Below, piece by piece: positions 1 through 64,000 of a stretch of 64,000 nt of DNA. Made by a program: the position numbers and the translations under genes. The DNA lies in assembly GCF_027557445.1 (NCBI RefSeq), contig NZ_CP106841.1:2218001-2282000 (forward strand), in the 5' to 3' direction. This DNA is from Paenalcaligenes faecalis. GTDB lineage: Bacteria > Pseudomonadota > Gammaproteobacteria > Burkholderiales > Burkholderiaceae_B. The notes under the pieces were generated by a model. The model ran no database searches, was not told the DNA's origin, and worked only from the letters and a program-made list of their open reading frames with translations. How positions within the stretch are numbered: the stretch's first letter is position 1; each line of letters starts with the position of its first letter.

Positions 1-110
1 AAATCTGCTGGATAAATAATGCCACTGTGTGGCGAATCACACAGTAAAGGCAAGGTAGAGCTCAAAGGTTCATGTAAAACAAATGGTTTAAAGTCAGTGC
101 TAACCGGCAT
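1..110 (-). CDS. N-formylglutamate amidohydrolase-like protein (5' fragment)
   Basis: Only the first 36 codons lie in the window; the gene runs off the left edge. An ATG at 110 is preceded by an AGGGG ribosome-binding site and begins 9 bases after the stop of the upstream ATPase gene. The readable N-terminus contains PLLCDSPHSG followed by YPADF. This matches the conserved beginning of the N-formylglutamate amidohydrolase family (PF05013), zinc enzymes that release formate from N-formyl amino acids. It appears to be the last gene of the peptide ABC transporter operon. That suggests it processes an imported compound, but the substrate is inference. The family call rests on one motif. Confidence 0.6.
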   Translation of the reverse strand, partial: MPVSTDFKPFVLHEPLSSTLPLLCDSPHSGIIYPAD

Positions 111-119
111 GGTACACCC

Positions 120-1136
120 CTATAAATGAGTTTTATTATCAATTAAATGACAAGCACTACGATGTTCAATATTCATGTTTGTATCCACTACCTGCAATAC
201 CGGTTGCTCTAGGCGGCATCGATCAAAGGCATGTACACAACGTGGATGAAAAGCACAACCTGAAGGTGGGTCTAAAGGCGAAGGCAGCTCGCCTTGAATA
301 GGTATAAAGTCTCGTTTTTCTGCCTGCAACTGAGGCAGTTCCTTTAGTAATGCCTGAGTATATGGGTGCTGAGCATGCGAAAAAATGGTTTCTACATCCG
401 CTATTTCGACCACACGTCCTAAATACATAATAGCCACTCGATCAGCGATATGGCTCACCACACCTAGGTTATGGCTAATAAATAAATAGCTCAGCGTAAA
501 CTCCGACTGCAACGCCTTAAATAAATTCAGCACCTGAGCTTGTATAGAAACATCTAAAGCCGCTACGGCCTCATCACACACAATCACAGAGGGATTTAAG
601 GCCAAGGCTCGCGCTATGCCTATACGTTGTCGCTGCCCACCAGAGAACTGATGCGGGTAGCGAAAACGAGTGCTTGGATCTAAGCCTACTTTTTGCATTA
701 ACCCAATGACAAAATCCTCTAGGTCTGCCTGACGAATCAACCCATGCACCACCGCAGCCTCGCCAATGCTGTCCAACACCCTCATGCGTGGATTTAAGGA
801 TGAAAAAGGATCTTGAAAAATCATTTGCACCCGCAGCTCGTACTCTTTGCGCGCACGAGCCGACAGCTCTGTAATAAGCTGTCCATTATAGAAAATCTGA
901 CCGTGACTTGGATTCAGTATCCCCGCCACCATACGTCCCAATGTCGATTTACCACAGCCTGATTCACCCACAATCCCAAGCGTTTCACCTGTACGTAATT
1001 GCAAATCCACCTGACTTACTGCATGCACACTCGCCAAGGGCTTTTGACCACTTAGACGGCGTATGAAACGAGAAAACACATCTTCGTCGGGAGAAAAATC
1101 GCGCCCCAGTTGTTTAAGTTCAATCACATTATCCAT
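120..1136 (-). CDS. dppF: Dipeptide/oligopeptide ABC transporter ATP-binding protein (DppF/OppF type)
   Basis: The 338-residue protein is the second ATPase of a peptide importer and energises uptake at the inner face of the cytoplasmic membrane. Visible motifs are Walker [10 protein letters not shown] (about residues 57-65), the signature FSGGQRQR, Walker [13 protein letters not shown], and the switch His in ISHNLG. The C-terminus carries the oligopeptide-transporter tail with [10 protein letters not shown] and two further cysteines (C306, C330), typical of the DppD/DppF subfamily. Its start overlaps the end of the preceding ATPase gene by 8 bases, so the two are translationally coupled. The family is certain; the transported peptide class is not. 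Confidence 0.9.
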
Positions 1137-2109
1137 ACGTCACCTGTTGAGCATGCCAGCAACGATGCGAGTGCCACGGGCTGAGTTGAACTTGCTTTGG
1201 GTCACTATTGCATTGCTCTGTGGCTCGTTGACACCGCATCCTAAATGCACAGCCTTGCCCTAAATTCAGCACAGAAGGCGTACTGCCTTGAATCTGGTAT
1301 AGGGGCTGCCCCCGTGTTGCCGCAGAGGGGATAGAGGCCATTAGCCCTTGGGTATAAGGGTGTACAGCATGATGAATGATATCCTCAGCTGTGCCTGTCT
1401 CTACTATGCGCCCCGCATACATCACTGCCAAGCGGTCAGCCAGCCCCGAGACAACCGCCAAATCATGAGTAATCCAAATCAGCGCTGTACCTAGCTCAGC
1501 ACACAGCTTTTGTATTTCATACAGAATTTGTCCTTGAATGGTGACGTCTAAAGCTGTGGTAGGTTCATCAGCGATGATGAGCTTGGGCTCATTCAATAGC
1601 GCGATCGCTATTGCAACCCGTTGTCGCATTCCCCCAGAAAGCTGATGCGGATAAGCGATCAACCGATCCTCTGCCGCAGGAATCCCCACCTTTTTCAGCA
1701 CAGCTAGACTGCGCTCTCGGGCCGCAGTTTTAGAGACTGTGTGATGGGCGCGAATTGCCTCTATCATTTGTGTATCTATACGCAACGTCGGATTGAGGGT
1801 CATCATCGGATCTTGAAAAATCATAGCCAGCTGATTACCCCGTAACTGCCTATAGCTTTCTTGATCCAAAGACAACAAATCCACGCCATCAAATAACATA
1901 CGATCTGCCGTAATTTTGCCAGGATGATCTATCAACCCCATAATAGAAAATCCTGTGATACTTTTTCCAGAGCCCGATTCGCCAACCAAGCCCAGTATCT
2001 CTCCGGCCTGCAACTGCAGTGATACACGATTGACGGCCTTAACAACCCCAGCTCGGGTATAAAACCAGGTCTGCAAGCCTTGTATATCTAATAATGAATG
2101 CGTTGTCAT
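1129..2109 (-). CDS. dppD: Dipeptide/oligopeptide ABC transporter ATP-binding protein (DppD/OppD type)
   Basis: This 326-residue protein is the first ATPase of the importer. It shows Walker A GESGSGKS near residue 42, the signature LSGGMRQR, Walker B LIIADEPTTALD and the switch motif ITHDLAVV. A C-terminal oligopeptide-transporter tail has GCAFRMRC and further cysteines. The gene sits 15 bases downstream of the second permease and overlaps the next ATPase gene by 8 bases. Its role is to form a heterodimeric motor with the DppF-type protein. No features depart from the family. Confidence 0.9.
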   Translation of the reverse strand: MTTHSLLDIQGLQTWFYTRAGVVKAVNRVSLQLQAGEILGLVGESGSGKSITGFSIMGLIDHPGKITADRMLFDGVDLLSLDQESYRQLRGNQLAMIFQDPMMTLNPTLRIDTQMIEAIRAHHTVSKTAARERSLAVLKKVGIPAAEDRLIAYPHQLSGGMRQRVAIAIALLNEPKLIIADEPTTALDVTIQGQILYEIQKLCAELGTALIWITHDLAVVSGLADRLAVMYAGRIVETGTAEDIIHHAVHPYTQGLMASIPSAATRGQPLYQIQGSTPSVLNLGQGCAFRMRCQRATEQCNSDPKQVQLSPWHSHRCWHAQQVTYG

Positions 2110-2124
2110 GGTTTCAGTCGCCTT

Positions 2125-3042
2125 TTAGATGTCATTCCGTGGATTCAAAATATCCCGTAGATGATCCCCGACCAAATTGATGGCAATCACTAAAATCGCT
2201 AACGCCATCCCGGGGAAAAATGAAATCCAGTAATAGCCAGATAATAAAAACTCAAAGCCATTGGAAATCAACATACCTAATGAAGGCTCTGTGACCGGCA
2301 CGCCCACCCCTAAAAAGGACAGCGTAGCCTCTAGGGCAACCGCATGGGCTAAATCAATGGTCGCAATCACCATTAACGGCGGAATACAGTTAGGAAAAAC
2401 GTGACGCCATAAAATACGCGTCCAAGGTAATGCCATACAGCGCGCAGCCTCTATGTATTCCTTATTACGCTCTACGATAGCTGCCCCACGAGCTGCGCGA
2501 GCAAAATAGGCCCACTGCACTACAATCAATGCAATGATAACTTTATCAACCCCCTTTCCTAAAATAGCTAATAAAATCAAAGCGACTAAAATCGCTGGAA
2601 AAGAAAGCTGCATATCGACTAAGCGCATTAACACGGCATCGACCCGTCCACCAAAATACGCGGACAATAACCCTGCAGCGGAGCCAATCAGAAAAGCAGC
2701 TGCTACTGAAATAAAGCCCACCATCATACTGATCCGCATACCATATAAAATCGCAGATAATACATCTCTGGCTTGACCATCCGTGCCAAGCCAATAGGTC
2801 ATTGTCCCGTCACCGCTGGGGCTTCCGGGCGGCAACTTCGTATCAAAAATATCCAATGTAGCGATATCAAATGGATTTTGTGGGGCAATCCAGGGCGCAA
2901 GCAGAGCAAGTAAAATAGTCAGTACCAATACCAGCAACGCCATCACCGCTAAAGGACTAGAGCGATATTGCTGCCAAAACTGTATCCAACGACTTTCGGT
3001 TTTAGGCTGTGAAGGCTGAACCTGCGTCATGAGTTCTGTCAT
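2125..3042 (-). CDS. dppC: Dipeptide/oligopeptide ABC transporter permease (DppC type)
   Basis: This 305-residue inner-membrane permease has one N-terminal transmembrane segment (about residues 33-52), a periplasmic stretch, and then five hydrophobic segments of the BPD-transport domain. The EAA loop that contacts the ATPase is visible as EAARCMALPWTRILWRHVFPN. This is the usual length and layout of DppC/OppC. Its start overlaps the stop of the DppB-type gene by 4 bases, indicating translational coupling inside the operon. The N-terminal 25 residues are polar and rich in Gln and Ser, as is common for this subunit. Confidence 0.9.
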   Translation of the reverse strand: MTELMTQVQPSQPKTESRWIQFWQQYRSSPLAVMALLVLVLTILLALLAPWIAPQNPFDIATLDIFDTKLPPGSPSGDGTMTYWLGTDGQARDVLSAILYGMRISMMVGFISVAAAFLIGSAAGLLSAYFGGRVDAVLMRLVDMQLSFPAILVALILLAILGKGVDKVIIALIVVQWAYFARAARGAAIVERNKEYIEAARCMALPWTRILWRHVFPNCIPPLMVIATIDLAHAVALEATLSFLGVGVPVTEPSLGMLISNGFEFLLSGYYWISFFPGMALAILVIAINLVGDHLRDILNPRNDI

Positions 3043-4013
3043 TTAGCACCCCCTAATCGCACGCGTGGATCTAAAACGGTATACAAAAGATCGACCACTA
3101 GGTTCAATAGCGCCAGCAGCAAGACCGTCAACATTAAATAGGCCACCACCACGGGCCGGTCTAAGGTAACGATAGAATCTATCAATAATTTACCCATACC
3201 TGGCCAAGAAAAAACGGTTTCGGTTACCACAGCAAAAGCAATAATTTGACCGTACTCTAGGCCCCCTATCGTAATAATAGGAATAAGAATGTTTTTTAAT
3301 AGATGTACCCCTAAGACGCGTTTTTCTTTTAAGCCCTTAGCTCGGGCAAATTTGATGTAATCCTGAGGCAAGCATTCTCGGGTGGCGGCACGCGTGACAC
3401 GAATAATCAATGCACATTTGGCTACAGCTATTGTGGTGGCGGGTAATAACACATGCTTTAAACCCGCCCACGTAAATACACTCAGCTCTATAGGCCCAAA
3501 ACTCTGAGTCGGTCCGCGCCCCCCAGCTGGTAGCCAACCTAGCATCACCGCAAACACCATAATTAGCATTAAGCCCACCCAAAAATTAGGTAGCGAAAAG
3601 CCCAGAATGGAGCTGGCCATAACACTACGAGCCCCCAATCCATTCGGGTAAAGCCCCGCGTAGATTCCCAAAGGCACACCCAAAAGCAGTGATAAGAGCA
3701 TGGCTAGAGTCGCGATCTCTAGGGTGGCAGGCATACGTTCTAAAATTAAACGCATTGCTGACTCACCATTTAAAAAACTGGTACCAAAATCTAAGTGAAT
3801 CGCCTGACTAAGAAAAATAATATATTGGCGCCATAGCGGTTGATCTAATCCTAAGTGCTGTCGGATGGCAGCACGTTCTAGTTCAGAGGCCTCTGGACTG
3901 GCCAGCATAGAAATCGGATCACCCACTAAATACAAACCACTAAAAACCAGTGCTGACATAAGCAACACAGCAATAGCCGTTTGAAAAAGGCGCCGTAAAA
4001 TGGTTGAGGTCAT
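3039..4013 (-). CDS. dppB: Dipeptide/oligopeptide ABC transporter permease (DppB type)
   Basis: This 324-residue membrane protein has an N-terminal transmembrane helix starting at residue 9, the family motif HLGLDQPLWRQYIIFL in the first periplasmic region, and five more hydrophobic segments. The ATPase-contact loop reads FARAKGLKEKRVLGVHLLKN. Together with the DppC-type protein it forms the channel of the importer. It lies 16 bases after the substrate-binding protein gene and overlaps dppC by 4 bases. It fits the DppB/GsiC/OppB family in length and topology. Confidence 0.9.
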   Translation of the reverse strand: MTSTILRRLFQTAIAVLLMSALVFSGLYLVGDPISMLASPEASELERAAIRQHLGLDQPLWRQYIIFLSQAIHLDFGTSFLNGESAMRLILERMPATLEIATLAMLLSLLLGVPLGIYAGLYPNGLGARSVMASSILGFSLPNFWVGLMLIMVFAVMLGWLPAGGRGPTQSFGPIELSVFTWAGLKHVLLPATTIAVAKCALIIRVTRAATRECLPQDYIKFARAKGLKEKRVLGVHLLKNILIPIITIGGLEYGQIIAFAVVTETVFSWPGMGKLLIDSIVTLDRPVVVAYLMLTVLLLALLNLVVDLLYTVLDPRVRLGGAK

Positions 4014-4029
4014 TTACGGCACCTTGGGG

Positions 4030-5613
4030 TTATTTAGCTAAGTACATGTCTTGAGCTAAGGTGAATTGATCTGCTCGGCCATCATAACGAATCTCTTTTT
4101 TCATGGCCCAGACGGAAAGCTCAAACTGCAAAGGCAAAATACCGTAATCCTCAATCACCATCTCTGAGGCAGTACCAAGTATTTGTGCTCGCTCGGAGTC
4201 ATCTAGCGTTTTAGAAGCACTAAGAATGAGTTCGTCCAGTTTAGGATTGTGATATTTGCTCCAGTTAGTCGTACCGAAACCTTGAGCTGGGTCTTTACTC
4301 ATGACTAATGCCTTTAACGGGTTAATCATTTCTCCGGAGCTAACGGCCCACCCCGCCAAATACGAACTAAACGCATATTGATCGCGCTGTTTAAAAAATA
4401 CCGCTGGCGCAGAGGTTTCTACCTCTGTTTTTACACCAATCCGAGCCCACATCGCTGCCACCGTTTGGGCTATACGTTGGTCATTGGTATAACGCCCAGC
4501 CGGAGAACCTAAGCTAAGCGTAAAGCCCGTTGGATAACCTGCATCAGCCAGTAGCTGTTTTGCTTTAGCTACATCCGGCTTAGGTGCCTGAGCTAATTTC
4601 TCTGAGGTGCCAAAACCAGGGAAAGCCAGCAAATTACCAGCAGCCTGTGCCGCACCACCCATAATTCGATCCACAATGGCTTGACGATCAATGGCTAACG
4701 ATAAGGCTTCTCGTACACGTATATCAGCTAATGGATTTTTACCGTCTGTACCTGACATGCCAGGTGGCACCTCATCACCTTGATTCAGCGCCACATAAAT
4801 AACTCGTAACGAGGGGGTTTCTTGTACATATAAATTAGGGTCTTTTTTTAGACGATCTAAGTCATCGGTAGGTGGGTCCTCAATCAGATCCACATCACCC
4901 GCTAGTAGGGCTGCAACCCGAGCAGCAGGATTCGATATGGGTCGATAAATGACCTTTTCCCATTCTGGTTTATCACCCCAATAATCGTCATTACGCTGGA
5001 AAACAATCTCTGCACCTCTTTTCCAGGACACAAATTTGTAAGGCCCTGTGCCAATTAAGCCATCACCGCTATTTAGCTGCGTAGTGGTTTTACCCTCGGG
5101 AGCATCTCCGGCGGCGGCCTTATGCGACATAATAGGCACCATCGACAAATTAGGTAACAGCACAGGAGATGGGCCTTTGGTTGTGATCTTTACTGTGTGC
5201 GCATCCACTGCTTCTACCGTATCAATGGTGCTTAAATACAAAGCATAGGACGACGGGCTATTCGGTACCTTATGTGCGCGCTCATAAGTAAAAACGACGT
5301 CCTCTGCGGTAAACGGCGAACCATCCGTAAAGCTCACGTCTTTACGTAAATGAAAGAGCCAAGTATTACCCTCTACACTCCAAGACTCAGCTAAAGACGC
5401 GACGGGTTTTGCTTGGCTGTCTGTACGCACCAATGGATCAAATAAAGTTTCAGATAATTGAGTATTTGGTGTTAATGAATGGTATTGCGGGTCCATCGCT
5501 GTAGGCTCTGCCCGCAAAGCGATAATTAAATCTCGGGCGTGTACCAGGCCAGCACTGCTTAATAAGCTGGCGGCTAATGTAGTAAGCAGTAGTTTTTGCT
5601 TTATTGCTTTCAT
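4030..5613 (-). CDS. dppA: Periplasmic peptide-binding protein of the ABC transporter (SBP family 5)
   Basis: The start is placed at the ATG at 5613 because AGGAGA lies 6 bases upstream and a signal peptide follows directly (positive KAIKQK, hydrophobic core, likely cleavage after VHA). A longer in-frame extension to 5646 has no comparable signal. The mature protein of about 500 residues matches family-5 solute-binding proteins: an early FDPLVR segment, HLRKDVSFTDGSPFTAEDVVFTYERA, and GTGPYKFVSWKRG. As first gene of the operon it determines substrate choice. Relatives bind di- and oligopeptides, glutathione, haem or opines, so the exact ligand is open. Confidence 0.88.
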   Translation of the reverse strand: MKAIKQKLLLTTLAASLLSSAGLVHARDLIIALRAEPTAMDPQYHSLTPNTQLSETLFDPLVRTDSQAKPVASLAESWSVEGNTWLFHLRKDVSFTDGSPFTAEDVVFTYERAHKVPNSPSSYALYLSTIDTVEAVDAHTVKITTKGPSPVLLPNLSMVPIMSHKAAAGDAPEGKTTTQLNSGDGLIGTGPYKFVSWKRGAEIVFQRNDDYWGDKPEWEKVIYRPISNPAARVAALLAGDVDLIEDPPTDDLDRLKKDPNLYVQETPSLRVIYVALNQGDEVPPGMSGTDGKNPLADIRVREALSLAIDRQAIVDRIMGGAAQAAGNLLAFPGFGTSEKLAQAPKPDVAKAKQLLADAGYPTGFTLSLGSPAGRYTNDQRIAQTVAAMWARIGVKTEVETSAPAVFFKQRDQYAFSSYLAGWAVSSGEMINPLKALVMSKDPAQGFGTTNWSKYHNPKLDELILSASKTLDDSERAQILGTASEMVIEDYGILPLQFELSVWAMKKEIRYDGRADQFTLAQDMYLAK

Positions 5614-5725
5614 TCTTGTCTCCTGTTTGGATAAGTACCAACGCAAGCTAAGTCTGTAGACTCTACTAACTCTTACTCAGTGTAGACGGCTATATCAAAA
5701 TCAAAGATACGTGTTTTCCCCATAA

Positions 5726-5757
5726 AAAAGCTCCTTGGCTTAAGACCAAGGAGCTTT
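5726..5757 (-). terminator. Rho-independent terminator after the symporter operon
   Basis: A 10-bp stem (AGCTCCTTGG with CCAAGGAGCT) and an 8-base loop are followed on the minus strand by a run of six T. It lies about 30 bases past the stop of the 43-codon small-subunit gene and before the promoter region of the peptide transporter operon, which is read the same way. The stem is flanked by A and T runs, so it could work in both directions. Confidence 0.85.
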
Positions 5758-5786
5758 TTCAGCACGAACGAAATACCAAATGCCTG

Positions 5787-5918
5787 TTAGAGCATGTCGC
5801 GCCCTTCTCGTTTAGCTGCGCGCAAATCACGGACTAACGAAACCAGCAATAACAACAGAATTCCGGATGAAATCACTGGCCAAACCAAAATATAAAACAC
5901 TAAGGTATTGATACTCAT
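5787..5918 (-). CDS. Small transporter subunit (43-residue membrane peptide next to the symporter)
   Basis: An ATG at 5918 is preceded by AGGAGATCCCC and opens a 43-codon frame ending at TAA. The peptide begins MSINTLVFYILVWPVISSGI, continues as one long hydrophobic segment (about residues 5-30), and ends in a charged tail (RDLRAAKREGRDML). It begins 12 bases after the symporter stop. Small single-helix proteins beside sodium:solute symporters are annotated as putative transporter small subunits, and this fits in size, topology and position. Its molecular job is not established. Short length makes it easy to miss, but ribosome-binding site, spacing and helix all support a real gene. Confidence 0.75.
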   Translation of the reverse strand: MSINTLVFYILVWPVISSGILLLLLVSLVRDLRAAKREGRDML

Positions 5919-5930
5919 GGGGATCTCCTA

Positions 5931-7601
5931 TTATTTATTGATTTGAGCTTGATTTAACATGGCGTCTTCTTCGGCGTGGAAAGAGGTAACTCGCTTTGCC
6001 AATACAGAGAAGTCAAAACGCTCTTTACTATTCCAGCTCATGGCAATACATACTGCCGCACTCACACCATAAGAGGTTAACGAGCCTAACAATACCGTGT
6101 AATCACGTAAGAACCCGATGAAATATGGCATGAAACCAAAGGCTGCCAATACCCCTACAGCAATCGCCATCTGACGTGGGAAGAAAGCAAATGTCATCAA
6201 TCCCAATACCACCCCAGCACCTGCAGAGGCCGCGATCTCAAAGAAAATGCCGATCACACCATCTAATGGCAACAGTTCGAAACGAACGAGCGTAAATAAA
6301 GTGACAGCAGCAATCACAGAGGTCGTAAAAGCGCGGTTTGTGACCTTTTCCCAGTAAAAACTAACGATCACAGGGAATACAATAGCTCCCCATAGCGCAC
6401 CCACAAAAACGAGCATCACTAAAATATCTAATCGTAAGCTCGCAAAAATAACACCTATCATGGTTGCCACAATCATCGTCATACGGCCCCACCACAACAT
6501 ACGCTGTGGATTCGGTTTACCTTTAGCGACGTTCTTGCCGTAAATATCCGTCATCACAATAGCAGAAAGCGCACATAAATCCGCATCTGCTGTTGAGGAT
6601 AAAGAGCCAATCACTAAGATAAAAAACAGCGCAATACCCATTGGAGGCAAGTACAAGGACGCCATCTGAGGAATAATATTATTCATGTCTCCATTCGCGG
6701 GTTGAATTCCTGCAAATAGAGCCAGTAAACCAAGCATCCCCAATCCAATCACCACGCCAGCATAACCAATAGTCGCGGTTAAGAACGTTGACTTAATCAG
6801 GTCTTCACGTACTGCAAATAAGCGCTGCGCGATGGTTTGATTACCAATCGCATAGGCTAATACCGCTACAAAGTAAGGCGCACCTTGTTCTAAAATAGCT
6901 TTGGTAGAAAAGAAATTAGCCTGCTCTGCATCTAAACGCCACATGTTTTCGCTTAGGAACGTCGTGCCTCCGGCATTGTAAAAAATCAATGGGATAATAA
7001 TAACCGCCGCTAAAATCATCGCCACTAGCTGAGCAAAATCCGTCATCACAGATGCACGAAAACCCGACCATAAGGTGTAAGACAATACCCCTAAACCGGC
7101 AATCAAAACCCCTTGAATAAAACTAAGAGGGCTAAGTACTGATACCAAAGCACCTGCTGCGGTAAAGTTCACCATCAAACTAATACAACTGCCTAATAGG
7201 TTAGATCCTGCCATAATCATCTGACTGGATTTACCATGACGCGCATGAATTACCTCGGCTAAGGTATGAGCATCTGGCGCTAGTTTTCTAAAACGACGCC
7301 CAAAGGGATAAATAAACAAAATCATCAGCGCGCCCCAAAATCCATAATGGATAGGGCCTGAAAGACCATATTTAAATCCAGAGGTTGCGCTGGCATAAAA
7401 AGAAGCAGCCCAAATCCACGTTGCAATCATACTTGCTGCAGATAAACCAAAACCTACCGCACTGTTTGATACCATGTAGCCGTCTACGTTCTCATTCTTT
7501 CGACTAATCAACAAAGACATCAAAAACGTCGCTACATAAAAGCCCACCATCAACAACAAGGTCGTTGATGTTGAGAGCTGAAAAAAAGCGGATTCCTGCA
7601 T
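5931..7601 (-). CDS. Sodium:solute symporter family protein
   Basis: The protein has 556 residues and about 13 hydrophobic segments, in the SSSF/PutP superfamily (PF00474). Visible family features include the early GYMVSNSAVGFGLSAASMIATWIWAAS region (positions 7420-7500) and GSLSSTADADLCALSAIVMTDIYGKN in the segment that forms the sodium site in relatives. It would import an organic solute with Na+. The distant ActP/urea-transporter-like branch is possible, but the substrate cannot be read from sequence. It is co-transcribed with the 43-codon small-subunit gene downstream. About 256 bases upstream are non-coding and carry its promoter region. Confidence 0.85.
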   Translation of the reverse strand: MQESAFFQLSTSTTLLLMVGFYVATFLMSLLISRKNENVDGYMVSNSAVGFGLSAASMIATWIWAASFYASATSGFKYGLSGPIHYGFWGALMILFIYPFGRRFRKLAPDAHTLAEVIHARHGKSSQMIMAGSNLLGSCISLMVNFTAAGALVSVLSPLSFIQGVLIAGLGVLSYTLWSGFRASVMTDFAQLVAMILAAVIIIPLIFYNAGGTTFLSENMWRLDAEQANFFSTKAILEQGAPYFVAVLAYAIGNQTIAQRLFAVREDLIKSTFLTATIGYAGVVIGLGMLGLLALFAGIQPANGDMNNIIPQMASLYLPPMGIALFFILVIGSLSSTADADLCALSAIVMTDIYGKNVAKGKPNPQRMLWWGRMTMIVATMIGVIFASLRLDILVMLVFVGALWGAIVFPVIVSFYWEKVTNRAFTTSVIAAVTLFTLVRFELLPLDGVIGIFFEIAASAGAGVVLGLMTFAFFPRQMAIAVGVLAAFGFMPYFIGFLRDYTVLLGSLTSYGVSAAVCIAMSWNSKERFDFSVLAKRVTSFHAEEDAMLNQAQINK

Positions 7602-7857
7602 ATTTTTTCACTCCTCTATACGTGTTATGTTGCCCTTTCTTGATTTATAAATAGGCAACACAACCTTTTTGTACCCGCAAAAACGGGTAGCTCAAAAATA
7701 TCGAAGGTGAATAAGAAATGGAACCTATCCATTTTTTATGCACCTGACTCATTGGCCTCATGCATTTTCTGCATAAAACGGATAATGCTCAAGCATTGTA
7801 ACTACCTAAAAGCCTTACGTCTAGAAACTACCAATTGATACAAATCAAGACAAAATA
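7602..7857. other. Intergenic region upstream of the symporter gene
   Basis: These 256 bases have no convincing gene. They hold two short inverted repeats, GTTGCC...GGCAAC around 7630-7657 and ACCCG/CGGGT around 7673-7688. They separate the symporter start from the 3' end of the Ap4A phosphorylase-like gene, both on the minus strand, so the symporter promoter and any operator must be here. No clear -35/-10 pair could be chosen. Confidence 0.4.
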
Positions 7858-8721
7858 CTACTCGGTGACTGCTGCCAAGATCTGCATAACCCCTTTTTCT
7901 TTAACTAAATCAATATGTTCTAATTCACGTACATAAATCATGCCGGCAAAAGACAAAGCATTCAGTGCGATCTCATCGCAGTGCTCTTGCTTGCGAGGCA
8001 CTAATAAAAGCCAACCATTTTGAATCAACATATTCATCGGTGGCATCAAGCCATTTTCATCTGGAATTAGTTGTAGTTTTTTGCAAGCAAGCTGATACGC
8101 CTGATAGAGCTCTCGGGCATATTCTTGTGCCTCATCAGAGGGGGGAACATAAATAAACACATGATTAAAATCCCAGTCGCGTTGTTGCTGAGGCTGCTGC
8201 TGGAGGTCTTGGTCTAACCGTTGGACAAAAGGTAATAAACTGGCATTAGCTGGGTCATCAGGTAACCACTGTAAATGCAAATGACGCTGACTGGCTCCCG
8301 CCTCTGGGCCACCATTATAAAACCCTAGGCCTTGATGCTCTGCCAAGATAAAGCTTAGGGCTAAAAAATCCTCGTATTGCAATACTGAGCGTTGATCTGC
8401 AAATTCCACTCTAGGAATCACCAAATGGCGTTCACAAACTGGAAATTTATTTAAAATGGCATGATGATAATCACCTAGCTTTCCGACCGTCAGTATAGGA
8501 TCTGGTGGTAAAAAAGGATTAAAATCTGGATCTCGAGGGCCACCGGGAAAGCCTGCTGGGGTACTGCGGTCTTTTAGGGATAGCGCAGGCACCCAACACA
8601 CATGAAAGGCTACGTCTCTGGCCTGTACTGGTTGCGTCTGAAACTGTATTGGTTGCAAGTCGCCTGACGCCAATGCCTTTTCTATGCACTGATCGATGCT
8701 CTGTAGTAATGGCATGGTCAT
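7858..8721 (-). CDS. ATP adenylyltransferase / diadenosine tetraphosphate phosphorylase family protein
   Basis: The 287-residue protein resembles the Apa1/Apa2 type of Ap4A phosphorylase, which splits Ap4A with phosphate into ATP and ADP. Visible family features are NPFLPPDP (about residues 67-74), the ILNKFPVCERHLVIP segment, and the HIT-like catalytic stretch GASQRHLHLQWLP, where HLHLQ supplies the nucleotidyl-transfer His. Length fits the family. The second ATG (two codons in) is an alternative start; AGGAGA lies just upstream of both. It is a single-gene unit. The physiological role is probably clearance of dinucleotide alarmones, by analogy. Confidence 0.82.
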   Translation of the reverse strand: MTMPLLQSIDQCIEKALASGDLQPIQFQTQPVQARDVAFHVCWVPALSLKDRSTPAGFPGGPRDPDFNPFLPPDPILTVGKLGDYHHAILNKFPVCERHLVIPRVEFADQRSVLQYEDFLALSFILAEHQGLGFYNGGPEAGASQRHLHLQWLPDDPANASLLPFVQRLDQDLQQQPQQQRDWDFNHVFIYVPPSDEAQEYARELYQAYQLACKKLQLIPDENGLMPPMNMLIQNGWLLLVPRKQEHCDEIALNALSFAGMIYVRELEHIDLVKEKGVMQILAAVTE

Positions 8722-8857
8722 AGTTGTCTCCTGTATTTCCTACGCTTTTAGCATTTCATCAGACTGATTTATCGAGTATAAAGTCCATAGCTATCTATTT
8801 CGTTGTTCTAAAACGGCGTAGTACGGTGGTCTTAATTATTATCAGATAGGTTTAATT

Positions 8858-9373
8858 ATGCTGCATTCTGCACTATTTCACCCATGGCTAAAACCCTTAG
8901 TTCTTACGATCAGTGTTGTCTTTTTATCCACCTCGCCCGTTTGGGCCGAAGAGCCGGTGACAAACGCTGACCCAACCTTAGGGTCCTTTCCTGCCCCTGC
9001 GGCAGACTACGAGCGCCATGTAATTCGTTTACCCGTGGGTAACTATGAAAATAACCTGAAAATTGAATTGCTGCCGGGTAAAGTGCAAGAGGCGGACTGT
9101 AATCCACAGCATTACACCGGCCTATTTCAGGAAAAAACGCTGGAAGGCTGGGGCTATAACTATTATGAGCTCAGTGAGCTAGATGGCCCCATAAGTACGA
9201 AAATGGCTTGTCCTGACGAACAGCAAACCCTACAATTCGTACCCGTTCATAGTAATGGCTCATTATTACAATACAACAGTCGACTTCCTGTAGTTGTGTA
9301 TCTTCCTAAAGGCCTAGAGTTGCGTTGGCGGACTTGGGTAGCTACGCCCTATAATACTGCGCCTACTGAATAA
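8858..9373 (+). CDS. eco: Ecotin, periplasmic serine protease inhibitor
   Basis: This is a clear ecotin homologue of 171 residues. A signal peptide ends with VWA at residue 30. The core KTLEGWGYNYYEL, the reactive loop ISTKMACPD and the LPVVVYLPKG strand are all present. The two cysteines (C81, C118) match the family disulfide that braces the inhibitory loop. At the P1 position, E. coli ecotin has Met; here it is Lys115, followed by Met116 as P1'. A basic P1 should favour trypsin-like targets, although ecotin is generally broad in range. It lies 18 bases before lrgA on the same strand, so the three genes probably form one operon. Confidence 0.93.
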   Translation: MLHSALFHPWLKPLVLTISVVFLSTSPVWAEEPVTNADPTLGSFPAPAADYERHVIRLPVGNYENNLKIELLPGKVQEADCNPQHYTGLFQEKTLEGWGYNYYELSELDGPISTKMACPDEQQTLQFVPVHSNGSLLQYNSRLPVVVYLPKGLELRWRTWVATPYNTAPTE

Positions 9374-9391
9374 GAAGAGTCCATCCACTCC

Positions 9392-9745
9392 ATGCCTATT
9401 ATCCTTGCTTTTACCACCCTCTTCGTCTTTCAGTTATTCGGAGAGGTGACGGTACGTAGCTTATCATTGCCATTACCCGGCCCATTGGCTGGCATGCTGC
9501 TGCTATTGCTAGGGCTCATTCTTTATAAAAAGATCCCCAAAGCCCTAGAGCAAACCTCCACTTTTCTAATTCAGCATTTAATGCTGCTTTTTACGCCAGC
9601 AGTAGTGGGTGTTATGCTCTATTTTTATCGTATCCAAGAAGAATGGTTCCCTTTTTTAGCAACCATCATTATTGCAACTTTCCTTACACTAGCGATCAGT
9701 GCCTTTTGCCTCTCTTGGCTACTAAAACGCGAGAAAAATAAATGA
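9392..9745 (+). CDS. lrgA: CidA/LrgA family membrane protein
   Basis: The 117-residue protein has four hydrophobic segments and the family signature PLPGPLAGMLLLLLGL (about residues 26-41), followed by a charged linker and the TPAVVGVMLYF segment. CidA/LrgA proteins are small holin-like membrane proteins connected with murein hydrolase activity and, in some bacteria, with pyruvate or by-product transport. The final codons overlap the start of lrgB by 4 bases, so the pair is translationally coupled. A highly charged C-terminus (KREKNK) is normal. Confidence 0.88.
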   Translation: MPIILAFTTLFVFQLFGEVTVRSLSLPLPGPLAGMLLLLLGLILYKKIPKALEQTSTFLIQHLMLLFTPAVVGVMLYFYRIQEEWFPFLATIIIATFLTLAISAFCLSWLLKREKNK

Positions 9746-10482
9746 TAAAAGAGGACCTGTTTCGCATTTGGATGTTTTTAACCGATAGCCCCCTGCTTTG
9801 GCTCACTCTCACGCTTTGCGTGTATTTATTATCTTTATATATTTATCGGCGCAGCCACTCCAACCCACTCTTACTGCCAGTACTCACCTCTCTATGTGGC
9901 ATGGTGGGTATTTTAGTCATCACTAAAACCCCTTATGAAACCTATTTTGAAGGGGCTCAATTTATCCACTTTCTGATTGGGCCTGCTACTGTTGCGCTAG
10001 CAATCCCCTTATACAAGCAGTTGCCTAGACTCCAAGAGCTATGGCGTCCTCTTAGTATTACCTTAGTCATTGGTGCATTAACTGGTTTAATCAGCAGTGT
10101 ATTAGTTACGACCTGGACAGGAGGAAGCACGGAAATGATTATTTCCTTAATGCCAAAATCCTCTACGATGCCTATTGCCATGGCCATGTCAGACTACTTT
10201 GGCGGGCAGCCCTCTTTAACGGCCGTTTCTGTCGCCTTTACTGGCATTATAGGTAGCGTAATGGCGACCCCCGTGTTTCATCTTCTCCGTATCGAAGACC
10301 CCATCGTTAAAGGGATCGCCACCGGAATTTCGGCTCATGCTATTGGTACAGCCAGAGTGATTCAAATCAATGAAACCATGGGCGCCTTTTCTGCTTTAGC
10401 CATGAGTGTAACAGGGGTTTTAACGGCGGTATTTATGCCTTTTGTAATGCAATGGGCACGTGTTATGGGCTGGATCAACTAA
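9742..10482 (+). CDS. lrgB: CidB/LrgB family membrane protein
   Basis: This 246-residue membrane protein carries the LrgB signature (PF04172): PKSSTMPIAMAMSDYFGG, followed by GIIGSVMATPVFHLLRI and GISAHAIGTARVIQ. Seven or so hydrophobic segments are visible. It partners LrgA in the inner membrane. It overlaps lrgA by 4 bases and ends directly against the convergent TRIC-family gene (stop codons abut at 10482/10483), leaving no space for a terminator between the two. Confidence 0.9.
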   Translation: MIKEDLFRIWMFLTDSPLLWLTLTLCVYLLSLYIYRRSHSNPLLLPVLTSLCGMVGILVITKTPYETYFEGAQFIHFLIGPATVALAIPLYKQLPRLQELWRPLSITLVIGALTGLISSVLVTTWTGGSTEMIISLMPKSSTMPIAMAMSDYFGGQPSLTAVSVAFTGIIGSVMATPVFHLLRIEDPIVKGIATGISAHAIGTARVIQINETMGAFSALAMSVTGVLTAVFMPFVMQWARVMGWIN

Positions 10483-11100
10483 TTAATGCCAATCGTCTCG
10501 GTACACAAACCGAGGCATTTGCCAATTAAAACGTAGCGCTAAAAACCTAAAGGTTAGCCCGACTCCCATTGGAATCAGCATACTGGCTAACTCATTGATT
10601 TCTTGATGAATCGCCAGCAAATATAAGCCACCCGTTACCATGGACACACTGGCATACATTTCTTTGCGAAAGAGCAAAGGGATGTCATTACACATAATGT
10701 CGCGCAGCACGCCCCCAGCACAACCGGTAATCATGCCACTGAGCAATACAATAGTGATAGGTAACTGCATCTCTAAGGCTATTTGGCAGCCAATGACGGT
10801 GAATGTCACTAAGCCCAATGCATCCAAAGCCAAAAAGAGCTTGTTGAGGTGTCGCATAAGGCGGGCTGTTAGAGCGGTAAAAATAGCCGCCCCTGCCGTC
10901 ATCCATAGGTATTCTGGATGGGCTACCCACGTTAAGGGGTAATGCCCCAACAACACATCACGTACAGAGCCCCCACCTAAGGCAGTAATACAGGCAATCA
11001 CGCAGACACCAACCCAATCCATATCTCGCTTGCCTGCCGCTAAAGCAGCAGTCATGGCCTCGGCCGTAATCGCAATCAAATAAAAAGTTAAGAGCATCAT
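10483..11100 (-). CDS. TRIC cation channel family protein (YicG/UPF0126 type)
   Basis: The 205-residue membrane protein has about seven hydrophobic segments arranged as two related halves. Each half carries a Gly-rich motif: GGGSVRDVLLG (about residues 42-52) and GCAGGVLRDIMCND (about 126-139). This is the signature of the bacterial TRIC family, trimeric K+/monovalent cation channels. It starts 10 bases after the ampG stop, so it is probably the last gene of the metX-metW-ampG transcript. No functional tie to methionine synthesis is evident; it may simply be carried along. Confidence 0.85.
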   Translation of the reverse strand: MMLLTFYLIAITAEAMTAALAAGKRDMDWVGVCVIACITALGGGSVRDVLLGHYPLTWVAHPEYLWMTAGAAIFTALTARLMRHLNKLFLALDALGLVTFTVIGCQIALEMQLPITIVLLSGMITGCAGGVLRDIMCNDIPLLFRKEMYASVSMVTGGLYLLAIHQEINELASMLIPMGVGLTFRFLALRFNWQMPRFVYRDDWH

Positions 11101-11110
11101 AGACGTGTGC

Positions 11111-12349
11111 CTAAGAATCCAGCGCTAAAATACTAGCTCGTTTATACCAAAGCAGTACGATCCCCGGTAGTGCTAAAAGGACCGTGACGAGGAAAAAACT
11201 AGGCCAACCTAAGCTTTCAACCAAAGGTGGCGTCAATGGGCCCGCTAAATAAGTCCGCCCTACAGCAGAAAGAGCAGACAATAATGCAAACTGCGTTGCT
11301 GAAAACTGTTGGTTACATAGGGCCATCAATAGTGCAACAAAGGCTGCTGTCCCCATACCCCCACATAAATTCTCAATGGCAACCACTGTACCCATTAAGA
11401 CTAAATGAGGTTCGCTAACGGCTAATACCCAATAACCAAAGTTTGATACTGCCTGTAATAACCCAAATAACATCAGCGATCGATAGAGCCCAAAGCGTGC
11501 CATTAAACCGCCGCCTAATAATGCACCTATGATGGTCGCTGCTAAACCAAAAATCTTATTTACCATGCCAACTTGAGCGACCTCAAAGCCTGCGCCACGG
11601 ATTAAAAACGTGGTGGAAAGCGCTCCTGCAAAGGCATCACCTAACTTATACAACACAATCAACAATAAAATGGTGATGGCTTCAGGTCGTTTAAAAAACT
11701 CAACTAATGGCTCAACAACAGCGCTACGTAACGAACGCGGAGGTTTAACTACAAATTCAGGCTCGGGTGCTAAAAAGGTGGCTACAGCACATAAGGCCAT
11801 AATCAGCCCCATCACCATATACATCCCCCCCCACCCTAGCCATTTATCAGCAATGACCAGAGCTAAACCACTGGAGGTAATCATGGCTAACCTATAACCT
11901 AGCACTTTTACAGCAGCACCGGCGGCTCGCTCATTGGTACGCAATACATCTGTACTATACGCATCAAAAGCGATGTCTTGAGTGGCAGACATAAAAGCAA
12001 CAAAAACAGCCAATAGAGCAATCAGCCCTAATTGATGGGCAGGATTAAATAAGCCCATTGCCGCAATGGAAAGCCCTAACAATAACTGACTTAGGGCAAT
12101 CCAACCCCGTCGCCTACCCAGTATAGGAACCGCATACCGATCTATTAGTGGAGCCCACAGAAACTTCAAGGTATAGGCGGAGCCCACTAAGGTTAAAAAT
12201 CCAATTTGCGTCAGTGACACCCCAGCCACCGTTGCCCATGCCTGTAAAGTGCCACTGGTCAACGCCAATGGCAGACCACTCGCAAAACCTAAAACTAAAA
12301 GAGAGAGGACGCGTGGATTAAGATAAACATTAGACACAATAACGACCAA
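11111..12349 (-). CDS. ampG: AmpG-like muropeptide permease (MFS)
   Basis: The 412-residue protein has about 12 membrane segments of the major facilitator superfamily. N-terminal signatures are LGFASGLPLALTSGTLQAW, the cytosolic loop LWAPLIDRYAVPILGRRRGW, and ATQDIAFDAYSTDVL in the fourth to fifth helix region; all are AmpG hallmarks. AmpG imports anhydromuropeptides from the periplasm for peptidoglycan recycling. The gene begins 2 bases after the metW stop with a TTG, with a GTG 12 bases further as alternative; no strong ribosome-binding site is visible, so it probably depends on coupling to metW. It has the normal length. Confidence 0.85.
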   Translation of the reverse strand: MVVIVSNVYLNPRVLSLLVLGFASGLPLALTSGTLQAWATVAGVSLTQIGFLTLVGSAYTLKFLWAPLIDRYAVPILGRRRGWIALSQLLLGLSIAAMGLFNPAHQLGLIALLAVFVAFMSATQDIAFDAYSTDVLRTNERAAGAAVKVLGYRLAMITSSGLALVIADKWLGWGGMYMVMGLIMALCAVATFLAPEPEFVVKPPRSLRSAVVEPLVEFFKRPEAITILLLIVLYKLGDAFAGALSTTFLIRGAGFEVAQVGMVNKIFGLAATIIGALLGGGLMARFGLYRSLMLFGLLQAVSNFGYWVLAVSEPHLVLMGTVVAIENLCGGMGTAAFVALLMALCNQQFSATQFALLSALSAVGRTYLAGPLTPPLVESLGWPSFFLVTVLLALPGIVLLWYKRASILALDS

Positions 12350-12351
12350 TG

Positions 12352-12975
12352 CTAACGGGCAGCATAAGGAGACTCAAAACGATAAAGGGCTAATGTGCCA
12401 CGTAAGCCGGGTAAGAAACGCAATTCATTTTTACCATCAAACACCACTCGATCTAAGATGCGTAGTCCTAAAGACTTTGCCAAGTCTTGAAAATCCCTGA
12501 GTGTACAAAGGTGAATATTAGGTGTGTCATACCACTCATAGGGCATTTCTTTGGAGACAGGCATGCGCCCCGCCAAAATAGATAAACCATGAGACCAGTG
12601 ACCAAAGTTCGGAAAAGACACAATGCCATAACGAGCAACTCGCGCCATCTCGCGCAAAATATGCTCTGTGTTAATCATGGACTGCAATGTTTTAGACAAC
12701 ACCACCGTATCGAAATGTTGATCCTCAAATAAAGCAAGGCCATCTTCGAGGTCTTGCTGAATCACTGCCACACCACGACGCACACTGGCGACTACGGCTT
12801 GTGGGTCCCGTTCAATCCCTGAGCCTTGGACATTTTTTGTGCGCTGCAAATACGCTAACAACTTTCCATCAGCACAACCCAGGTCTAATACGTGAGTCGA
12901 GGGTTCAATCCAACTTGCGATACGCGCCAAATCAGGGCGCTGAGCTAGGCTCACGGCATTATCGACTGGGTTCAT
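12352..12975 (-). CDS. metW: Methionine biosynthesis protein MetW
   Basis: This 207-residue class I methyltransferase-fold protein has the SAM-binding motif [15 protein letters not shown] (about residues 29-43) and the MetW segments [17 protein letters not shown] and [13 protein letters not shown]. In betaproteobacteria metW follows metX and supports homoserine O-acyltransferase activity; it is needed for methionine synthesis in several of them. The start codon overlaps the metX stop by 4 bases, so the two are coupled. The gene has the usual length and no missing elements. Confidence 0.92.
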
Positions 12976-14192
12976 GCCAATACTCCTGTAGTACGCTGAC
13001 GAGGCCCTAAACCTAACTGCTCGGCGATTTGATCATAATAGCCCTGCACCACACCGTGATAGCGGCGATCATCTAATAAAAAAGCATCATGCCCGTGGGG
13101 TGCATCGACCTCGGCATAGGTAACCGTTCTTTTGTTTTTTAACAACGCCTTGGCAATTTCACGTGATCGTTCTGGTGTAAAACGCCAATCTGTAGTGAAA
13201 GAAACCAATAAAAACTTCGCTTTTACAGCCGCTAAACTACGGGCTAAATCACCATTGAACTCGTGAGCAGGATCAAAATAATCTAAGGCTCTAGTAATCA
13301 ATAAATAGGTATTTGCATCAAAATACTGGGAAAACTTTTCTCCCTGATAACGCAAATAGGATTCCACCTCGAACTCGACACCATAATCATATCGGTACTG
13401 CCCGTCGTCTTTGGGATCACGCTGTGCTCGGCCAAATTTCTCAGCCATCACTTCATCAGATTGATAGGTAATATGCCCCACCATGCGCGCGACAGAAAGC
13501 CCTCTTTTGGGCACCGTATTACGACTGTAATAATCCCCTTCGTAGAATTCAGGGTCGGTAATAATGGCCCGACGAGCAACCTCGTTGAAGGCGATGTTTT
13601 GAGCGCTAAGTTTGGGTGTGCTGGCAATCACAATACAATTTTCTAACCGGTCAGGACAGGTAATCGCCCAACTCAGGGCCTGCATACCGCCTAATGACCC
13701 TCCCATCACGGCAGCAAATTTTTTAATACCTAAATAATCCGCCAAACGGGCCTGTGCATGCACCCAGTCTTCGACCGTTAATAAAGGAAAAGCTGCGCCC
13801 CATGGTTTACCTGTTTCTGGGTTGATACTGACAGGGCCAGTAGAGCCAAAACAAGAACCAATATTATTAACACCAATTACAAAGAAGCGATCTGTGTCCA
13901 AGGCCTTGCCCGGACCAACCATATTGTCCCACCACCCCACATTTTTGGGATCGGTCGGATCAATACCTGCCACATGATGGGAGGCATTGAGAGCATGGCA
14001 CACTAACACCGCATTACTACAATCGTGATTAAGCGTGCCATAAGTCTCTACGGCTAGTTCATAGCGTGGCAAAACCTGCCCACTAGACAAATGCAGGGGT
14101 TCATCAAAGGTAATTATTTCGGGCGTGACTATACCAACCGAGCCCTCGGGAATATCAATAGAAGCGTGTGGAGAAGTAGTATTTGAGACCAT
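12972..14192 (-). CDS. metX: Homoserine O-acyltransferase MetX
   Basis: The 406-residue alpha/beta-hydrolase enzyme acylates homoserine in the first committed step of methionine synthesis. The nucleophile is Ser166 in GGSLGGM; Asp335 (in FTTDWRFTP) and His368 (in PHGHDAFL) complete the triad. Proteobacterial MetX enzymes include both acetyl- and succinyltransferases, and motif reading alone does not tell which this is. The ATG at 14192 is preceded by an AGAGG ribosome-binding site that is part of a SAM-II-type riboswitch, so translation should fall when SAM is abundant. metW follows with a 4-base overlap, then ampG and the TRIC gene. Confidence 0.94.
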
Positions 14193-14198
14193 GACTGG

Positions 14199-14256
14199 AC
14201 CTCTTTAGCTGGATTTATGGAGCGCCCGCAAGCAGATCAAGCAAATCGGCGCCAAC
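14199..14256 (-). promoter_or_regulatory. SAM-II-type riboswitch upstream of metX
   Basis: On the minus strand the metX leader reads GGCGCC, then GATTTG, a loop ending CTGCTTGC, then GGGCGC, then TAAATCCAGCTAAAGAGG directly before the start codon. The two GC arms pair to form P1. The GATTT element and the tail AAATC..AGCTAAA.AGG match the conserved loop and pseudoknot strand of the SAM-II class (Rfam RF00521). Short CTG/CAG pairing is possible between the loop and the tail. The ribosome-binding site lies within the pseudoknot strand, the known mode of translational repression by S-adenosylmethionine. Assigned by eye from memory of the consensus. Confidence 0.82.
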
Positions 14257-14456
14257 AAAAATGATAAGTAATAAGTGTAGCACCTTCGACCATAAAATCC
14301 AGATTCCCTAGCAGGGAAACAGCATAAATGCCTACTGTGAGAAATACTTAAGGACTAATACTAGCTAAAAAAAGCTTGAGCATTCTTTTATTAAAGCCAA
14401 CAATCAATCACACAAGTAACCAACTGATACTAAATAAATCTTAGTGTTTTAAGGAT
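14257..14456. other. Divergent intergenic region between metX and the LuxR-type gene
   Basis: About 200 non-coding bases lie between the metX riboswitch and the start of the plus-strand LuxR-type gene. The metX promoter must be within it. A short inverted repeat GTGCTACA... is not convincing. AT-rich stretches occur near 14340-14450, but I could not choose a reliable promoter. Confidence 0.35.
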
Positions 14457-14678
14457 ATGCTCATGATTAAAAAAGCCTTAAGCCCTAAAGAGCGGGAATG
14501 TCTCTATTGGGTCGCTCTAGGTAAAACCACGTATGAAATAGGCATCATTCTGGGGCTTAGCTACCACACCGTTAACTTTCACTTACGTAACGTTTGCAAT
14601 AAGCTTGATGCACCTAATCGTTCTGCGGCCATTGCCAAAGCCTTTCATTTCGCCATTCTCAAATTACCCTCCAACTAG
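14457..14678 (+). CDS. Small LuxR-type helix-turn-helix protein
   Basis: A 73-residue protein consists almost entirely of a GerE/LuxR DNA-binding domain: LSPKERECLYWVALGKTTYEIG, then the recognition helix region LGLSYHTVNFHLRNVCNKLDAPNRSAA (positions 14540-14640). It has no receiver or ligand-binding domain. AAGGAT lies just before the ATG at 14457; the second ATG two codons later is equally possible. It is followed 91 bases on by gshA in the same direction. Stand-alone LuxR domains of this size are known transcription regulators, but its targets are unknown. Confidence 0.8.
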   Translation: MLMIKKALSPKERECLYWVALGKTTYEIGIILGLSYHTVNFHLRNVCNKLDAPNRSAAIAKAFHFAILKLPSN

Positions 14679-14769
14679 AAGGTCCACTCTACGCCAAGCC
14701 CTTTCCCTTTAATCCTAATGCGCATTACAATCAACCACATAATTAGCCAGTTATAAGTGAACTTAGGTA

Positions 14770-16338
14770 ATGACATTGAGCCAAAATCGTATAAAAACCC
14801 TCTCTTCCAATTTGACATTGCTTAGCGATATTCGCCGAGGCGTAGAAAAAGAGGGCTTGCGCGTAGATCCTACTGGGCTTTTAACCGCCACGCCGCACCC
14901 TGCGGCGTTAGGCTCGGCGTTATGCAATAGTCGTATTACCACTGACTACGCCGAATCCTTGCTTGAGTTAATCACCATTCCGCATCACTCCGTCGAAGAA
15001 CTACGCGATGAGCTTTTACATGTGCATCAGTTCGTTGTGCGCAATATCGGAGAGGAAACCATCTGGAATCAATCCATGCCCTCTCATTTGCCTGCGGAAC
15101 CCGATATACAAATTGGCTGGTATGGCGAATCAAATACAGGCATGTTTAAACACATTTACCGACGTGGTTTAGCCGAGCGCTATGGTAAACGTATGCAATG
15201 TATTGCGGGCGTTCACTATAATTTTTCATTACCAGATGCTCTTTGGCCTGCGTTACAAATGGATGGTCGTACACTTCAAGAACAACGCTCAAATGGCTAT
15301 TTAGCACTGATACGCAATTTCACTCGTTATTCGTGGCTATTGATGTATTTATTTGGCGCATCTCCTGTGGTGTCCAAAGACTTTTTAGACAGCCAAAACC
15401 TGCCCTTAGAGCAAGTTGCTCCTGATACTTACTGCTTACCTTGGGCGACTAGCCTACGCATGAGTGACTTGGGCTACCAAAACAAAGAGGCCCAAGCTGA
15501 ACTACAGCTGTGCTACAACGATTTAGATACTTTTTTACTACGCATGCGCAAGGCAGCCACCACGGTTTGGCCTGCCTATGATGAGATAGGTACACATCGT
15601 AATGGCGAATGGATTCAGCTTAATACCAACATTCTACAAATTGAGAATGAGTACTACTCAAACATCCGTCCTAAACGCACGCCTAAAGACAATGAGCGCC
15701 CGTCCTCTGCTTTAGCACATCGTGGCGTCGAATACGTAGAAGTACGTTGCTTAGATATCGACCCTTTCGATCCTATTGGTTTATCTGCTGAAAGTGCTCG
15801 ATTCCTAGATGCTTTTTTATTATTCTGTGCCACCGAACCAAGCCCTATTTTTCCAGACGGCGGCTTTTGCCAAGACAGTAAAAACAACTTTGCTAAAGTC
15901 GTAACCGAAGGACGTAAACCGGGTTTGCTGCTGCGCAATCAAAACAAACAAGACGTGGAATTAAAGAGCTGGGCCGAAGATATTATTTTAGCCATGCAGC
16001 CCTATTCTGAGCTATTCGATCAAGGTAGCAATCAAACGCTCTACCAAGACGCCCTCGCTCTACAACTGGCAAAAGTCCAAGATTCCAGCCTTTGTCCATC
16101 AGCTCGTTTACTTTCAGAACTACAAGCCTCAGGACAAAGTTTTGTCGACTTCAGCTATGCACAAAGCCTTGCTCATAAACACTCACTACTCAATACGCCA
16201 TTAGCCTCTAAAATAGAACAGGATTTTCAAGCAAAAGCCATTTCCTCCCTAGAGGAGCAAGCAAACATCGAAGCCGCTGAAAAGGACCAACCTTTTGAAA
16301 ACTACTTACAACAGTACCACAGCTTATTAGACACATAA
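14770..16338 (+). CDS. gshA: Glutamate--cysteine ligase
   Basis: The 522-residue enzyme makes gamma-glutamylcysteine, the first step of glutathione synthesis. It belongs to the E. coli-type (class I) family: RRGVEKEGLRVDPTG at residues 22-36, TTDYAESLLELITI, then GRKPGLLL and GVHYNFSLPD in the middle region, and the ROGVEYVEVR-like HRGVEYVEVRCLDIDPF stretch near residue 318. Length is the family norm of about 520. It is followed by a strong terminator and a convergent tRNA gene. There is no clear ribosome-binding site beyond a weak TTAGGTA just upstream of the ATG. Confidence 0.93.
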   Translation: MTLSQNRIKTLSSNLTLLSDIRRGVEKEGLRVDPTGLLTATPHPAALGSALCNSRITTDYAESLLELITIPHHSVEELRDELLHVHQFVVRNIGEETIWNQSMPSHLPAEPDIQIGWYGESNTGMFKHIYRRGLAERYGKRMQCIAGVHYNFSLPDALWPALQMDGRTLQEQRSNGYLALIRNFTRYSWLLMYLFGASPVVSKDFLDSQNLPLEQVAPDTYCLPWATSLRMSDLGYQNKEAQAELQLCYNDLDTFLLRMRKAATTVWPAYDEIGTHRNGEWIQLNTNILQIENEYYSNIRPKRTPKDNERPSSALAHRGVEYVEVRCLDIDPFDPIGLSAESARFLDAFLLFCATEPSPIFPDGGFCQDSKNNFAKVVTEGRKPGLLLRNQNKQDVELKSWAEDIILAMQPYSELFDQGSNQTLYQDALALQLAKVQDSSLCPSARLLSELQASGQSFVDFSYAQSLAHKHSLLNTPLASKIEQDFQAKAISSLEEQANIEAAEKDQPFENYLQQYHSLLDT

Positions 16339-16340
16339 AA

Positions 16341-16375
16341 AAAAGCGGTCTAGGAAAAAAACCTAGACCGCTTTT
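16341..16375 (+). terminator. Rho-independent terminator after gshA
   Basis: A 14-bp stem AAAAGCGGTCTAGG pairs with CCTAGACCGCTTTT around an A-rich 7-base loop. It begins 3 bases past the gshA stop. A/T runs on both sides make it bidirectional, so it can also end transcription of the convergent tRNA-Arg gene. Confidence 0.9.
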
Positions 16376-16381
16376 GTATTC

Positions 16382-16456
16382 TGGCGCGCCCGACAGGAAT
16401 CGAACCTGTATCGAGAGCTTCGGAAACTCTAATTCTATCCATTGAACTACGGGCGC
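16382..16456 (-). tRNA. tRNA-Arg (anticodon CCG)
   Basis: On the minus strand the acceptor arm GCGCCCG pairs with CGGGCGC, and a genomically encoded CCA follows the discriminator G. The anticodon stem AGAGT/GCTCT holds the loop TTCCGAA, giving anticodon CCG, which reads CGG arginine codons. The T arm contains GGTTCGATTCC with stem CAGG/CCTG. The D arm is TAGTTCAATGGATAGA. All four arms fold. It is convergent with gshA. Confidence 0.95.
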
Positions 16457-16665
16457 TTAATAAACCATTTTACCCCGTATAATAGAATTTGTTGAGTTTA
16501 ATTTTTTTAGCGGTAAAATCTAGCTCAAATCATAGATACACCCATAGCGCTGTTAGTTCGCTATAATTACACATTGGTACATACCAACCCATAAATCTTG
16601 CGGCCCCAGTAGTCATTTTTCGGTGGTCCGCCAACCCACTCTGTACGAATTCGCAGGATCTGACT

Positions 16666-17541
16666 ATGAGCCTTACGGAACAAAAATCTCAGAATAACGA
16701 CGATGCACAATCTGTTCACGTCAAAAACCCTACCCAAATTTTTTGGCTAGCAATGGTGTTCTTAATCGCTGTTGGTGCAGCGATGTTTTTCATTGACCAA
16801 AACACCAATGACTTACGAACAGGTAAAGCACGCTTGGACAACTCCGAAGGTGTTGCCTCTAGAATCCAGCCTGTGGCTCAATTTACCCTCAATGTGGTCG
16901 AAGGCGAGCGTCCATTAAAAACAGGTAAAGAGGTTTACGAGGCAACCTGTACCACCTGTCACGCAACAGGCGTAGCTGGTGCTCCTAAATTTGGCGATAA
17001 AGCCGCATGGGCGCCTTACATTCAAACTGGCTACGAAGCCATGTTGAACGTTGCTTTAACAGGTAAGGGTGCTATGCCAGCTAAAGGCGGTAACACGTCT
17101 CTTAAAGACCTAGAGGTTGAGCGAGCTATGGTTTACATGGCAAACGAAGCCGGTGCTGCTTTTGCTGAGCCAGGTGATGCTGACGGCGAGGCAAAACCCG
17201 CTGATAAAGCCGAAGCTCCTGCTGCAGACAAAACGACAAGCACTGCGGTTGCCGCAGCCCCTGCTGCTGGTGGTATCCCTGCTGCTACAGCAGAGCAACT
17301 CGCGACCGGTAAAGGTCTCTACGATGCCTCTTGTTTCGTCTGTCATGCTTCTGGCGTAGCTGGTGCTCCTAAATTTGGTGATAAAGAAGCCTGGGCGCCT
17401 TACATAGAAACAGGTCTAGATGCCATGTTGCAGATTGCTATCTCGGGTAAAGGCGCCATGCCCCCCCGTGGTACAGCTATGAATGCATCGGATGACGATC
17501 TACGCGCAGCCATTCTATACATGGTCGAACAAGTACGTTAA
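16666..17541 (+). CDS. Membrane-anchored di-haem cytochrome c (c5 type)
   Basis: This 291-residue electron carrier has one N-terminal transmembrane anchor (about residues 25-43) and two class I cytochrome c domains facing the periplasm. Haem-binding motifs are CTTCH (residues 95-99) and CFVCH (223-227). Likely distal Met ligands lie in KGAMP of each domain. The two domains repeat almost word for word (ATGVAGAPKFGDK and ASGVAGAPKFGDK), joined by an Ala/Pro/Lys-rich linker (about 168-203). This is the cytochrome c5 domain arrangement seen in beta- and gammaproteobacteria, feeding terminal oxidases. AGGAT precedes the ATG. Its terminator has apparently been split by an IS remnant. Confidence 0.9.
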   Translation: MSLTEQKSQNNDDAQSVHVKNPTQIFWLAMVFLIAVGAAMFFIDQNTNDLRTGKARLDNSEGVASRIQPVAQFTLNVVEGERPLKTGKEVYEATCTTCHATGVAGAPKFGDKAAWAPYIQTGYEAMLNVALTGKGAMPAKGGNTSLKDLEVERAMVYMANEAGAAFAEPGDADGEAKPADKAEAPAADKTTSTAVAAAPAAGGIPAATAEQLATGKGLYDASCFVCHASGVAGAPKFGDKEAWAPYIETGLDAMLQIAISGKGAMPPRGTAMNASDDDLRAAILYMVEQVR

Positions 17542-17608
17542 TTCGCTTTCGTGCATAAAAAAAGCCTCGCTCTGATTGAACTGACCCCCAATAGTTGAAC
17601 GGTTTAAT

Positions 17609-17925
17609 TTACTGGGTAGTTAAGGACTGAATTCGGTATTGCACCGGACTCAGTCCTTTTAGTTTTAGTTTAATCCGTTCGTGATTGTAATAGTAAATAT
17701 ACTCATCAATTGCTTTTTTAAGCTGCTCTACCGATTGCCATTTTTGCAGATGGAATAATTCGGATTTTAAGGTACCAAAGAAGCTTTCTATGACGGCATT
17801 ATCCAAGCAGTTTCCTCGGCGAGACATGCTCTGTGTCAGTCCCCGTTCGATTAAAAGTGTCTGATACGCACGGTTTTGATAGTGCCAACCTTGATCACTA
17901 TGAACCAGTGGCTTATCTTCTTTTC
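17609..17925 (-). pseudogene. IS3-family transposase orfB, C-terminal remnant
   Basis: About 105 codons remain of the integrase-like transposase. The second catalytic Asp is visible in HSDQGWHYQ (just before 17827) and the catalytic Glu in [17 protein letters not shown], followed by the usual [19 protein letters not shown] tail. The first catalytic Asp and the whole N-terminal half are missing, and the remnant has no start of its own. It cannot make an active transposase. The left limit is the stop codon; the right limit is the deletion junction, set approximately. Confidence 0.85.
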
Positions 17926-18303
17926 TTTTTTATTGGGTTGATTCATCGTTGATTGGCGTCCTTTAGGCTTAGGCTCAAGCGCTCTGATTCCACCTAAATC
18001 ATACTGCCGACGCCACCGACTGACTACCCCTGAGCCACCTCGAATATTAAAAAAAGCAACCGTTTCATGCGCACTCAACTGATGAGTTTGCTGGTGATTT
18101 AACACACGAAGTTTGAAATCTGCATCATAGTGACTATGTTTCTTAGAAAATGCCTCGATCCCATGATACTTAAAGCGTTGGTACCAGTTTAAGAGCATTC
18201 GATTTGGTACGCCAAACTCTTCATGTATTTCAGAGAGACCAAGCTGCCCTGACGCATAACTTTTTACAAGATAGAGCTTAAGTTCTGCACTATATTTAGC
18301 CAT
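17912..18303 (-). pseudogene. IS3-family transposase orfA, 3'-truncated
   Basis: The frame starts at the ATG at 18303 and encodes about 125 residues with two helix-turn-helix regions: KYSAELKLYLVKSYASGQLGLSEIHEEFGVP and HQLSAHETVAFFNIRGGSGVVSRWRRQYD. It keeps the typical orfA linker ALEPKPKGRQSTM. After a Lys-rich stretch (near 17912-17932) the reading frame runs into orfB sequence in the wrong frame and stops at 17851. The normal orfA coiled-coil end and slippage signal are lost. Confidence 0.8.
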
Positions 18304-18389
18304 AGAAAAACCCCAAAAGGTTGGAAGGGTGTCCAACTTCTTGGGGTCAGTTCAATAAACTCGGGGGGCTTTTTTATTAGCTATAACAA

Positions 18390-19910
18390 TTAGCGTGTTG
18401 TACGTAAAGATACCCCTAATTGCACTCGACGCTGCAACCATAAGCTAGGGCGATAACGCATATCCCCTGTCACAAATTGCATGGACTGCAAAATTTCTAA
18501 AAGCAAATCGCCCCCTACATGATCCCCTACAGAAAGTGGGCCTCCGTGTGGGTAGCCAAGTCCTAAAGAAACCGCCGTATCAATATCCTCTGCTGTAGCA
18601 ATACCTTGCTGTGCAATGTCACACGCGCCATTCACGATTGAGGCCACCAAACGCTGCGCTACAAAACCTGCGGAGTCCTCTATCACACTCACCTCTGTGC
18701 CATCGCTAGCAAATAGCGCCACAGCACTTTCTGTCCATGCATCATCAGTAAGTAAAGAACGCATCACTACGCGACGACGACCTGTCTCTAAGCCAAAAGC
18801 TGTATCTAAGGCGACTGTACGTGCCGCATCTAAACCAAAATTAGCCACAACCGTCGCCACATCCTCTCCGTAAGGAGTTACCACGATCAAGGCATCGTCA
18901 GGGGCTTCTTCGGTTTCTAGCAAAACGATATCTAGTGTGCTTAGTAAGGCATGTGCGCGTGCATAGCCCTCTGGATGCAAAGGAGCCAACCAAACCTTTA
19001 AGCCAGCTTGATGTGCTGGTGCAGGTAGAGTCTCCGGCAATTGTTTTTGTCCATCCACATAGCGATAAAATCCTTCGCCTGTTTTACGACCTAAAATCCC
19101 ACCAGCATACCGTACGGCAGTAATTGGTGAAGGTCTAAAGCGAGGTTCTTGATAGAACTGATTGTAAATAGACTCCATCACGGGATGTGACACATCTAAC
19201 GCCGTCAAGTCCATCAGCTCAAAAGGCCCCATTCTAAAACCAGCCTGCTCACGCATAATGGCATCTACAGTCGCAAAATCAGCAACTTGCTCTTGGGCAA
19301 TTTTTAAGCCTTCGATATTCATGGGGCGACCCGCATGATTCACGATGAACCCCGGCATATCTTTAGCTCGTACAGGGGTATGGCCCATTTTTTTAGCAAT
19401 AGTGACCAACTGATCGCAGACTGAACTATCTGTTCGTAAGCCCTCTATTACCTCAACCACTTTCATTAATGCCACTGGATTAAAAAAGTGAAAGCCTGCG
19501 ACTCGATTCGGTTTTTCGCAGGCTTGTGCTATGGCGGTAATCGACAGTGAAGACGTATTCGAGGCCAATATACAGGTATCACTAACAATGGACTCAAGCT
19601 GTTTAAATAAATCCTGCTTAACCGTCAAATTTTCTACGATAGCCTCTACCACTAAATCCACATCGCTCATTTGCGCTAAATCGGTACAAGCAATTAGATT
19701 CGTTTGAGCTTGCTGTACTTGCTCTGGGCTCATGCGGCCTCGCTCTACTTGACGTGCCCAAATCTTGCCTAGCTGATCTTGGGCCTGCGTAATAGCCGCT
19801 TCACGCACATCAAATAAACGAACCATATAACCGGCCTGTGCTGCAATTTGTGCAATACCTTGCCCCATGGCACCAGCACCGATAATCCCTATTGAATTGA
19901 CTGCGGACAT
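18390..19910 (-). CDS. 3-hydroxyacyl-CoA dehydrogenase (PaaH-like)
   Basis: The 506-residue enzyme oxidises 3-hydroxyacyl-CoA with NAD+ in beta-oxidation or phenylacetate-type degradation. The Rossmann motif GAGAMGQGIAQIAAQAG starts at residue 11; catalytic features are ASNTSSLSIT and the GFHFFNPVALMKVVEV stretch with His. Two C-terminal 3HCDH domains follow, the second with GFVAQRLVASIVNGA and YPHGGP. The length of about 500 and the double C-terminal domain match the PaaH/PaaC group, but no paa cluster lies nearby, so the pathway is open. It stands as a single gene with a good AGGAGA ribosome-binding site. Confidence 0.88.
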   Translation of the reverse strand: MSAVNSIGIIGAGAMGQGIAQIAAQAGYMVRLFDVREAAITQAQDQLGKIWARQVERGRMSPEQVQQAQTNLIACTDLAQMSDVDLVVEAIVENLTVKQDLFKQLESIVSDTCILASNTSSLSITAIAQACEKPNRVAGFHFFNPVALMKVVEVIEGLRTDSSVCDQLVTIAKKMGHTPVRAKDMPGFIVNHAGRPMNIEGLKIAQEQVADFATVDAIMREQAGFRMGPFELMDLTALDVSHPVMESIYNQFYQEPRFRPSPITAVRYAGGILGRKTGEGFYRYVDGQKQLPETLPAPAHQAGLKVWLAPLHPEGYARAHALLSTLDIVLLETEEAPDDALIVVTPYGEDVATVVANFGLDAARTVALDTAFGLETGRRRVVMRSLLTDDAWTESAVALFASDGTEVSVIEDSAGFVAQRLVASIVNGACDIAQQGIATAEDIDTAVSLGLGYPHGGPLSVGDHVGGDLLLEILQSMQFVTGDMRYRPSLWLQRRVQLGVSLRTTR

Positions 19911-20063
19911 AATGTCTCCTCTGTGTTATCTACGTATATTTAGAAACGATACATTTATTAAGAATAATATCAAAATTATGTAGTCATTTTGTGTTTTAGA
20001 CGCTATTTAGTCCTAACAATGAAATAACCTCTTCTTTTTTGAAAAAAATACAAGTGAGACCAT

Positions 20064-20088
20064 TAAAAAAGGGCCTCAAGGCCCCTTT
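20064..20088 (-). terminator. Rho-independent terminator after the phosphoketolase gene
   Basis: On the minus strand the stem GGGGCC-TTGA-GGCCC is flanked by AAA before and a run of six T after. It lies 6 bases beyond the phosphoketolase stop codon. Confidence 0.85.
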
Positions 20089-20093
20089 GTTAT

Positions 20094-22469
20094 TTAATAC
20101 GTTTTTAATACTAAGGGATCACCTACCCCCAGCACTGCATCCACCTCTGTGGAAGTTAAATAGTCCTGCAATTTTGTTTTGGTACTGTGTGCATATGCTT
20201 TTAACACATGTGCCCATGTTGCATTATTTGCAAACTGCATACCAAACTCATCTAATGTCCCACCACGATTGATATAACCCAACACGGAACTGGTGAAAAC
20301 ATGTGGAAACAAATGCCACAAATGGCCACGAAACACCTCTGGGCGCATGTGCGTTAACGCAATACGGTGTACGAAATAATCAGGACATAGTTCGGCTAAC
20401 TTTTCAGGGATAATCACCTGCTCTAGCTCATAGACATCTCGTGCGTGACGTAGTTTACCTGGCTCCTGAATATACACTAATCTATAGCCATGCCCTTGAT
20501 CTTTAAGGCGTTGGGCCGCAACCTGTATTTGCTCTAGCTGATAGCTACCATTTGCAAATAACAGCACCGGCTCCTGTCCATGATACTCATCCAGCACTAC
20601 CGCCCCATCCCTTGCCAAAAGCCTTGCTTGTTCTGGTGTTAAGTACGCGGCCCGTTCACGCTTAGGGGCAACCACACAAGCAATCTGCCCACGACTCGCA
20701 TAAATAGATGGTAATACCGCCATAAAACTATTGTAATCTGCCGGAAAAATCACCCTAGACACATCACTCATTTCACCTAATAAGGCTTCGGCAAACGTCG
20801 TGTCTTGATGAGACTGTTGGTTCTTACCATTCTCCCAAGTGTGAGACGTCGCCACCACTGGCCAGCTAATCCATTGGGCAGGACGACCTATTTCTTTTTG
20901 TTGACGAGCAAAAATAATACGCTGACGTAAAGCCCCAAGCATCTTTACACAAAACGCCTCGTAACTAGCGACTAGGTTTAACCCACTCTGATTACCTATA
21001 CATGCTGATACAACGGCCTCTTCGTTGAGTGCTGTAATCACAGCACCATGAATGGATTCATTATCCCCTTCTGGATCACTAACTCGATGCTTGAGGGTTT
21101 TTAAGACACTCAATAAACGATTGCTTGCCAGTTCATCTGGATTTCCGACCCGAGGACGTAACTGCGGATTCTTCTCTACCAACTCCACAAAATAACGATC
21201 CAACGCTGCCATCGGACTACTCATTGTGCCTTTATCCACAAAGTGGAGTTCAGGTAATACCGGTTCTACTGGATGACGATTCGCAACGGGATTATCTCTT
21301 TCTAATACACGCTGCTGCGCTTGGTGTGTTTGTAAGATCGTCAAACTACGAGCGAGGTCTGTAGGGTTCACCCATAATGGTTTTGCATACTTATTAAAGA
21401 GCTGGCGCGCCGTTTCATCTACATGGGGATTAGCGGGCAAGGGTAAGTTATGAGCGGCATTTTCATCCGCACCATAAAACCCAAACCCCTTTGTTGTATG
21501 TGCTATACCATACGGGATCGACAGCGGATACTGCAGATGTCCCGCTTCCACTAATTGCACACGTTGTTTTAAACGTTGTTCCATGTCCCATAACGTATAA
21601 ACAAACATAGCCGGATCTCTACCATCAAACGCAATAGGATCAAAGCCACACCCTTTCAAATGATCGATAAAATCACTTAACCCCTCTAAGGTGCCCATTT
21701 GTGTACGTTGCTCAATTCGACGACCATTGGCGATCATGATTGGTAAGGCTGCCCCCGAATCCTCTGCTCGCCACCAACGTGGAATCCAATCACTGCCTCG
21801 CTGCTCTTCTGCTGCACCATCCGATAAAAAAGCGACTAACTTTTCGCCGGGCAATGGCATATGTGCATATTGCAACTCAGCAAAACCTAAATAACCACCT
21901 TCGATAATCCCACCTGCCGTATGTGGATTCACATGACTCCCCAAGGGAGCAGAAGCAGAACCATCAGCGGCTAAGCCATAACCATAAAAATCCTGCAATA
22001 ACCGGTTTAAGCCAGCCTCACCCCCACCATAGGCCTGTTCCTGTTCAGGATGTAAATTATTTAAAAGCACATTAATGGACTCAATCGCAGCTACGCTATG
22101 ACCTTGCCCCATAAGCCAAGCACGAGTCTCACCGGTGAGTGCATTTAACGTCATATAGGCAGCATAAGCAGGCACCATATTTAAGGCGCCACCAGTATGG
22201 CCTTCTGGTTGCACTTTAAAATCATCTGCCTCTAAGGCTGAACCGTCCAATCGCACCCGATTAGCATAGGTCATATGTACAACCAGCCACATTCCCGCTG
22301 CCGTCAAATGATCCAAGGCAATCAGCTTTTCATATACGGCCTCTGTATTTGGCTGCTTCGCCTCGTCCACCAACTGTTGCGCCATCTGAGCAATCGCCAT
22401 TTGCGTCTCTTGGCTATGTTGAATTGGCCCATAACCCTGCTGCCAACGAGAAATCATCGAGTTTGCCAT
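20094..22469 (-). CDS. xfp: Phosphoketolase (xylulose-5-phosphate/fructose-6-phosphate)
   Basis: The 791-residue thiamine-diphosphate enzyme cleaves xylulose 5-P (and often fructose 6-P) with phosphate to acetyl-phosphate. Clear signatures are EGHTGGALNMVPAYAAYM (about residues 89-106), the NPHTAGGIIEGGYLGFAELQYAH stretch (positions 21850-21935), and FLSDGAAEEQRGSDW, the cofactor-binding part. Length agrees with the family (about 790). It has its own terminator and stands alone, with the 79-codon gene divergent upstream. Neither acetate kinase nor phosphotransacetylase is in the window. It could give a carbon-saving route to acetyl-phosphate; which sugar phosphate dominates is unknown. Confidence 0.93.
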   Translation of the reverse strand: MANSMISRWQQGYGPIQHSQETQMAIAQMAQQLVDEAKQPNTEAVYEKLIALDHLTAAGMWLVVHMTYANRVRLDGSALEADDFKVQPEGHTGGALNMVPAYAAYMTLNALTGETRAWLMGQGHSVAAIESINVLLNNLHPEQEQAYGGGEAGLNRLLQDFYGYGLAADGSASAPLGSHVNPHTAGGIIEGGYLGFAELQYAHMPLPGEKLVAFLSDGAAEEQRGSDWIPRWWRAEDSGAALPIMIANGRRIEQRTQMGTLEGLSDFIDHLKGCGFDPIAFDGRDPAMFVYTLWDMEQRLKQRVQLVEAGHLQYPLSIPYGIAHTTKGFGFYGADENAAHNLPLPANPHVDETARQLFNKYAKPLWVNPTDLARSLTILQTHQAQQRVLERDNPVANRHPVEPVLPELHFVDKGTMSSPMAALDRYFVELVEKNPQLRPRVGNPDELASNRLLSVLKTLKHRVSDPEGDNESIHGAVITALNEEAVVSACIGNQSGLNLVASYEAFCVKMLGALRQRIIFARQQKEIGRPAQWISWPVVATSHTWENGKNQQSHQDTTFAEALLGEMSDVSRVIFPADYNSFMAVLPSIYASRGQIACVVAPKRERAAYLTPEQARLLARDGAVVLDEYHGQEPVLLFANGSYQLEQIQVAAQRLKDQGHGYRLVYIQEPGKLRHARDVYELEQVIIPEKLAELCPDYFVHRIALTHMRPEVFRGHLWHLFPHVFTSSVLGYINRGGTLDEFGMQFANNATWAHVLKAYAHSTKTKLQDYLTSTEVDAVLGVGDPLVLKTY

Positions 22470-22563
22470 ACATGCTCCCTTTTAATAATTGACCCTAACA
22501 ATCAAAGATAGCGCATTTCTCATAACTTTGCCTGAGCAGAATAACCACACTTAACCCCAACCT

Positions 22564-22604
22564 AGGGTTTACCCTTGACTTGTGACTAGGGTAAACCCTA
22601 TAAT
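22564..22604 (+). promoter_or_regulatory. Promoter with two palindromic operator sites
   Basis: A near-consensus promoter, TTGACT at 22575-22580 and TATAAT at 22599-22604 (18-base spacer), precedes the 79-codon gene. Two 12-bp near-palindromes frame it: AGGGTTTACCCT at 22564-22575, touching the -35, and AGGGTAAACCCT at 22588-22599, inside the spacer and touching the -10. Each is the reverse complement of the other and their centres are 24 bp apart. This is the layout of a repressor operator. The regulator cannot be named from the motif. Confidence 0.75.
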
Positions 22605-22649
22605 TACAATACTGTCAGCTCTAAGGCTTTATTAACTAAGGATTTTTCC

Positions 22650-22889
22650 ATGGCTACTCTATCTACTGATTATCAATACACACGTTGGAGTGACTCCCTA
22701 GAGCGCTCTGTTATGAACCGAGCTCTTAGCAATGGTGAGGCTGTGTCAGTAAAAGAATTAAGCAAAACCATGGTTAAAGGTCTTAAAAAAGTAGCTCATG
22801 CATTCTCTAATCGCATGATTAAAGTGGCTGAAGCTATGTACGAAGCACGTATGCAACAAGCACACTCAATTGCTCACCTGTACTACTAG
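22650..22889 (+). CDS. Small protein of unknown function, 79 residues
   Basis: I do not recognise a family. The frame starts with ATG after AAGGAT and ends before a strong terminator; a near-consensus promoter lies about 45 bases upstream, so this is a complete, independently regulated gene. The protein is basic and probably largely helical. The C-terminal half (VKGLKKVAHAFSNRMIKVAE and the residues after it) has alternating Lys/Arg and hydrophobic residues, suggesting an amphipathic helix; it ends in HLYY. There is no signal peptide, no Cys and no membrane segment. Loose resemblance to short DUF1127-like proteins was considered, but the RR-rich core of that family is absent. Confidence 0.7.
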   Translation: MATLSTDYQYTRWSDSLERSVMNRALSNGEAVSVKELSKTMVKGLKKVAHAFSNRMIKVAEAMYEARMQQAHSIAHLYY

Positions 22890-22900
22890 GTCTTAATAAA

Positions 22901-22938
22901 GCAAAAAAAACCGCGTTTTTAAACGCGGTTTTTTTTGC
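22901..22938 (+). terminator. Bidirectional rho-independent terminator
   Basis: A nearly perfect hairpin, A8-CCGCGTTT pairing with AAACGCGG-T8, lies between the 79-codon gene (plus) and rep (minus). The symmetric A and T runs allow it to stop transcripts from either side. Confidence 0.92.
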
Positions 22939-23007
22939 TTGTTTTCATTCCATTTAGAGCAAAATGCTCGTTCTTTAAGACGAAAAATATGTTAAATTTG
23001 AATAGAT

Positions 23008-25035
23008 TTATTTTTGCAAAAGATCCTTTAACATACCTAACCGCTGTTTAGGACTCATATGTGCCTCAGCAGCCTCTACTATTGCCGTTTCGGCTAAGCC
23101 CATTTCTGTAATAAACCGAGATTTTTCTCGGACGGTGTATTCTTTGCCTCTGCGTCGACGCTTACACCAACTAAGACGCAAACTACGCTGAGCCCGTGTA
23201 ATACCCACGTACATGAGACGACGCTCTTCTTGGATACGCTGAGTCATAACGGTTTCTTCTTGGCCTACCGGAATATCCTCATCGTCTCGTCCTAAATGAG
23301 GGAGTAAACCTTCTTCTACCCCTATCAAAAAAACATGTTTATATTCCAGTCCTTTAGCCGCATGCAAGGTAGAAAGATGCACCGCATCAATTTCATCATC
23401 CTGACCGTTACGCTCTAGCATAGTAATCAAGGCCACATGCTGGGAGAGGTCGAGCAGGCTCATCTCATCTTGCTCCGCCTTTGACTTAAGCCAGCCAGTT
23501 AGCTCTAACACGTTTTGCCAACGAGACAAGGCAGGCTTATCATCAAATACGTCATAGAGATAGCCTTCGTAATTAATTGCCGAAAGCAATTCATCTAACA
23601 CCGCCGCACCCTCACGCCCTGTGCGCTCTGCCTTTACCCGTAAGCGGGTAATGAATTCGGAAAATACTTGCAAAGGCTTTAACTGTCTTTCTGCCAAGGT
23701 CTCTGTCAACGAAATGGCATGTATTGCTTCAAACATAGAGATTTTATGTTCCATGGCAACAGCGCCTAGTTGCGTTAGTGTACCTTGCCCTATGCCGCGA
23801 CGAGGGGTAGTAGCCGCCCGAATAAATGCAGGATCATCATCATGATTTGCTATTAGCCGTATATAAGCCAATATGTCGCGGATCTCTGCTTTATCAAAAA
23901 AACTTTGTCCCCCACTCATTACATAGGGAATCCGTAACTCACGTAATTGCTGCTCAATTAAACGTGCTTGCTGATTACTACGATACAACACAGCAAAATC
24001 ACCCCATTGGGCCTTACGCTCAAATTTTTCCGCTGATAGGCTAATACCTACCCACTCAGATTCTGACTGTTCATCATCGCAATCTTTAATTTTAATGCCT
24101 TCACCTATACCCAAATCTGACCAAAGTTTTTTCCCAAAGACGATAGGATTATGCCCAATCACATTGTTAGCGGCCTCTAGGATACGCTGACTAGATCGAT
24201 AGTTTTGCTCTAGTTTGATCAGTTTTAGATCCGGATAATCGAGTGTTAATTGATGTAGGTTTTCTACTGTTGCACCACGCCATGCATAAATGGCCTGATC
24301 ATCATCCCCCACAGCTGTAAACATCGCCCTATCACCCACCAAAGCCTGTACTAGCCGATACTGGCATGTATTGGTATCTTGATACTCATCCACTAACAAA
24401 TAATGCACACGCTCCTGCCAACGCTTACGAACCTGCTCATTTTGTTCTAACAATTGAGTTGGAAGTCGGATTAAATCATCAAAATCAACCGCTTGGTAGG
24501 CTCTTAGGGTTTCATCATAACTACGATAGACCTTGGCTGACTCTGCTTGGCTAGGCGTTAAAATCGCATTTGCCGCCGCGTCAGGGTTTAATAGCGCATT
24601 TTTCCATAATGAAATATCTTGTTGTACAGCCCGCAAGCGTCCTTTATCTGTGGTTGCCAAAATCTCTTGGATAATGCCTAAAGTATCATTCGAGTCCATG
24701 ATAGAGAAGCGCGGTTTTAGTCCTGCTGCCTCGGCTTCCTCGCGTAGTATTTTTAAACCCAATGAATGAAACGTACTGATCGTTAGTCCTTTAGACTGTT
24801 TTTTTTCTAATAGATCTTGAACTCGCTCAGCCATTTCTAGCGCCGCTTTATTCGTAAAAGTTAAGGCGATAATACGACGCGCACTATAACCACACTCACC
24901 AATCAAATAGGCAATTTTTTGAGTAATAACACGTGTTTTACCACTACCGGCACCGGCCAAAACTAAAGCAGGCCCATTCAAATAGCGTACCGCCTCGTTC
25001 TGGGCGGGATTCAATCCTAAAGCGACAGCAGACAT
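23008..25035 (-). CDS. rep: ATP-dependent DNA helicase Rep (UvrD/Rep family)
   Basis: The 675-residue superfamily 1A helicase unwinds DNA 3' to 5', mainly ahead of or at stalled replication forks. Motifs in order: Q motif LNPAQNEAV, Walker A AGAGSGKTRVITQK, motif Ia TFTNKAALEM, DEYQDTN (motif II), VGDDDQAIYAWRGA (III), QNYRSSQRILEAANN (IV), STLHAAKGLEYKHVFLIG (V), and EERRLMYVGITRAQ (VI). Length near 673 favours Rep over UvrD (about 720 with a longer C-terminus). It ends 6 bases upstream of priA's partner reading direction; priA lies immediately upstream in the same orientation, giving a helicase pair. Confidence 0.9.
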   Translation of the reverse strand: MSAVALGLNPAQNEAVRYLNGPALVLAGAGSGKTRVITQKIAYLIGECGYSARRIIALTFTNKAALEMAERVQDLLEKKQSKGLTISTFHSLGLKILREEAEAAGLKPRFSIMDSNDTLGIIQEILATTDKGRLRAVQQDISLWKNALLNPDAAANAILTPSQAESAKVYRSYDETLRAYQAVDFDDLIRLPTQLLEQNEQVRKRWQERVHYLLVDEYQDTNTCQYRLVQALVGDRAMFTAVGDDDQAIYAWRGATVENLHQLTLDYPDLKLIKLEQNYRSSQRILEAANNVIGHNPIVFGKKLWSDLGIGEGIKIKDCDDEQSESEWVGISLSAEKFERKAQWGDFAVLYRSNQQARLIEQQLRELRIPYVMSGGQSFFDKAEIRDILAYIRLIANHDDDPAFIRAATTPRRGIGQGTLTQLGAVAMEHKISMFEAIHAISLTETLAERQLKPLQVFSEFITRLRVKAERTGREGAAVLDELLSAINYEGYLYDVFDDKPALSRWQNVLELTGWLKSKAEQDEMSLLDLSQHVALITMLERNGQDDEIDAVHLSTLHAAKGLEYKHVFLIGVEEGLLPHLGRDDEDIPVGQEETVMTQRIQEERRLMYVGITRAQRSLRLSWCKRRRRGKEYTVREKSRFITEMGLAETAIVEAAEAHMSPKQRLGMLKDLLQK

Positions 25036-25041
25036 AATGAT

Positions 25042-27087
25042 TTAAATATCCTGTGGATCGACCTCGAGGGTAAATTTACAGCGGTAGTGCTTGGCCAATT
25101 CATCTAGTTGTGCCCCCCATGTTTTTAAAAAAATCTGCAAAGCCATGCGATGCTGACTTTCGATTAGCAGCTGCGCTCGCTCTATGTTTGCAACTCGCAC
25201 AATACGTAAGGGGACTGCATCATATAAGAAAACGCGGTCGGCCCCAGGCATTTGAGGATGCTGTGCCCACTGTTTAGCAGTATTTAAAAAAGCCAAAGCC
25301 TGATCAATGGTTTTGGACTCGGCTGTAATTAACGCTAAATAAGCGTAGGGGGGTAAACCTACGGTTTCGCGCTGCTCTAATTCGTGTCGAGCAAAAAGTT
25401 CATAGTCTTGTTTGAGTAGCGCCTGATACACAGCCTGATCTGGGTAGTCTGTCTGGATTAAAACCCGTGCATCATCATAATGCCGACCAGCCCTACCTGA
25501 CACCTGCATCAATTGGGCAAACAAACGTTCGGGAGCACGAAAATCCTGTGCAAAAAGCATCGTATCAGCATTTAATACCCCAACCAAAGCGAGATGACTA
25601 AAGTCATGCCCTTTAGATACCATCTGAGTCCCAACCAGTATATCCACCTCTCCGGCATGAACCTGTGCAAACAAGGATTCTGCGCTGCCTTTACGACGGG
25701 TGGTATCTGCATCGATACGTAGTATGCGAGCCTGTGGAAAACGCGCTGATAAGTATTCCTCTACACGCTGAGTGCCTTTACCTAATGGTTTTAAATCCAC
25801 ATTACCACAATCAGGGCAATGCTTAGCGACCGGACTTTGAATACCACAATGATGGCACTGCATATAATGCCTAGCGCCTTTATGTAGCACCGCATAGGCT
25901 GAGCAATGGGGGCATTGACTCAGCCACCCACATGAACCACAGTGCAAAACAGGTGCATAGCCTCTTCTGTTGATAAAGATTAAGGACTGTTTACCAGCAG
26001 ATAAGGTCTGCTCTAGGGCCTCTAGAAGCTGAGGTGACCAGCCCTGATCTAACTGCGCGCGACGGGTATCAATCAACTGAATAGTAGGTAGAGGAACCCG
26101 TTTTGCCCTTTGGGACAACACTAATAACTGATAGTGACCTTTTTGCACATGATGCCAGCTTTCTAGAGAGGGCGTGGCAGAACCTAAAACAACTGGTATT
26201 TGCATCTGCTGAGCCCGCCAAACCGCTAGATCACGTGCCGAATAGCGCAACCCATCTTGCTGTTTGTATGAGTTATCGTGCTCCTCATCAACAATAATCA
26301 AGCCTAAATTAGGTATAGCGGCAAAAATAGCCATCCTTGTACCTAATAAAACGTGCGCACTGCCCTCGGCGGTATTAAGCCATGCCTCTAGGCGTTTTCC
26401 ATCAGCAAGCGCACTGTGCATAACGGCAACTTGGTATGGCTGCCCCTCTGCATTAACCAAGCGTTGACGTAACGTTTGCTCAAACTGTGGCGTCAAGTTA
26501 ATCTCCGGCACCATGAACAACACCTGCTTACCTTGGGCTAAAACAGACAGTGCCACCTGCATATAGGTTTCTGTTTTGCCGCTGCCCGTAATGCCATATA
26601 GCAGATAGCGTGCAGCCCCGGATTGAGTCCTAATTGTATCTATGGCCTGCAGTTGCTCTGCATTCAGAATAGGAGCCTCTTTTGCTTTTATTTTTTTTCC
26701 TGCTGTTTTCTTACGTTTGCGCAAACGTGATACAGGCCCTCCGTCGGCCCGCTTTCCCGTATAAGCAGCAGGACGCCGTAAAGGGGCAGGCAAAACGGGC
26801 ATCACAACCTCGCCCAACGGTCTTTGATAATAATTAGCTGCAAACTGAGCTAAATCTAACCACTGGGCTGACATAGGCTTCATATCATCCAATACCATCT
26901 CTATGGCTTTGACTTGATCTGCCTGAAACTGAGGTTCGTTCGGGGTCTCAATGACCATACCAATCAACTGTCGTGGACCAAAACGAACCAGTACTCGTAC
27001 GCCTATCACCACCGGCTGCGTATGGTAATAGTCAAACAACCCCGGCAAAGGCACATCAAGCGCCACCCGTAACCAGTATTTATTCAT
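25042..27087 (-). CDS. priA: Primosomal protein N' (PriA helicase)
   Basis: PriA recognises stalled forks and reloads the replisome. From the ATG at 27087 the protein has 681 residues. A TTG nine codons upstream is a possible alternative start; neither has a strong ribosome-binding site, but the family begins near this ATG. An N-terminal DNA-binding domain (VALDVPLPGLFDY) is followed by Walker A YGITGSGKTETY, DEEHDNSYKQQDGLRYSARDLAVWRA (positions 26215-26295), and the zinc-binding cysteines CGSCGWLSQCPHC and CHHCGIQ...CPDCGN. Motif VI-like SGRAGR is present. The gene is followed by rep after 6 bases. Confidence 0.92.
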   Translation of the reverse strand: MNKYWLRVALDVPLPGLFDYYHTQPVVIGVRVLVRFGPRQLIGMVIETPNEPQFQADQVKAIEMVLDDMKPMSAQWLDLAQFAANYYQRPLGEVVMPVLPAPLRRPAAYTGKRADGGPVSRLRKRKKTAGKKIKAKEAPILNAEQLQAIDTIRTQSGAARYLLYGITGSGKTETYMQVALSVLAQGKQVLFMVPEINLTPQFEQTLRQRLVNAEGQPYQVAVMHSALADGKRLEAWLNTAEGSAHVLLGTRMAIFAAIPNLGLIIVDEEHDNSYKQQDGLRYSARDLAVWRAQQMQIPVVLGSATPSLESWHHVQKGHYQLLVLSQRAKRVPLPTIQLIDTRRAQLDQGWSPQLLEALEQTLSAGKQSLIFINRRGYAPVLHCGSCGWLSQCPHCSAYAVLHKGARHYMQCHHCGIQSPVAKHCPDCGNVDLKPLGKGTQRVEEYLSARFPQARILRIDADTTRRKGSAESLFAQVHAGEVDILVGTQMVSKGHDFSHLALVGVLNADTMLFAQDFRAPERLFAQLMQVSGRAGRHYDDARVLIQTDYPDQAVYQALLKQDYELFARHELEQRETVGLPPYAYLALITAESKTIDQALAFLNTAKQWAQHPQMPGADRVFLYDAVPLRIVRVANIERAQLLIESQHRMALQIFLKTWGAQLDELAKHYRCKFTLEVDPQDI

Positions 27088-27149
27088 GTTGGCTTTTTGA
27101 CAAAAAAGGCCCAAGAAACCTTGAGCCTAGAAAATTAGATTAAGGTGAG

Positions 27150-28226
27150 TTAGCCCTTGTGATGTTTAGCGCTATAACTATGAACCTCATCCACCAGTAC
27201 TTTCACCATATCAGGATCAGTAAAGCGTGAAATGCCATGGCCAAAGTTAAAGACATGACCGCCATTACCCACTACCCCAAAGTCGTCAATCACACGGCGA
27301 ACCTCTTTACGGATGGCTTGTTCACCACCGAACATCACCATTGGATCCATATTACCTTGGAATGCCACGCTGTCTTGTAAGCGTTGACGAGCGTTAGTGA
27401 GATTAACCGTCCAGTCCACCCCTACCGCATCTGCACCGCACTGGGCAATGTCCTCGAGCCACTGACCACCACCTTTGGTAAAGACAATGACGGGAACTTT
27501 GCGACCGTCATTATCACGGATCAAGCCATCAACCACTTTTTTGGTGTACTGCAAGGAAAACTCTTGGAAAAGAGTATCTGCCATCACACCACCCCAGCTA
27601 TCAAAAATCATTGCCGCCTGAGCACCAGCACGAATCTGCTCATTTAGGTACTGAATCGTTGTTTGAGCGTTGATCTCTAGCATTTGGTGTACTAGATCAG
27701 GACGCCCATACATCATGCCTTTAATGAGACGGTAATCTGCTGAGCCTTGGCCCTCGACCATATAACAAGCGATAGTCCAAGGGCTGCCAGCAAAGCCAAT
27801 CAGAGGCACTTTGCCGTCTAGTTCTTTACGAATTAACTGCACAGCATCAAAAACGTATTGCAGTTTAGACATATCCGGCACAACGAGACGCTTTACATCG
27901 TCTTCATTACGAACCGGGTGGGCAAACTGCGGGCCTTCGCCTTCGACAAAATCCAGCCCCAAGCCCATGGCATGAGGGATAGTAAGAATATCTGAAAATA
28001 AAATTGCCGCATCTAAATCAAAACGGCGCAATGGCTGCAAAGTTACCTCGCAAGCATACTCTTTGTTCTGTGCTAATCCCATGAAGGACCCAGCCTCTGC
28101 ACGAGTAGCACGATATTCGGGCAAGTAACGACCTGCCTGACGCATTAACCAAACCGGCGTGTAGGGAACTGGCTCGCGCAACAAAGAGCGTAACAAAATA
28201 TCGTTTTTAAGTTGAGGTAATGACAC
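27150..28226 (-). CDS. hemE: Uroporphyrinogen decarboxylase
   Basis: The 358-residue enzyme removes four carboxyl groups from uroporphyrinogen III to form coproporphyrinogen III in haem synthesis. The signature [19 protein letters not shown] opens at about residue 24 and holds the substrate-binding Arg; [14 protein letters not shown] and [19 protein letters not shown] follow, and [11 protein letters not shown] closes the site. It fits the family length. It sits between the Fis-type regulator gene (16 bases upstream) and priA, all on the minus strand, so these could be partly co-transcribed. Confidence 0.95.
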
Positions 28227-28242
28227 GGCAATTCCTAAATAA

Positions 28243-29010
28243 TCAATGCCTGCTTATTTTAACGAATTGATGCTGATCTGGGCAGGCAGATACCCGATAA
28301 ACGTCAGCATCAATATTATGTTTTCGCATGAGCTCCCAAAAGGAGCGTCTATGCTTATTGGCAGCGCGCGCTGCGCGCGTAATATTACCCTGATTGCGAA
28401 CTAATATCGCACGGATATACGCCTTTTCAAAACGTTGAACCACTGTATTCTTGGCCTGTTGAAAAGGCTGACTGTGCGTAGCATAACGAGTTGCTACTGC
28501 TGCGGTATAAGCATCTAAAGGGGCTGAGCTTTCAGAAACTAAATACTCATCATTTAGTGCATTTTGTTCCGCAGTAGAAATGGTAGATGAAGAACCATAA
28601 TTCAGTTTTTTTTGTAATCGCTGCAGCAAAAGCTTAACACGAATAGGTAGCTCTGTTTTGAGGTTCTGGTCCGTAATGAAATCATCCGCACCTGCATCTA
28701 TGACATCTTGAATAGCAATAGGTTTCAAATTTTGCACTATCGCTAAGATAGGAGTACGTAAATGTCGTCTTGCGTGATGTAGCTGACTACGCACCCAAGA
28801 CAGATTAGTAGGACTAACTGCCACTAAGGCTAAGTCATAATGTAATAAGCTAAGCGCCCAATGACGTAAGCCCTGATCCACCGAATCCCCTATCAGCAGA
28901 GGCTCAAATGGGAGTGTATGCACATTCACGTTTTTATACGTCCCAGCATAAACCTGAGCCCACTGGCTTTGCTGGTCAATAAGCAATACGACATTTTTCA
29001 CTGTATTCAT
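28243..29010 (-). CDS. Fis-type helix-turn-helix regulator with degenerate receiver-like domain
   Basis: The 255-residue protein has a strong ribosome-binding site (AAGGAG) before its ATG. The N-terminal 130 residues look like a response-regulator receiver (VVLLIDQQ at the start, [15 protein letters not shown] near the end), but where the phospho-acceptor Asp would sit the sequence is [10 protein letters not shown], with no Asp. The C-terminus carries a Fis-type [31 protein letters not shown], close to those of NtrC-family regulators, but there is no AAA+ domain. It is probably a DNA-binding regulator that does not depend on phosphorylation. Its position between atpC and hemE, both energy or haem genes, gives no firm hint of its targets. 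Confidence 0.7.
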
Positions 29011-29133
29011 GATGGTCTCCTTGAGTGATTTTTATATTCTGTCTTCATCATAAAAACCAAACTCAATTCAGACCATTCGTAGTTAGCGCAATTTAACGAA
29101 AAACAGTAGCGTATAAATACGTAGGCCATACAC

Positions 29134-29163
29134 AAAATAGGCGCCATAAGGCGCCTATTTTAG
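29134..29163 (-). terminator. Rho-independent terminator of the atp operon
   Basis: A 12-bp perfect stem AAAATAGGCGCC / GGCGCCTATTTT with a 4-base loop lies 17 bases after the atpC stop. It ends transcription of the ATP synthase operon on the minus strand and separates it from the Fis-type regulator gene. Confidence 0.88.
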
Positions 29164-29179
29164 CAAAGCAAAATCACGA

Positions 29180-29602
29180 TTAATGACGTGAGATTTTGCT
29201 GAATCTGCGAGCAGCATCAGCTTGAGCCGCCAACATGGCAAGTTCAGCTTCAACTACAGCAATATCCGCTTTGTCTTTGGTATTGCGTAAAGCGTCTTCG
29301 GCACGTTTACGTGCTTCGAGGGCTTTTTGCTCATCCAAATCTGCTGCACGAATTGCGGTATCAGACAATACTGCTACCTTACCGGGTTGAACCTCGAGAA
29401 TACCGCCGGCAATAAAGATATGCTCTTCAGTGCCGTCGGCTAATTCGATTTTCATGGTGCCCGGACGAATACGTGAAATCAATGGTGTATGACCAGGTAA
29501 AATACCTAATTCACCCGATTCACCTGGTAACACCACAAACTTGGCTTCACCAGAGAACATTGATTTTTCAGCGCTGACTACGTCAACTTGAAGCATTGCC
29601 AT
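29180..29602 (-). CDS. atpC: ATP synthase epsilon subunit (F1)
   Basis: The 140-residue epsilon subunit belongs to the central stalk and restrains ATP hydrolysis. It has the N-terminal beta-sandwich ([38 protein letters not shown], positions 29490-29600) and a C-terminal helical hairpin rich in Ala, Glu and Lys. It is the last gene of the operon, 13 bases after atpD. Length and domain order are normal. Confidence 0.95.
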
Positions 29603-29615
29603 GAGTCAATCCTTA

Positions 29616-31993
<2,378 letters not shown>

Positions 31994-32056
31994 CACACTT
32001 TCCTGTAAAGGCATTGTTGAGCCTGCTTATGCAGGCCCACTCAATGTGCCTATGAG

Positions 32057-33598
32057 TTAGAATGCGCCGTTCTTTTTAAAGTCTGCGATAGCAGCAGCTA
32101 ATTCAGTTTCATCTTCTTTGCTGAGCTTGTTGTTATCAGCAATGCGTTGAACCAAATCAGCGTGTTTACTGCGTAGCGAGTCTTTAAGCGCTTTTTCAAA
32201 TGGCAATACCTGCTCAACTTCGAGGTCATCAAAGTAGCCGTTATTCACAGCATATAGAGCGACAGACATTTCCCATACAGGTAGTGTTACATATTGTGGC
32301 TGTTTTAATAGCTCAACAACACGACGACCACGCTCTAACTGACGACGAGTTGCTTCGTCTAAGTCAGAAGCAAACTGCGCGAAAGCAGCCAATTCACGGT
32401 ACTGAGCCAAGTCGGTACGAATACCACCAGACATTTTTTTCATTACGTTGGTTTGCGCCGCACCACCAACACGTGACACCGAAATACCCGCGTTAATCGC
32501 AGGACGGATACCAGCGTGGAACAAGTCAGTTTCCAAGAAAATCTGACCGTCAGTAATTGAAATTACGTTGGTTGGAACGAAAGCAGAAACGTCACCTGCT
32601 TGGGTTTCAATAATAGGTAACGCAGTTAAAGAACCGGTTTTACCTTTTACTGCACCGTTTGTGAATTTCTCTACGTATTCAGCGTTTACACGAGCTGCAC
32701 GCTCTAGTAGACGAGAGTGTAAGTAGAACACATCACCAGGGTAAGCTTCACGGCCTGGAGGACGACGCAATAGTAGAGATACTTGACGGTAAGCCCAAGC
32801 TTGTTTAGTCAAGTCATCGTATACGATTAGCGCGTTTTCACCACGGTCACGGAAGTACTCACCCATAGTACAACCAGCATAAGGAGCCAAGTACTGCATA
32901 GCAGCGGACTCAGATGCAGGAGCTGCCACAACGATGGTGTATTCCAATGCGCCGTGTTCTTCGAGTTTACGTACTACGTTGTTAATGGTGGAGGCTTTTT
33001 GACCTACCGCAACGTAAATACATTTAACGTTTTTACCTTTTTGGTTGATGATCGTATCAACAGCAACCGCAGTTTTACCTGTTTGACGGTCACCAATGAT
33101 AAGCTCGCGCTGACCACGACCAATCGGTACCATGGCGTCAATCGCCTTAATACCGGTTTGTAGAGGCTCATCAACAGATTGACGTGCAATTACCCCAGGG
33201 GCAACTTTTTCGATAACGTCAGTTTCTTTAGCGTTGATAGGGCCCTTACCATCGATCGGGTTACCTAGCGTATCAACCACGCGGCCTAGTAATTCTGGGC
33301 CTACGGGAACTTCTAGAATACGACCTGTTGTTTTAACGGGGTCGCCTTCGGAAATGCTAGTGTACTCACCCAAAACCACAGCACCAACGGAATCACGCTC
33401 TAGGTTAAGCGCCAAACCGAAAATGTTGTTGGGGAATTCAAGCATTTCACCCTGCATCACATCGGATAAACCGTGGATACGAGTAATACCGTCAGTCACG
33501 GATACCACCGTGCCTTGGGTGCGAACGTCTGTGGACACGCTTAAGCCTTCAATTCGGCTTTTTAGCAGTTCGCTGATCTCAGACGGGTTAAGTTGCAT
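32057..33598 (-). CDS. atpA: ATP synthase alpha subunit (F1)
   Basis: The 513-residue non-catalytic nucleotide-binding subunit of F1. Walker A is [11 protein letters not shown] (about residues 170-180), the arginine-finger region is [11 protein letters not shown], and the [29 protein letters not shown] stretch (positions 32690-32780) is the alpha signature. Length equals that of E. coli AtpA. It lies 36 bases after atpH. An antisense frame over this gene is a coding shadow. Confidence 0.97.
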
Positions 33599-33634
33599 GT
33601 TCAGACTCCTGGAATCCTGTAATCTGGCCGGCGA

Positions 33635-34171
33635 TCAAGCTGCCAGTGTGTCGCGCATACGGGCCAGCTGGGCCTGCACGGAAGTGTCTAGTACTTGGTC
33701 ACCAACCATTACGCGTACACCACCGATCAGAGCAGCGTCCACGGTCACCTCGGGTATAAGTTTTAAGCCGAATTTCTTTTCGAGCCCGGCAACGAGATCG
33801 TTGACTTGCTCTTGGCTTAATTCATAGGCGCTCGTAATGTGCGCCAACTCAGTACCCTCGAGTTGGTGTTTTAAAACCTCAAATTGCTCGGCGATTTGGG
33901 GCAAAAGCAATACTCGCTCGTTGCCTACCAGCAATTCAAGGAAGTTCCGCGCTTTGTCAGAAAGCGGGGTTTTCATCAGACCTGCAAAAAGCTCGTAACG
34001 CTGTTGGTTAGAAAGTCCTGGTGTAGCTAGTACTTTATTAACCTCTGGGTGACCGGCCACCTGAGCCATTTCGGACAACAGGGCCGACCACTGCTCTAGC
34101 GTCCCCTCATTGCGTGTAGACGCAAAAAGAGCCTCGGCGTAAGGTCTGGCAATAGTCGATAGTTCAGCCAT
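33635..34171 (-). CDS. atpH: ATP synthase delta subunit (peripheral stalk)
   Basis: The 178-residue delta subunit ties the peripheral stalk to the top of F1. It has the N-terminal helical domain ([12 protein letters not shown] at the start) and the C-terminal family signature, read here as [20 protein letters not shown]. It lies 14 bases after atpF and is normal in length. Confidence 0.95.
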
Positions 34172-34185
34172 GGCCTGCCTTCAGA

Positions 34186-34656
34186 TTAAAGTTGAGCCTT
34201 AAGCTGCTCTAGCAGCTGGGCATGCGCTTTGGAGTCAACTTCGCGTTGCAGAATCTGCTCGGCGCCTTTAACTGCCAACACCGCTACCTCGCCACGCAAT
34301 GTATCGCGTAGACGTTGTACTTCTTGGGCAGCGTCCTGTTGAGCTTGCGCAATAATGCGCGCTTTTTCCGCTTCTGCCTCGTGGCGAGCCTGTTCGATTA
34401 GCGCAGCAGCTTGCTTTTCAGCATCAGCCAAGCGCGAATGGTTATCAGACTTTGCGGAAGCTTCCATCAGACTGATACGTGCCTGAGCTTGAGCGAGGTC
34501 AGCCTTGCCTTTTTCGGCGGCGGCTAAGCCATCAGCGATTTTCTGGCGACGATCATCGATTGCTTTTGTCAGGGGTGGCCATACGAATGTCATCGTAAAC
34601 CATGCCAAGACGAAAAACACGATCATCTGAAAAAAGAGAGTCGCGTTTAAATTCAC
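34186..34656 (-). CDS. atpF: ATP synthase b subunit (peripheral stalk, Fo)
   Basis: The 156-residue protein has one N-terminal membrane helix ([23 protein letters not shown]) and then a long polar helix rich in Ala, Glu, Gln and Lys that forms the dimeric stalk. The family length is 156 in many betaproteobacteria. It is preceded by an unusually long (138-base) gap to atpE holding two hairpins. Confidence 0.95.
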
Positions 34657-34720
34657 GGTCGTTTCCCTTATATACCACTCGTGTCCGGCGCTTGGAAGCT
34701 ACCTGACACTATCTAATCAA

Positions 34721-34783
34721 GCCGCTTGCGGCGCGTGAATGAGCACCGCTTACGACTGCCTGTCCGCCTTGGGGCCAGCGGAC
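34721..34783 (-). other. Two hairpins in the atpE-atpF intercistronic gap
   Basis: Between atpE and atpF lie 138 non-coding bases, the longest gap in the operon. They contain GCCGC-TT-GCGGC (34721-34732) and GTCCGC...GCGGAC (34762-34783). Neither is followed by a T run on the minus strand, so they are unlikely to be terminators. They more probably stabilise or punctuate the mRNA, because subunit c is needed in about tenfold excess over b. Confidence 0.5.
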
Positions 34784-34794
34784 CCGCGCCGCAA

Positions 34795-35067
<273 letters not shown>

Positions 35068-35143
35068 TCAAAATTACAAAAAAACGGCGTAGCAGAAGGA
35101 TTCTGCATCCCGGTTTCGGTGACCGACCAAAACCGGAAACTGA

Positions 35144-36025
35144 TTAATGGCTTTCGTGAGCCTGACCGATATATACCAGTGTCAGCATCATGAAAATAAA
35201 TGCCTGTAAAAGCACGATTAAGATGTGGAAAATAGCCCACACAGAACCAGCTAATACATGGCCAATACCCAAGCCAAGGCTTGCGCCATTAAACCCTGTC
35301 CATGCACCGCCCAATAGAGCGATAAGCATGAAAACTAATTCACCAGCAAACATGTTGCCGAACAACCGCATACCGAGCGACACTGTTTTTGCGCCGTATT
35401 CGATTAGGTTGAGGAGAATATTAAATGGTGAAAGCAATACACCTGCTATCCCACCAAACGTGAAGGGAGCAGTAAAGAGTTCTTTGACGAAACCACCGGG
35501 TTTTTTGATCTTGATGCTGTAGTAAAGCGTAAGCAATAGCACACCTAAAGACATACCCATTGGTACGTTTAAGTCAGCAGTAGGCAAAATACGATGGTAA
35601 TACAATGGATCGCCAGTTTCGGCACCTAAGCCTGTAGTAGCAAAAGTCCAAGGCAACAAGTCGACTGGTAATAAGTCGAGCACGTTCATTAGGACAATCC
35701 ATAAGAAAATAGTCAGTGCCAACGGTGCAACGAAACGACGTGAGTCTTCGTTATGCACAATAGACTTAGCTTGATCTTCGACCCAGCTAACTAGAATTTC
35801 AATCGCGGCTTGAAAGCGACCAGGTACACCAACCGTGGCTGAACGTGCAGCACGGTACATGATGTAGACGGCAATAAAGCCCATTAGCAACGACCAAAAT
35901 ACGGAGTCGTAGTTGATAACGCTGAAATTAGCGAGTACATCCTGTTTAGCACCCACGTTGTTCAAGTGAACTAAGTGATGTTGGATGTAATCTGACTGAG
36001 GCGAATTAGCACTAGCAGCAGCCAT
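35144..36025 (-). CDS. atpB: ATP synthase a subunit (Fo)
   Basis: The 293-residue membrane subunit forms the proton half-channels. The essential Arg is in [16 protein letters not shown]; other conserved parts are [19 protein letters not shown] and the last helix with [16 protein letters not shown]. It is longer than E. coli AtpB (271) mainly at the N-terminus. The gene follows atpI after 41 bases. Confidence 0.96.
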
Positions 36026-36066
36026 CTGTAATTACCCTGTTATGTTAAAGGCCTATAAGCCCACGA

Positions 36067-36546
36067 TTAAGGCAGCCTGCCTAAGGCAAGCAGCACTACG
36101 TATCCCTTTAAAACGCCTATTAAGCCAAACAATAACGCTGGCCACACTAACCAAGACTGAAATTGCCAAGCCGCAAGGCCCAAAATAGCAATAGCAGAGC
36201 CTAGCTTAAATACCTCGCCCATAAAAAAGGACGCGGGATTTGCATTTGCCCCACCCATCAACCCCAGAAGCAATCGTACAGCGAATAAAGTATTAGGAAT
36301 AAAGTAAGCTCCGGCCCCAATGAGCGCAGATGCTGCTGCATCCCTACCACCAAACCACCACGAAAGCAGTGTAACCATCAAAGCAAGTAGTGCTTGCGCA
36401 CAAAGTATTTGCACTATACCTAGTGAAGAGCGACGCGCCAAGCGCTGTCGTTGTTCAGGTGTTAGCACAACGGCTTTGGTTTCTGTTTGATTTACAGCCG
36501 TCTGCATAGGCAGAACTGACTGATTAGGCTTGTTGACCTGCTGCAT
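36067..36546 (-). CDS. atpI: ATP synthase subunit I (AtpI)
   Basis: The first gene of the atp operon encodes a hydrophobic assembly factor of about 159 residues from the ATG at 36546. The open frame runs upstream to 36714, but that part crosses the likely promoter and has no membrane character. Four membrane segments are visible, including VQILCAQALLALMVTLLSWW and LVWPALLFGLIGVLKGYVVLL. AtpI helps build the c ring and may assist Mg2+ uptake. GGGAG lies 10 bases before the start, which is a weak site. Confidence 0.85.
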   Translation of the reverse strand: MQQVNKPNQSVLPMQTAVNQTETKAVVLTPEQRQRLARRSSLGIVQILCAQALLALMVTLLSWWFGGRDAAASALIGAGAYFIPNTLFAVRLLLGLMGGANANPASFFMGEVFKLGSAIAILGLAAWQFQSWLVWPALLFGLIGVLKGYVVLLALGRLP

Positions 36547-36652
36547 ATCCCAGTATCTCCCAGTAAAATATTGCAAAGAGCTTTGAAAAATCAGGCTATT
36601 TTGCGTTAAAGTGGTCGTACAAAAAGATAAGCGGCCGACGTCAAGCCCATGA

Positions 36653-36682
36653 AGTATAGCGTTATTTTTTTGTTGCAAGCAA
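36653..36682 (-). promoter_or_regulatory. Probable promoter of the atp operon
   Basis: On the minus strand TTGCTT (36682-36677) and TATACT (36658-36653) are separated by 18 bases, about 107 bases before the atpI start. The match to the vegetative consensus is good at the -10 and moderate at the -35. The surrounding sequence is AT-rich upstream. Confidence 0.55.
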
Positions 36683-36750
36683 ATCTGTTTTGCTTTTTGT
36701 GCAACAAACAACAACTATTTCTTATAAAAAACCACAATAAACCTAGGGCA

Positions 36751-36782
36751 AACCCTTGCGAAAGCCGCATACAGCAAGGGTT
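36751..36782 (-). other. Hairpin after the enoyl-CoA hydratase gene
   Basis: A 9-bp perfect inverted repeat AACCCTTGC / GCAAGGGTT with a 14-base loop lies 16 bases past the hydratase stop. No T run follows on the minus strand, so it is not a classical terminator, but it may protect the 3' end of the message. It overlaps a 12-bp near-palindrome described under findings. Confidence 0.45.
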
Positions 36783-36798
36783 ATACCCCTATTGAAAT

Positions 36799-37575
36799 TT
36801 ATTTATGCTTAAAGTCCGGCTGACGCTTTTCTACAAAGGCACTCATGCCCTCTTTTTGGTCTTCCGTGGCAAATAGTCCATGAAAGTTACGTCGCTCAAA
36901 CATTAATCCCTCTGCCAAACTGCTTTCATAGGCACGATTAATACTTTCTTTGGCCATCATCACAGAAGGCAAAGACATGGATGCAATGGTTTGCGCCACA
37001 TCCATGGTTTCTTCCATCAACTTTTCTGTTGGTACAACACGAGAAACTAAGCCCATCGCATCGGCCTCTGTGGCATTTATCATGCGAGCTGTTAAGATCA
37101 GGTCCATCGCTTTCGCTTTACCAATGGCGCGCGGTAAGCGTTGCGTACCACCATAGCCGGGAATAATGCCTAACTTAATCTCAGGCTGACCAAAGCGAGC
37201 ATTTTCTGCAGCGATAATCATGTCACACAACATGGCAAGCTCACAGCCTCCGCCCAACGCATACCCCGCTACAGCAGCAATCATCGGCTTACGAATTTGA
37301 CGTAGATATTGCCAATCCCCACCCAAGTAATCATTATTATAGACATCGCTAAAGCCCCAGTCTTTCATGGCTCCAATGTCAGCTCCGGCCGCAAACGCTT
37401 TTTCGTTACCGGTCAAGACAATAACGCTGATATCCGGATCTGCCTCAAATTGGCGTGCTGCAGCAGCAATTTCAGCAACCACGTCGTTATTCAGGGCATT
37501 TAATGCTTTGGGACGATTTAATGTTAAAACTCCAACACGACCATGAGTTTCAATCAGAACTAACGATTCGCTCAC
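36799..37575 (-). CDS. Enoyl-CoA hydratase
   Basis: The 258-residue crotonase-fold enzyme adds water to trans-2-enoyl-CoA. The oxyanion-hole segments are [10 protein letters not shown] and [13 protein letters not shown]; the catalytic acids lie in CELAM (Glu) and [21 protein letters not shown] (Glu). Length and sequence are those of the FadB1/PaaF-like short-chain hydratases of betaproteobacteria. It is a single gene, divergent from the M61 peptidase gene. It could work with the 3-hydroxyacyl-CoA dehydrogenase at 18.4 kb, though they are far apart. Confidence 0.9.
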
Positions 37576-37604
37576 ATTGCCTCCGCTTATTACGTAAAAT
37601 AAAA

Positions 37605-39392
37605 ATGATGAACTACGATAAAAATCTCTACCAGCTTAGTTTCAATGACCTTCATGGCCATCGACTTTCTATACAGCTTGATATTGCTCAGCCTAATCCC
37701 CAAGGACAAAAATTATTTTTACCTGCTTGGATTCCAGGGAGCTATTTATTACGTGACTTTAGTCGCCAAATAGAAAGCATACAAGCCTTTAGCAATGGTA
37801 ACCCAATTACAATTAATAAAACGGCCAATCATGAGTGGTTATGCGCGCCGTGCAAAGGGCCTTTAACTATTTCTTATGTGGTTTATGCTTGGGATTTATC
37901 AGTACGCAGCGCTCACATTGATGACAGTCATGCTTTTTTTAATGGAACCAGTGTATTTTTAGGCGTAGAGGGCCAAGAACAACAGCCATGCTTAGTTCAT
38001 CTTGAGCGCCCTGCAACCAAGCCGGACTGGAAAGTCTACACTAGCTTACCAGAAGCAACCGCTTATCCAGCTGCAGCAAAACGCCATGACTTTGGACTCT
38101 ACGAGGCGCCTAATTATGACGCACTGATTGACCATCCTTTTGAAATAGGCACGCCTCAATATATTCAATTTACGGCATACGGGGCTAGTCACGAATTGGT
38201 GTTCACGGGGACGGCTCCTGCACTGGACTTAGAGCGCATAGCAGACGACGTAAAAAAAATATGCGAGGCGCAAATTGCGCTGTTTGAACCGGAAAGTAAA
38301 TACGTTCCTTTTTTAGATAGCTCTGATCGCTATGTTTTTATGACAATGGTCACAGCCGACGGCTACGGTGGTCTGGAACACAGAAGCTCTACGGCATTAA
38401 TGGCCCCTCGCTCTGGCTTACCTACCCTTAGTGCGGATAAAACAAAAAAAACCAAAGGCTACCTAGACTTTCTCGGCTTAGTTAGTCATGAATACTTTCA
38501 TACATGGAACGTCAAACGTATTAAACCAGCGGCTTTTGCCCCCTATGATTTATTACGTGAAAATCACACTAAGCTGCTTTGGGTCTTTGAAGGATTTACC
38601 TCCTATTATGATGAACTCATGTTGTGGCGCTCAGGGCTCATAGACCAATCTACCTTTTTAAAACGCCAAGCAGACAACCTGAATGCGGTCATGCGTACAG
38701 GAGGTCGCTATAAGCAATCCACCGCTGAAAGCTCCTTTGACACATGGACACGTTTTTACAAACAAGACGAGAATTCTCCGAATGCGTTAGTTAGCTACTA
38801 CAGCAAAGGGGCTTTGGTTGCTTTAGCTTTAGACTTACACATACAGCACCACAGCCAAAACCAATACAGCTTAGACGACGTAATGCGTTTAATGTGGCAG
38901 CGGTATGGACGTGATTTCTACACTAAACAGGCTATTGGTGTTCCTGAGAATGCCATGCCTGCTTTGATCTTAGAGGCCACAGGTGTTGATACTAGCGAAC
39001 TTATTCACCGCTATGCCGAAGGCCGTGAAGACCCCCCATTAGTTGATTTATTTGCACTGCACGACATTATTTTGCAAAAAAAATCCACCTCGACCACGCC
39101 CTCTTTAGATGTACGACTCAAACAAAACCAACAGGATGTAGAGCTAGCAACGGTTTATGAAAATGGGGCCGCTCATTTAGCGGGGCTATCGGCTGGGGAT
39201 GTTGTCATCGCTATCAATGGATTACGTGTGCAATCAGCATCGCAACTAGAGCAACTACTGGGGACATATCCTATGGGCAGTCAGGTCGAATGCCATGTTT
39301 TTCGACGTGATGAGCTACGTACCTATAAGGTAACTATTCAACCATCCATCATTGAATCGTTTGAATTTATTAATCACCATGAGTCAGACTAA
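37605..39392 (+). CDS. M61 family metallopeptidase with C-terminal PDZ domain
   Basis: From the ATG at 37605 the protein has about 595 residues; the frame extends further upstream, over the hydratase gene, but that part is antisense and the family begins here with [11 protein letters not shown]. The M61 (glycyl aminopeptidase) catalytic motif [12 protein letters not shown] contains HExxH, the third zinc ligand Glu is in [15 protein letters not shown], and GGLEHRSS precedes. A PDZ domain ends the protein ([24 protein letters not shown]). There is no signal peptide, so it is probably cytoplasmic. It is followed by folM after an overlap of 14 bases. Confidence 0.9.
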
Positions 39393-40134
39393 AACAGCAT
39401 TAATTACGGGCGCTGCAAAACGCTTAGGCAAACATATGGCCTTAGCGTTGGCGGCTGACGGCTGGGATATTGCTCTGCACTATCATCGCTCACTCTCTGA
39501 GGCAGAAATAACGGCGTCAGAGATACGCCTATTAGGACAGCGATGTGAGTTATTTTGCGCAGACCTACATGCCGAAAAGGCCGGGCAGCAACTCATGCAG
39601 GCGGTGATTGCAAAAATGGGGCCTGTTCAACTGTTAATAAATAACGCTGCACTGTTTGAGTACGATAGCGCAACTGATTTTTCTGCTCTTTGCTTACAAC
39701 AACACCTAGGCGCTAACCTAATTGCTCCTCTCGAACTTATTCAGGCATTAGCCACACAAAAACCACAAAAAAGCGCTGCTGTCGCCATAAATATGCTGGA
39801 TCAAAAACTTTGGGGCTACAATCCTGATTTTTTCTCTTATACCTTATGTAAGGCTGCGCTAAAATCGGCCACTATTATGATGGCTCAAGCACTGGCCCCA
39901 CATGTACGCGTTGTAGGTATAGCTCCTGGCTTAACCTTACCTAGCCACCTACAGAGCCCAGAGGATTTTGAGCGCACGCACCAACTATCTCCATTAGGCC
40001 ATGGCAGCAGCGCCGAGGACATTTGCCGTACTGTGCTGTATGTTGCAAATACGCCTAGCCTAACAGGCAGTTGTATTGTGGTGGACGCCGGACAGCATTT
40101 GCTAGGCTTACAACGCGATTTCAGCTTACTTTAA
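39379..40134 (+). CDS. folM: Pteridine reductase / FolM-like short-chain dehydrogenase
   Basis: The start is placed at 39379, where [17 protein letters not shown] begins; it overlaps the peptidase gene by 14 bases. The protein has 251 residues. The cofactor motif TGAAKRLG, with Arg in place of the usual Gly, is typical of pteridine reductases and FolM. NNAALFEYD follows, and the catalytic YTLCK gives the Tyr and Lys. FolM reduces dihydromonapterin and dihydrofolate with NADPH. Its neighbour folB acts in the same pterin pathway, which strengthens the call. Confidence 0.82.
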   Translation: MSQTKTALITGAAKRLGKHMALALAADGWDIALHYHRSLSEAEITASEIRLLGQRCELFCADLHAEKAGQQLMQAVIAKMGPVQLLINNAALFEYDSATDFSALCLQQHLGANLIAPLELIQALATQKPQKSAAVAINMLDQKLWGYNPDFFSYTLCKAALKSATIMMAQALAPHVRVVGIAPGLTLPSHLQSPEDFERTHQLSPLGHGSSAEDICRTVLYVANTPSLTGSCIVVDAGQHLLGLQRDFSLL

Positions 40135-40154
40135 ATTTTGGAAGTACCCGTTTT

Positions 40155-40526
40155 ATGACTACCCGCCCTACTTTGCGTCGCATTTTTTTTAAACAGTTGA
40201 CCATCGACGCACGCATTGGGATTCTGGAGCATGAGCTACGCGCCACCCAGCCTATTTACATTGATGCTGAGTTTGATACGGTAGTTAATCAGCCTAGTGA
40301 TGACCATGACATAGATAGCGTTTTAGATTATCGCCAATTACGTCAAACCATTATTAATTGCTGTACTAAACAACACGTTAATCTATTAGAAACATTAATA
40401 GAAAATACAGCCCACTCTCTATTAGAACAATTCCCTGATGTAATGCGTGTTCAATTACGCATTAGCAAACCCAATGCATTTACTGACTGCGCAGCAGTTG
40501 GTATAGAAATTGAATTACAGCGCTAG
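40155..40526 (+). CDS. folB: Dihydroneopterin aldolase family protein
   Basis: From the ATG at 40155 the protein has 123 residues, the normal FolB length. It contains [16 protein letters not shown] with the Ile-Gly-x-x-Glu element found in aldolases, [13 protein letters not shown], and the Glu and Lys of the active site in [10 protein letters not shown] and RISKPNAF. FolB makes 6-hydroxymethyl-dihydropterin (and epimerises dihydroneopterin) for folate synthesis. An upstream in-frame extension overlapping folM is not needed. It is followed 8 bases later by ttcA. Confidence 0.85.
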
Positions 40527-40534
40527 AGCAAATC

Positions 40535-41515
40535 ATGTCAAATACTACTGAATTTCCAACCAAAGCTGAATTAAAACAAAAACACGAAAACAATAAACTA
40601 GAGAAGCGTTTATTAAGAGAAGCCGGTCGTGCGATTGGCGATTTTAATATGATCGAAGATGGCGACAAAGTCATGGTCTGTCTATCAGGGGGCAAAGACT
40701 CGTACGGTCTACTCGATATTTTACTCAAGCTAAAAGCTCGCGCGCCCATTCACTTTGATATAGTGGCTGTCAATCTAGATCAAAAACAGCCCGGTTTCCC
40801 TGATGATGTATTACCTAAATATCTAGAAAGCATTGGGGTGGATTATCATATTGAGACTCAAGACACCTACTCAATTGTAACTAGAGTGATTCCTGAGGGT
40901 AAAACATACTGCTCACTCTGCTCACGTCTGCGCAGAGGCATTTTATACCGTGTAGCCGAAGAGCTAGGTGCAACTAAAGTCGCTTTAGGGCATCATCGCG
41001 ATGATATTTTAGCCACGTTTTTTCTTAATCTATTTTATGGTGGTCGCCTAAAAGCCATGCCACCTAAATTGCAATCCGATAATGGCAAACATATCGTGAT
41101 TCGCCCCTTGGCATATGTAGCTGAAAAAGACCTTATTGCCTATGCCAAGCTGCGTGAATTCCCTATTATCCCCTGTAATTTATGCGGTTCCCAAGAAAAC
41201 CTAAAACGCCAAGAGGCAAATCGCATGATTGCCGAATGGGATCAGAAGTTTCCAGGCCGCACTTGGAATGTATTTGGTGCACTAAATGCCGTCGTTCCCT
41301 CTCATCTCATGGATAGAGAGCTATTTGATTTTCAAAATTTAAGCGTAACAGGGACGCCAAACCCTGACGGTGATACGGCCTTTGATGCACAGGATTTCAA
41401 ACAAGATCCAGCCGCAGTCCGATTTGGGGAGGACGAGTCGGACAGCGCAGAGCTAGACACCACCAACCCGATGCCTCGCGTTATCCCTTTACAACGCGTC
41501 CCTAGCGAAAGCTAA
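40535..41515 (+). CDS. ttcA: tRNA 2-thiocytidine synthetase TtcA
   Basis: The 326-residue enzyme thiolates cytidine 32 of several tRNAs. It has the PP-loop ATP site [10 protein letters not shown] (about residues 54-63) and two CxxC motifs, [10 protein letters not shown] and CNLCGSQ, which hold an iron-sulfur cluster. ALGHHRDD is the usual TtcA stretch. The C-terminal 40 residues are acidic and probably disordered. It ends the folM-folB-ttcA run and is followed by a plus-strand terminator. Confidence 0.93.
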
Positions 41516-41532
41516 TAAAACGCATTATCAAC

Positions 41533-41565
41533 TAGCGGCTATATTGATTAGCCGCTATTTTTTAT
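41533..41565 (+). terminator. Rho-independent terminator after ttcA
   Basis: A 9-bp perfect stem TAGCGGCTA / TAGCCGCTA with a 7-base loop is followed by six T on the plus strand. It lies 18 bases beyond the ttcA stop and ahead of the convergent XRE gene. On the minus strand no T run follows, so it mainly serves ttcA. Confidence 0.85.
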
Positions 41566-41581
41566 TCTCTACCCACGATGG

Positions 41582-42418
41582 CTAGCTAACCGCTGTCTCA
41601 CCAGACGGTAATAACATAACCAGTTTGCAATCAGTTCGTACCGCCAATCGAAAAGTAAACTGCTGAAACACCAAACCACCCTGTAGCGGGTGATTAAACT
41701 CACGCACCCCGCCCTCTCGCTCCGTCACCATTTGCCGCCCCCACCACTGAGTAAATACAGGACTTTGCTCTTGTAGCTCGGCGACTAAAGCCCGCACCTC
41801 TGGCTCATCTACATGCACGCCCACATCAGCCCGAAACTCAGCCACCACACGTCGCGCACGCTGCTCCCACCCCACCACTAAATCTCTAGCTGCTGCATCC
41901 AAAAAGATATAGCGTAATAAGTTTGGCTTAGCACTGTTATCAGGCCAACCAGCAAATAGATCCAATAACGCCGTATTACGGGTCAATACATTCCAGCTAC
42001 GATCCAAAATGTAGGCGGGTGCTGCGATATGATCCACACAGTCGCTCAGTCCCTGAGGCAAAGGTTTAAGCACCGCCTTATCTGCCTCTGGATCAGTACA
42101 TTCAGCCAAATCAAATAAATACTGTCGCTCAGCACGTGATAGTTTCAGTGTTTTCGCTAAACGAGCACAAACAGTGGGCGAGACAGACACATTTCTACCT
42201 TGCTCAATCCAGGTATACCACGTCACACTAATAGAGCATAATTGGGCGATTTCCTCTCGGCGTAAACCGGGCGTGCGCCTACGCGCGCCCAAGGGCAAGC
42301 CCCAATCTTGGGGCTGCACATGAGCCCGGGCTTCGCGCAAAAAATTACCCAATACTTTGCGCCGCAATGCCGCGGATGTAATCTGCGCTGCAGCGATCTC
42401 TACGTTATCTGTCGCCAT
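41582..42418 (-). CDS. XRE-family regulator with MmyB-like ligand-binding domain
   Basis: The 278-residue protein has an N-terminal helix-turn-helix (GARRRTPGLRREEIAQLCSISVTWYTWIEQGRNVSVS, positions 42190-42300) followed by a C-terminal domain of the MmyB/MLTR type (AYILDRSWNVLTRNTALLDLFAG, then REFNHPLQGGLVFQQFTFRL). This layout is common in proteobacterial and actinobacterial regulators that often control an adjacent gene, but the neighbouring genes here (ttcA convergent, thiG divergent) are housekeeping. Target and ligand are unknown. Confidence 0.85.
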   Translation of the reverse strand: MATDNVEIAAAQITSAALRRKVLGNFLREARAHVQPQDWGLPLGARRRTPGLRREEIAQLCSISVTWYTWIEQGRNVSVSPTVCARLAKTLKLSRAERQYLFDLAECTDPEADKAVLKPLPQGLSDCVDHIAAPAYILDRSWNVLTRNTALLDLFAGWPDNSAKPNLLRYIFLDAAARDLVVGWEQRARRVVAEFRADVGVHVDEPEVRALVAELQEQSPVFTQWWGRQMVTEREGGVREFNHPLQGGLVFQQFTFRLAVRTDCKLVMLLPSGETAVS

Positions 42419-42696
42419 TGACCTCGTTCGTCACCCTGTAAATCATCATTTTCAAATAATCAACGCGTTTTATTCGCCTTGTTTTTATGAAAATCATTGT
42501 ACAACCCAGACCCATCAACAACGCAACTCATTAACCTCTCATTACGCTTAGCCCCTACCGTACAGTCCTAAACTAAGCAAATACCTCCGCATCCCATCTA
42601 GCAGAGACGGTTTTACCAACTAAAACTTACTAAATCGTTTATGCTTAGGGGTATTATTTAGGCTGTAACAACAGCCACCAACTGATATCTATCACT
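42419..42696. other. Divergent intergenic region between the XRE gene and thiG
   Basis: These 278 bases separate the XRE regulator (minus) from thiG (plus). They hold no gene longer than a few codons. A TPP riboswitch was looked for because thiG follows, but the conserved CTGAGA and the second pyrophosphate-binding part are absent. No clear promoter was chosen. Confidence 0.4.
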
Positions 42697-43509
42697 ATGA
42701 TGCAAACTACCCCTAACGATCCTTTTATTATTGCTGGAAAAACCTACTCCTCACGTCTCTTAGTAGGCACGGGTAAATATAAAGACTTTGAAGAAACTCG
42801 CAAAGCCATTGATGTCAGTGGCGCAGAGATTATCACGGTTGCGATACGTCGTACCAATATCGGTCAAGACCCAAATCAACCGAGCTTACTTGATTACGTT
42901 CCACCCTCAAAATTCACGATTTTGCCTAATACTGCCGGCTGCTACACCGCTGATGATGCGGTACGTACTTTACGCTTAGCTCGTGAACTCTTAGATGGTC
43001 ACAACTTAGTCAAACTCGAAGTCCTTGGCGATGCAAACAACTTGTTCCCTAACATGCCTGAAACCTTAAAAGCCGCTAAAACCCTAGTGGACGAAGGTTT
43101 CGATGTCATGGTGTATTGCGCTGACGATCCGATTCAATGCAAGATGCTTGAGGACATTGGTTGTATTGCCATTATGCCTTTAGCCTCATTAATTGGTTCC
43201 GGCATGGGAATCATTAACCCGTGGAATTTGCGTCTTATTATTGATCAGTCCTCTGTGCCTGTATTGGTTGATGCTGGCGTAGGGACGGCATCTGATGCCA
43301 CGATTGCCATGGAACTAGGCTGCGATGGGATCTTAATGAATACCGCTATTGCAGGGGCTAAAGACCCTATTCTAATGGCTGCCGCCATGAAACACGGTGT
43401 ACTTGCAGGTCGTCAAGCTTATTTAGCTGGTCGTATCCCCCGCAAATACTATGATGCAGACCCTAGCTCTCCTGCCGAGGGCTTAATCCACTCTCGTACT
43501 AATGCATAG
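42697..43509 (+). CDS. thiG: Thiazole synthase ThiG
   Basis: The 270-residue enzyme builds the thiazole ring of thiamine from deoxyxylulose 5-phosphate, a dehydroglycine and sulfur from ThiS. Family features are [40 protein letters not shown] and the catalytic Lys in [16 protein letters not shown]-like [20 protein letters not shown] follows. The expected sulfur carrier thiS is not immediately upstream. thiG overlaps thiD by 8 bases. Confidence 0.95.
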
Positions 43510-44335
43510 AACTATTCCTAATACCCTAACTATCGCTGGCGTAGACCCCTCAGGGGGCGCTGGCGTTTTAGCCGATATTAAAGCCATGAGCGCCTTGGGT
43601 GCTTATGCTACTGGTGTAATTGCCGCTCTTACCTCACAAAGCACCCAAGGTGTGACAGGTATTTATCCTGTGGATCCCAGCTTCATTAAACAGCAAATTG
43701 ATACACTGTTTAATGATGTACGCATTGATGCTGTCAAAATTGGAATGCTTGGGCAACAACCGGTTATCCGTACAGTGGTAGATGCCTTAGCTCAGTGGAA
43801 ACCTAAATATCTGGTTTTAGACCCTGTTATGGTGGCGAAAAGTGGTGATCACTTATTAGAAAAAGCAGCTACCTCTGAGATGCGAGAGGCCATGCTTCCG
43901 TTATCCACCATGATTACCCCAAATCTACCCGAGGCAGGGGTATTGCTTGAAATGCGTCCCGCTGAAACCGTAAAAGAAATGTATGGGGTCGCTGAGAAAC
44001 TACGTCGTTTAATGGCTGACAAAGAAGATCGCTGGGTCTTTTTGAAAGGTGGGCATCTACCTGGCCCTGAATGCACGGACTTGCTCTATAACGGCGATAA
44101 AATGATTGAAATGCCTGCCCAACGTATCAATACAAAAAATACGCATGGTACAGGTTGCACCCTTTCTGCTGCTCTGGCGGCTCTGTTACCCCAAACTACC
44201 GATGCAGTGCAAGCCGCTAAAGCCGCTAAAGAATACCTCTATAAAGCCATTGCTCGTTCTGGGGACTTAACCGTGGGCTCTGGACATGGCCCTGTCAATC
44301 ATTTTCATGCTTGGTGGCAGCCCATTACCCCTTAA
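43502..44335 (+). CDS. thiD: Hydroxymethylpyrimidine / phosphomethylpyrimidine kinase ThiD
   Basis: The 277-residue ribokinase-fold enzyme phosphorylates HMP and HMP-P for thiamine synthesis. The N-terminus [24 protein letters not shown] and the ATP-site motif [17 protein letters not shown] near the end are hallmarks. It overlaps thiG by 8 bases, so the two thiamine branches are made together. A thiE gene is not seen nearby. Confidence 0.95.
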
Positions 44336-44337
44336 TT

Positions 44338-45078
44338 ATGACAAAAATCTCTATGAATTATCCGTTAACAGGCATTATTGTTGCCATGCAAGAAGAACTC
44401 GAAGTCATCTTGCAGTCATTAGATAAAGAAAAAACCGTAGACCGTGCTGGTATGCAGTTTCATGTAGGCCATTATGCCGGACGCCCTGTTGTGGCGGTTA
44501 TTTGTGGGATTGGCAAGGTCAATGCCGCCCTCTGTACCCAAATTATGATTTCAGAATTTAAAACAGAGCAAATCATCAATCTGGGGGTTGCAGGCGGCTT
44601 AGGCGCTGACATTAAGCCGGGGGATATCGTCATCTCAGACTCCCTCGTGCAGCATGATATGGATGTCAGTGTATTTGACTTGCCTAAAGGACAAATCCCA
44701 CGCTTAGACGTCTTCGACTTCAAAGCCGACCCAAAAATGCTTCAAGCCGCGATCAGTGCCAGTGAGCAAATTACGGAACATAATCATTTTGTAGGTCGTA
44801 TTGTTACAGGTGATCAGTTTGTCGCCAGCCCCGAGGGAGCCAAGGCTCTGCATGAGGACTTCAATGCCCTTGCCTGTGAAATGGAAGGGGCAAGCATCGC
44901 CCATGTGTGTCACGTCAACCATATTCCTTTCGTTTGCATACGTTCTATTTCAGACAATGCAAACAGTGGTGCGCACATGGATTTTGCACAATTCACCCCT
45001 ATTGCGGTAGCCAATGCCAGTGTGTTGTTGCAAAATATGATTCCACTCTGTGACGCAACTGCACCCGCTCACGCGTAG
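44338..45078 (+). CDS. mtnN: 5'-methylthioadenosine / S-adenosylhomocysteine nucleosidase
   Basis: The enzyme hydrolyses MTA and SAH to free adenine, removing SAM by-products. The conserved body starts at TGIIVAMQEELE; the ATG at 44338 (two bases after the thiD stop) or the one five codons later could begin it, and neither has a good ribosome-binding site. About 246 residues. Typical motifs are GVAGGLGADIKPGDIVISD, the FVASPEGAKAL stretch, CEMEGASIAHVC with the substrate-binding Glu, and the catalytic Asp in RSISDNAN. It follows thiD directly. Confidence 0.92.
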   Translation: MTKISMNYPLTGIIVAMQEELEVILQSLDKEKTVDRAGMQFHVGHYAGRPVVAVICGIGKVNAALCTQIMISEFKTEQIINLGVAGGLGADIKPGDIVISDSLVQHDMDVSVFDLPKGQIPRLDVFDFKADPKMLQAAISASEQITEHNHFVGRIVTGDQFVASPEGAKALHEDFNALACEMEGASIAHVCHVNHIPFVCIRSISDNANSGAHMDFAQFTPIAVANASVLLQNMIPLCDATAPAHA

Positions 45079-45153
45079 TTCAAGGCATAATAATGCCATG
45101 GCGTAGGTTCTACCTACTATTTCTCTTATTGTCCTGCTCACGTAAAAACTGCT

Positions 45154-45834
45154 ATGAAAATAAACGCGCTGTCTGAAATCGAACTCGCCCGCTATTACAT
45201 GGTTGAACAACAAATTCGTCCTTGGTATGTAGAGGATGAGAAAGTCCTGCAGGCGCTATTTGATGTGCCACGCGAAAAATTTGTTCCTCCGTCTCTCAAA
45301 GGTATGGCTTTTGCAGACACCGAAGTTCCTCTCATTATTGATTCTGTGGATACCAATGAGTACATGCTAAAACCAGTCATTGAGGCTCGTTTAGCCGTAG
45401 AGCTTCAACTGCAACCTACTGATGGCGTTCTGGAAATTGGCACAGGCTCTGGCTACCAAGCCGCTTTACTATCCCGTCTTGCTCAACAGGTCACCACCGT
45501 AGAAATCAACAGCACCTTAGCGGCTTTTGCGACTGAGAATCTACTGCGTCAACAGGCTCTAAACGTCAATGTTGAAATTGGTGATGCTCACGAGGGTTGG
45601 GGCACAACTGAATATGATGCTATCTTACTGACTGGTTCAGTTCCAGTTGTACCTGATGCACTTAAATACCAATTGTGTATTGGTGGCCGATTAGTCGCCG
45701 TTGTAGGCAGTAGTCCTGTCATGACAGCTATCCGTATTACCCGCACCAGTGCGGCAAGCTTTGATACCACCCCTCTGTTTGACACCGTCATCAAACCGTT
45801 GCGTGGTAGCCGCGTTTCTCGCTTTAACTTCTAA
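45154..45834 (+). CDS. Protein-L-isoaspartate O-methyltransferase family protein
   Basis: The 226-residue class I methyltransferase belongs to the PIMT family. It has the SAM site VLEIGTGSGYQAALLSRLAQQVTTVEI (positions 45425-45505) and family segments MVEQQIRPW and DVPREKFVP. In betaproteobacteria this version lies before a tolC-like gene, as here (4 bases). It lacks the extended C-terminus of E. coli Pcm, so repair of isoaspartyl residues is likely but not certain. Confidence 0.85.
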   Translation: MKINALSEIELARYYMVEQQIRPWYVEDEKVLQALFDVPREKFVPPSLKGMAFADTEVPLIIDSVDTNEYMLKPVIEARLAVELQLQPTDGVLEIGTGSGYQAALLSRLAQQVTTVEINSTLAAFATENLLRQQALNVNVEIGDAHEGWGTTEYDAILLTGSVPVVPDALKYQLCIGGRLVAVVGSSPVMTAIRITRTSAASFDTTPLFDTVIKPLRGSRVSRFNF

Positions 45835-45837
45835 ACA

Positions 45838-47166
45838 ATGTGCATACGGCTGCTTTTTACGGTAACTATTAGTTTTTGCGCAGCCTTTGCACAGGCTACG
45901 CCTGCCTTAGATTTATGGCAGGCATGGCAACTAGCCCAACAACGTGACCCCATCTATGCGGCACAACAAGCCAGCACCCAAGCTAATCAAGAGCTAATTA
46001 CACAAGCCAGAGCTCAATTACTACCTGCTATTGATGCTGTGGCCTCCGTGCAGCACAACGACAGTAGACGGGCTAGTCGTCTAAACAGAGGCAGCAACTC
46101 AAACCTAAATCAGTGGCAACTACGACTTAGCCAGCCTTTACTAGACCTAAGTGCTATTGCCCAGTTTGAGCGCTCCCGATATTTAGCTGCGATCGCTGTA
46201 TTTGATTTAGAAAATGCCAAAAACGAACTCGCTTTACGGGTCACTCAGGCGTACTTTGATGTGTTAGCGTCTCAAGATACGCTAAAATCTCTACAAGCTC
46301 AACATCACGCGGTAGAACAGCAGCTTCTTTCCGCACAACATGCTTTCGAGCTAGGTGGGGCTACCATCACCGATACCCACGAGGCACAATCTCGCTTAGA
46401 CCTGCTCAAAGCTCAGCTCATTACTACTCAGAGCCAACTACAAAATAAACAGCATGCATTGAGTCGTATTGTAGGAGAGCCTGTACCGCTTTTGGCCCCT
46501 TTAAATCCACATGCCAATTTGCCTGCCCCAGAACCCGCCAACCCAGAGGCTTGGACTACTCAAGCCTCCTTGAGCAATTTGGCCGTAGCAAAAGCTAATT
46601 TAGCCGTACAAGCACAACAATACCAACTGAAGGCAAGCCAACGCGAACATGCTCCTACCGTCTCTTTACAGGCCCGTGGCGGCAGCCAAAGCAATCAAGG
46701 CATCTATGGCCCCAACACTAGCCCTCGATCCTTAGACAGCAGTGTTGGCCTTGAGCTATCCATCCCTTTGTATAAGGGGGGAGCCATTTCCTCCCGAGTT
46801 CGTGAACATGCCTCTGTACTACAACAAAGGTATGCGGAACATGAAAATATTCGTCGGCAAACCGAGGAAAGCACGCTTAATTTTTTCACCAATGTCACGG
46901 CGGGTTTACTGCAAGTCAAGGCCCTAGAATCCGCAGAGCAATCGAGTCTGGCCTCCGTTCAAGCCAACCAAACCGCCTATGAAATTGGGGTACGTATCAA
47001 TATTGATGTGTTAAATGCCCAGCAACAACTCTACGAAACTCAACGGGCATTGGCCCAAGCTCGTTACAACACCTTAATTCAAGGCCTACAACTAAAAAAC
47101 GCAGCAGGTCAACTCTCTGAGGATGACATCGCTGCCATCAGTCGCCTACTTATTCCTGCCCCATAA
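45838..47166 (+). CDS. tolC: TolC-family outer-membrane efflux protein
   Basis: The 442-residue protein starts with a signal peptide (likely cleaved after AQA) and has two repeated OEP domains forming long alpha-helical hairpins, with ALDLWQAWQLAQQRDPIYAAQQAS at the N-terminus and the mirrored ANQTAYEIGVRINIDVLNAQQQLYETQRALAQARY at the C-terminal half. TolC forms the outer-membrane channel for type I secretion and tripartite efflux. It begins 3 bases after the methyltransferase stop. No inner-membrane pump genes are nearby. Confidence 0.9.
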   Translation: MCIRLLFTVTISFCAAFAQATPALDLWQAWQLAQQRDPIYAAQQASTQANQELITQARAQLLPAIDAVASVQHNDSRRASRLNRGSNSNLNQWQLRLSQPLLDLSAIAQFERSRYLAAIAVFDLENAKNELALRVTQAYFDVLASQDTLKSLQAQHHAVEQQLLSAQHAFELGGATITDTHEAQSRLDLLKAQLITTQSQLQNKQHALSRIVGEPVPLLAPLNPHANLPAPEPANPEAWTTQASLSNLAVAKANLAVQAQQYQLKASQREHAPTVSLQARGGSQSNQGIYGPNTSPRSLDSSVGLELSIPLYKGGAISSRVREHASVLQQRYAEHENIRRQTEESTLNFFTNVTAGLLQVKALESAEQSSLASVQANQTAYEIGVRINIDVLNAQQQLYETQRALAQARYNTLIQGLQLKNAAGQLSEDDIAAISRLLIPAP

Positions 47167-47196
47167 AAAAACACATAGTTTGACCTATGTGTTTTT
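47166..47196 (+). terminator. Bidirectional rho-independent terminator after tolC
   Basis: A 12-bp stem AAAAACACATAG / CTATGTGTTTTT with a 6-base loop overlaps the tolC stop and precedes the convergent hldE2 gene (ends 47220). Its A/T runs suit both directions. Confidence 0.9.
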
Positions 47197-47219
47197 AATA
47201 AAATATGCTGACTAAACCG

Positions 47220-47699
47220 CTATTGACGAATCTTTTCTACTAAAGAGGTCGTTGATCGGTCAAACTCAATCGCAATGGCTACAGCATCGCCTCCCCAGCT
47301 ACGCACTAAAGCCGTCTCTGGCAAAGTCTCCATATCATAATCCCCCCCTTTCACAATCAGGTCTGGCTTTAACTCAGAAATGATTTGCTCGGGGGTAGAC
47401 TCTGTAAACAAGGTAACAGCTGTGGTAGAGGCCAATGCTGCCAATAGCGCACAACGATCTACCTCGTTATTGATGGGACGATCATCCCCTTTATTTAACG
47501 TGCGCACAGAGGCATCCGAATTGACGGCCACAATTAATGTGGCCCCCAACTGAGCAGCTTGATCTAAGTAACTAGCATGTCCTCGGTGCAAAATATCAAA
47601 CACACCGTTTGTGAAGACAATAGGCCTCTGTAACTGTCCAGAAGCCACTGCTGCCACCAGATCGTGCCGTGCATACATTTTTTTTTCAAAAGCAGGCAT
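47220..47699 (-). CDS. rfaE2: D-glycero-beta-D-manno-heptose 1-phosphate adenylyltransferase (HldE domain II)
   Basis: The 159-residue nucleotidyltransferase activates heptose 1-phosphate with ATP to ADP-heptose for the LPS inner core. It has FTNGVFDILHRGHASYLDQA with the HxGH motif, VNSDASVRTLNKGDDRPIN, and VKGGDY...LPET in the C-terminal half. It is the stand-alone domain II; the kinase half must be elsewhere, which is usual in betaproteobacteria. It begins 5 bases after the ferritin-like gene. Confidence 0.92.
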   Translation of the reverse strand: MPAFEKKMYARHDLVAAVASGQLQRPIVFTNGVFDILHRGHASYLDQAAQLGATLIVAVNSDASVRTLNKGDDRPINNEVDRCALLAALASTTAVTLFTESTPEQIISELKPDLIVKGGDYDMETLPETALVRSWGGDAVAIAIEFDRSTTSLVEKIRQ

Positions 47700-47704
47700 A
47701 GCAA

Positions 47705-48559
47705 TTAGGCCGTAATGATTTTACGACTTAGGTCTTTGCGATAACGATTTAATGCGGAAGGAGACTCAAAGTCTTCACCCATGAGCAACGACATATTATG
47801 CAAAATCCTCGTGCTAACCTTGCCTTCCCATTCTTTATCAAAGCGAATTTGATTATCTAACCAATTCTCTAGCCAACCCGGCGAAGGCAGCTGAGACTGC
47901 ACAGTATCATTTGGATACATGTCTTTATTCACATGCAGATTGGTAGGATGCAGGGCTTGGGCCGTGCGATGCGCGGATGCCATTAAGACCCCGATTTTCG
48001 AGAAAGCCAAACGGGTCTCTAGTTCTGCCTGTTCAGTGCCACCTAGCTTTAATGCGCGACGCATATAACGTAAGTATGCTCCAGCATGGCGAGCCTCGTC
48101 TTGGGCCACGATTTGATAAATCGTTTTAATCACGGGTTCTGTATGCCAGTCTGCTGCACGTCTGTACCAATGATTTAATCGAATCTCACCACAAAAATGC
48201 AGCATCAATGTTTCCATGGCTGGGGCCGGATCAAACTCGAAACGTACCTTATGCAGCTCCTCTTCGGTAGGAACTAGCTCTGGACGGAAACGACGTAAAT
48301 ACTCGATCAGCACCAAAGAGTGTTTTTGCTCTTCAAAGAACCAAACCGACATAAACGCACAAAAATCACTGTCATCACGATTATCACGGAGAAACATCTC
48401 CGTTGCAGGCAAAGCGGCCCATTCCGTAATCGCATTCATTTTAATGGTGTAGGCTTGCTCATCAGTGAGCTTGCTACCATCAAATTCGTCCCAAGGAATA
48501 TCTTGTGCCATATTCCAACGGACAGCTTCCATGGATTTAAAAAGTTCAGGGTAAAGCAT
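47705..48559 (-). CDS. Ferritin-like diiron protein of unknown role
   Basis: The start at 48559 is chosen because TAAGGAT lies just before it. The 284-residue helical protein has two metal-ligand motifs, FFEEQKH and QDEARH, that are spaced as in ferritin-like or acyl-ACP-desaturase-like diiron enzymes. Further Glu/His ligands are available in ITEWAALPATEMF and HFCGEIRLNHWY. No signal peptide or membrane segment is seen. Neighbours are ubiB-ubiJ upstream and the heptose gene downstream. The diiron fold and its place beside ubiquinone genes allow an oxygenase or hydroxylase role, but this is inference; I do not recognise a named family. Confidence 0.65.
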   Translation of the reverse strand: MLYPELFKSMEAVRWNMAQDIPWDEFDGSKLTDEQAYTIKMNAITEWAALPATEMFLRDNRDDSDFCAFMSVWFFEEQKHSLVLIEYLRRFRPELVPTEEELHKVRFEFDPAPAMETLMLHFCGEIRLNHWYRRAADWHTEPVIKTIYQIVAQDEARHAGAYLRYMRRALKLGGTEQAELETRLAFSKIGVLMASAHRTAQALHPTNLHVNKDMYPNDTVQSQLPSPGWLENWLDNQIRFDKEWEGKVSTRILHNMSLLMGEDFESPSALNRYRKDLSRKIITA

Positions 48560-48617
48560 AGTTATCCTTATGAATTGTTTGAGTGGTAACAAGACACAAT
48601 GCTTACACCACCGCATT

Positions 48618-48666
48618 ACAAGTAGTAGCCGTTGGAAAAGTTATTCGTCTTAAGCCTACTACTTGT
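48618..48666. repeat. Perfect inverted repeat upstream of the ferritin-like gene
   Basis: ACAAGTAGTAG (48618-48628) is repeated in reverse complement as CTACTACTTGT (48656-48666), with 27 bases between. It lies between the ferritin-like gene start and the hairpin after ubiB. With no T run it does not look like a terminator; an operator or promoter element is possible. Confidence 0.55.
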
Positions 48667-48681
48667 TTCTATCAAAATGAT

Positions 48682-48707
48682 GGCACGTTGTGTGTGTGCA
48701 ACGTGCC
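48682..48707 (-). other. Perfect hairpin after ubiB
   Basis: GGCACGTTG and CAACGTGCC pair over 9 bp around an 8-base TG-repeat loop, 18 bases past the ubiB stop. There is no strong T run on the minus strand. It may end or stabilise the ubi transcript. The short direct repeat ATCAAAATGAT flanks it at 48671 and 48715. Confidence 0.5.
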
Positions 48708-48724
48708 TCTATAGATCAAAATGA

Positions 48725-50278
48725 TCAGCGGACTATTGCCCATAAAGCGACCACTACAGCAATAGCTAATACCGCACAAAGCGTAGCAACCAAACGATTG
48801 TTTTGTTGCTGTGCAGCCCGCAATAGTTTTAGCTCTTGTTGCAATTGGGGTAGATGGTCTGGGCGATTTAAATTTTCAACAACCAAACGAGGAATCTGCG
48901 GCAAAAGCTGCGACCACTGCCCAGCCTCTTGGGTCAGACGTTGCTTTAGACCTTGGAGCCCAACACGTTGATGCATCCAGTTTTCTAGGTAGGGTTTTGC
49001 CGTATCCCACAGATCTAATTCGGGGTCCAGCTCTCGGCCCATTCCCTCAACATTTAATAAGGTCTTTTGTAGCAAAACTAATTGAGGCTGAATTTCCACA
49101 TTAAACCGCCTAGAGGTCTGAAACAGGCGCAATAATACCTGACCTAACGAGATTTGGGATAGGGGCCTATCAAAATAAGGCTCACATACCGCACGAACAG
49201 CGCCTTCGAGTTCCTCTTCGCGCGTATCAGCAGGTGCCCAGCCTGACTCAATATGCAACTGAGCTACTCGACGATAATCACGTTGGAAAAAAGCCAAAAA
49301 ATTCTGCGCCAGATAGTTTTTATCGAACTCGGATAAGGAGCCAACAATCCCAAAATCTAAAGCAATATAACGCCCTAATGATTCAGGGGCATCTGACACA
49401 TAAATATTGCCGGGATGCATATCAGCATGAAAAAAACCATCACTAAACACCTGACTAAAAAACACCTCTACGCCTTTACGCGCCAAATCTTTTAAATCAA
49501 CCCCTGCCTCAATGAGACGGTCTATTTGGCTAACTGGGATGCCTTTCATGCGCTGCATTGTAAATACATTCGTGGCGCAATAGTCCCAATACACCTCTGG
49601 CACAATTAGTAAATTAGAGCGTCCTGTTTCTGGACCAAAATTACGGCGTAATTGACTACAGTTAGAGGCCTCGCGGATTAAGTCGAGCTCATCATGTAAG
49701 TATTTCTCAAACTCAGAAACCACCTCGCGCGGGCGCAGCCGACGCGCGTCGGCTAATAAGCGATGTACCAAATGCGCAAAAGTACGCATTAAAGCGAGAT
49801 CTTTATCGATCACGTCTCGCATACCTGGACGCAACACCTTTACCGCTGCCTCTCGCCCATCTTGCAAAATAGCAAAATGCACCTGTGCAATGGAGGCTGA
49901 GGCGACCGGGTCTACGTCAAAATGCTTAAAAATAACGTGCGGAGAAGCCCCTAAGGCTTTTTCTACGGTTTTAGCGGCAAGCTCGGAAGAAAAGGGAGGA
50001 ACGCGATCCTGCAAAGAGGCTAGTTCTGCTGCAATGTCAGCAGGAATCAAATCGCGTCGGGTGGATAGCACCTGTCCGAATTTAACAAAAACAGGGCCTA
50101 ATGATTCCAATGCCAAACGTAAGCGCACCCCTCGACTATGCTTAGGTTGACGGCCTAAGCGCACCCATCGTAATAGACGGTATGCCCAAGGGTGTTGGAT
50201 ACTGGATAAAACCAATTCGTCCAAACGGTATTTGAACGCAATGTACATAATAAAGATAAAACGACTGATCCGTGACAT
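48725..50278 (-). CDS. ubiB: Ubiquinone biosynthesis accessory kinase-like protein UbiB
   Basis: The 517-residue ABC1/ADCK-family protein is needed for ubiquinone synthesis. The family motif [14 protein letters not shown] near residue 66 is the KxGQ signature. [10 protein letters not shown], the VKVLRPGM segment and the kinase-like [13 protein letters not shown] and [11 protein letters not shown] follow. One or two membrane helices near the C-terminus ([21 protein letters not shown]) are normal for UbiB. It is 4 bases after ubiJ. Confidence 0.93.
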
Positions 50279-50282
50279 CGCT

Positions 50283-50918
50283 TTATCCTTTAGAAAGCTG
50301 TGTTGTACGCTGCTCTAGGGAGTACAAGCGCTGCTCTAGCTGCGTAAGGCGTGACTGCCAAAGCTGATAATAATCTGTACTAACTAAAATGCCGCTTTCC
50401 TCACCTAAAAACTCGGCCATATTGGCCTCAAGATGTATTGCTGTACGCTGACCAGACGCCACCATCTGTTTTAAGGTGGCAACCAATCGGACCGCGACTA
50501 AATCACCAGTGAAGCGAGCTATTTCGGCCTCTGGGTCAAAGCGTAGTTGACTCGCAACCTGCGCAATAACGCTAGCCATGCCCGCATCGCCTTGAATATG
50601 CACTAAAGCCAATAAAGCCTCAGGGCTTGATTGTGCTAATGCCGATGGAAAAGACGCTAAACGATCTGCAGAAATAGTGAGCTGTACATCAGCGATATCA
50701 GTCAGATCGGTTAAGACCACATTACCGGTATACGTAAAGCTCAGGGGTAGGTGTAGAGCCCCTACGGTCAACGACACGGTACGCCCTGCATATTGGGCAA
50801 AACGCTGCTGAGCCCACGGTTCACGGGTTAAGACGGCATTAAGCGCCCGCACAATAATTGTTGTGGGGCGCAAAATAGCCGGTATAGGCAATGAAGCGAA
50901 AAGGGTTTGCAAAGACAC
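50283..50918 (-). CDS. ubiJ: Ubiquinone biosynthesis accessory factor UbiJ (SCP2 domain)
   Basis: The 211-residue protein has an SCP2-type lipid-binding domain in its N-terminal half ([19 protein letters not shown] and [18 protein letters not shown]; then [38 protein letters not shown]). Its C-terminus is a coiled-coil-like Gln/Leu-rich stretch. In E. coli UbiJ holds ubiquinone intermediates for the Ubi complex. The call is by domain and by its place directly before ubiB; sequence identity in this family is always low. Confidence 0.82.
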
Positions 50919-50969
50919 AGTCCACCTATGAGTTGGAGAATAGCCTTAGTTTAACCCGTTGCGTCGTCT

Positions 50970-51947
50970 TTAGTGCGTTGGATTAATCTGTTGAATACCA
51001 GCAAGCAACCAACCTGCATTATCTGCTTTGTATAGATTCCAAACCTCTTCGAAGCTAAATGCATCTGCATTCGTTTCTTCGCGCAGCATTCCTGAATAAC
51101 GCACGCTTGCTAAATGGCCATCAGCCACCTTTTCAATACCAAGTAACTCAGCATTTAGCAAAACAATTTGAGTGTTCTGTGCGCCTTCGCGAGCTAGGAT
51201 TTCAGGAGTTAGCTCTTTAAGTAAGTCATCGGTCAACAAATCACGTAATGCAGCTGGATTACCCTGATCCCATAAACCCTGAACATCACGGAACTGCTGC
51301 TTAGCATTTGCTAAGAAAGTCATAATATCGAAGTCATCGGGAATAAACCAAGCCGGATCGACTTTTTGTGTAGGTTCAGCAGAAGCCGTTGCCATTGGCG
51401 CTGTATCAAAATGAGTATTTTGCGCTGCTGGAGCAGAGGCAGGACTAGCCGGCATCTGTGGGGTGGATTCTCGGTACATAGGACTGGTCGCACCGGCGGA
51501 CTGGGTGGCTGGTTTTGCCCCCCCGCGCAAACGACGCACGATGAAAATCACCGCAAAAATAACTAAGCCAATCAACAACATGCTGGAGAGCGCTTCGAGC
51601 ATTGCGCCACCTAGACCTAAGCTAGACAACAACGCAGCGATCCCTAGACCTGCGGCTAAACCCGCAATAGGACCTAGAAAACGGGAAAAACCACTTTTAG
51701 GGGCTGCAGCAGCTGCGCCACCACGTGCGGCATTCGCATTCGCTGGTGTAGCGGCATTGCGGTTTGTATTAGCCGCTGGAGGCTGAACGGCTTGACGCTG
51801 TTGTGTTACGTTAGAGGACTGACGACCAAAGCTTTTACCACCGCCCATACGACGAGCTTCGGCATCAAACGAAGCCGTAAGCAAAGTAAAGGTAGAGACA
51901 ACAAGCACAGCCATAGCCATGAATTGGGATAAACGCTTAGAAAGCAT
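50970..51947 (-). CDS. Tim44-domain membrane protein
   Basis: The 325-residue protein starts with a signal-like segment (SQFMAMAVLVVSTFTLLTASFDA), has an Ala/Asn/Pro-rich low-complexity region, then a Gly- and Leu-rich membrane stretch (LGPIAGLAAGLGIAALLSSLGLGG) and a C-terminal Tim44-like domain (FANAKQ..., WDQGNPAALRDLLTDDLLKELTPEI, ending WLLAGIQQINP). In Burkholderiales this gene commonly stands between ubiE and ubiJ. Here ubiE is displaced by 7 kb. Its function is unproven; an inner-membrane role is likely. Confidence 0.82.
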   Translation of the reverse strand: MLSKRLSQFMAMAVLVVSTFTLLTASFDAEARRMGGGKSFGRQSSNVTQQRQAVQPPAANTNRNAATPANANAARGGAAAAAPKSGFSRFLGPIAGLAAGLGIAALLSSLGLGGAMLEALSSMLLIGLVIFAVIFIVRRLRGGAKPATQSAGATSPMYRESTPQMPASPASAPAAQNTHFDTAPMATASAEPTQKVDPAWFIPDDFDIMTFLANAKQQFRDVQGLWDQGNPAALRDLLTDDLLKELTPEILAREGAQNTQIVLLNAELLGIEKVADGHLASVRYSGMLREETNADAFSFEEVWNLYKADNAGWLLAGIQQINPTH

Positions 51948-52044
51948 GAGATCTCCTGCGGGCGGTATTATTCCACCCTAAATAGCGAAAAACTGACTAG
52001 AAGCTGACAGATTAGCATAAGTCCTCTGAACTTAACTACTCTTT

Positions 52045-53628
52045 TTACTTAATTAGGTCAGCAACCAACAATCCTGACCCACCCCCTAAGCCCGGGCCTG
52101 GGTGGGTAGACGCTCCGATATGGAATACGTTTTTAATAGGGGTTTGATGGCCTTTAGTGGTTCCTATCTTTGCAAAAGGCCTAAACCAGAAAAACTGATC
52201 TAACGAACACGCACCAGAATAAATATCCCCACCAACTAAATTCTGATTTAATCCTTGTAGATCCATCGGACTCAATACATGGCGACCAATAATCAACTCA
52301 TGTAAACCCGGCAATACCTGCTCAAGCTGGGCCAGAATTCGATCTGCTACGTGCTCTTTCACCTCATCGGTCCAGCCCGCTTCCTTATCTACAGCGATCT
52401 CTCCTTTAGCATCTCCTTTTAAACCACGAGGCATATCTTGAATTTGCAGCCAAAGAATCCAACCTCCTGCTAGTACTCGACTGGGGTCTACAGCCGCAGG
52501 CTGACCAATTGCTACCGTAGGTTGGCTGGGAATTAACCCACACTCAGCCTGCATGACAGACAGAGACACCTGATCTAAATCAGAGGCCAAATGCACTAAC
52601 GGAACCTGTAGCATCTCCTCATTCATCCATGCCGGTTTAGCAGACAAAGCTAAATGGATCTGCATTGCACCCCGACCATAGCGATAGTTTTTGGCCGCCT
52701 TTATAACGGGTGCAGGCATATCAGGCAGTAGGTCTTGATAGAGTTGTGAGGGTGTCACATTACACACCACTGCTTTATTAGCGTGATACGAGGCTGAGCC
52801 TGCCTCTACCCCAACCGCTTTGCCCTGCTGCAGTAAAATCTTTGTCACTGATATATTCGTTTTTACTAGACCACCACGCTGTTGGATCAATGAGACCAAG
52901 GCGTCAACTAACTGACTGCCGCCTCCTTTGACCACTGGCATACCACCCGCTACAACTGCCGCAAAGGTAAGTTTTCCAATTAATGCTGACCCCGCGTCTT
53001 GAGGACCTAACCCCGAGTGCAACACCCACGGAGCCATCAAAGCCTCGGTTAGATCATGGTGCACGTGTTGTTGCGACCAGGTTCTAAAGGGAGTCAAGCT
53101 TTGGGCTGCAAACTGCAATAACTGATCCACCCCTTTTTTACGCCATTGCTGAAAGAGTAATTTATATGTAGAAAACTGATAAGGAGACCCACCTAGCAAC
53201 CCAAATAATAATTCGCCATTTTGATTGAAGATCTCGTCGGCCATTGCACCAATTAGCGCGCCGTCTCCCGCAGCTAACTGATCTAAGCGCTCTATCGCAT
53301 CCGCTATGTCTTGTTTTAACGCTACGCTACGACCGTCTGGCAGCACAACACCGGTGGTATAACCATTATTTAAGAACTCCACCCCTGCCTGAGCTAAATC
53401 CTCTTTTAAGGCCGCATACGCCCCCCCACCTAAGAACAAGGGATACCACGAGGCCATTAACTCATGTAAATACCCGGGAAATAGTTCTTCTGTACGTATA
53501 CAACCGCCTACTACCGCATTACGCTCTAGCACTAGTGGTTTAATCCCTCGTTTTGCTAATAAAGCAGCGCAAACTAATGAATTCAAGCCACTGCCTACAA
53601 TAATGACATCCCAGCGATCATCACTCAT
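52045..53628 (-). CDS. Phytoene-desaturase-like FAD-dependent oxidoreductase
   Basis: The 527-residue flavoenzyme belongs to the NAD(P)/FAD-dependent oxidoreductase group that includes PYROXD2 and bacterial carotenoid desaturase relatives. The FAD-binding motif IVGSGLNSLVCAALLAKRG opens at residue 11, VLERNAVVGGC follows, and the C-terminus has the closing GASTHPGPGLGGGSGLLVADLI. No carotenoid genes are near, so oxidation or reduction of a catabolic intermediate is more likely. It is the last gene of the Rieske operon (17 bases after the SDR). Its partner substrate is unknown. Confidence 0.8.
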   Translation of the reverse strand: MSDDRWDVIIVGSGLNSLVCAALLAKRGIKPLVLERNAVVGGCIRTEELFPGYLHELMASWYPLFLGGGAYAALKEDLAQAGVEFLNNGYTTGVVLPDGRSVALKQDIADAIERLDQLAAGDGALIGAMADEIFNQNGELLFGLLGGSPYQFSTYKLLFQQWRKKGVDQLLQFAAQSLTPFRTWSQQHVHHDLTEALMAPWVLHSGLGPQDAGSALIGKLTFAAVVAGGMPVVKGGGSQLVDALVSLIQQRGGLVKTNISVTKILLQQGKAVGVEAGSASYHANKAVVCNVTPSQLYQDLLPDMPAPVIKAAKNYRYGRGAMQIHLALSAKPAWMNEEMLQVPLVHLASDLDQVSLSVMQAECGLIPSQPTVAIGQPAAVDPSRVLAGGWILWLQIQDMPRGLKGDAKGEIAVDKEAGWTDEVKEHVADRILAQLEQVLPGLHELIIGRHVLSPMDLQGLNQNLVGGDIYSGACSLDQFFWFRPFAKIGTTKGHQTPIKNVFHIGASTHPGPGLGGGSGLLVADLIK

Positions 53629-53645
53629 TTTGTCTCCTCAGTTCT

Positions 53646-54443
53646 TTATTCGTTATTATTTTCAGCACAGGCAAACCAATGCTTAGGACCTTTACCCTGA
53701 TCAGGACCTAAAACGGAAAAACCTCCATCTACAGGGATATCCACGCCAGTAATCCAACTGGCTTTAGGTGAAGCAACAAAACAAACGACATCAGCAATTT
53801 CCTCTGCATTTCCGACTCGACCTAACGGATGCGTCACAGCGCCGACTCGGTCGGCCTGCTCTCTATCTTTATTCGCCATCTCAGACAAAGCCGGAGACCA
53901 CGTCCATGCAGGAGAAACAGCTACGGTACGTATTCCTTTAGGTGCTAGCTCTACCGCTAAACTTTTAGTCAAATGCAACATGGCCGCTTTGGATGCGGGA
54001 TAAAGCAATCTCCCTGCCGCGGCAATTTTGCCTCCAATACTGCCCATATTTACAATCACGGACCCCGCCGCCATATATGGCACGACTTTTTGTGCCATTA
54101 ACGCCGCCGAAATTAAGTTCACGCCTAAAGTGAAATGCCACTGCTCTCTAGTTGATGCTAAGCCTGCATCCTCATAGACACACGCATTATTTACCAACAC
54201 ATCAATCCGTCCGAATTGGCGCTTAATTTTTTCAATCCCAACATCAATCGCCCTATCATCTTGAATATCAATAGCGGTGAACTGAGCTAGCCCATTGGAC
54301 TGCAGCTCATTTTCTAGCTGCTGGCCTGCCTCGTGATTCTGATCAACAATAACGACACAATCGCCCTGCGCTACAAATGCGCGTACGATAGCCGCCCCTA
54401 GCCCTTGGCCCCCCCCTGTCACGATAACAACCCGCTTTGTCAT
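53646..54443 (-). CDS. Short-chain dehydrogenase/reductase of the Rieske operon
   Basis: The 265-residue classical SDR has the cofactor motif VTGGGQGLGAAIV at residues 7-19, NNACVYEDAG, a catalytic Ser in NMGSIGGK, and YPASK with the catalytic Tyr and Lys. The fourth-residue pattern after the strand (VDQNHEAG) fits NAD(H) preference. It overlaps the upstream hydrolase by 4 bases. In Rieske oxygenase pathways an SDR often rearomatises the cis-diol; here that is a reasonable inference. Confidence 0.82.
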   Translation of the reverse strand: MTKRVVIVTGGGQGLGAAIVRAFVAQGDCVVIVDQNHEAGQQLENELQSNGLAQFTAIDIQDDRAIDVGIEKIKRQFGRIDVLVNNACVYEDAGLASTREQWHFTLGVNLISAALMAQKVVPYMAAGSVIVNMGSIGGKIAAAGRLLYPASKAAMLHLTKSLAVELAPKGIRTVAVSPAWTWSPALSEMANKDREQADRVGAVTHPLGRVGNAEEIADVVCFVASPKASWITGVDIPVDGGFSVLGPDQGKGPKHWFACAENNNE

Positions 54444-55042
54444 GATATTTTCTCCTTAAATAAATATGCCATATCGACATCATTATAAATATGCGCGATC
54501 AAGCTCATACTTTTTAAAGAGGCTTCATGGGCTTGAGCTGGAGCGCCACAGGCCGCCGCCGCCACGGTTACGTTAAAACCCATATCCACCGCATGGCGTA
54601 CTGTACTCTCGACCACAGAATGAGTCGCAACACCAGCTATCACCAATCGATCCGGTTTCAACTGATTTAGAATCGCCTCCAGCGTTGAGGCATAAAACGC
54701 ATTAATTCTTTTATGAATTACCTCAAACTCCAGCGGGCTGGATTCCAATGGGGCCAAACCGGTAAAAAAGGCACTACCCCAACTGCCCTCTTGTACCGCC
54801 TGCAACTGACGCACACCCGCAAAAATAGGAGCATTAGTCGCTAAATCTGCATAGTCTGCTCGATAAGCCACCCGTACATGCACGATAGCGACCTCATGCT
54901 GACGTGCCTGCTGCAATAATGCAGTGGCTGCACAAATAATGCCCTGTCTTTGCGAGCTATTTTCCTCAATGCCAACACGAATCTTACCTTTCTCGTGCAG
55001 CACGTCATTTTGATAATGTAAAGCGAGTAAAACGGTAGTCAC
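54440..55042 (-). CDS. Isochorismatase-fold hydrolase lacking the catalytic Cys
   Basis: The 200-residue protein shows the isochorismatase fold: LALHYQNDVL with the catalytic Asp (D13), FEVIHKRINAFYAST with the Lys (K111), and GVATHSVVESTVRHA. In cysteine hydrolases of this fold the motif is GVATNVCVEST, with the nucleophile Cys; here that position (143) is Val. This resembles isochorismatases, which also lack the Cys, more than amidases. It could hydrolyse a vinyl ether or amide by a different mechanism, or be inactive. It sits between the oxygenase beta gene and the SDR. Confidence 0.78.
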   Translation of the reverse strand: MTTVLLALHYQNDVLHEKGKIRVGIEENSSQRQGIICAATALLQQARQHEVAIVHVRVAYRADYADLATNAPIFAGVRQLQAVQEGSWGSAFFTGLAPLESSPLEFEVIHKRINAFYASTLEAILNQLKPDRLVIAGVATHSVVESTVRHAVDMGFNVTVAAAACGAPAQAHEASLKSMSLIAHIYNDVDMAYLFKEKIS

Positions 55043-55062
55043 AGGCTCATCCTCTTTAGTAC

Positions 55063-55596
55063 TTAAATATGCACTTCTAAATTGCTATGTACGTCTTCTC
55101 GGTTAATCAGATTGACTTGTTTTAAGTACAGCCTCCAACTATCTGCCGTGGAGGCTAGTTTATAAATATATGAGCCAGCCAAGACTCGTTGTTGTCCAGC
55201 TCGGCTTTCTACCGATTGGAAATTAGCACGCACTACTAAATACCCTTGTTGATCCTGCCCCTCAATGGAGATATTGCCTAGCAACCTAGAGGCTTGAGTC
55301 GGTGGTTGCTGTGACCAATTACGAGCATTCTCTAATCGACGCATCCGTAACTCGCGCAGCATCTTATTTTCCCAAAAAAGAGAGATATGATCATAAGGAC
55401 TGGTTTGCTCAAAGGATTGAGGCACCCAATACATACCATCGTCAGTCCAAAGGGCTAACCACTCATCCCAGCGCCGCTCATCAAGTAAACGCGCCTCAAA
55501 ATATAAGAACTGGTTTAATGCCTCTTTTCTTTCAGCGGTTAACGAAACAGGCTGTAAATCATCAACACTTACGTCAAATTCAATATCAAATAACAT
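55063..55596 (-). CDS. Rieske ring-hydroxylating oxygenase, beta subunit
   Basis: The 177-residue protein has the NTF2-like fold of small (beta) subunits: LNQFLYFEARLLDERRWDEWLALWTDDGMYWVPQ at residues 29-62, then YDHISLFWENKMLRELRMRRLENARNWSQ. It is the structural partner of the alpha subunit, 9 bases upstream. Length is typical (about 160-180). The second subunit identifies the system as an alpha3beta3-type aromatic oxygenase and not an alpha-only one. Confidence 0.9.
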   Translation of the reverse strand: MLFDIEFDVSVDDLQPVSLTAERKEALNQFLYFEARLLDERRWDEWLALWTDDGMYWVPQSFEQTSPYDHISLFWENKMLRELRMRRLENARNWSQQPPTQASRLLGNISIEGQDQQGYLVVRANFQSVESRAGQQRVLAGSYIYKLASTADSWRLYLKQVNLINREDVHSNLEVHI

Positions 55597-55605
55597 ATCC
55601 CCTCC

Positions 55606-56907
55606 TTAGACCTCAAGCATGTATTGTTTCCACGCACGATATAAATTACGAACTGGTAACTCGCTCGTCCCATTTACCGCCTTATAACCGCCCTCAATCT
55701 TTTCATCTGTTCCGTAGTAGCGATGCATACTAATCCAATCACCCCCATCAACTAAATTCCCCTGTTGACAGCGACCATATAACTCTACGTCGTCAGGCAT
55801 AACATTCGAAGAGGGGGAGTTAATTAAATTGGCATACATTAATCCACGATGGAACAATTCCTCGGGAGCTCCTTTCAATCTAAACAGTTGAATTTCAACC
55901 TCTGTTTCATCTACGGCTACAGGTCGAATTACTCTGAACTGCTGAAAAACAGTGTGAGGGGAACCACTACCATAGAGCACTGTGTTATGACGATTTTCAC
56001 TCAATATAGCTAAAGCACGTTCCTGACCATAAGCTTCAGTTAATAGTTCATAGTGACGTTTTGAGACGGGATCAGTTTCAATGGAACCTGGGTCAAAAAT
56101 ACCTTCCATATAGCCATGCCCATGATCAAAAGCATATAAGTCCAATTTTTCCCAAAAGGTGTATGGCTCACCATTCCCAGCCATAATATGTAGCTCTAGT
56201 GGCATATTACCCTCGACCCCGGCTTGTTCTTTAGCAGCCACATGCGAAGACTCATGAGTCACTACCGCGTGCATCGTGTCATGCAGATTTTCGTAGAACA
56301 CTTTCCAATTAGAAGGTTGTCTAACCTTAAAGCTGCCTTTAGCTACCTCAACCTCACCAACAGGAGAGCGATCACAAAGATTATCTATAGAGCTAATTAC
56401 CCCTCCTAAGAACTCATGTAAACCAACTCCCTCGGCAGTCTGATTTGCAAAGACAAAGCCACGGTAGCTCTCAACTCTAGCAACTTGACGCATGGAAAAA
56501 TCAGGATGCTTAGGATCAAAACAGGTGCCTTCAAAGCCAGAACGCATAGGAGCCGCTAAATGATCACCATCTAATTTAAAGGTCCATGCATGATAAGGAC
56601 AGCGGAAGAACTTCCCTGTATTACCACAACCTTTAGCCACAATTTGAGCGCCTTTATGTGGGCAACGGTTATATAGCACATAGACATTTTTATCACTGCC
56701 CCGCACCATAATGACTTCCTGAGTGCCCAGAGTCGTAGTAATGTAATCCCCGACGTTAGGAACCTGACTGTCATGCCCTATATATACCCATACTTTTGTA
56801 TAGATACGCTGCATTTCTAAATCAAATACACCCGGATCGGTATATAGTTTTTTATGGACACTCTCATCTCGCACCATTGCTTGAAGTTCTACATTTGAAT
56901 AACTCAT
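55606..56907 (-). CDS. Rieske ring-hydroxylating oxygenase, alpha subunit
   Basis: Started at 56907, where AAGGAGGAG lies 5 bases upstream, the catalytic subunit has 433 residues. The Rieske [2Fe-2S] ligands are C82, H84 (CPHKG) and C103, H106 (CPYH). The mononuclear iron ligands are in NLHDTMHAVVTH (D210 bridging, H213, H218), with a third Asp further on. It would add O2 to an aromatic or similar substrate. The protein resembles the anthranilate/benzoate-type large subunits in length and layout, but the substrate cannot be read from it. No ferredoxin or reductase is encoded nearby, so an external electron source is needed. Confidence 0.9.
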   Translation of the reverse strand: MSYSNVELQAMVRDESVHKKLYTDPGVFDLEMQRIYTKVWVYIGHDSQVPNVGDYITTTLGTQEVIMVRGSDKNVYVLYNRCPHKGAQIVAKGCGNTGKFFRCPYHAWTFKLDGDHLAAPMRSGFEGTCFDPKHPDFSMRQVARVESYRGFVFANQTAEGVGLHEFLGGVISSIDNLCDRSPVGEVEVAKGSFKVRQPSNWKVFYENLHDTMHAVVTHESSHVAAKEQAGVEGNMPLELHIMAGNGEPYTFWEKLDLYAFDHGHGYMEGIFDPGSIETDPVSKRHYELLTEAYGQERALAILSENRHNTVLYGSGSPHTVFQQFRVIRPVAVDETEVEIQLFRLKGAPEELFHRGLMYANLINSPSSNVMPDDVELYGRCQQGNLVDGGDWISMHRYYGTDEKIEGGYKAVNGTSELPVRNLYRAWKQYMLEV

Positions 56908-56921
56908 TTCGCTCCTCCTTT

Positions 56922-58088
56922 TTATAATCCACACTGCCCAGAGAATGGGTCTTCATATTTTTCAAAAATAGTTTCTAAAATCCTATTCGTCATTTCACCA
57001 TTTTCATTTTTATATACTTCTCTCATATAGTAATTTTGAATAGGATAGTTATTATTATTAAAAGAAAAATCACCTCTCACTGAATCAAAATTCGCTTTTT
57101 TAATTTCAGCCCTTAATTTTTCATTATCTTTATAATCACCATTTATATTTTTAATCGCCGAATCAATTAATCGGGCTGCATCATAACCTTGAGCTGCATA
57201 CATAGACGGAATACGTCCATATTTTTCTTTGAACAAAGTCACAAACTCATTGTTTGCCGCATTATCTAGATCTGGCGACCATTGCGACGCATTCATCATG
57301 CCTAACATAGGATCACCTACCGCTTTAATGGTGTCCTGATCGGCAGAAAAGCCAGGGGTATAAATAGCTAGCTGTTTATTCAATCCAGAGCTAACCAGTT
57401 GTTTAATAAAACTCACCCCCATGCCTCCCGGTAAAAAGAAAAACACGGCGTCAGCGCCTGAAGCTCGTATCTGAGCGACCTCGGCTGCGAAATCCAACTG
57501 CCCCAATTTCACATATACCTCATCCGCTACATCACCTTTGAAATAACGCTTAAAGCCATCTATAGATTCCTTACCGCCGGGATAGTTCGGGGCAATAAGA
57601 AACACACTTTTATGGTTTTTATCCGTGACATACTGACCCATTGCAGACGGAATATCCTCGTTCTGCCACGACACTGTGAAAAAATTGGGATGGCATTTGG
57701 CACCCGCGTAATCGGCTGGCCCTGTATTCGTGGACACATAAATCGTGTCACTATTCAAAATGCGAGGCATCACAGGCAGTAAAACGTTAGAGAACACCAT
57801 GCCTGTCATCAAATCGACCTTGTCTCTGCGTAGTAAACGCTCTGCGGCTTGACGCCCTTCATCCGCTTTTTGCTGATCATCAGCCACAATCAATTTAGTA
57901 GATACTCCACCTAATTGATTATTATTTTTTTCTAATGCTAATTCAAAACCATCTTTAATTTCATTTCCAAGAGCGGCTCCTGGTCCTGATAATGTGGATA
58001 AAAGTCCAATTTTTAATTCTTCATTTGCTAGCACATTACTCGCCATCCCTAATGCGCCTAATAAAATTGCAATAGAAGTCCGTCTCAT
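56922..58088 (-). CDS. Branched-chain-amino-acid-type ABC substrate-binding protein
   Basis: The 388-residue periplasmic protein begins with a signal peptide (cleaved near NVLA/NEELK) and has the LivJ-like Leu-binding fold (PF13458): IGLLSTLSGPGAALGNEIKDGFELALEKNNN near the N-terminus. It is the first gene of the operon, 14 bases before the oxygenase alpha gene. No permease or ATPase genes are beside it. Related orphan SBPs in aromatic pathways bind the aromatic substrate. Its DNA is clearly AT-rich with many AAA, ATT and AAT codons, particularly at both ends, unlike the flanking genes. Confidence 0.85.
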   Translation of the reverse strand: MRRTSIAILLGALGMASNVLANEELKIGLLSTLSGPGAALGNEIKDGFELALEKNNNQLGGVSTKLIVADDQQKADEGRQAAERLLRRDKVDLMTGMVFSNVLLPVMPRILNSDTIYVSTNTGPADYAGAKCHPNFFTVSWQNEDIPSAMGQYVTDKNHKSVFLIAPNYPGGKESIDGFKRYFKGDVADEVYVKLGQLDFAAEVAQIRASGADAVFFFLPGGMGVSFIKQLVSSGLNKQLAIYTPGFSADQDTIKAVGDPMLGMMNASQWSPDLDNAANNEFVTLFKEKYGRIPSMYAAQGYDAARLIDSAIKNINGDYKDNEKLRAEIKKANFDSVRGDFSFNNNNYPIQNYYMREVYKNENGEMTNRILETIFEKYEDPFSGQCGL

Positions 58089-58267
58089 CGCCTTCTCCTT
58101 TATGTAAGTGAAAACCCTAGAATTTCACTTCTAATTATTTTTTATTTCTTTTTTCTTTTAAACTGAAACTACTTTATGTCTAAACAATCTTAGGTGATGC
58201 CCACTCCTTGAACTAGCCATTTCAAGCAGGATGTATCCCTATCAAGCAAATAGTTGGAGATAAAAAA
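58089..58267. promoter_or_regulatory. Divergent promoter region of the catabolic island
   Basis: The 179 bases between the SBP gene (minus) and the AraC-family gene (plus) must carry both promoters. Two direct heptamers, TCAAGCA at 58222-58228 and 58242-58248, are 20 bp apart, in the same helical phase. This is the spacing expected for the two half-sites of an AraC-type activator. They lie just upstream of the regulator's own ATG (58268), which hints at autoregulation. An AAGGAGA lies before each start codon side. Confidence 0.5.
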
Positions 58268-59248
58268 ATGACAACTTGGCTACTCAACGGACTACAGAAT
58301 CTGTACTTGGAAAACCCCATTTTTGAGTCTACCGATCCGCTCATGACCAAGTTTGAAACTACCGAGATTCTCAAAGACCATCAATTGACTTGGCAACGGG
58401 GTAAGGTCGACTCAGCTTTACGCTGCGCCAGTCTGGGCGAACTCTCTTTTATGTTGTTACGCTATGGGGCCGCCGTGCATATTGCGCCAGGAACTTTGCA
58501 TGATTTTTATTTATTTCAAGTCCCAACTTATGGCAAATCCGCGATAGGGGTAGGTAAACAAACCATTATTACAGACCAACATACTGCAGTCGTTATATCC
58601 CCTGACTTACCTCTACAGCTAGACTGGGAGCAAGGCTGCGAGCAATTTTTAATCAAAATACCCAAACCCTTGCTAAATCACGCCTGTATGATGCTCCTCG
58701 ACATTGCGCCCGAGGAGCAAATTGAATTTCAACCGGAATACTTACTAAATAATGCCCATGGAGTGGCTTGGCAACATCAAATTAGTGCGATGCTGTCATA
58801 TACTCAGCAAAAAACACATTACCCAGAGCAATGGCTCAAAAATCTCCAAACTAACCTGCTGCAACATTTATTATTAACTCAGCCTAACAACTACTCTCGT
58901 TACTTTCATCATGCACCACGCATGACAGGACAGCGCCGCCTACGACTCGCTCGCCGCTATATTCATGAGCATTTAGGAGAAACACTGCGTTTAGAGGATA
59001 TTGCAAAGGCATGTGACTCTAGTGTTAGGAGTCTAACTGATGCCTTTAGAAGCCAATTAAATAGCAGTCCTACACAGTATATTCGCGAAGCCCGCCTCAC
59101 AGCAGTGCGCAAAGAGCTCCTACAAGCCCCACCTACAGCTCGTGTCACAGAAATCGCCACGCGATGGGGCTTTACTCACCTAGGAAGATTCAGCGCTTGG
59201 TATAAAGAAAGCTATTTTGAGTCTCCCCACGAAACACTAAATAAATAA
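58268..59248 (+). CDS. AraC-family transcriptional regulator of the Rieske operon
   Basis: The 326-residue protein has an N-terminal ligand-binding domain of the AraC_binding_2 type (HIAPGTLHDFYLFQVPT and DQHTAVVISPDLPLQL) and a C-terminal pair of helix-turn-helix motifs: RLRLARRYIHEHLGETLRLEDIAKACDSSVRSLTDAFRSQ and RVTEIATRWGFTHLGRFSAWYKESYFESP (positions 58930-59235). Similar proteins activate aromatic dioxygenase operons (for example anthranilate). Being divergent from the SBP-oxygenase operon, it is most likely its activator with the substrate as effector; this is inference. Confidence 0.88.
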   Translation: MTTWLLNGLQNLYLENPIFESTDPLMTKFETTEILKDHQLTWQRGKVDSALRCASLGELSFMLLRYGAAVHIAPGTLHDFYLFQVPTYGKSAIGVGKQTIITDQHTAVVISPDLPLQLDWEQGCEQFLIKIPKPLLNHACMMLLDIAPEEQIEFQPEYLLNNAHGVAWQHQISAMLSYTQQKTHYPEQWLKNLQTNLLQHLLLTQPNNYSRYFHHAPRMTGQRRLRLARRYIHEHLGETLRLEDIAKACDSSVRSLTDAFRSQLNSSPTQYIREARLTAVRKELLQAPPTARVTEIATRWGFTHLGRFSAWYKESYFESPHETLNK

Positions 59249-59276
59249 CCGCTAAGTCATTAACGACCAGCGGTTA
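59246..59276. other. Stem-loop between the AraC-family gene and ubiE
   Basis: TAACCGCT and AGCGGTTA pair over 8 bp around a 15-base loop, overlapping the stop region of the regulator gene. There is no T run. It may mark the junction of the island with the ubiE end, or act as a weak terminator for the convergent genes. Confidence 0.35.
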
Positions 59277-59315
59277 GATACACCAGACTCTAAGGTCTAC
59301 TAATCTATAATACGA

Positions 59316-60080
59316 TTAATCTAACTTCACACCCTCGTGTAAAGCGCAAATCCCGGCCGTCAAATTAAAATACTGCACACGTTCAAAACCGACCTCACGC
59401 ATCATGTTTGCTAAGGTTTCTTGGTCAGGGTGCATACGAATAGATTCCGCTAAATAGCGGTAGCTTTCTTCGTCTTGAGCGACTATTTTGCCTACTTTAG
59501 GCAAGATATTAAATGAGTACCAATCGTAAGCAGGAGCTAAAGGTTTAGCGATGTGAGAAAACTCCAGGACTAACAGTTTTCCGCCCGGCTTTAAAACACG
59601 GCGCATTTCAGCTAAGGCATTATCTTTGTGTGTCATATTGCGTAAACCAAAGGCCACACTAACACGATCAAAATAATTATCTGGAAAAGGAAGGTATTCT
59701 GCGTCACACACGGACACAGGCGTCACAATGCCTAAATCAAGGAGACGATCCCGCCCCACGCCCAGCATAGAACTATTAATATCGGTTAACCAAACTTGCC
59801 CTGTAGGACCCACTTTACGTGCAAAAGCTTTGGATAAATCGCCCGTACCACCAGCAATATCCAATACTTTCATACCGGGACGTATTGCGGCACGCCCAAT
59901 AGTGAATGATTTCCATACACGATGCAAACCAGCTGACATGAGGTCATTCATGACATCATAGCGTTGAGCGACCGAGTGAAAAACCTCGGCAACTTTAGCG
60001 GCTTTTTCATGCTCGGCAACAGTCTGGAAACCAAAATGTGTGGTTTCCGATGAATTCGATTGAGATGTTTTATTTTCCAT
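59316..60080 (-). CDS. ubiE: Ubiquinone/menaquinone C-methyltransferase UbiE
   Basis: The SAM-dependent enzyme methylates a late ubiquinone intermediate. The ATG at 60080 gives 254 residues; a TTG seven codons upstream is less likely. Motifs are [18 protein letters not shown], the SAM site [55 protein letters not shown] (positions 59560-59680), and a closing [11 protein letters not shown]. It is in the same direction as the Tim44-ubiJ-ubiB run but separated from it by the 7-kb island. Confidence 0.95.
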
Positions 60081-60228
60081 GATGCTGTAATCGTACCGCA
60101 AATTAAGGGTAAAAACCCATGCCTAAAGCAAAAAATCAGGTGTACGAATAAGTCGTTTTCACAAACCTGAAACATTAACGCCATATTATGTTTTTATCTT
60201 ATTAATATCTTAGTCTTATTTCGGCACT

Positions 60229-60921
60229 ATGAGCACTACTATTCTTGTTATTGAAGACGAACCAGCGATCCAAGAACTGATCGCCGTTAACCTATCCTTT
60301 GCAGGGCACAAGGTACTGCGAGCTTATGATGCTGAACAAGCTCAGACGCTAATCAGTGCCGAGCTACCGGATCTTATTTTAGTCGATTGGATGCTACCAG
60401 GCGCCTCTGGGATTACGCTGGCTAAAAAACTTCGCTCTGATGAACGAACCCGCCAAGTACCCGTTATTATGTTAACCGCCAAAGGCGCCGAGTCCGACAA
60501 AGTGGAGGGCCTAGAAGCTGGCGCAGATGACTACATCACTAAGCCCTTCTCTCCTAAAGAACTCTTAGCCCGCATCAAGGCCGTATTACGTCGTCGAGCC
60601 CCACAGTTAACAGATGATATTATTGAAATTGGTACACTGGCCCTAGACCCCACCACACATCGCGTGACGGGCGATGGTAAAACCCTTACTATTGGGCCTA
60701 CCGAATTTCGCTTATTACACTTTTTCATGACACATACTGAACGCGTTTTCTCCCGTGCTCAGTTACTAGATAAAGTGTGGGGCGATCACGTATTCGTAGA
60801 AGAACGTACCGTCGATGTGCATATTCGACGCTTACGTAAGGCACTAGAACCTAGTTCACATGATGCTCATATTGAGACCATCCGTGGCGCTGGGTATCGT
60901 TTTGCCGCCACTTTGCCCTAA
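60229..60921 (+). CDS. phoB: Phosphate regulon response regulator PhoB
   Basis: The 230-residue OmpR-family regulator has a receiver domain with phospho-acceptor Asp53 in LVDWMLPG and the Lys in PFSP region's KPFSPKELLAR, and a C-terminal winged helix (ALDPTTHRVTGDGKTLTIGPTEFRLLHFFM then VDVHIRRLRKALEP). It activates genes of phosphate starvation. phoR follows 30 bases downstream; no pst or phoU genes are in view. Confidence 0.93.
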   Translation: MSTTILVIEDEPAIQELIAVNLSFAGHKVLRAYDAEQAQTLISAELPDLILVDWMLPGASGITLAKKLRSDERTRQVPVIMLTAKGAESDKVEGLEAGADDYITKPFSPKELLARIKAVLRRRAPQLTDDIIEIGTLALDPTTHRVTGDGKTLTIGPTEFRLLHFFMTHTERVFSRAQLLDKVWGDHVFVEERTVDVHIRRLRKALEPSSHDAHIETIRGAGYRFAATLP

Positions 60922-60951
60922 CGAGCTAACTACACTCATCACCCACGAATC

Positions 60952-62250
60952 ATGAGAAAAACCCTAAGCAGCGTTTGTCTAATAGCAGGCGCTGCCTTCA
61001 TCTTAGGTATGTGGCTAGGCCCCAGTACAGGCTGGGCCATTTTTGCCATTGCACTACTGATCATGGTGCTTATCAGTGGTCGCCAACATCAAAAAATCAA
61101 ACTGTGGGTGCGTGATTTAAATGCTGCCCCTCCGGTCTCTGCCGGCCCATGGGACGATGTGTTAGCTCCTATTTATCGCAAAATAAAACAAGACCGTATC
61201 AACCTACAAACACTCAATTATCATTTAGATGGCATTATGATGGCCGCAGAGGCCTTGCCAGATGGTGCTGTCACCCTAGACAAAGCCATGACCATTCAAT
61301 GGTGCAATCAAACGGCTAGCCAGCACTTGGGCTTAAACCTAGCCACAGATCAGCATCAAAGTATTTTTAATATTTTACGCACCCCTGAGTTTGCCCATTA
61401 CGCACACCAAAAAGAGTGGGAACAGCCTTTACTACTGCACTTATCGCAGCGCGGACGCGAACGCGCCCTATTACTTCAACTGACATCCTATGGCATGGGG
61501 CAGTTTTTATTAGTATCCAGAGACGTTACCCAAGTTGAAAAACTAGAGACCACCCGCAAAGACTTTGTGGCGAATGTGTCGCATGAGTTACGCACCCCTT
61601 TGACGGTTTTATTGGGCTTTCTGGAGACCTTACGCGATCTACCTACTGAGTCTCTGCTAGTCGAACAACGTATGCGCTATGAGCAAATGATGCTTGAGCA
61701 AGCCCAGCATATGCAGGCTATCGTGTCAGATTTATTAACACTTTCCACTCTGGAATCCTCTCCATCCGCAGAAAATACAGCGGTTCCACTTAACTACGTG
61801 ATCGAGCAAGCCTTACAACGTGTACAAGCCCTATCAAATGGTCAACATGACTTCGAAACTCATATTGACGATAAACTGTGGCTTGAGGGCGCGGAAACAG
61901 AGCTGGCCTCTGCGGTGGGGAACCTATTAACCAATGCCATCCGCTATACACCTAAAGGCGGTACTATTACCACGTCGTGGTTTATGAATGACGATGGTTC
62001 GGCGACCTTTTCTGTTCAGGATACGGGGATTGGTATTGCACCTCAAGATATTCCCCGCATCACAGAGCGCTTTTATCGAGCAGATAAAGGACGCTCTAAG
62101 GCCACAGGGGGAACGGGCTTAGGCTTAGCCATTACCCGCCATGTCATCGCCCGACATCAAGCCGAGCTCACGATACAAAGCCGTTATGGTTCAGGAAGCA
62201 CGTTTAGTATTCATTTTCCCAAAGAGCGAGTTCGCTTTGCTACTATTTAG
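60952..62250 (+). CDS. phoR: Phosphate regulon sensor kinase PhoR
   Basis: The 432-residue histidine kinase has two N-terminal membrane segments (VCLIAGAAFILGMWLGPSTGWAIFAIALLIMVLI), a PAS-like region (DGIMMAAEALPDGAVTLDKAM) and the kinase core: FVANVSHELRTPLTVLLGFLETLR with the phospho-acceptor His, then the N box LTNAIRYTPKGG and G boxes DTGIGIAPQDI and GGTGLGLAI. There is little periplasmic loop, as usual for PhoR. It lies 30 bases after phoB. Confidence 0.92.
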   Translation: MRKTLSSVCLIAGAAFILGMWLGPSTGWAIFAIALLIMVLISGRQHQKIKLWVRDLNAAPPVSAGPWDDVLAPIYRKIKQDRINLQTLNYHLDGIMMAAEALPDGAVTLDKAMTIQWCNQTASQHLGLNLATDQHQSIFNILRTPEFAHYAHQKEWEQPLLLHLSQRGRERALLLQLTSYGMGQFLLVSRDVTQVEKLETTRKDFVANVSHELRTPLTVLLGFLETLRDLPTESLLVEQRMRYEQMMLEQAQHMQAIVSDLLTLSTLESSPSAENTAVPLNYVIEQALQRVQALSNGQHDFETHIDDKLWLEGAETELASAVGNLLTNAIRYTPKGGTITTSWFMNDDGSATFSVQDTGIGIAPQDIPRITERFYRADKGRSKATGGTGLGLAITRHVIARHQAELTIQSRYGSGSTFSIHFPKERVRFATI

Positions 62251-62314
62251 CGCTATGATCTACACATAGCCTTTAATGGCATTCATAATAAAACACCAAC
62301 CAGGAGCAAAATAC

Positions 62315-62743
62315 ATGTCAAACAACGAACTACGCCCCTTTCACTTAGCCTTTCCAGTACGCGATTTAGCAGAGGCGAGAGAGTTCTACGGTAAAAAAAT
62401 GGGCTGTCCAGAGGGGCGCTCCTCTGATCAATGGATTGATTTCAACCTATACGGTCATCAAATTGTTGCCCACCTTGCCCCTGACGAGTGCACTCCTGTC
62501 GCCACCAGCGATGTGGACGAGCATAATGTGCCTGTACGTCACTTCGGTGTGGTTTTAGACATGCCTACATGGGAAACATTAGCAGCACGTCTCAAGGCCG
62601 AAAATACCGAATTCGTAATTGAACCCTACATTCGATTTAAGGGTGAGCCTGGCGAACAAGCCACCATGTTCTTCATGGACCCTTCTGGCAACGCCCTCGA
62701 ATTTAAAGCATTCAATTCTTTAGATTCCCTATTTGCCAAATAA
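62315..62743 (+). CDS. VOC/glyoxalase-fold protein
   Basis: The start is the ATG at 62315, preceded by AGGAG, giving 142 residues. The protein has the beta-alpha-beta-beta-beta metal-binding fold: [22 protein letters not shown] at the N-terminus, [13 protein letters not shown] in the middle and the closing [12 protein letters not shown]. Putative metal ligands are His (HLAF), His (RHFGV) and Glu (LEFK). It resembles YaeR/dioxygenase-type VOC proteins with unknown substrate. A strong terminator follows. Confidence 0.82.
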
Positions 62744-62770
62744 AAAAAGCCCCTTAAATGGGGCTTTTTT
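62742..62770 (+). terminator. Bidirectional rho-independent terminator
   Basis: A stem AAAAAAAGCCCC / GGGGCTTTTTT with a 6-base loop sits between the VOC gene (plus, ends 62743) and ilvA (minus, ends 62772). Its A and T runs suit both directions. Confidence 0.92.
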
Positions 62771-62771
62771 A

Positions 62772-64000
62772 CTATAAGAACAATTTATAAACGGGGTTAT
62801 CGCTTTCATTCCAATGCGGATAGCCCAGGTCACTTAGGAACTCACGGAAGATTTTTTTGTCCGCAGGGGGAACTTGAATCCCTACCAAGATCCGCCCATA
62901 GTCATCCCCCTGATTACGATAGTGGAATAGGCTGATATTCCACTCAGGATTCATACTGCTTAAAAACCGGCGTAATGCTCCTGGTCGCTCTGGGAACTCA
63001 AAACGATATAGCACCTCGTGCTGGGCTAAATCCGTGCGTCCACCCACCAAATAACGCAAATGTGTCTTTGCCATTTCGTTATTTGTTAAGTTCAAGGTCG
63101 GAAATCCGTTATCTACAAAATGCTGCTCTAACTGATCTATCTCCGCTTCGGATTGAATCCGTAACCCGACGAACACATGAGCGATTTTCGCATCTGAGAT
63201 GCGATAATTAAACTCAGTGACAGAACGATCACCTAAGGCCTCACATAAACGTAAAAAACTACCATGAGCCTCGGGTAAGGTCACCGCGAATAACGCTTCT
63301 TTGGCTAAACCTACGTCAGCGCGCTCGGCCACAAAACGTAACCGATCAAAATTCATATTCGCACCAGAAGTAATCGCAATAAAGGTTTGACCACTTATAT
63401 TGTTTTGGCGAATATATTTTTTAGCACCAGCTACCGCTAAGGCTCCGGCAGGCTCCAAAACACTACGCGTGTCTTGGAAAACATCTTTAATTGCCGCGCA
63501 AATCGCATCCGTATCAACCAACACAAAATCATCAGCGTATTTTTGCGTTAGCTTAAACGTCTCTGAACCCACTTGCTTGACTGCTGTACCATCAGAAAAC
63601 AAACCCACATCATTTAAAGACAAACGACGCTTTGCTTTAACACTGCGCTGCATGGCGGCAGAGTCTTCTGTTTGCACACCAATAATTTTAATCTCTGGAC
63701 GCAGTTGTTTAATATATGCGGCTACCCCCGCAATCAAACCACCACCACCAATTGGAATAAATATGGCGTCAATTGGACCAGGGTGCTGATGTAGGATTTC
63801 CATCCCTATCGTGCCTTGTCCTGCTATCACATCTGGATCATCAAATGGATGAACAAAGGTTAGCCCTTCTTTTTCCATCAATTTCACGGCGTAATCATAG
63901 GCATCCGTAAAACTTTCTCCGAACAGCACTACCTCGCCGCCCAGATTACGTACCGCATCGACTTTTAACTGTGGAGTAGTGACTGGCATCACAATAACTG
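62772..64000 (-). CDS. ilvA: Threonine ammonia-lyase, biosynthetic (3' part)
   Basis: The window holds the last 409 or so codons; the gene continues beyond the right edge with an open frame and no start. The visible part has the middle of the PLP domain (MPVTTPQLKVDAVRNLGGEV, then IPIGGGGLIAGVAAYIK and ITSGANMNFDRLRFVAERADVG) and two C-terminal ACT-like domains (ALFAVTLPEAHGSFLRLCEALG and YRFEFPERPGALRRFLSSM), which sense isoleucine and valine in this enzyme. The PLP-binding Lys would be in the missing N-terminus. It makes 2-oxobutanoate for isoleucine synthesis. Confidence 0.93.
   Translation of the reverse strand, partial: VIVMPVTTPQLKVDAVRNLGGEVVLFGESFTDAYDYAVKLMEKEGLTFVHPFDDPDVIAGQGTIGMEILHQHPGPIDAIFIPIGGGGLIAGVAAYIKQLRPEIKIIGVQTEDSAAMQRSVKAKRRLSLNDVGLFSDGTAVKQVGSETFKLTQKYADDFVLVDTDAICAAIKDVFQDTRSVLEPAGALAVAGAKKYIRQNNISGQTFIAITSGANMNFDRLRFVAERADVGLAKEALFAVTLPEAHGSFLRLCEALGDRSVTEFNYRISDAKIAHVFVGLRIQSEAEIDQLEQHFVDNGFPTLNLTNNEMAKTHLRYLVGGRTDLAQHEVLYRFEFPERPGALRRFLSSMNPEWNISLFHYRNQGDDYGRILVGIQVPPADKKIFREFLSDLGYPHWNESDNPVYKLFL

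Follow-up and report, generated by a model that had tools for sequence, protein, structure and literature searches.

A compact operon for a two-subunit Rieske oxygenase in the 2.73 Mb genome of Paenalcaligenes faecalis raises the question of which compound it acts on and whether it belongs to a described system. We analysed a window of 64,000 nucleotides, and the locus lies within positions 52045-59248 of this stretch. Seven ORFs were found there, six minus-strand genes at 52045-58088 facing one plus-strand AraC gene, and a Pfam search confirmed the class of each. The features are as follows.

52045..53628, minus strand: FAD-dependent oxidoreductase of the phytoene-desaturase/CrtO-like superfamily, the variable module (Pfam, NCBIfam)
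53646..54443, minus strand: SDR, presumed to serve the cassette as diol or alcohol dehydrogenase (Pfam, NCBIfam)
54440..55042, minus strand: isochorismatase-fold protein, Asp/Lys/Cys triad replaced by H9/H110/V143 (Pfam, alignment)
55063..55596, minus strand: Rieske oxygenase beta subunit (Pfam)
55606..56907, minus strand: Rieske oxygenase alpha subunit with corrected start, in a clade sister to IadD (Pfam, tree, alignment)
56922..58088, minus strand: substrate-binding protein (SBP) of an ABC importer, Peripla_BP_6 (Pfam, solved relatives)
58089..58267, no strand: divergent intergenic region of 179 bases, presumed promoter/operator for operon and regulator (inference only)
58268..59248, plus strand: AraC-family regulator, AndR-like, under the model cut-off (Pfam, NCBIfam)

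An earlier note on this DNA had described six minus-strand genes and a divergent AraC-family regulator, and both were present in these places and classes. The tight spacing that it reported, at most 20 bases, also held: 17 bases separate the FAD enzyme and SDR genes, the SDR and isochorismatase genes overlap by 4, and gaps of 20, 9 and 14 bases follow between isochorismatase and beta, beta and alpha, and alpha and the SBP stop, the last with the corrected alpha start. The alpha gene was first called as an ORF at 55606-56934 with a GTG start at 56934. The start is probably the ATG at 56907 (context AAGGAGGAGCGAA-ATG) and not this GTG, because AAGGAGGAGCGAA precedes the ATG and the majority of aligned orthologues also begin at the matching position; AAGGAGGAG stands before the same ATG. 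The regulator scored 148 bits against the AndR model, which has a cut-off of 350.

We next consider the oxygenase. Alpha carries the Rieske CxH...CxxH and 2-His-1-carboxylate motifs, and the Pfam models Rieske and Ring_hydroxyl_A were both above cut-off. The Rieske ligands (C91, H93, C112, H115) and the iron ligands (H222, H227, D382) were invariant in 43 of 43 aligned rows. The best solved matches were 9o71 and 7yls, the latter of which we take to be an earlier IadD structure. 9O71 is IadDE of Variovorax, according to the available text of PMC12633357. The window's alpha was 41.1% identical to 9o71 (IadD) over 423 columns, with a range of 39.5-44.2% across its clade, clade A, and 45% identical to the IadD-like paralogue of its own genome. 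In a tree of 53 rows, which took 40 of the 41 selected loci (L053 was dropped for a stop), the 43 rows of clade A fell on one side of a branch with fork support of 99/97. The sister group of clade A consisted of eight rows (three Iad, five Bradyrhizobium); clade A lay outside the IadD clade and was not sister to the AntA row. The long branches of AntA, a third Rieske enzyme and 9o71 call for caution on the depth of these splits. The earlier note had named a tight grouping of alpha with a characterised enzyme of the same gene set as the case against it. This did not arise, since the nearest characterised enzyme found, IadD, is 41% identical and stands in a separate, sister clade, and the iad cluster has another gene set.

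The pocket of IadD for indole-3-acetate (IAA) is formed by N210, L211, H216, H221, F251, H311, K322, R329 and Y362, as given in the available text of PMC10374108. Two of these residues were switched throughout clade A, F251 to N and K322 to H (43/43 rows). The remaining seven positions were kept in the 43 rows, save one change of L to M, and L211 itself is Q in seven of the eight Iad and Bradyrhizobium rows.

To see how far the gene set extends, we used 101 genomes, comprising the window's genome and relatives. An alpha orthologue was found in 13 of them at 64-100% identity, with a clear break to the other matches (at most 46%). Genes for beta, the isochorismatase-fold protein and the SDR stood beside or near alpha in 13/13 loci; the order alpha-beta-isochorismatase-SDR was kept in 11, and the isochorismatase gene was moved in L045 and L046. 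An SBP was present in 12/13 loci and an AraC gene in 11/13; contig ends truncate L036 and L039, and the L046 stretch is without an SBP. Because all 13 alpha carriers among the 101 genomes have the other three genes, the layout is more than chance. As for a Liv permease beside the Paenalcaligenes cassette in L036, just a weak LivG match (28%) was present there.

A second set, from named genomes, comprised the best 80 of 466 relatives (at least 597 stretches matched), of which 75 belong to clade A (alpha identity 64-94%) and five are Bradyrhizobium (44-45%). At least eight of the 75 listed clade-A loci are the same contigs as in the earlier genome set, and two, L089 and L104, share one strain name. 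Alpha and beta were present in all 75 listed loci, the SDR in 74, and the isochorismatase-fold protein in 72 at half coverage or 73 at 45% coverage. Homologues of the AraC regulator (57/75) and the SBP (50/75), each counted wherever a copy lay in the stretch, and an IadC-like reductase (35/75) were less constant. These counts are lower bounds because some loci are cut short. The four-gene order was kept in 66 of the 75, and the FAD enzyme was present in 13. Alpha-beta-isochorismatase-SDR is the stable part of the cassette, with the FAD enzyme as the variable part.

Among the matches listed, the nearest loci were in an Alcaligenaceae genome (alpha 94%) and in Paenalcaligenes (86-89%). The cassette was found in Alcaligenaceae, Comamonadaceae, Burkholderiaceae, Zoogloeaceae and Pseudomonas, and on plasmids. 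The carbazole plasmid pCAR1 carries it with a reductase and a dienelactone hydrolase (DLH), adjoining antABC, and on an Agrobacterium plasmid it is accompanied by the FAD enzyme and also a Liv transporter. The locus had been called an island; as a local one-off this does not stand, since the cassette is spread over several families and plasmids. Many soil, plant and gut bacteria share it.

The FAD enzyme, the desaturase-like flavoenzyme of the earlier note, is indeed present in the window but proved to be one of two alternative modules. It scored 187.8 bits against CrtO (cut-off 1000) and 85.3 against crtI_fam (cut-off 238.1), under both cut-offs. Among the 75 listed clade-A loci, 13 have the FAD enzyme, 43 have DLH, none has both and 19 have neither. 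The probability of zero overlap under independence is 2.7e-6, which is optimistic in view of the relatedness of the loci. In Burkholderia/Paraburkholderia, the slot behind the SDR holds either DLH (L058, L060, L085) or the FAD enzyme (L086, L114). We then searched 34 genomes, 14 of the FAD type and 20 of the DLH type, for kynurenine formamidase (KFase, E 1e-40), IorA (1e-60) and IadD (1e-150). All three occurred in the same 24 genomes, 14/14 of the FAD type and 10/20 of the DLH type; the 10 cassette genomes without them at these thresholds include all eight Pseudomonas searched. Because the three co-occur exactly, it is adjacency and the KFase tree, not co-occurrence, that tie KFase to the FAD enzyme. 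In that tree, an 11-row clade (100/99) has among its rows this genome's copy and the four that adjoin the FAD enzyme, and three Zoogloeaceae copies from FAD-type genomes fall outside it.

The isochorismatase-fold protein has the fold of its family, with a changed active site. The triad positions were set by alignment to triuret hydrolase in 37 rows, the window and 36 of the 41 selected loci (L053, L054, L077 and L094 were left out by choice, and L100 because its extended start contains a stop). Histidine replaces the catalytic Asp (H9, 37/37) and Lys (H110, 37/37), and the catalytic Cys is V143 in 34/37 rows and T in 3/37, whereas the cysteine hydrolases NicF, RutB and triuret hydrolase have Asp, Lys and Cys. 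The description of the protein as Cys-less applies to the catalytic residue, and cysteines occur elsewhere, such as C165. Since the whole triad of the hydrolase family is replaced, hydrolysis by this protein, as the earlier note had suggested, is doubtful in its simple form.

The neighbours of the cassette bear on its product. Anthranilate-type genes were found within about 10 kb in 31 of the 75 listed clade-A loci, as antA-type genes in 17 and as a benzoate-CoA ligase family member in 14; a representative ligase scored 351 bits against the family model (cut-off 375). Hydratase and RidA genes were also present in 13 of these 14 loci, and a homologue (69%) of the PRK08255-type bifunctional hydroxylase lies upstream of one such set. 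The set of ligase, hydratase, RidA and hydroxylase presumably forms a 2-aminobenzoyl-CoA route. In Pseudomonas, antA was found at 17 of 19 listed loci, and the other two, L071 and L098, have an upstream flank cut at about 1 kb. DLH was present in 30 of the 31 anthranilate-neighbour loci and the FAD enzyme in none; the one without DLH, L092, is cut short. Because several layouts exist, this proximity is not one inherited arrangement. The DLH-type relatives give moderate support to anthranilate or its CoA ester as the product class, which would extend to the window by homology.

The rest of the genome was examined for possible partners. An iad-like locus, L004, holds homologues of iadC, iadD and iadE, genes for a CoA ligase, thiolase, SDR, KFase and nitrilase, a PRK08255-type hydroxylase, a gentisate-dioxygenase-like gene (309 bits, cut-off 442) and a TRAP transporter. 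The names iadF, iadG and iadH follow the enzyme classes and their order in the available text of PMC12633357 and do not rest on alignment to the Variovorax proteins, and no IadJ was identified at the locus. The Achromobacter CoA ligase has a homologue (68%) that stands alone at C1:2186167-2187804. No gene in this genome scored above the AntA cut-off, and no antABC was found. The genome nevertheless has plausible takers for 2-aminobenzoyl-CoA.

On these grounds we infer the reactions, the substrate and anthranilate as end product. We consider the chance slightly better than even that the cassette turns a small indole-type N-heteroaromatic acid into anthranilate or 2-aminobenzoyl-CoA. Import of the aromatic carboxylate would fall to the SBP and a Liv-type permease whose genes lie elsewhere in the genome. 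Alpha and beta, with an IadC-type reductase in trans, would oxygenate the pyrrole ring at its C2-C3 bond; IadCDE is proposed to oxygenate C2-C3 of indole-3-acetate. The SDR may then dehydrogenate the product to a dioxindole-like compound, on which the isochorismatase-fold protein would act by chemistry in which no Cys serves as nucleophile at the customary position. In the DLH type, the dienelactone hydrolase could lead directly to anthranilate; in the window type, the FAD enzyme could oxidise further, for example to isatin, and KFase and IorAB from the iad-like locus would finish. The earlier note had read the locus as a catabolic Rieske operon for an aromatic or N-containing ring with the SBP for uptake; the catabolic direction, the N-containing ring and uptake are probably right, and the neighbour genes of relatives sharpen the direction to anthranilate. 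More specifically, though doubtful as a whole, the cassette may be a further Rieske route of indole-ring opening distinct from iad and from iif and iac, which are flavin-based, in which the His/His/Val isochorismatase fold carries out a step other than Cys-dependent hydrolysis and the FAD oxidoreductase with a KFase-like partner interchanges with the unrelated DLH at a late stage. Indole-3-carboxylate is our best single guess for the substrate, and a rather unsure one. Literature on this acid led to Icm, which is a flavin monooxygenase in the available text of PMC6692525 and was set aside.

Since clade A is sister to IadD, the cassette might also be an additional or auxiliary route, operating alongside the genome's iad-like locus, for indole-3-acetate or for its oxidised forms oxIAA and dioxindole-3-acetate. 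The close IadD homologue in 14/14 FAD-type and 10/20 DLH-type genomes searched is consistent with it, as are G018 and G057, where the cassette is divergent from iadCDE, CoA-ligase, thiolase and SDR genes. However, in 10 of the 34 genomes, 8/8 Pseudomonas among them, the cassette is present although none of IadD, KFase and IorA passed the search thresholds, the window cassette has no CoA ligase or thiolase for removal of the acetate side chain, and the two pocket switches are in residues for IAA. We regard this route as unlikely. An aromatic-acid oxygenase of the benzoate/hydroxybenzoate type, unconnected with N-heterocycles and with anthranilate genes near it as degradation genes cluster, would fit the findings that the nearest solved relatives of the SBP bind mostly hydroxybenzoates and that BenA is the best NCBIfam model for alpha, though at 202 bits it is far under the cut-off of 780.95. 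The sister position of alpha to IadD and not to the AntA row, and the recurrence of anthranilate-type genes in several layouts and two unrelated forms, make this reading quite improbable. Very improbable, in our view, is a route for a quinoline-type acid (kynurenate, quinaldate): it would also end at anthranilate and offer the SBP a compact aromatic carboxylate, but the nearest characterised oxygenase found attacks the indole ring, and none of the 19 representative neighbour proteins scanned was recognised as quinoline-specific.

The preferred reading, an indole-type acid taken to anthranilate, can be set beside the known systems. The cassette resembles iad (Variovorax iadC-K2) in its homologous Rieske alpha and beta and its SBP, in the IadC-type reductase of 35/75 listed relatives, and in the intermediates near isatin and anthranilate that the available text of PMC12633357 gives and that we propose for the cassette. 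Unlike iad, the window locus has its alpha in the separate sister clade with F to N and K to H in the pocket, has an isochorismatase-fold protein and an AraC gene, and is without iadC, CoA ligase, thiolase, kynurenine formamidase and MarR, although genes of the iadC, ligase, thiolase and KFase classes are at the second locus. With iif/ind (Acinetobacter, Burkholderia, WHOP of Pseudomonas) it shares a logic of oxygenase, SDR, further protein and, on the reading proposed here, anthranilate, and WHOP also has an AraC-type regulator (PMC12538310, PMC6221969, available text). The available text of PMC7225977 describes IifC/IifD as a flavin oxygenase and IifA as a two-domain protein with a SnoaL-fold domain, so the iif operon was ruled out as a Rieske system; the cassette, with a Rieske enzyme and an isochorismatase-fold protein, has no IifC-type flavin oxygenase. 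Like antABC, its frequent neighbour in Pseudomonas, the cassette encodes a two-subunit Rieske enzyme, but the window's alpha is far under the TIGR03228 (AntA) cut-off (151.9 bits against 671.9). The earlier note knew of no described pathway with the six-gene combination, and our search of open-licence PMC full texts, which would miss a description in a subscription journal, likewise yielded no published cluster of the same composition. The open-licence pCAR1 literature, in its available text, gives no function for the cassette ORFs.

These results indicate that the cassette is real and conserved, undescribed in the open-licence literature, and a sister branch of the Iad kind, not a new kind of system. 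In the rhizosphere and the animal gut, indole acids act as signals and serve as nutrients. If our reading is true, a widespread cassette adds a branch between indole acids and anthranilate, even on the long-studied pCAR1. The two switched residues make it possible to test clearly how substrate use shifts among IadD-like oxygenases, and the conserved loss of all three catalytic residues raises the question of what chemistry this isochorismatase fold carries out.

The cassette was also found on plasmids. On the carbazole plasmid pCAR1 (locus L127, 3247-27789), it is accompanied by a reductase and a dienelactone hydrolase and adjoins antABC, the anthranilate 1,2-dioxygenase genes. In the available portion of the published transcription-unit table of pCAR1, ORF21 is the sole entry from the cassette stretch, and by its position ORF21 is the dienelactone hydrolase. 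A more distant version of the cassette (L128, alpha 54%), with the FAD enzyme, lies on the Agrobacterium plasmid NZ_CP049219.1 at 77741-94205. Genes for a P450, for a 2Fe-2S protein and for an FAD-dependent oxidoreductase accompany it there, as do MarR and a Liv transporter. Two antABC-bearing cassettes, L089 and L104, appear on two contigs under the single strain name Pseudomonas sp. Root562.

IorA, the IorAB component placed late in the proposed route, gave matches with one stop codon within the aligned stretch at G101:C54:39938-42202 and G104:C1:2706115-2708334, in two other genomes.

Within the window, an ORF at 17851-18336 reads by eye like the helix-turn-helix part of an insertion-sequence transposase. 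Elsewhere in the same genome, we found a third Rieske oxygenase (L003/L005, G000:C1:2561851-2562546 and surroundings), whose alpha subunit matched the window alpha at 35% over residues 26-260. A beta subunit and a ferredoxin-like ORF are encoded with it, and one more ORF at this locus resembles, judged by eye, an extradiol-type dioxygenase subunit. A second catabolic locus (L004, G000:C1:2383000-2402999) carries genes like those for indole-3-acetate degradation (iad), together with a kynurenine-formamidase-like hydrolase, a nitrilase, a salicylyl-CoA-5-hydroxylase-type gene, a gentisate-dioxygenase-like gene, MarR and a TRAP transporter. Our impression is that this gene company is unusual for an iad locus.
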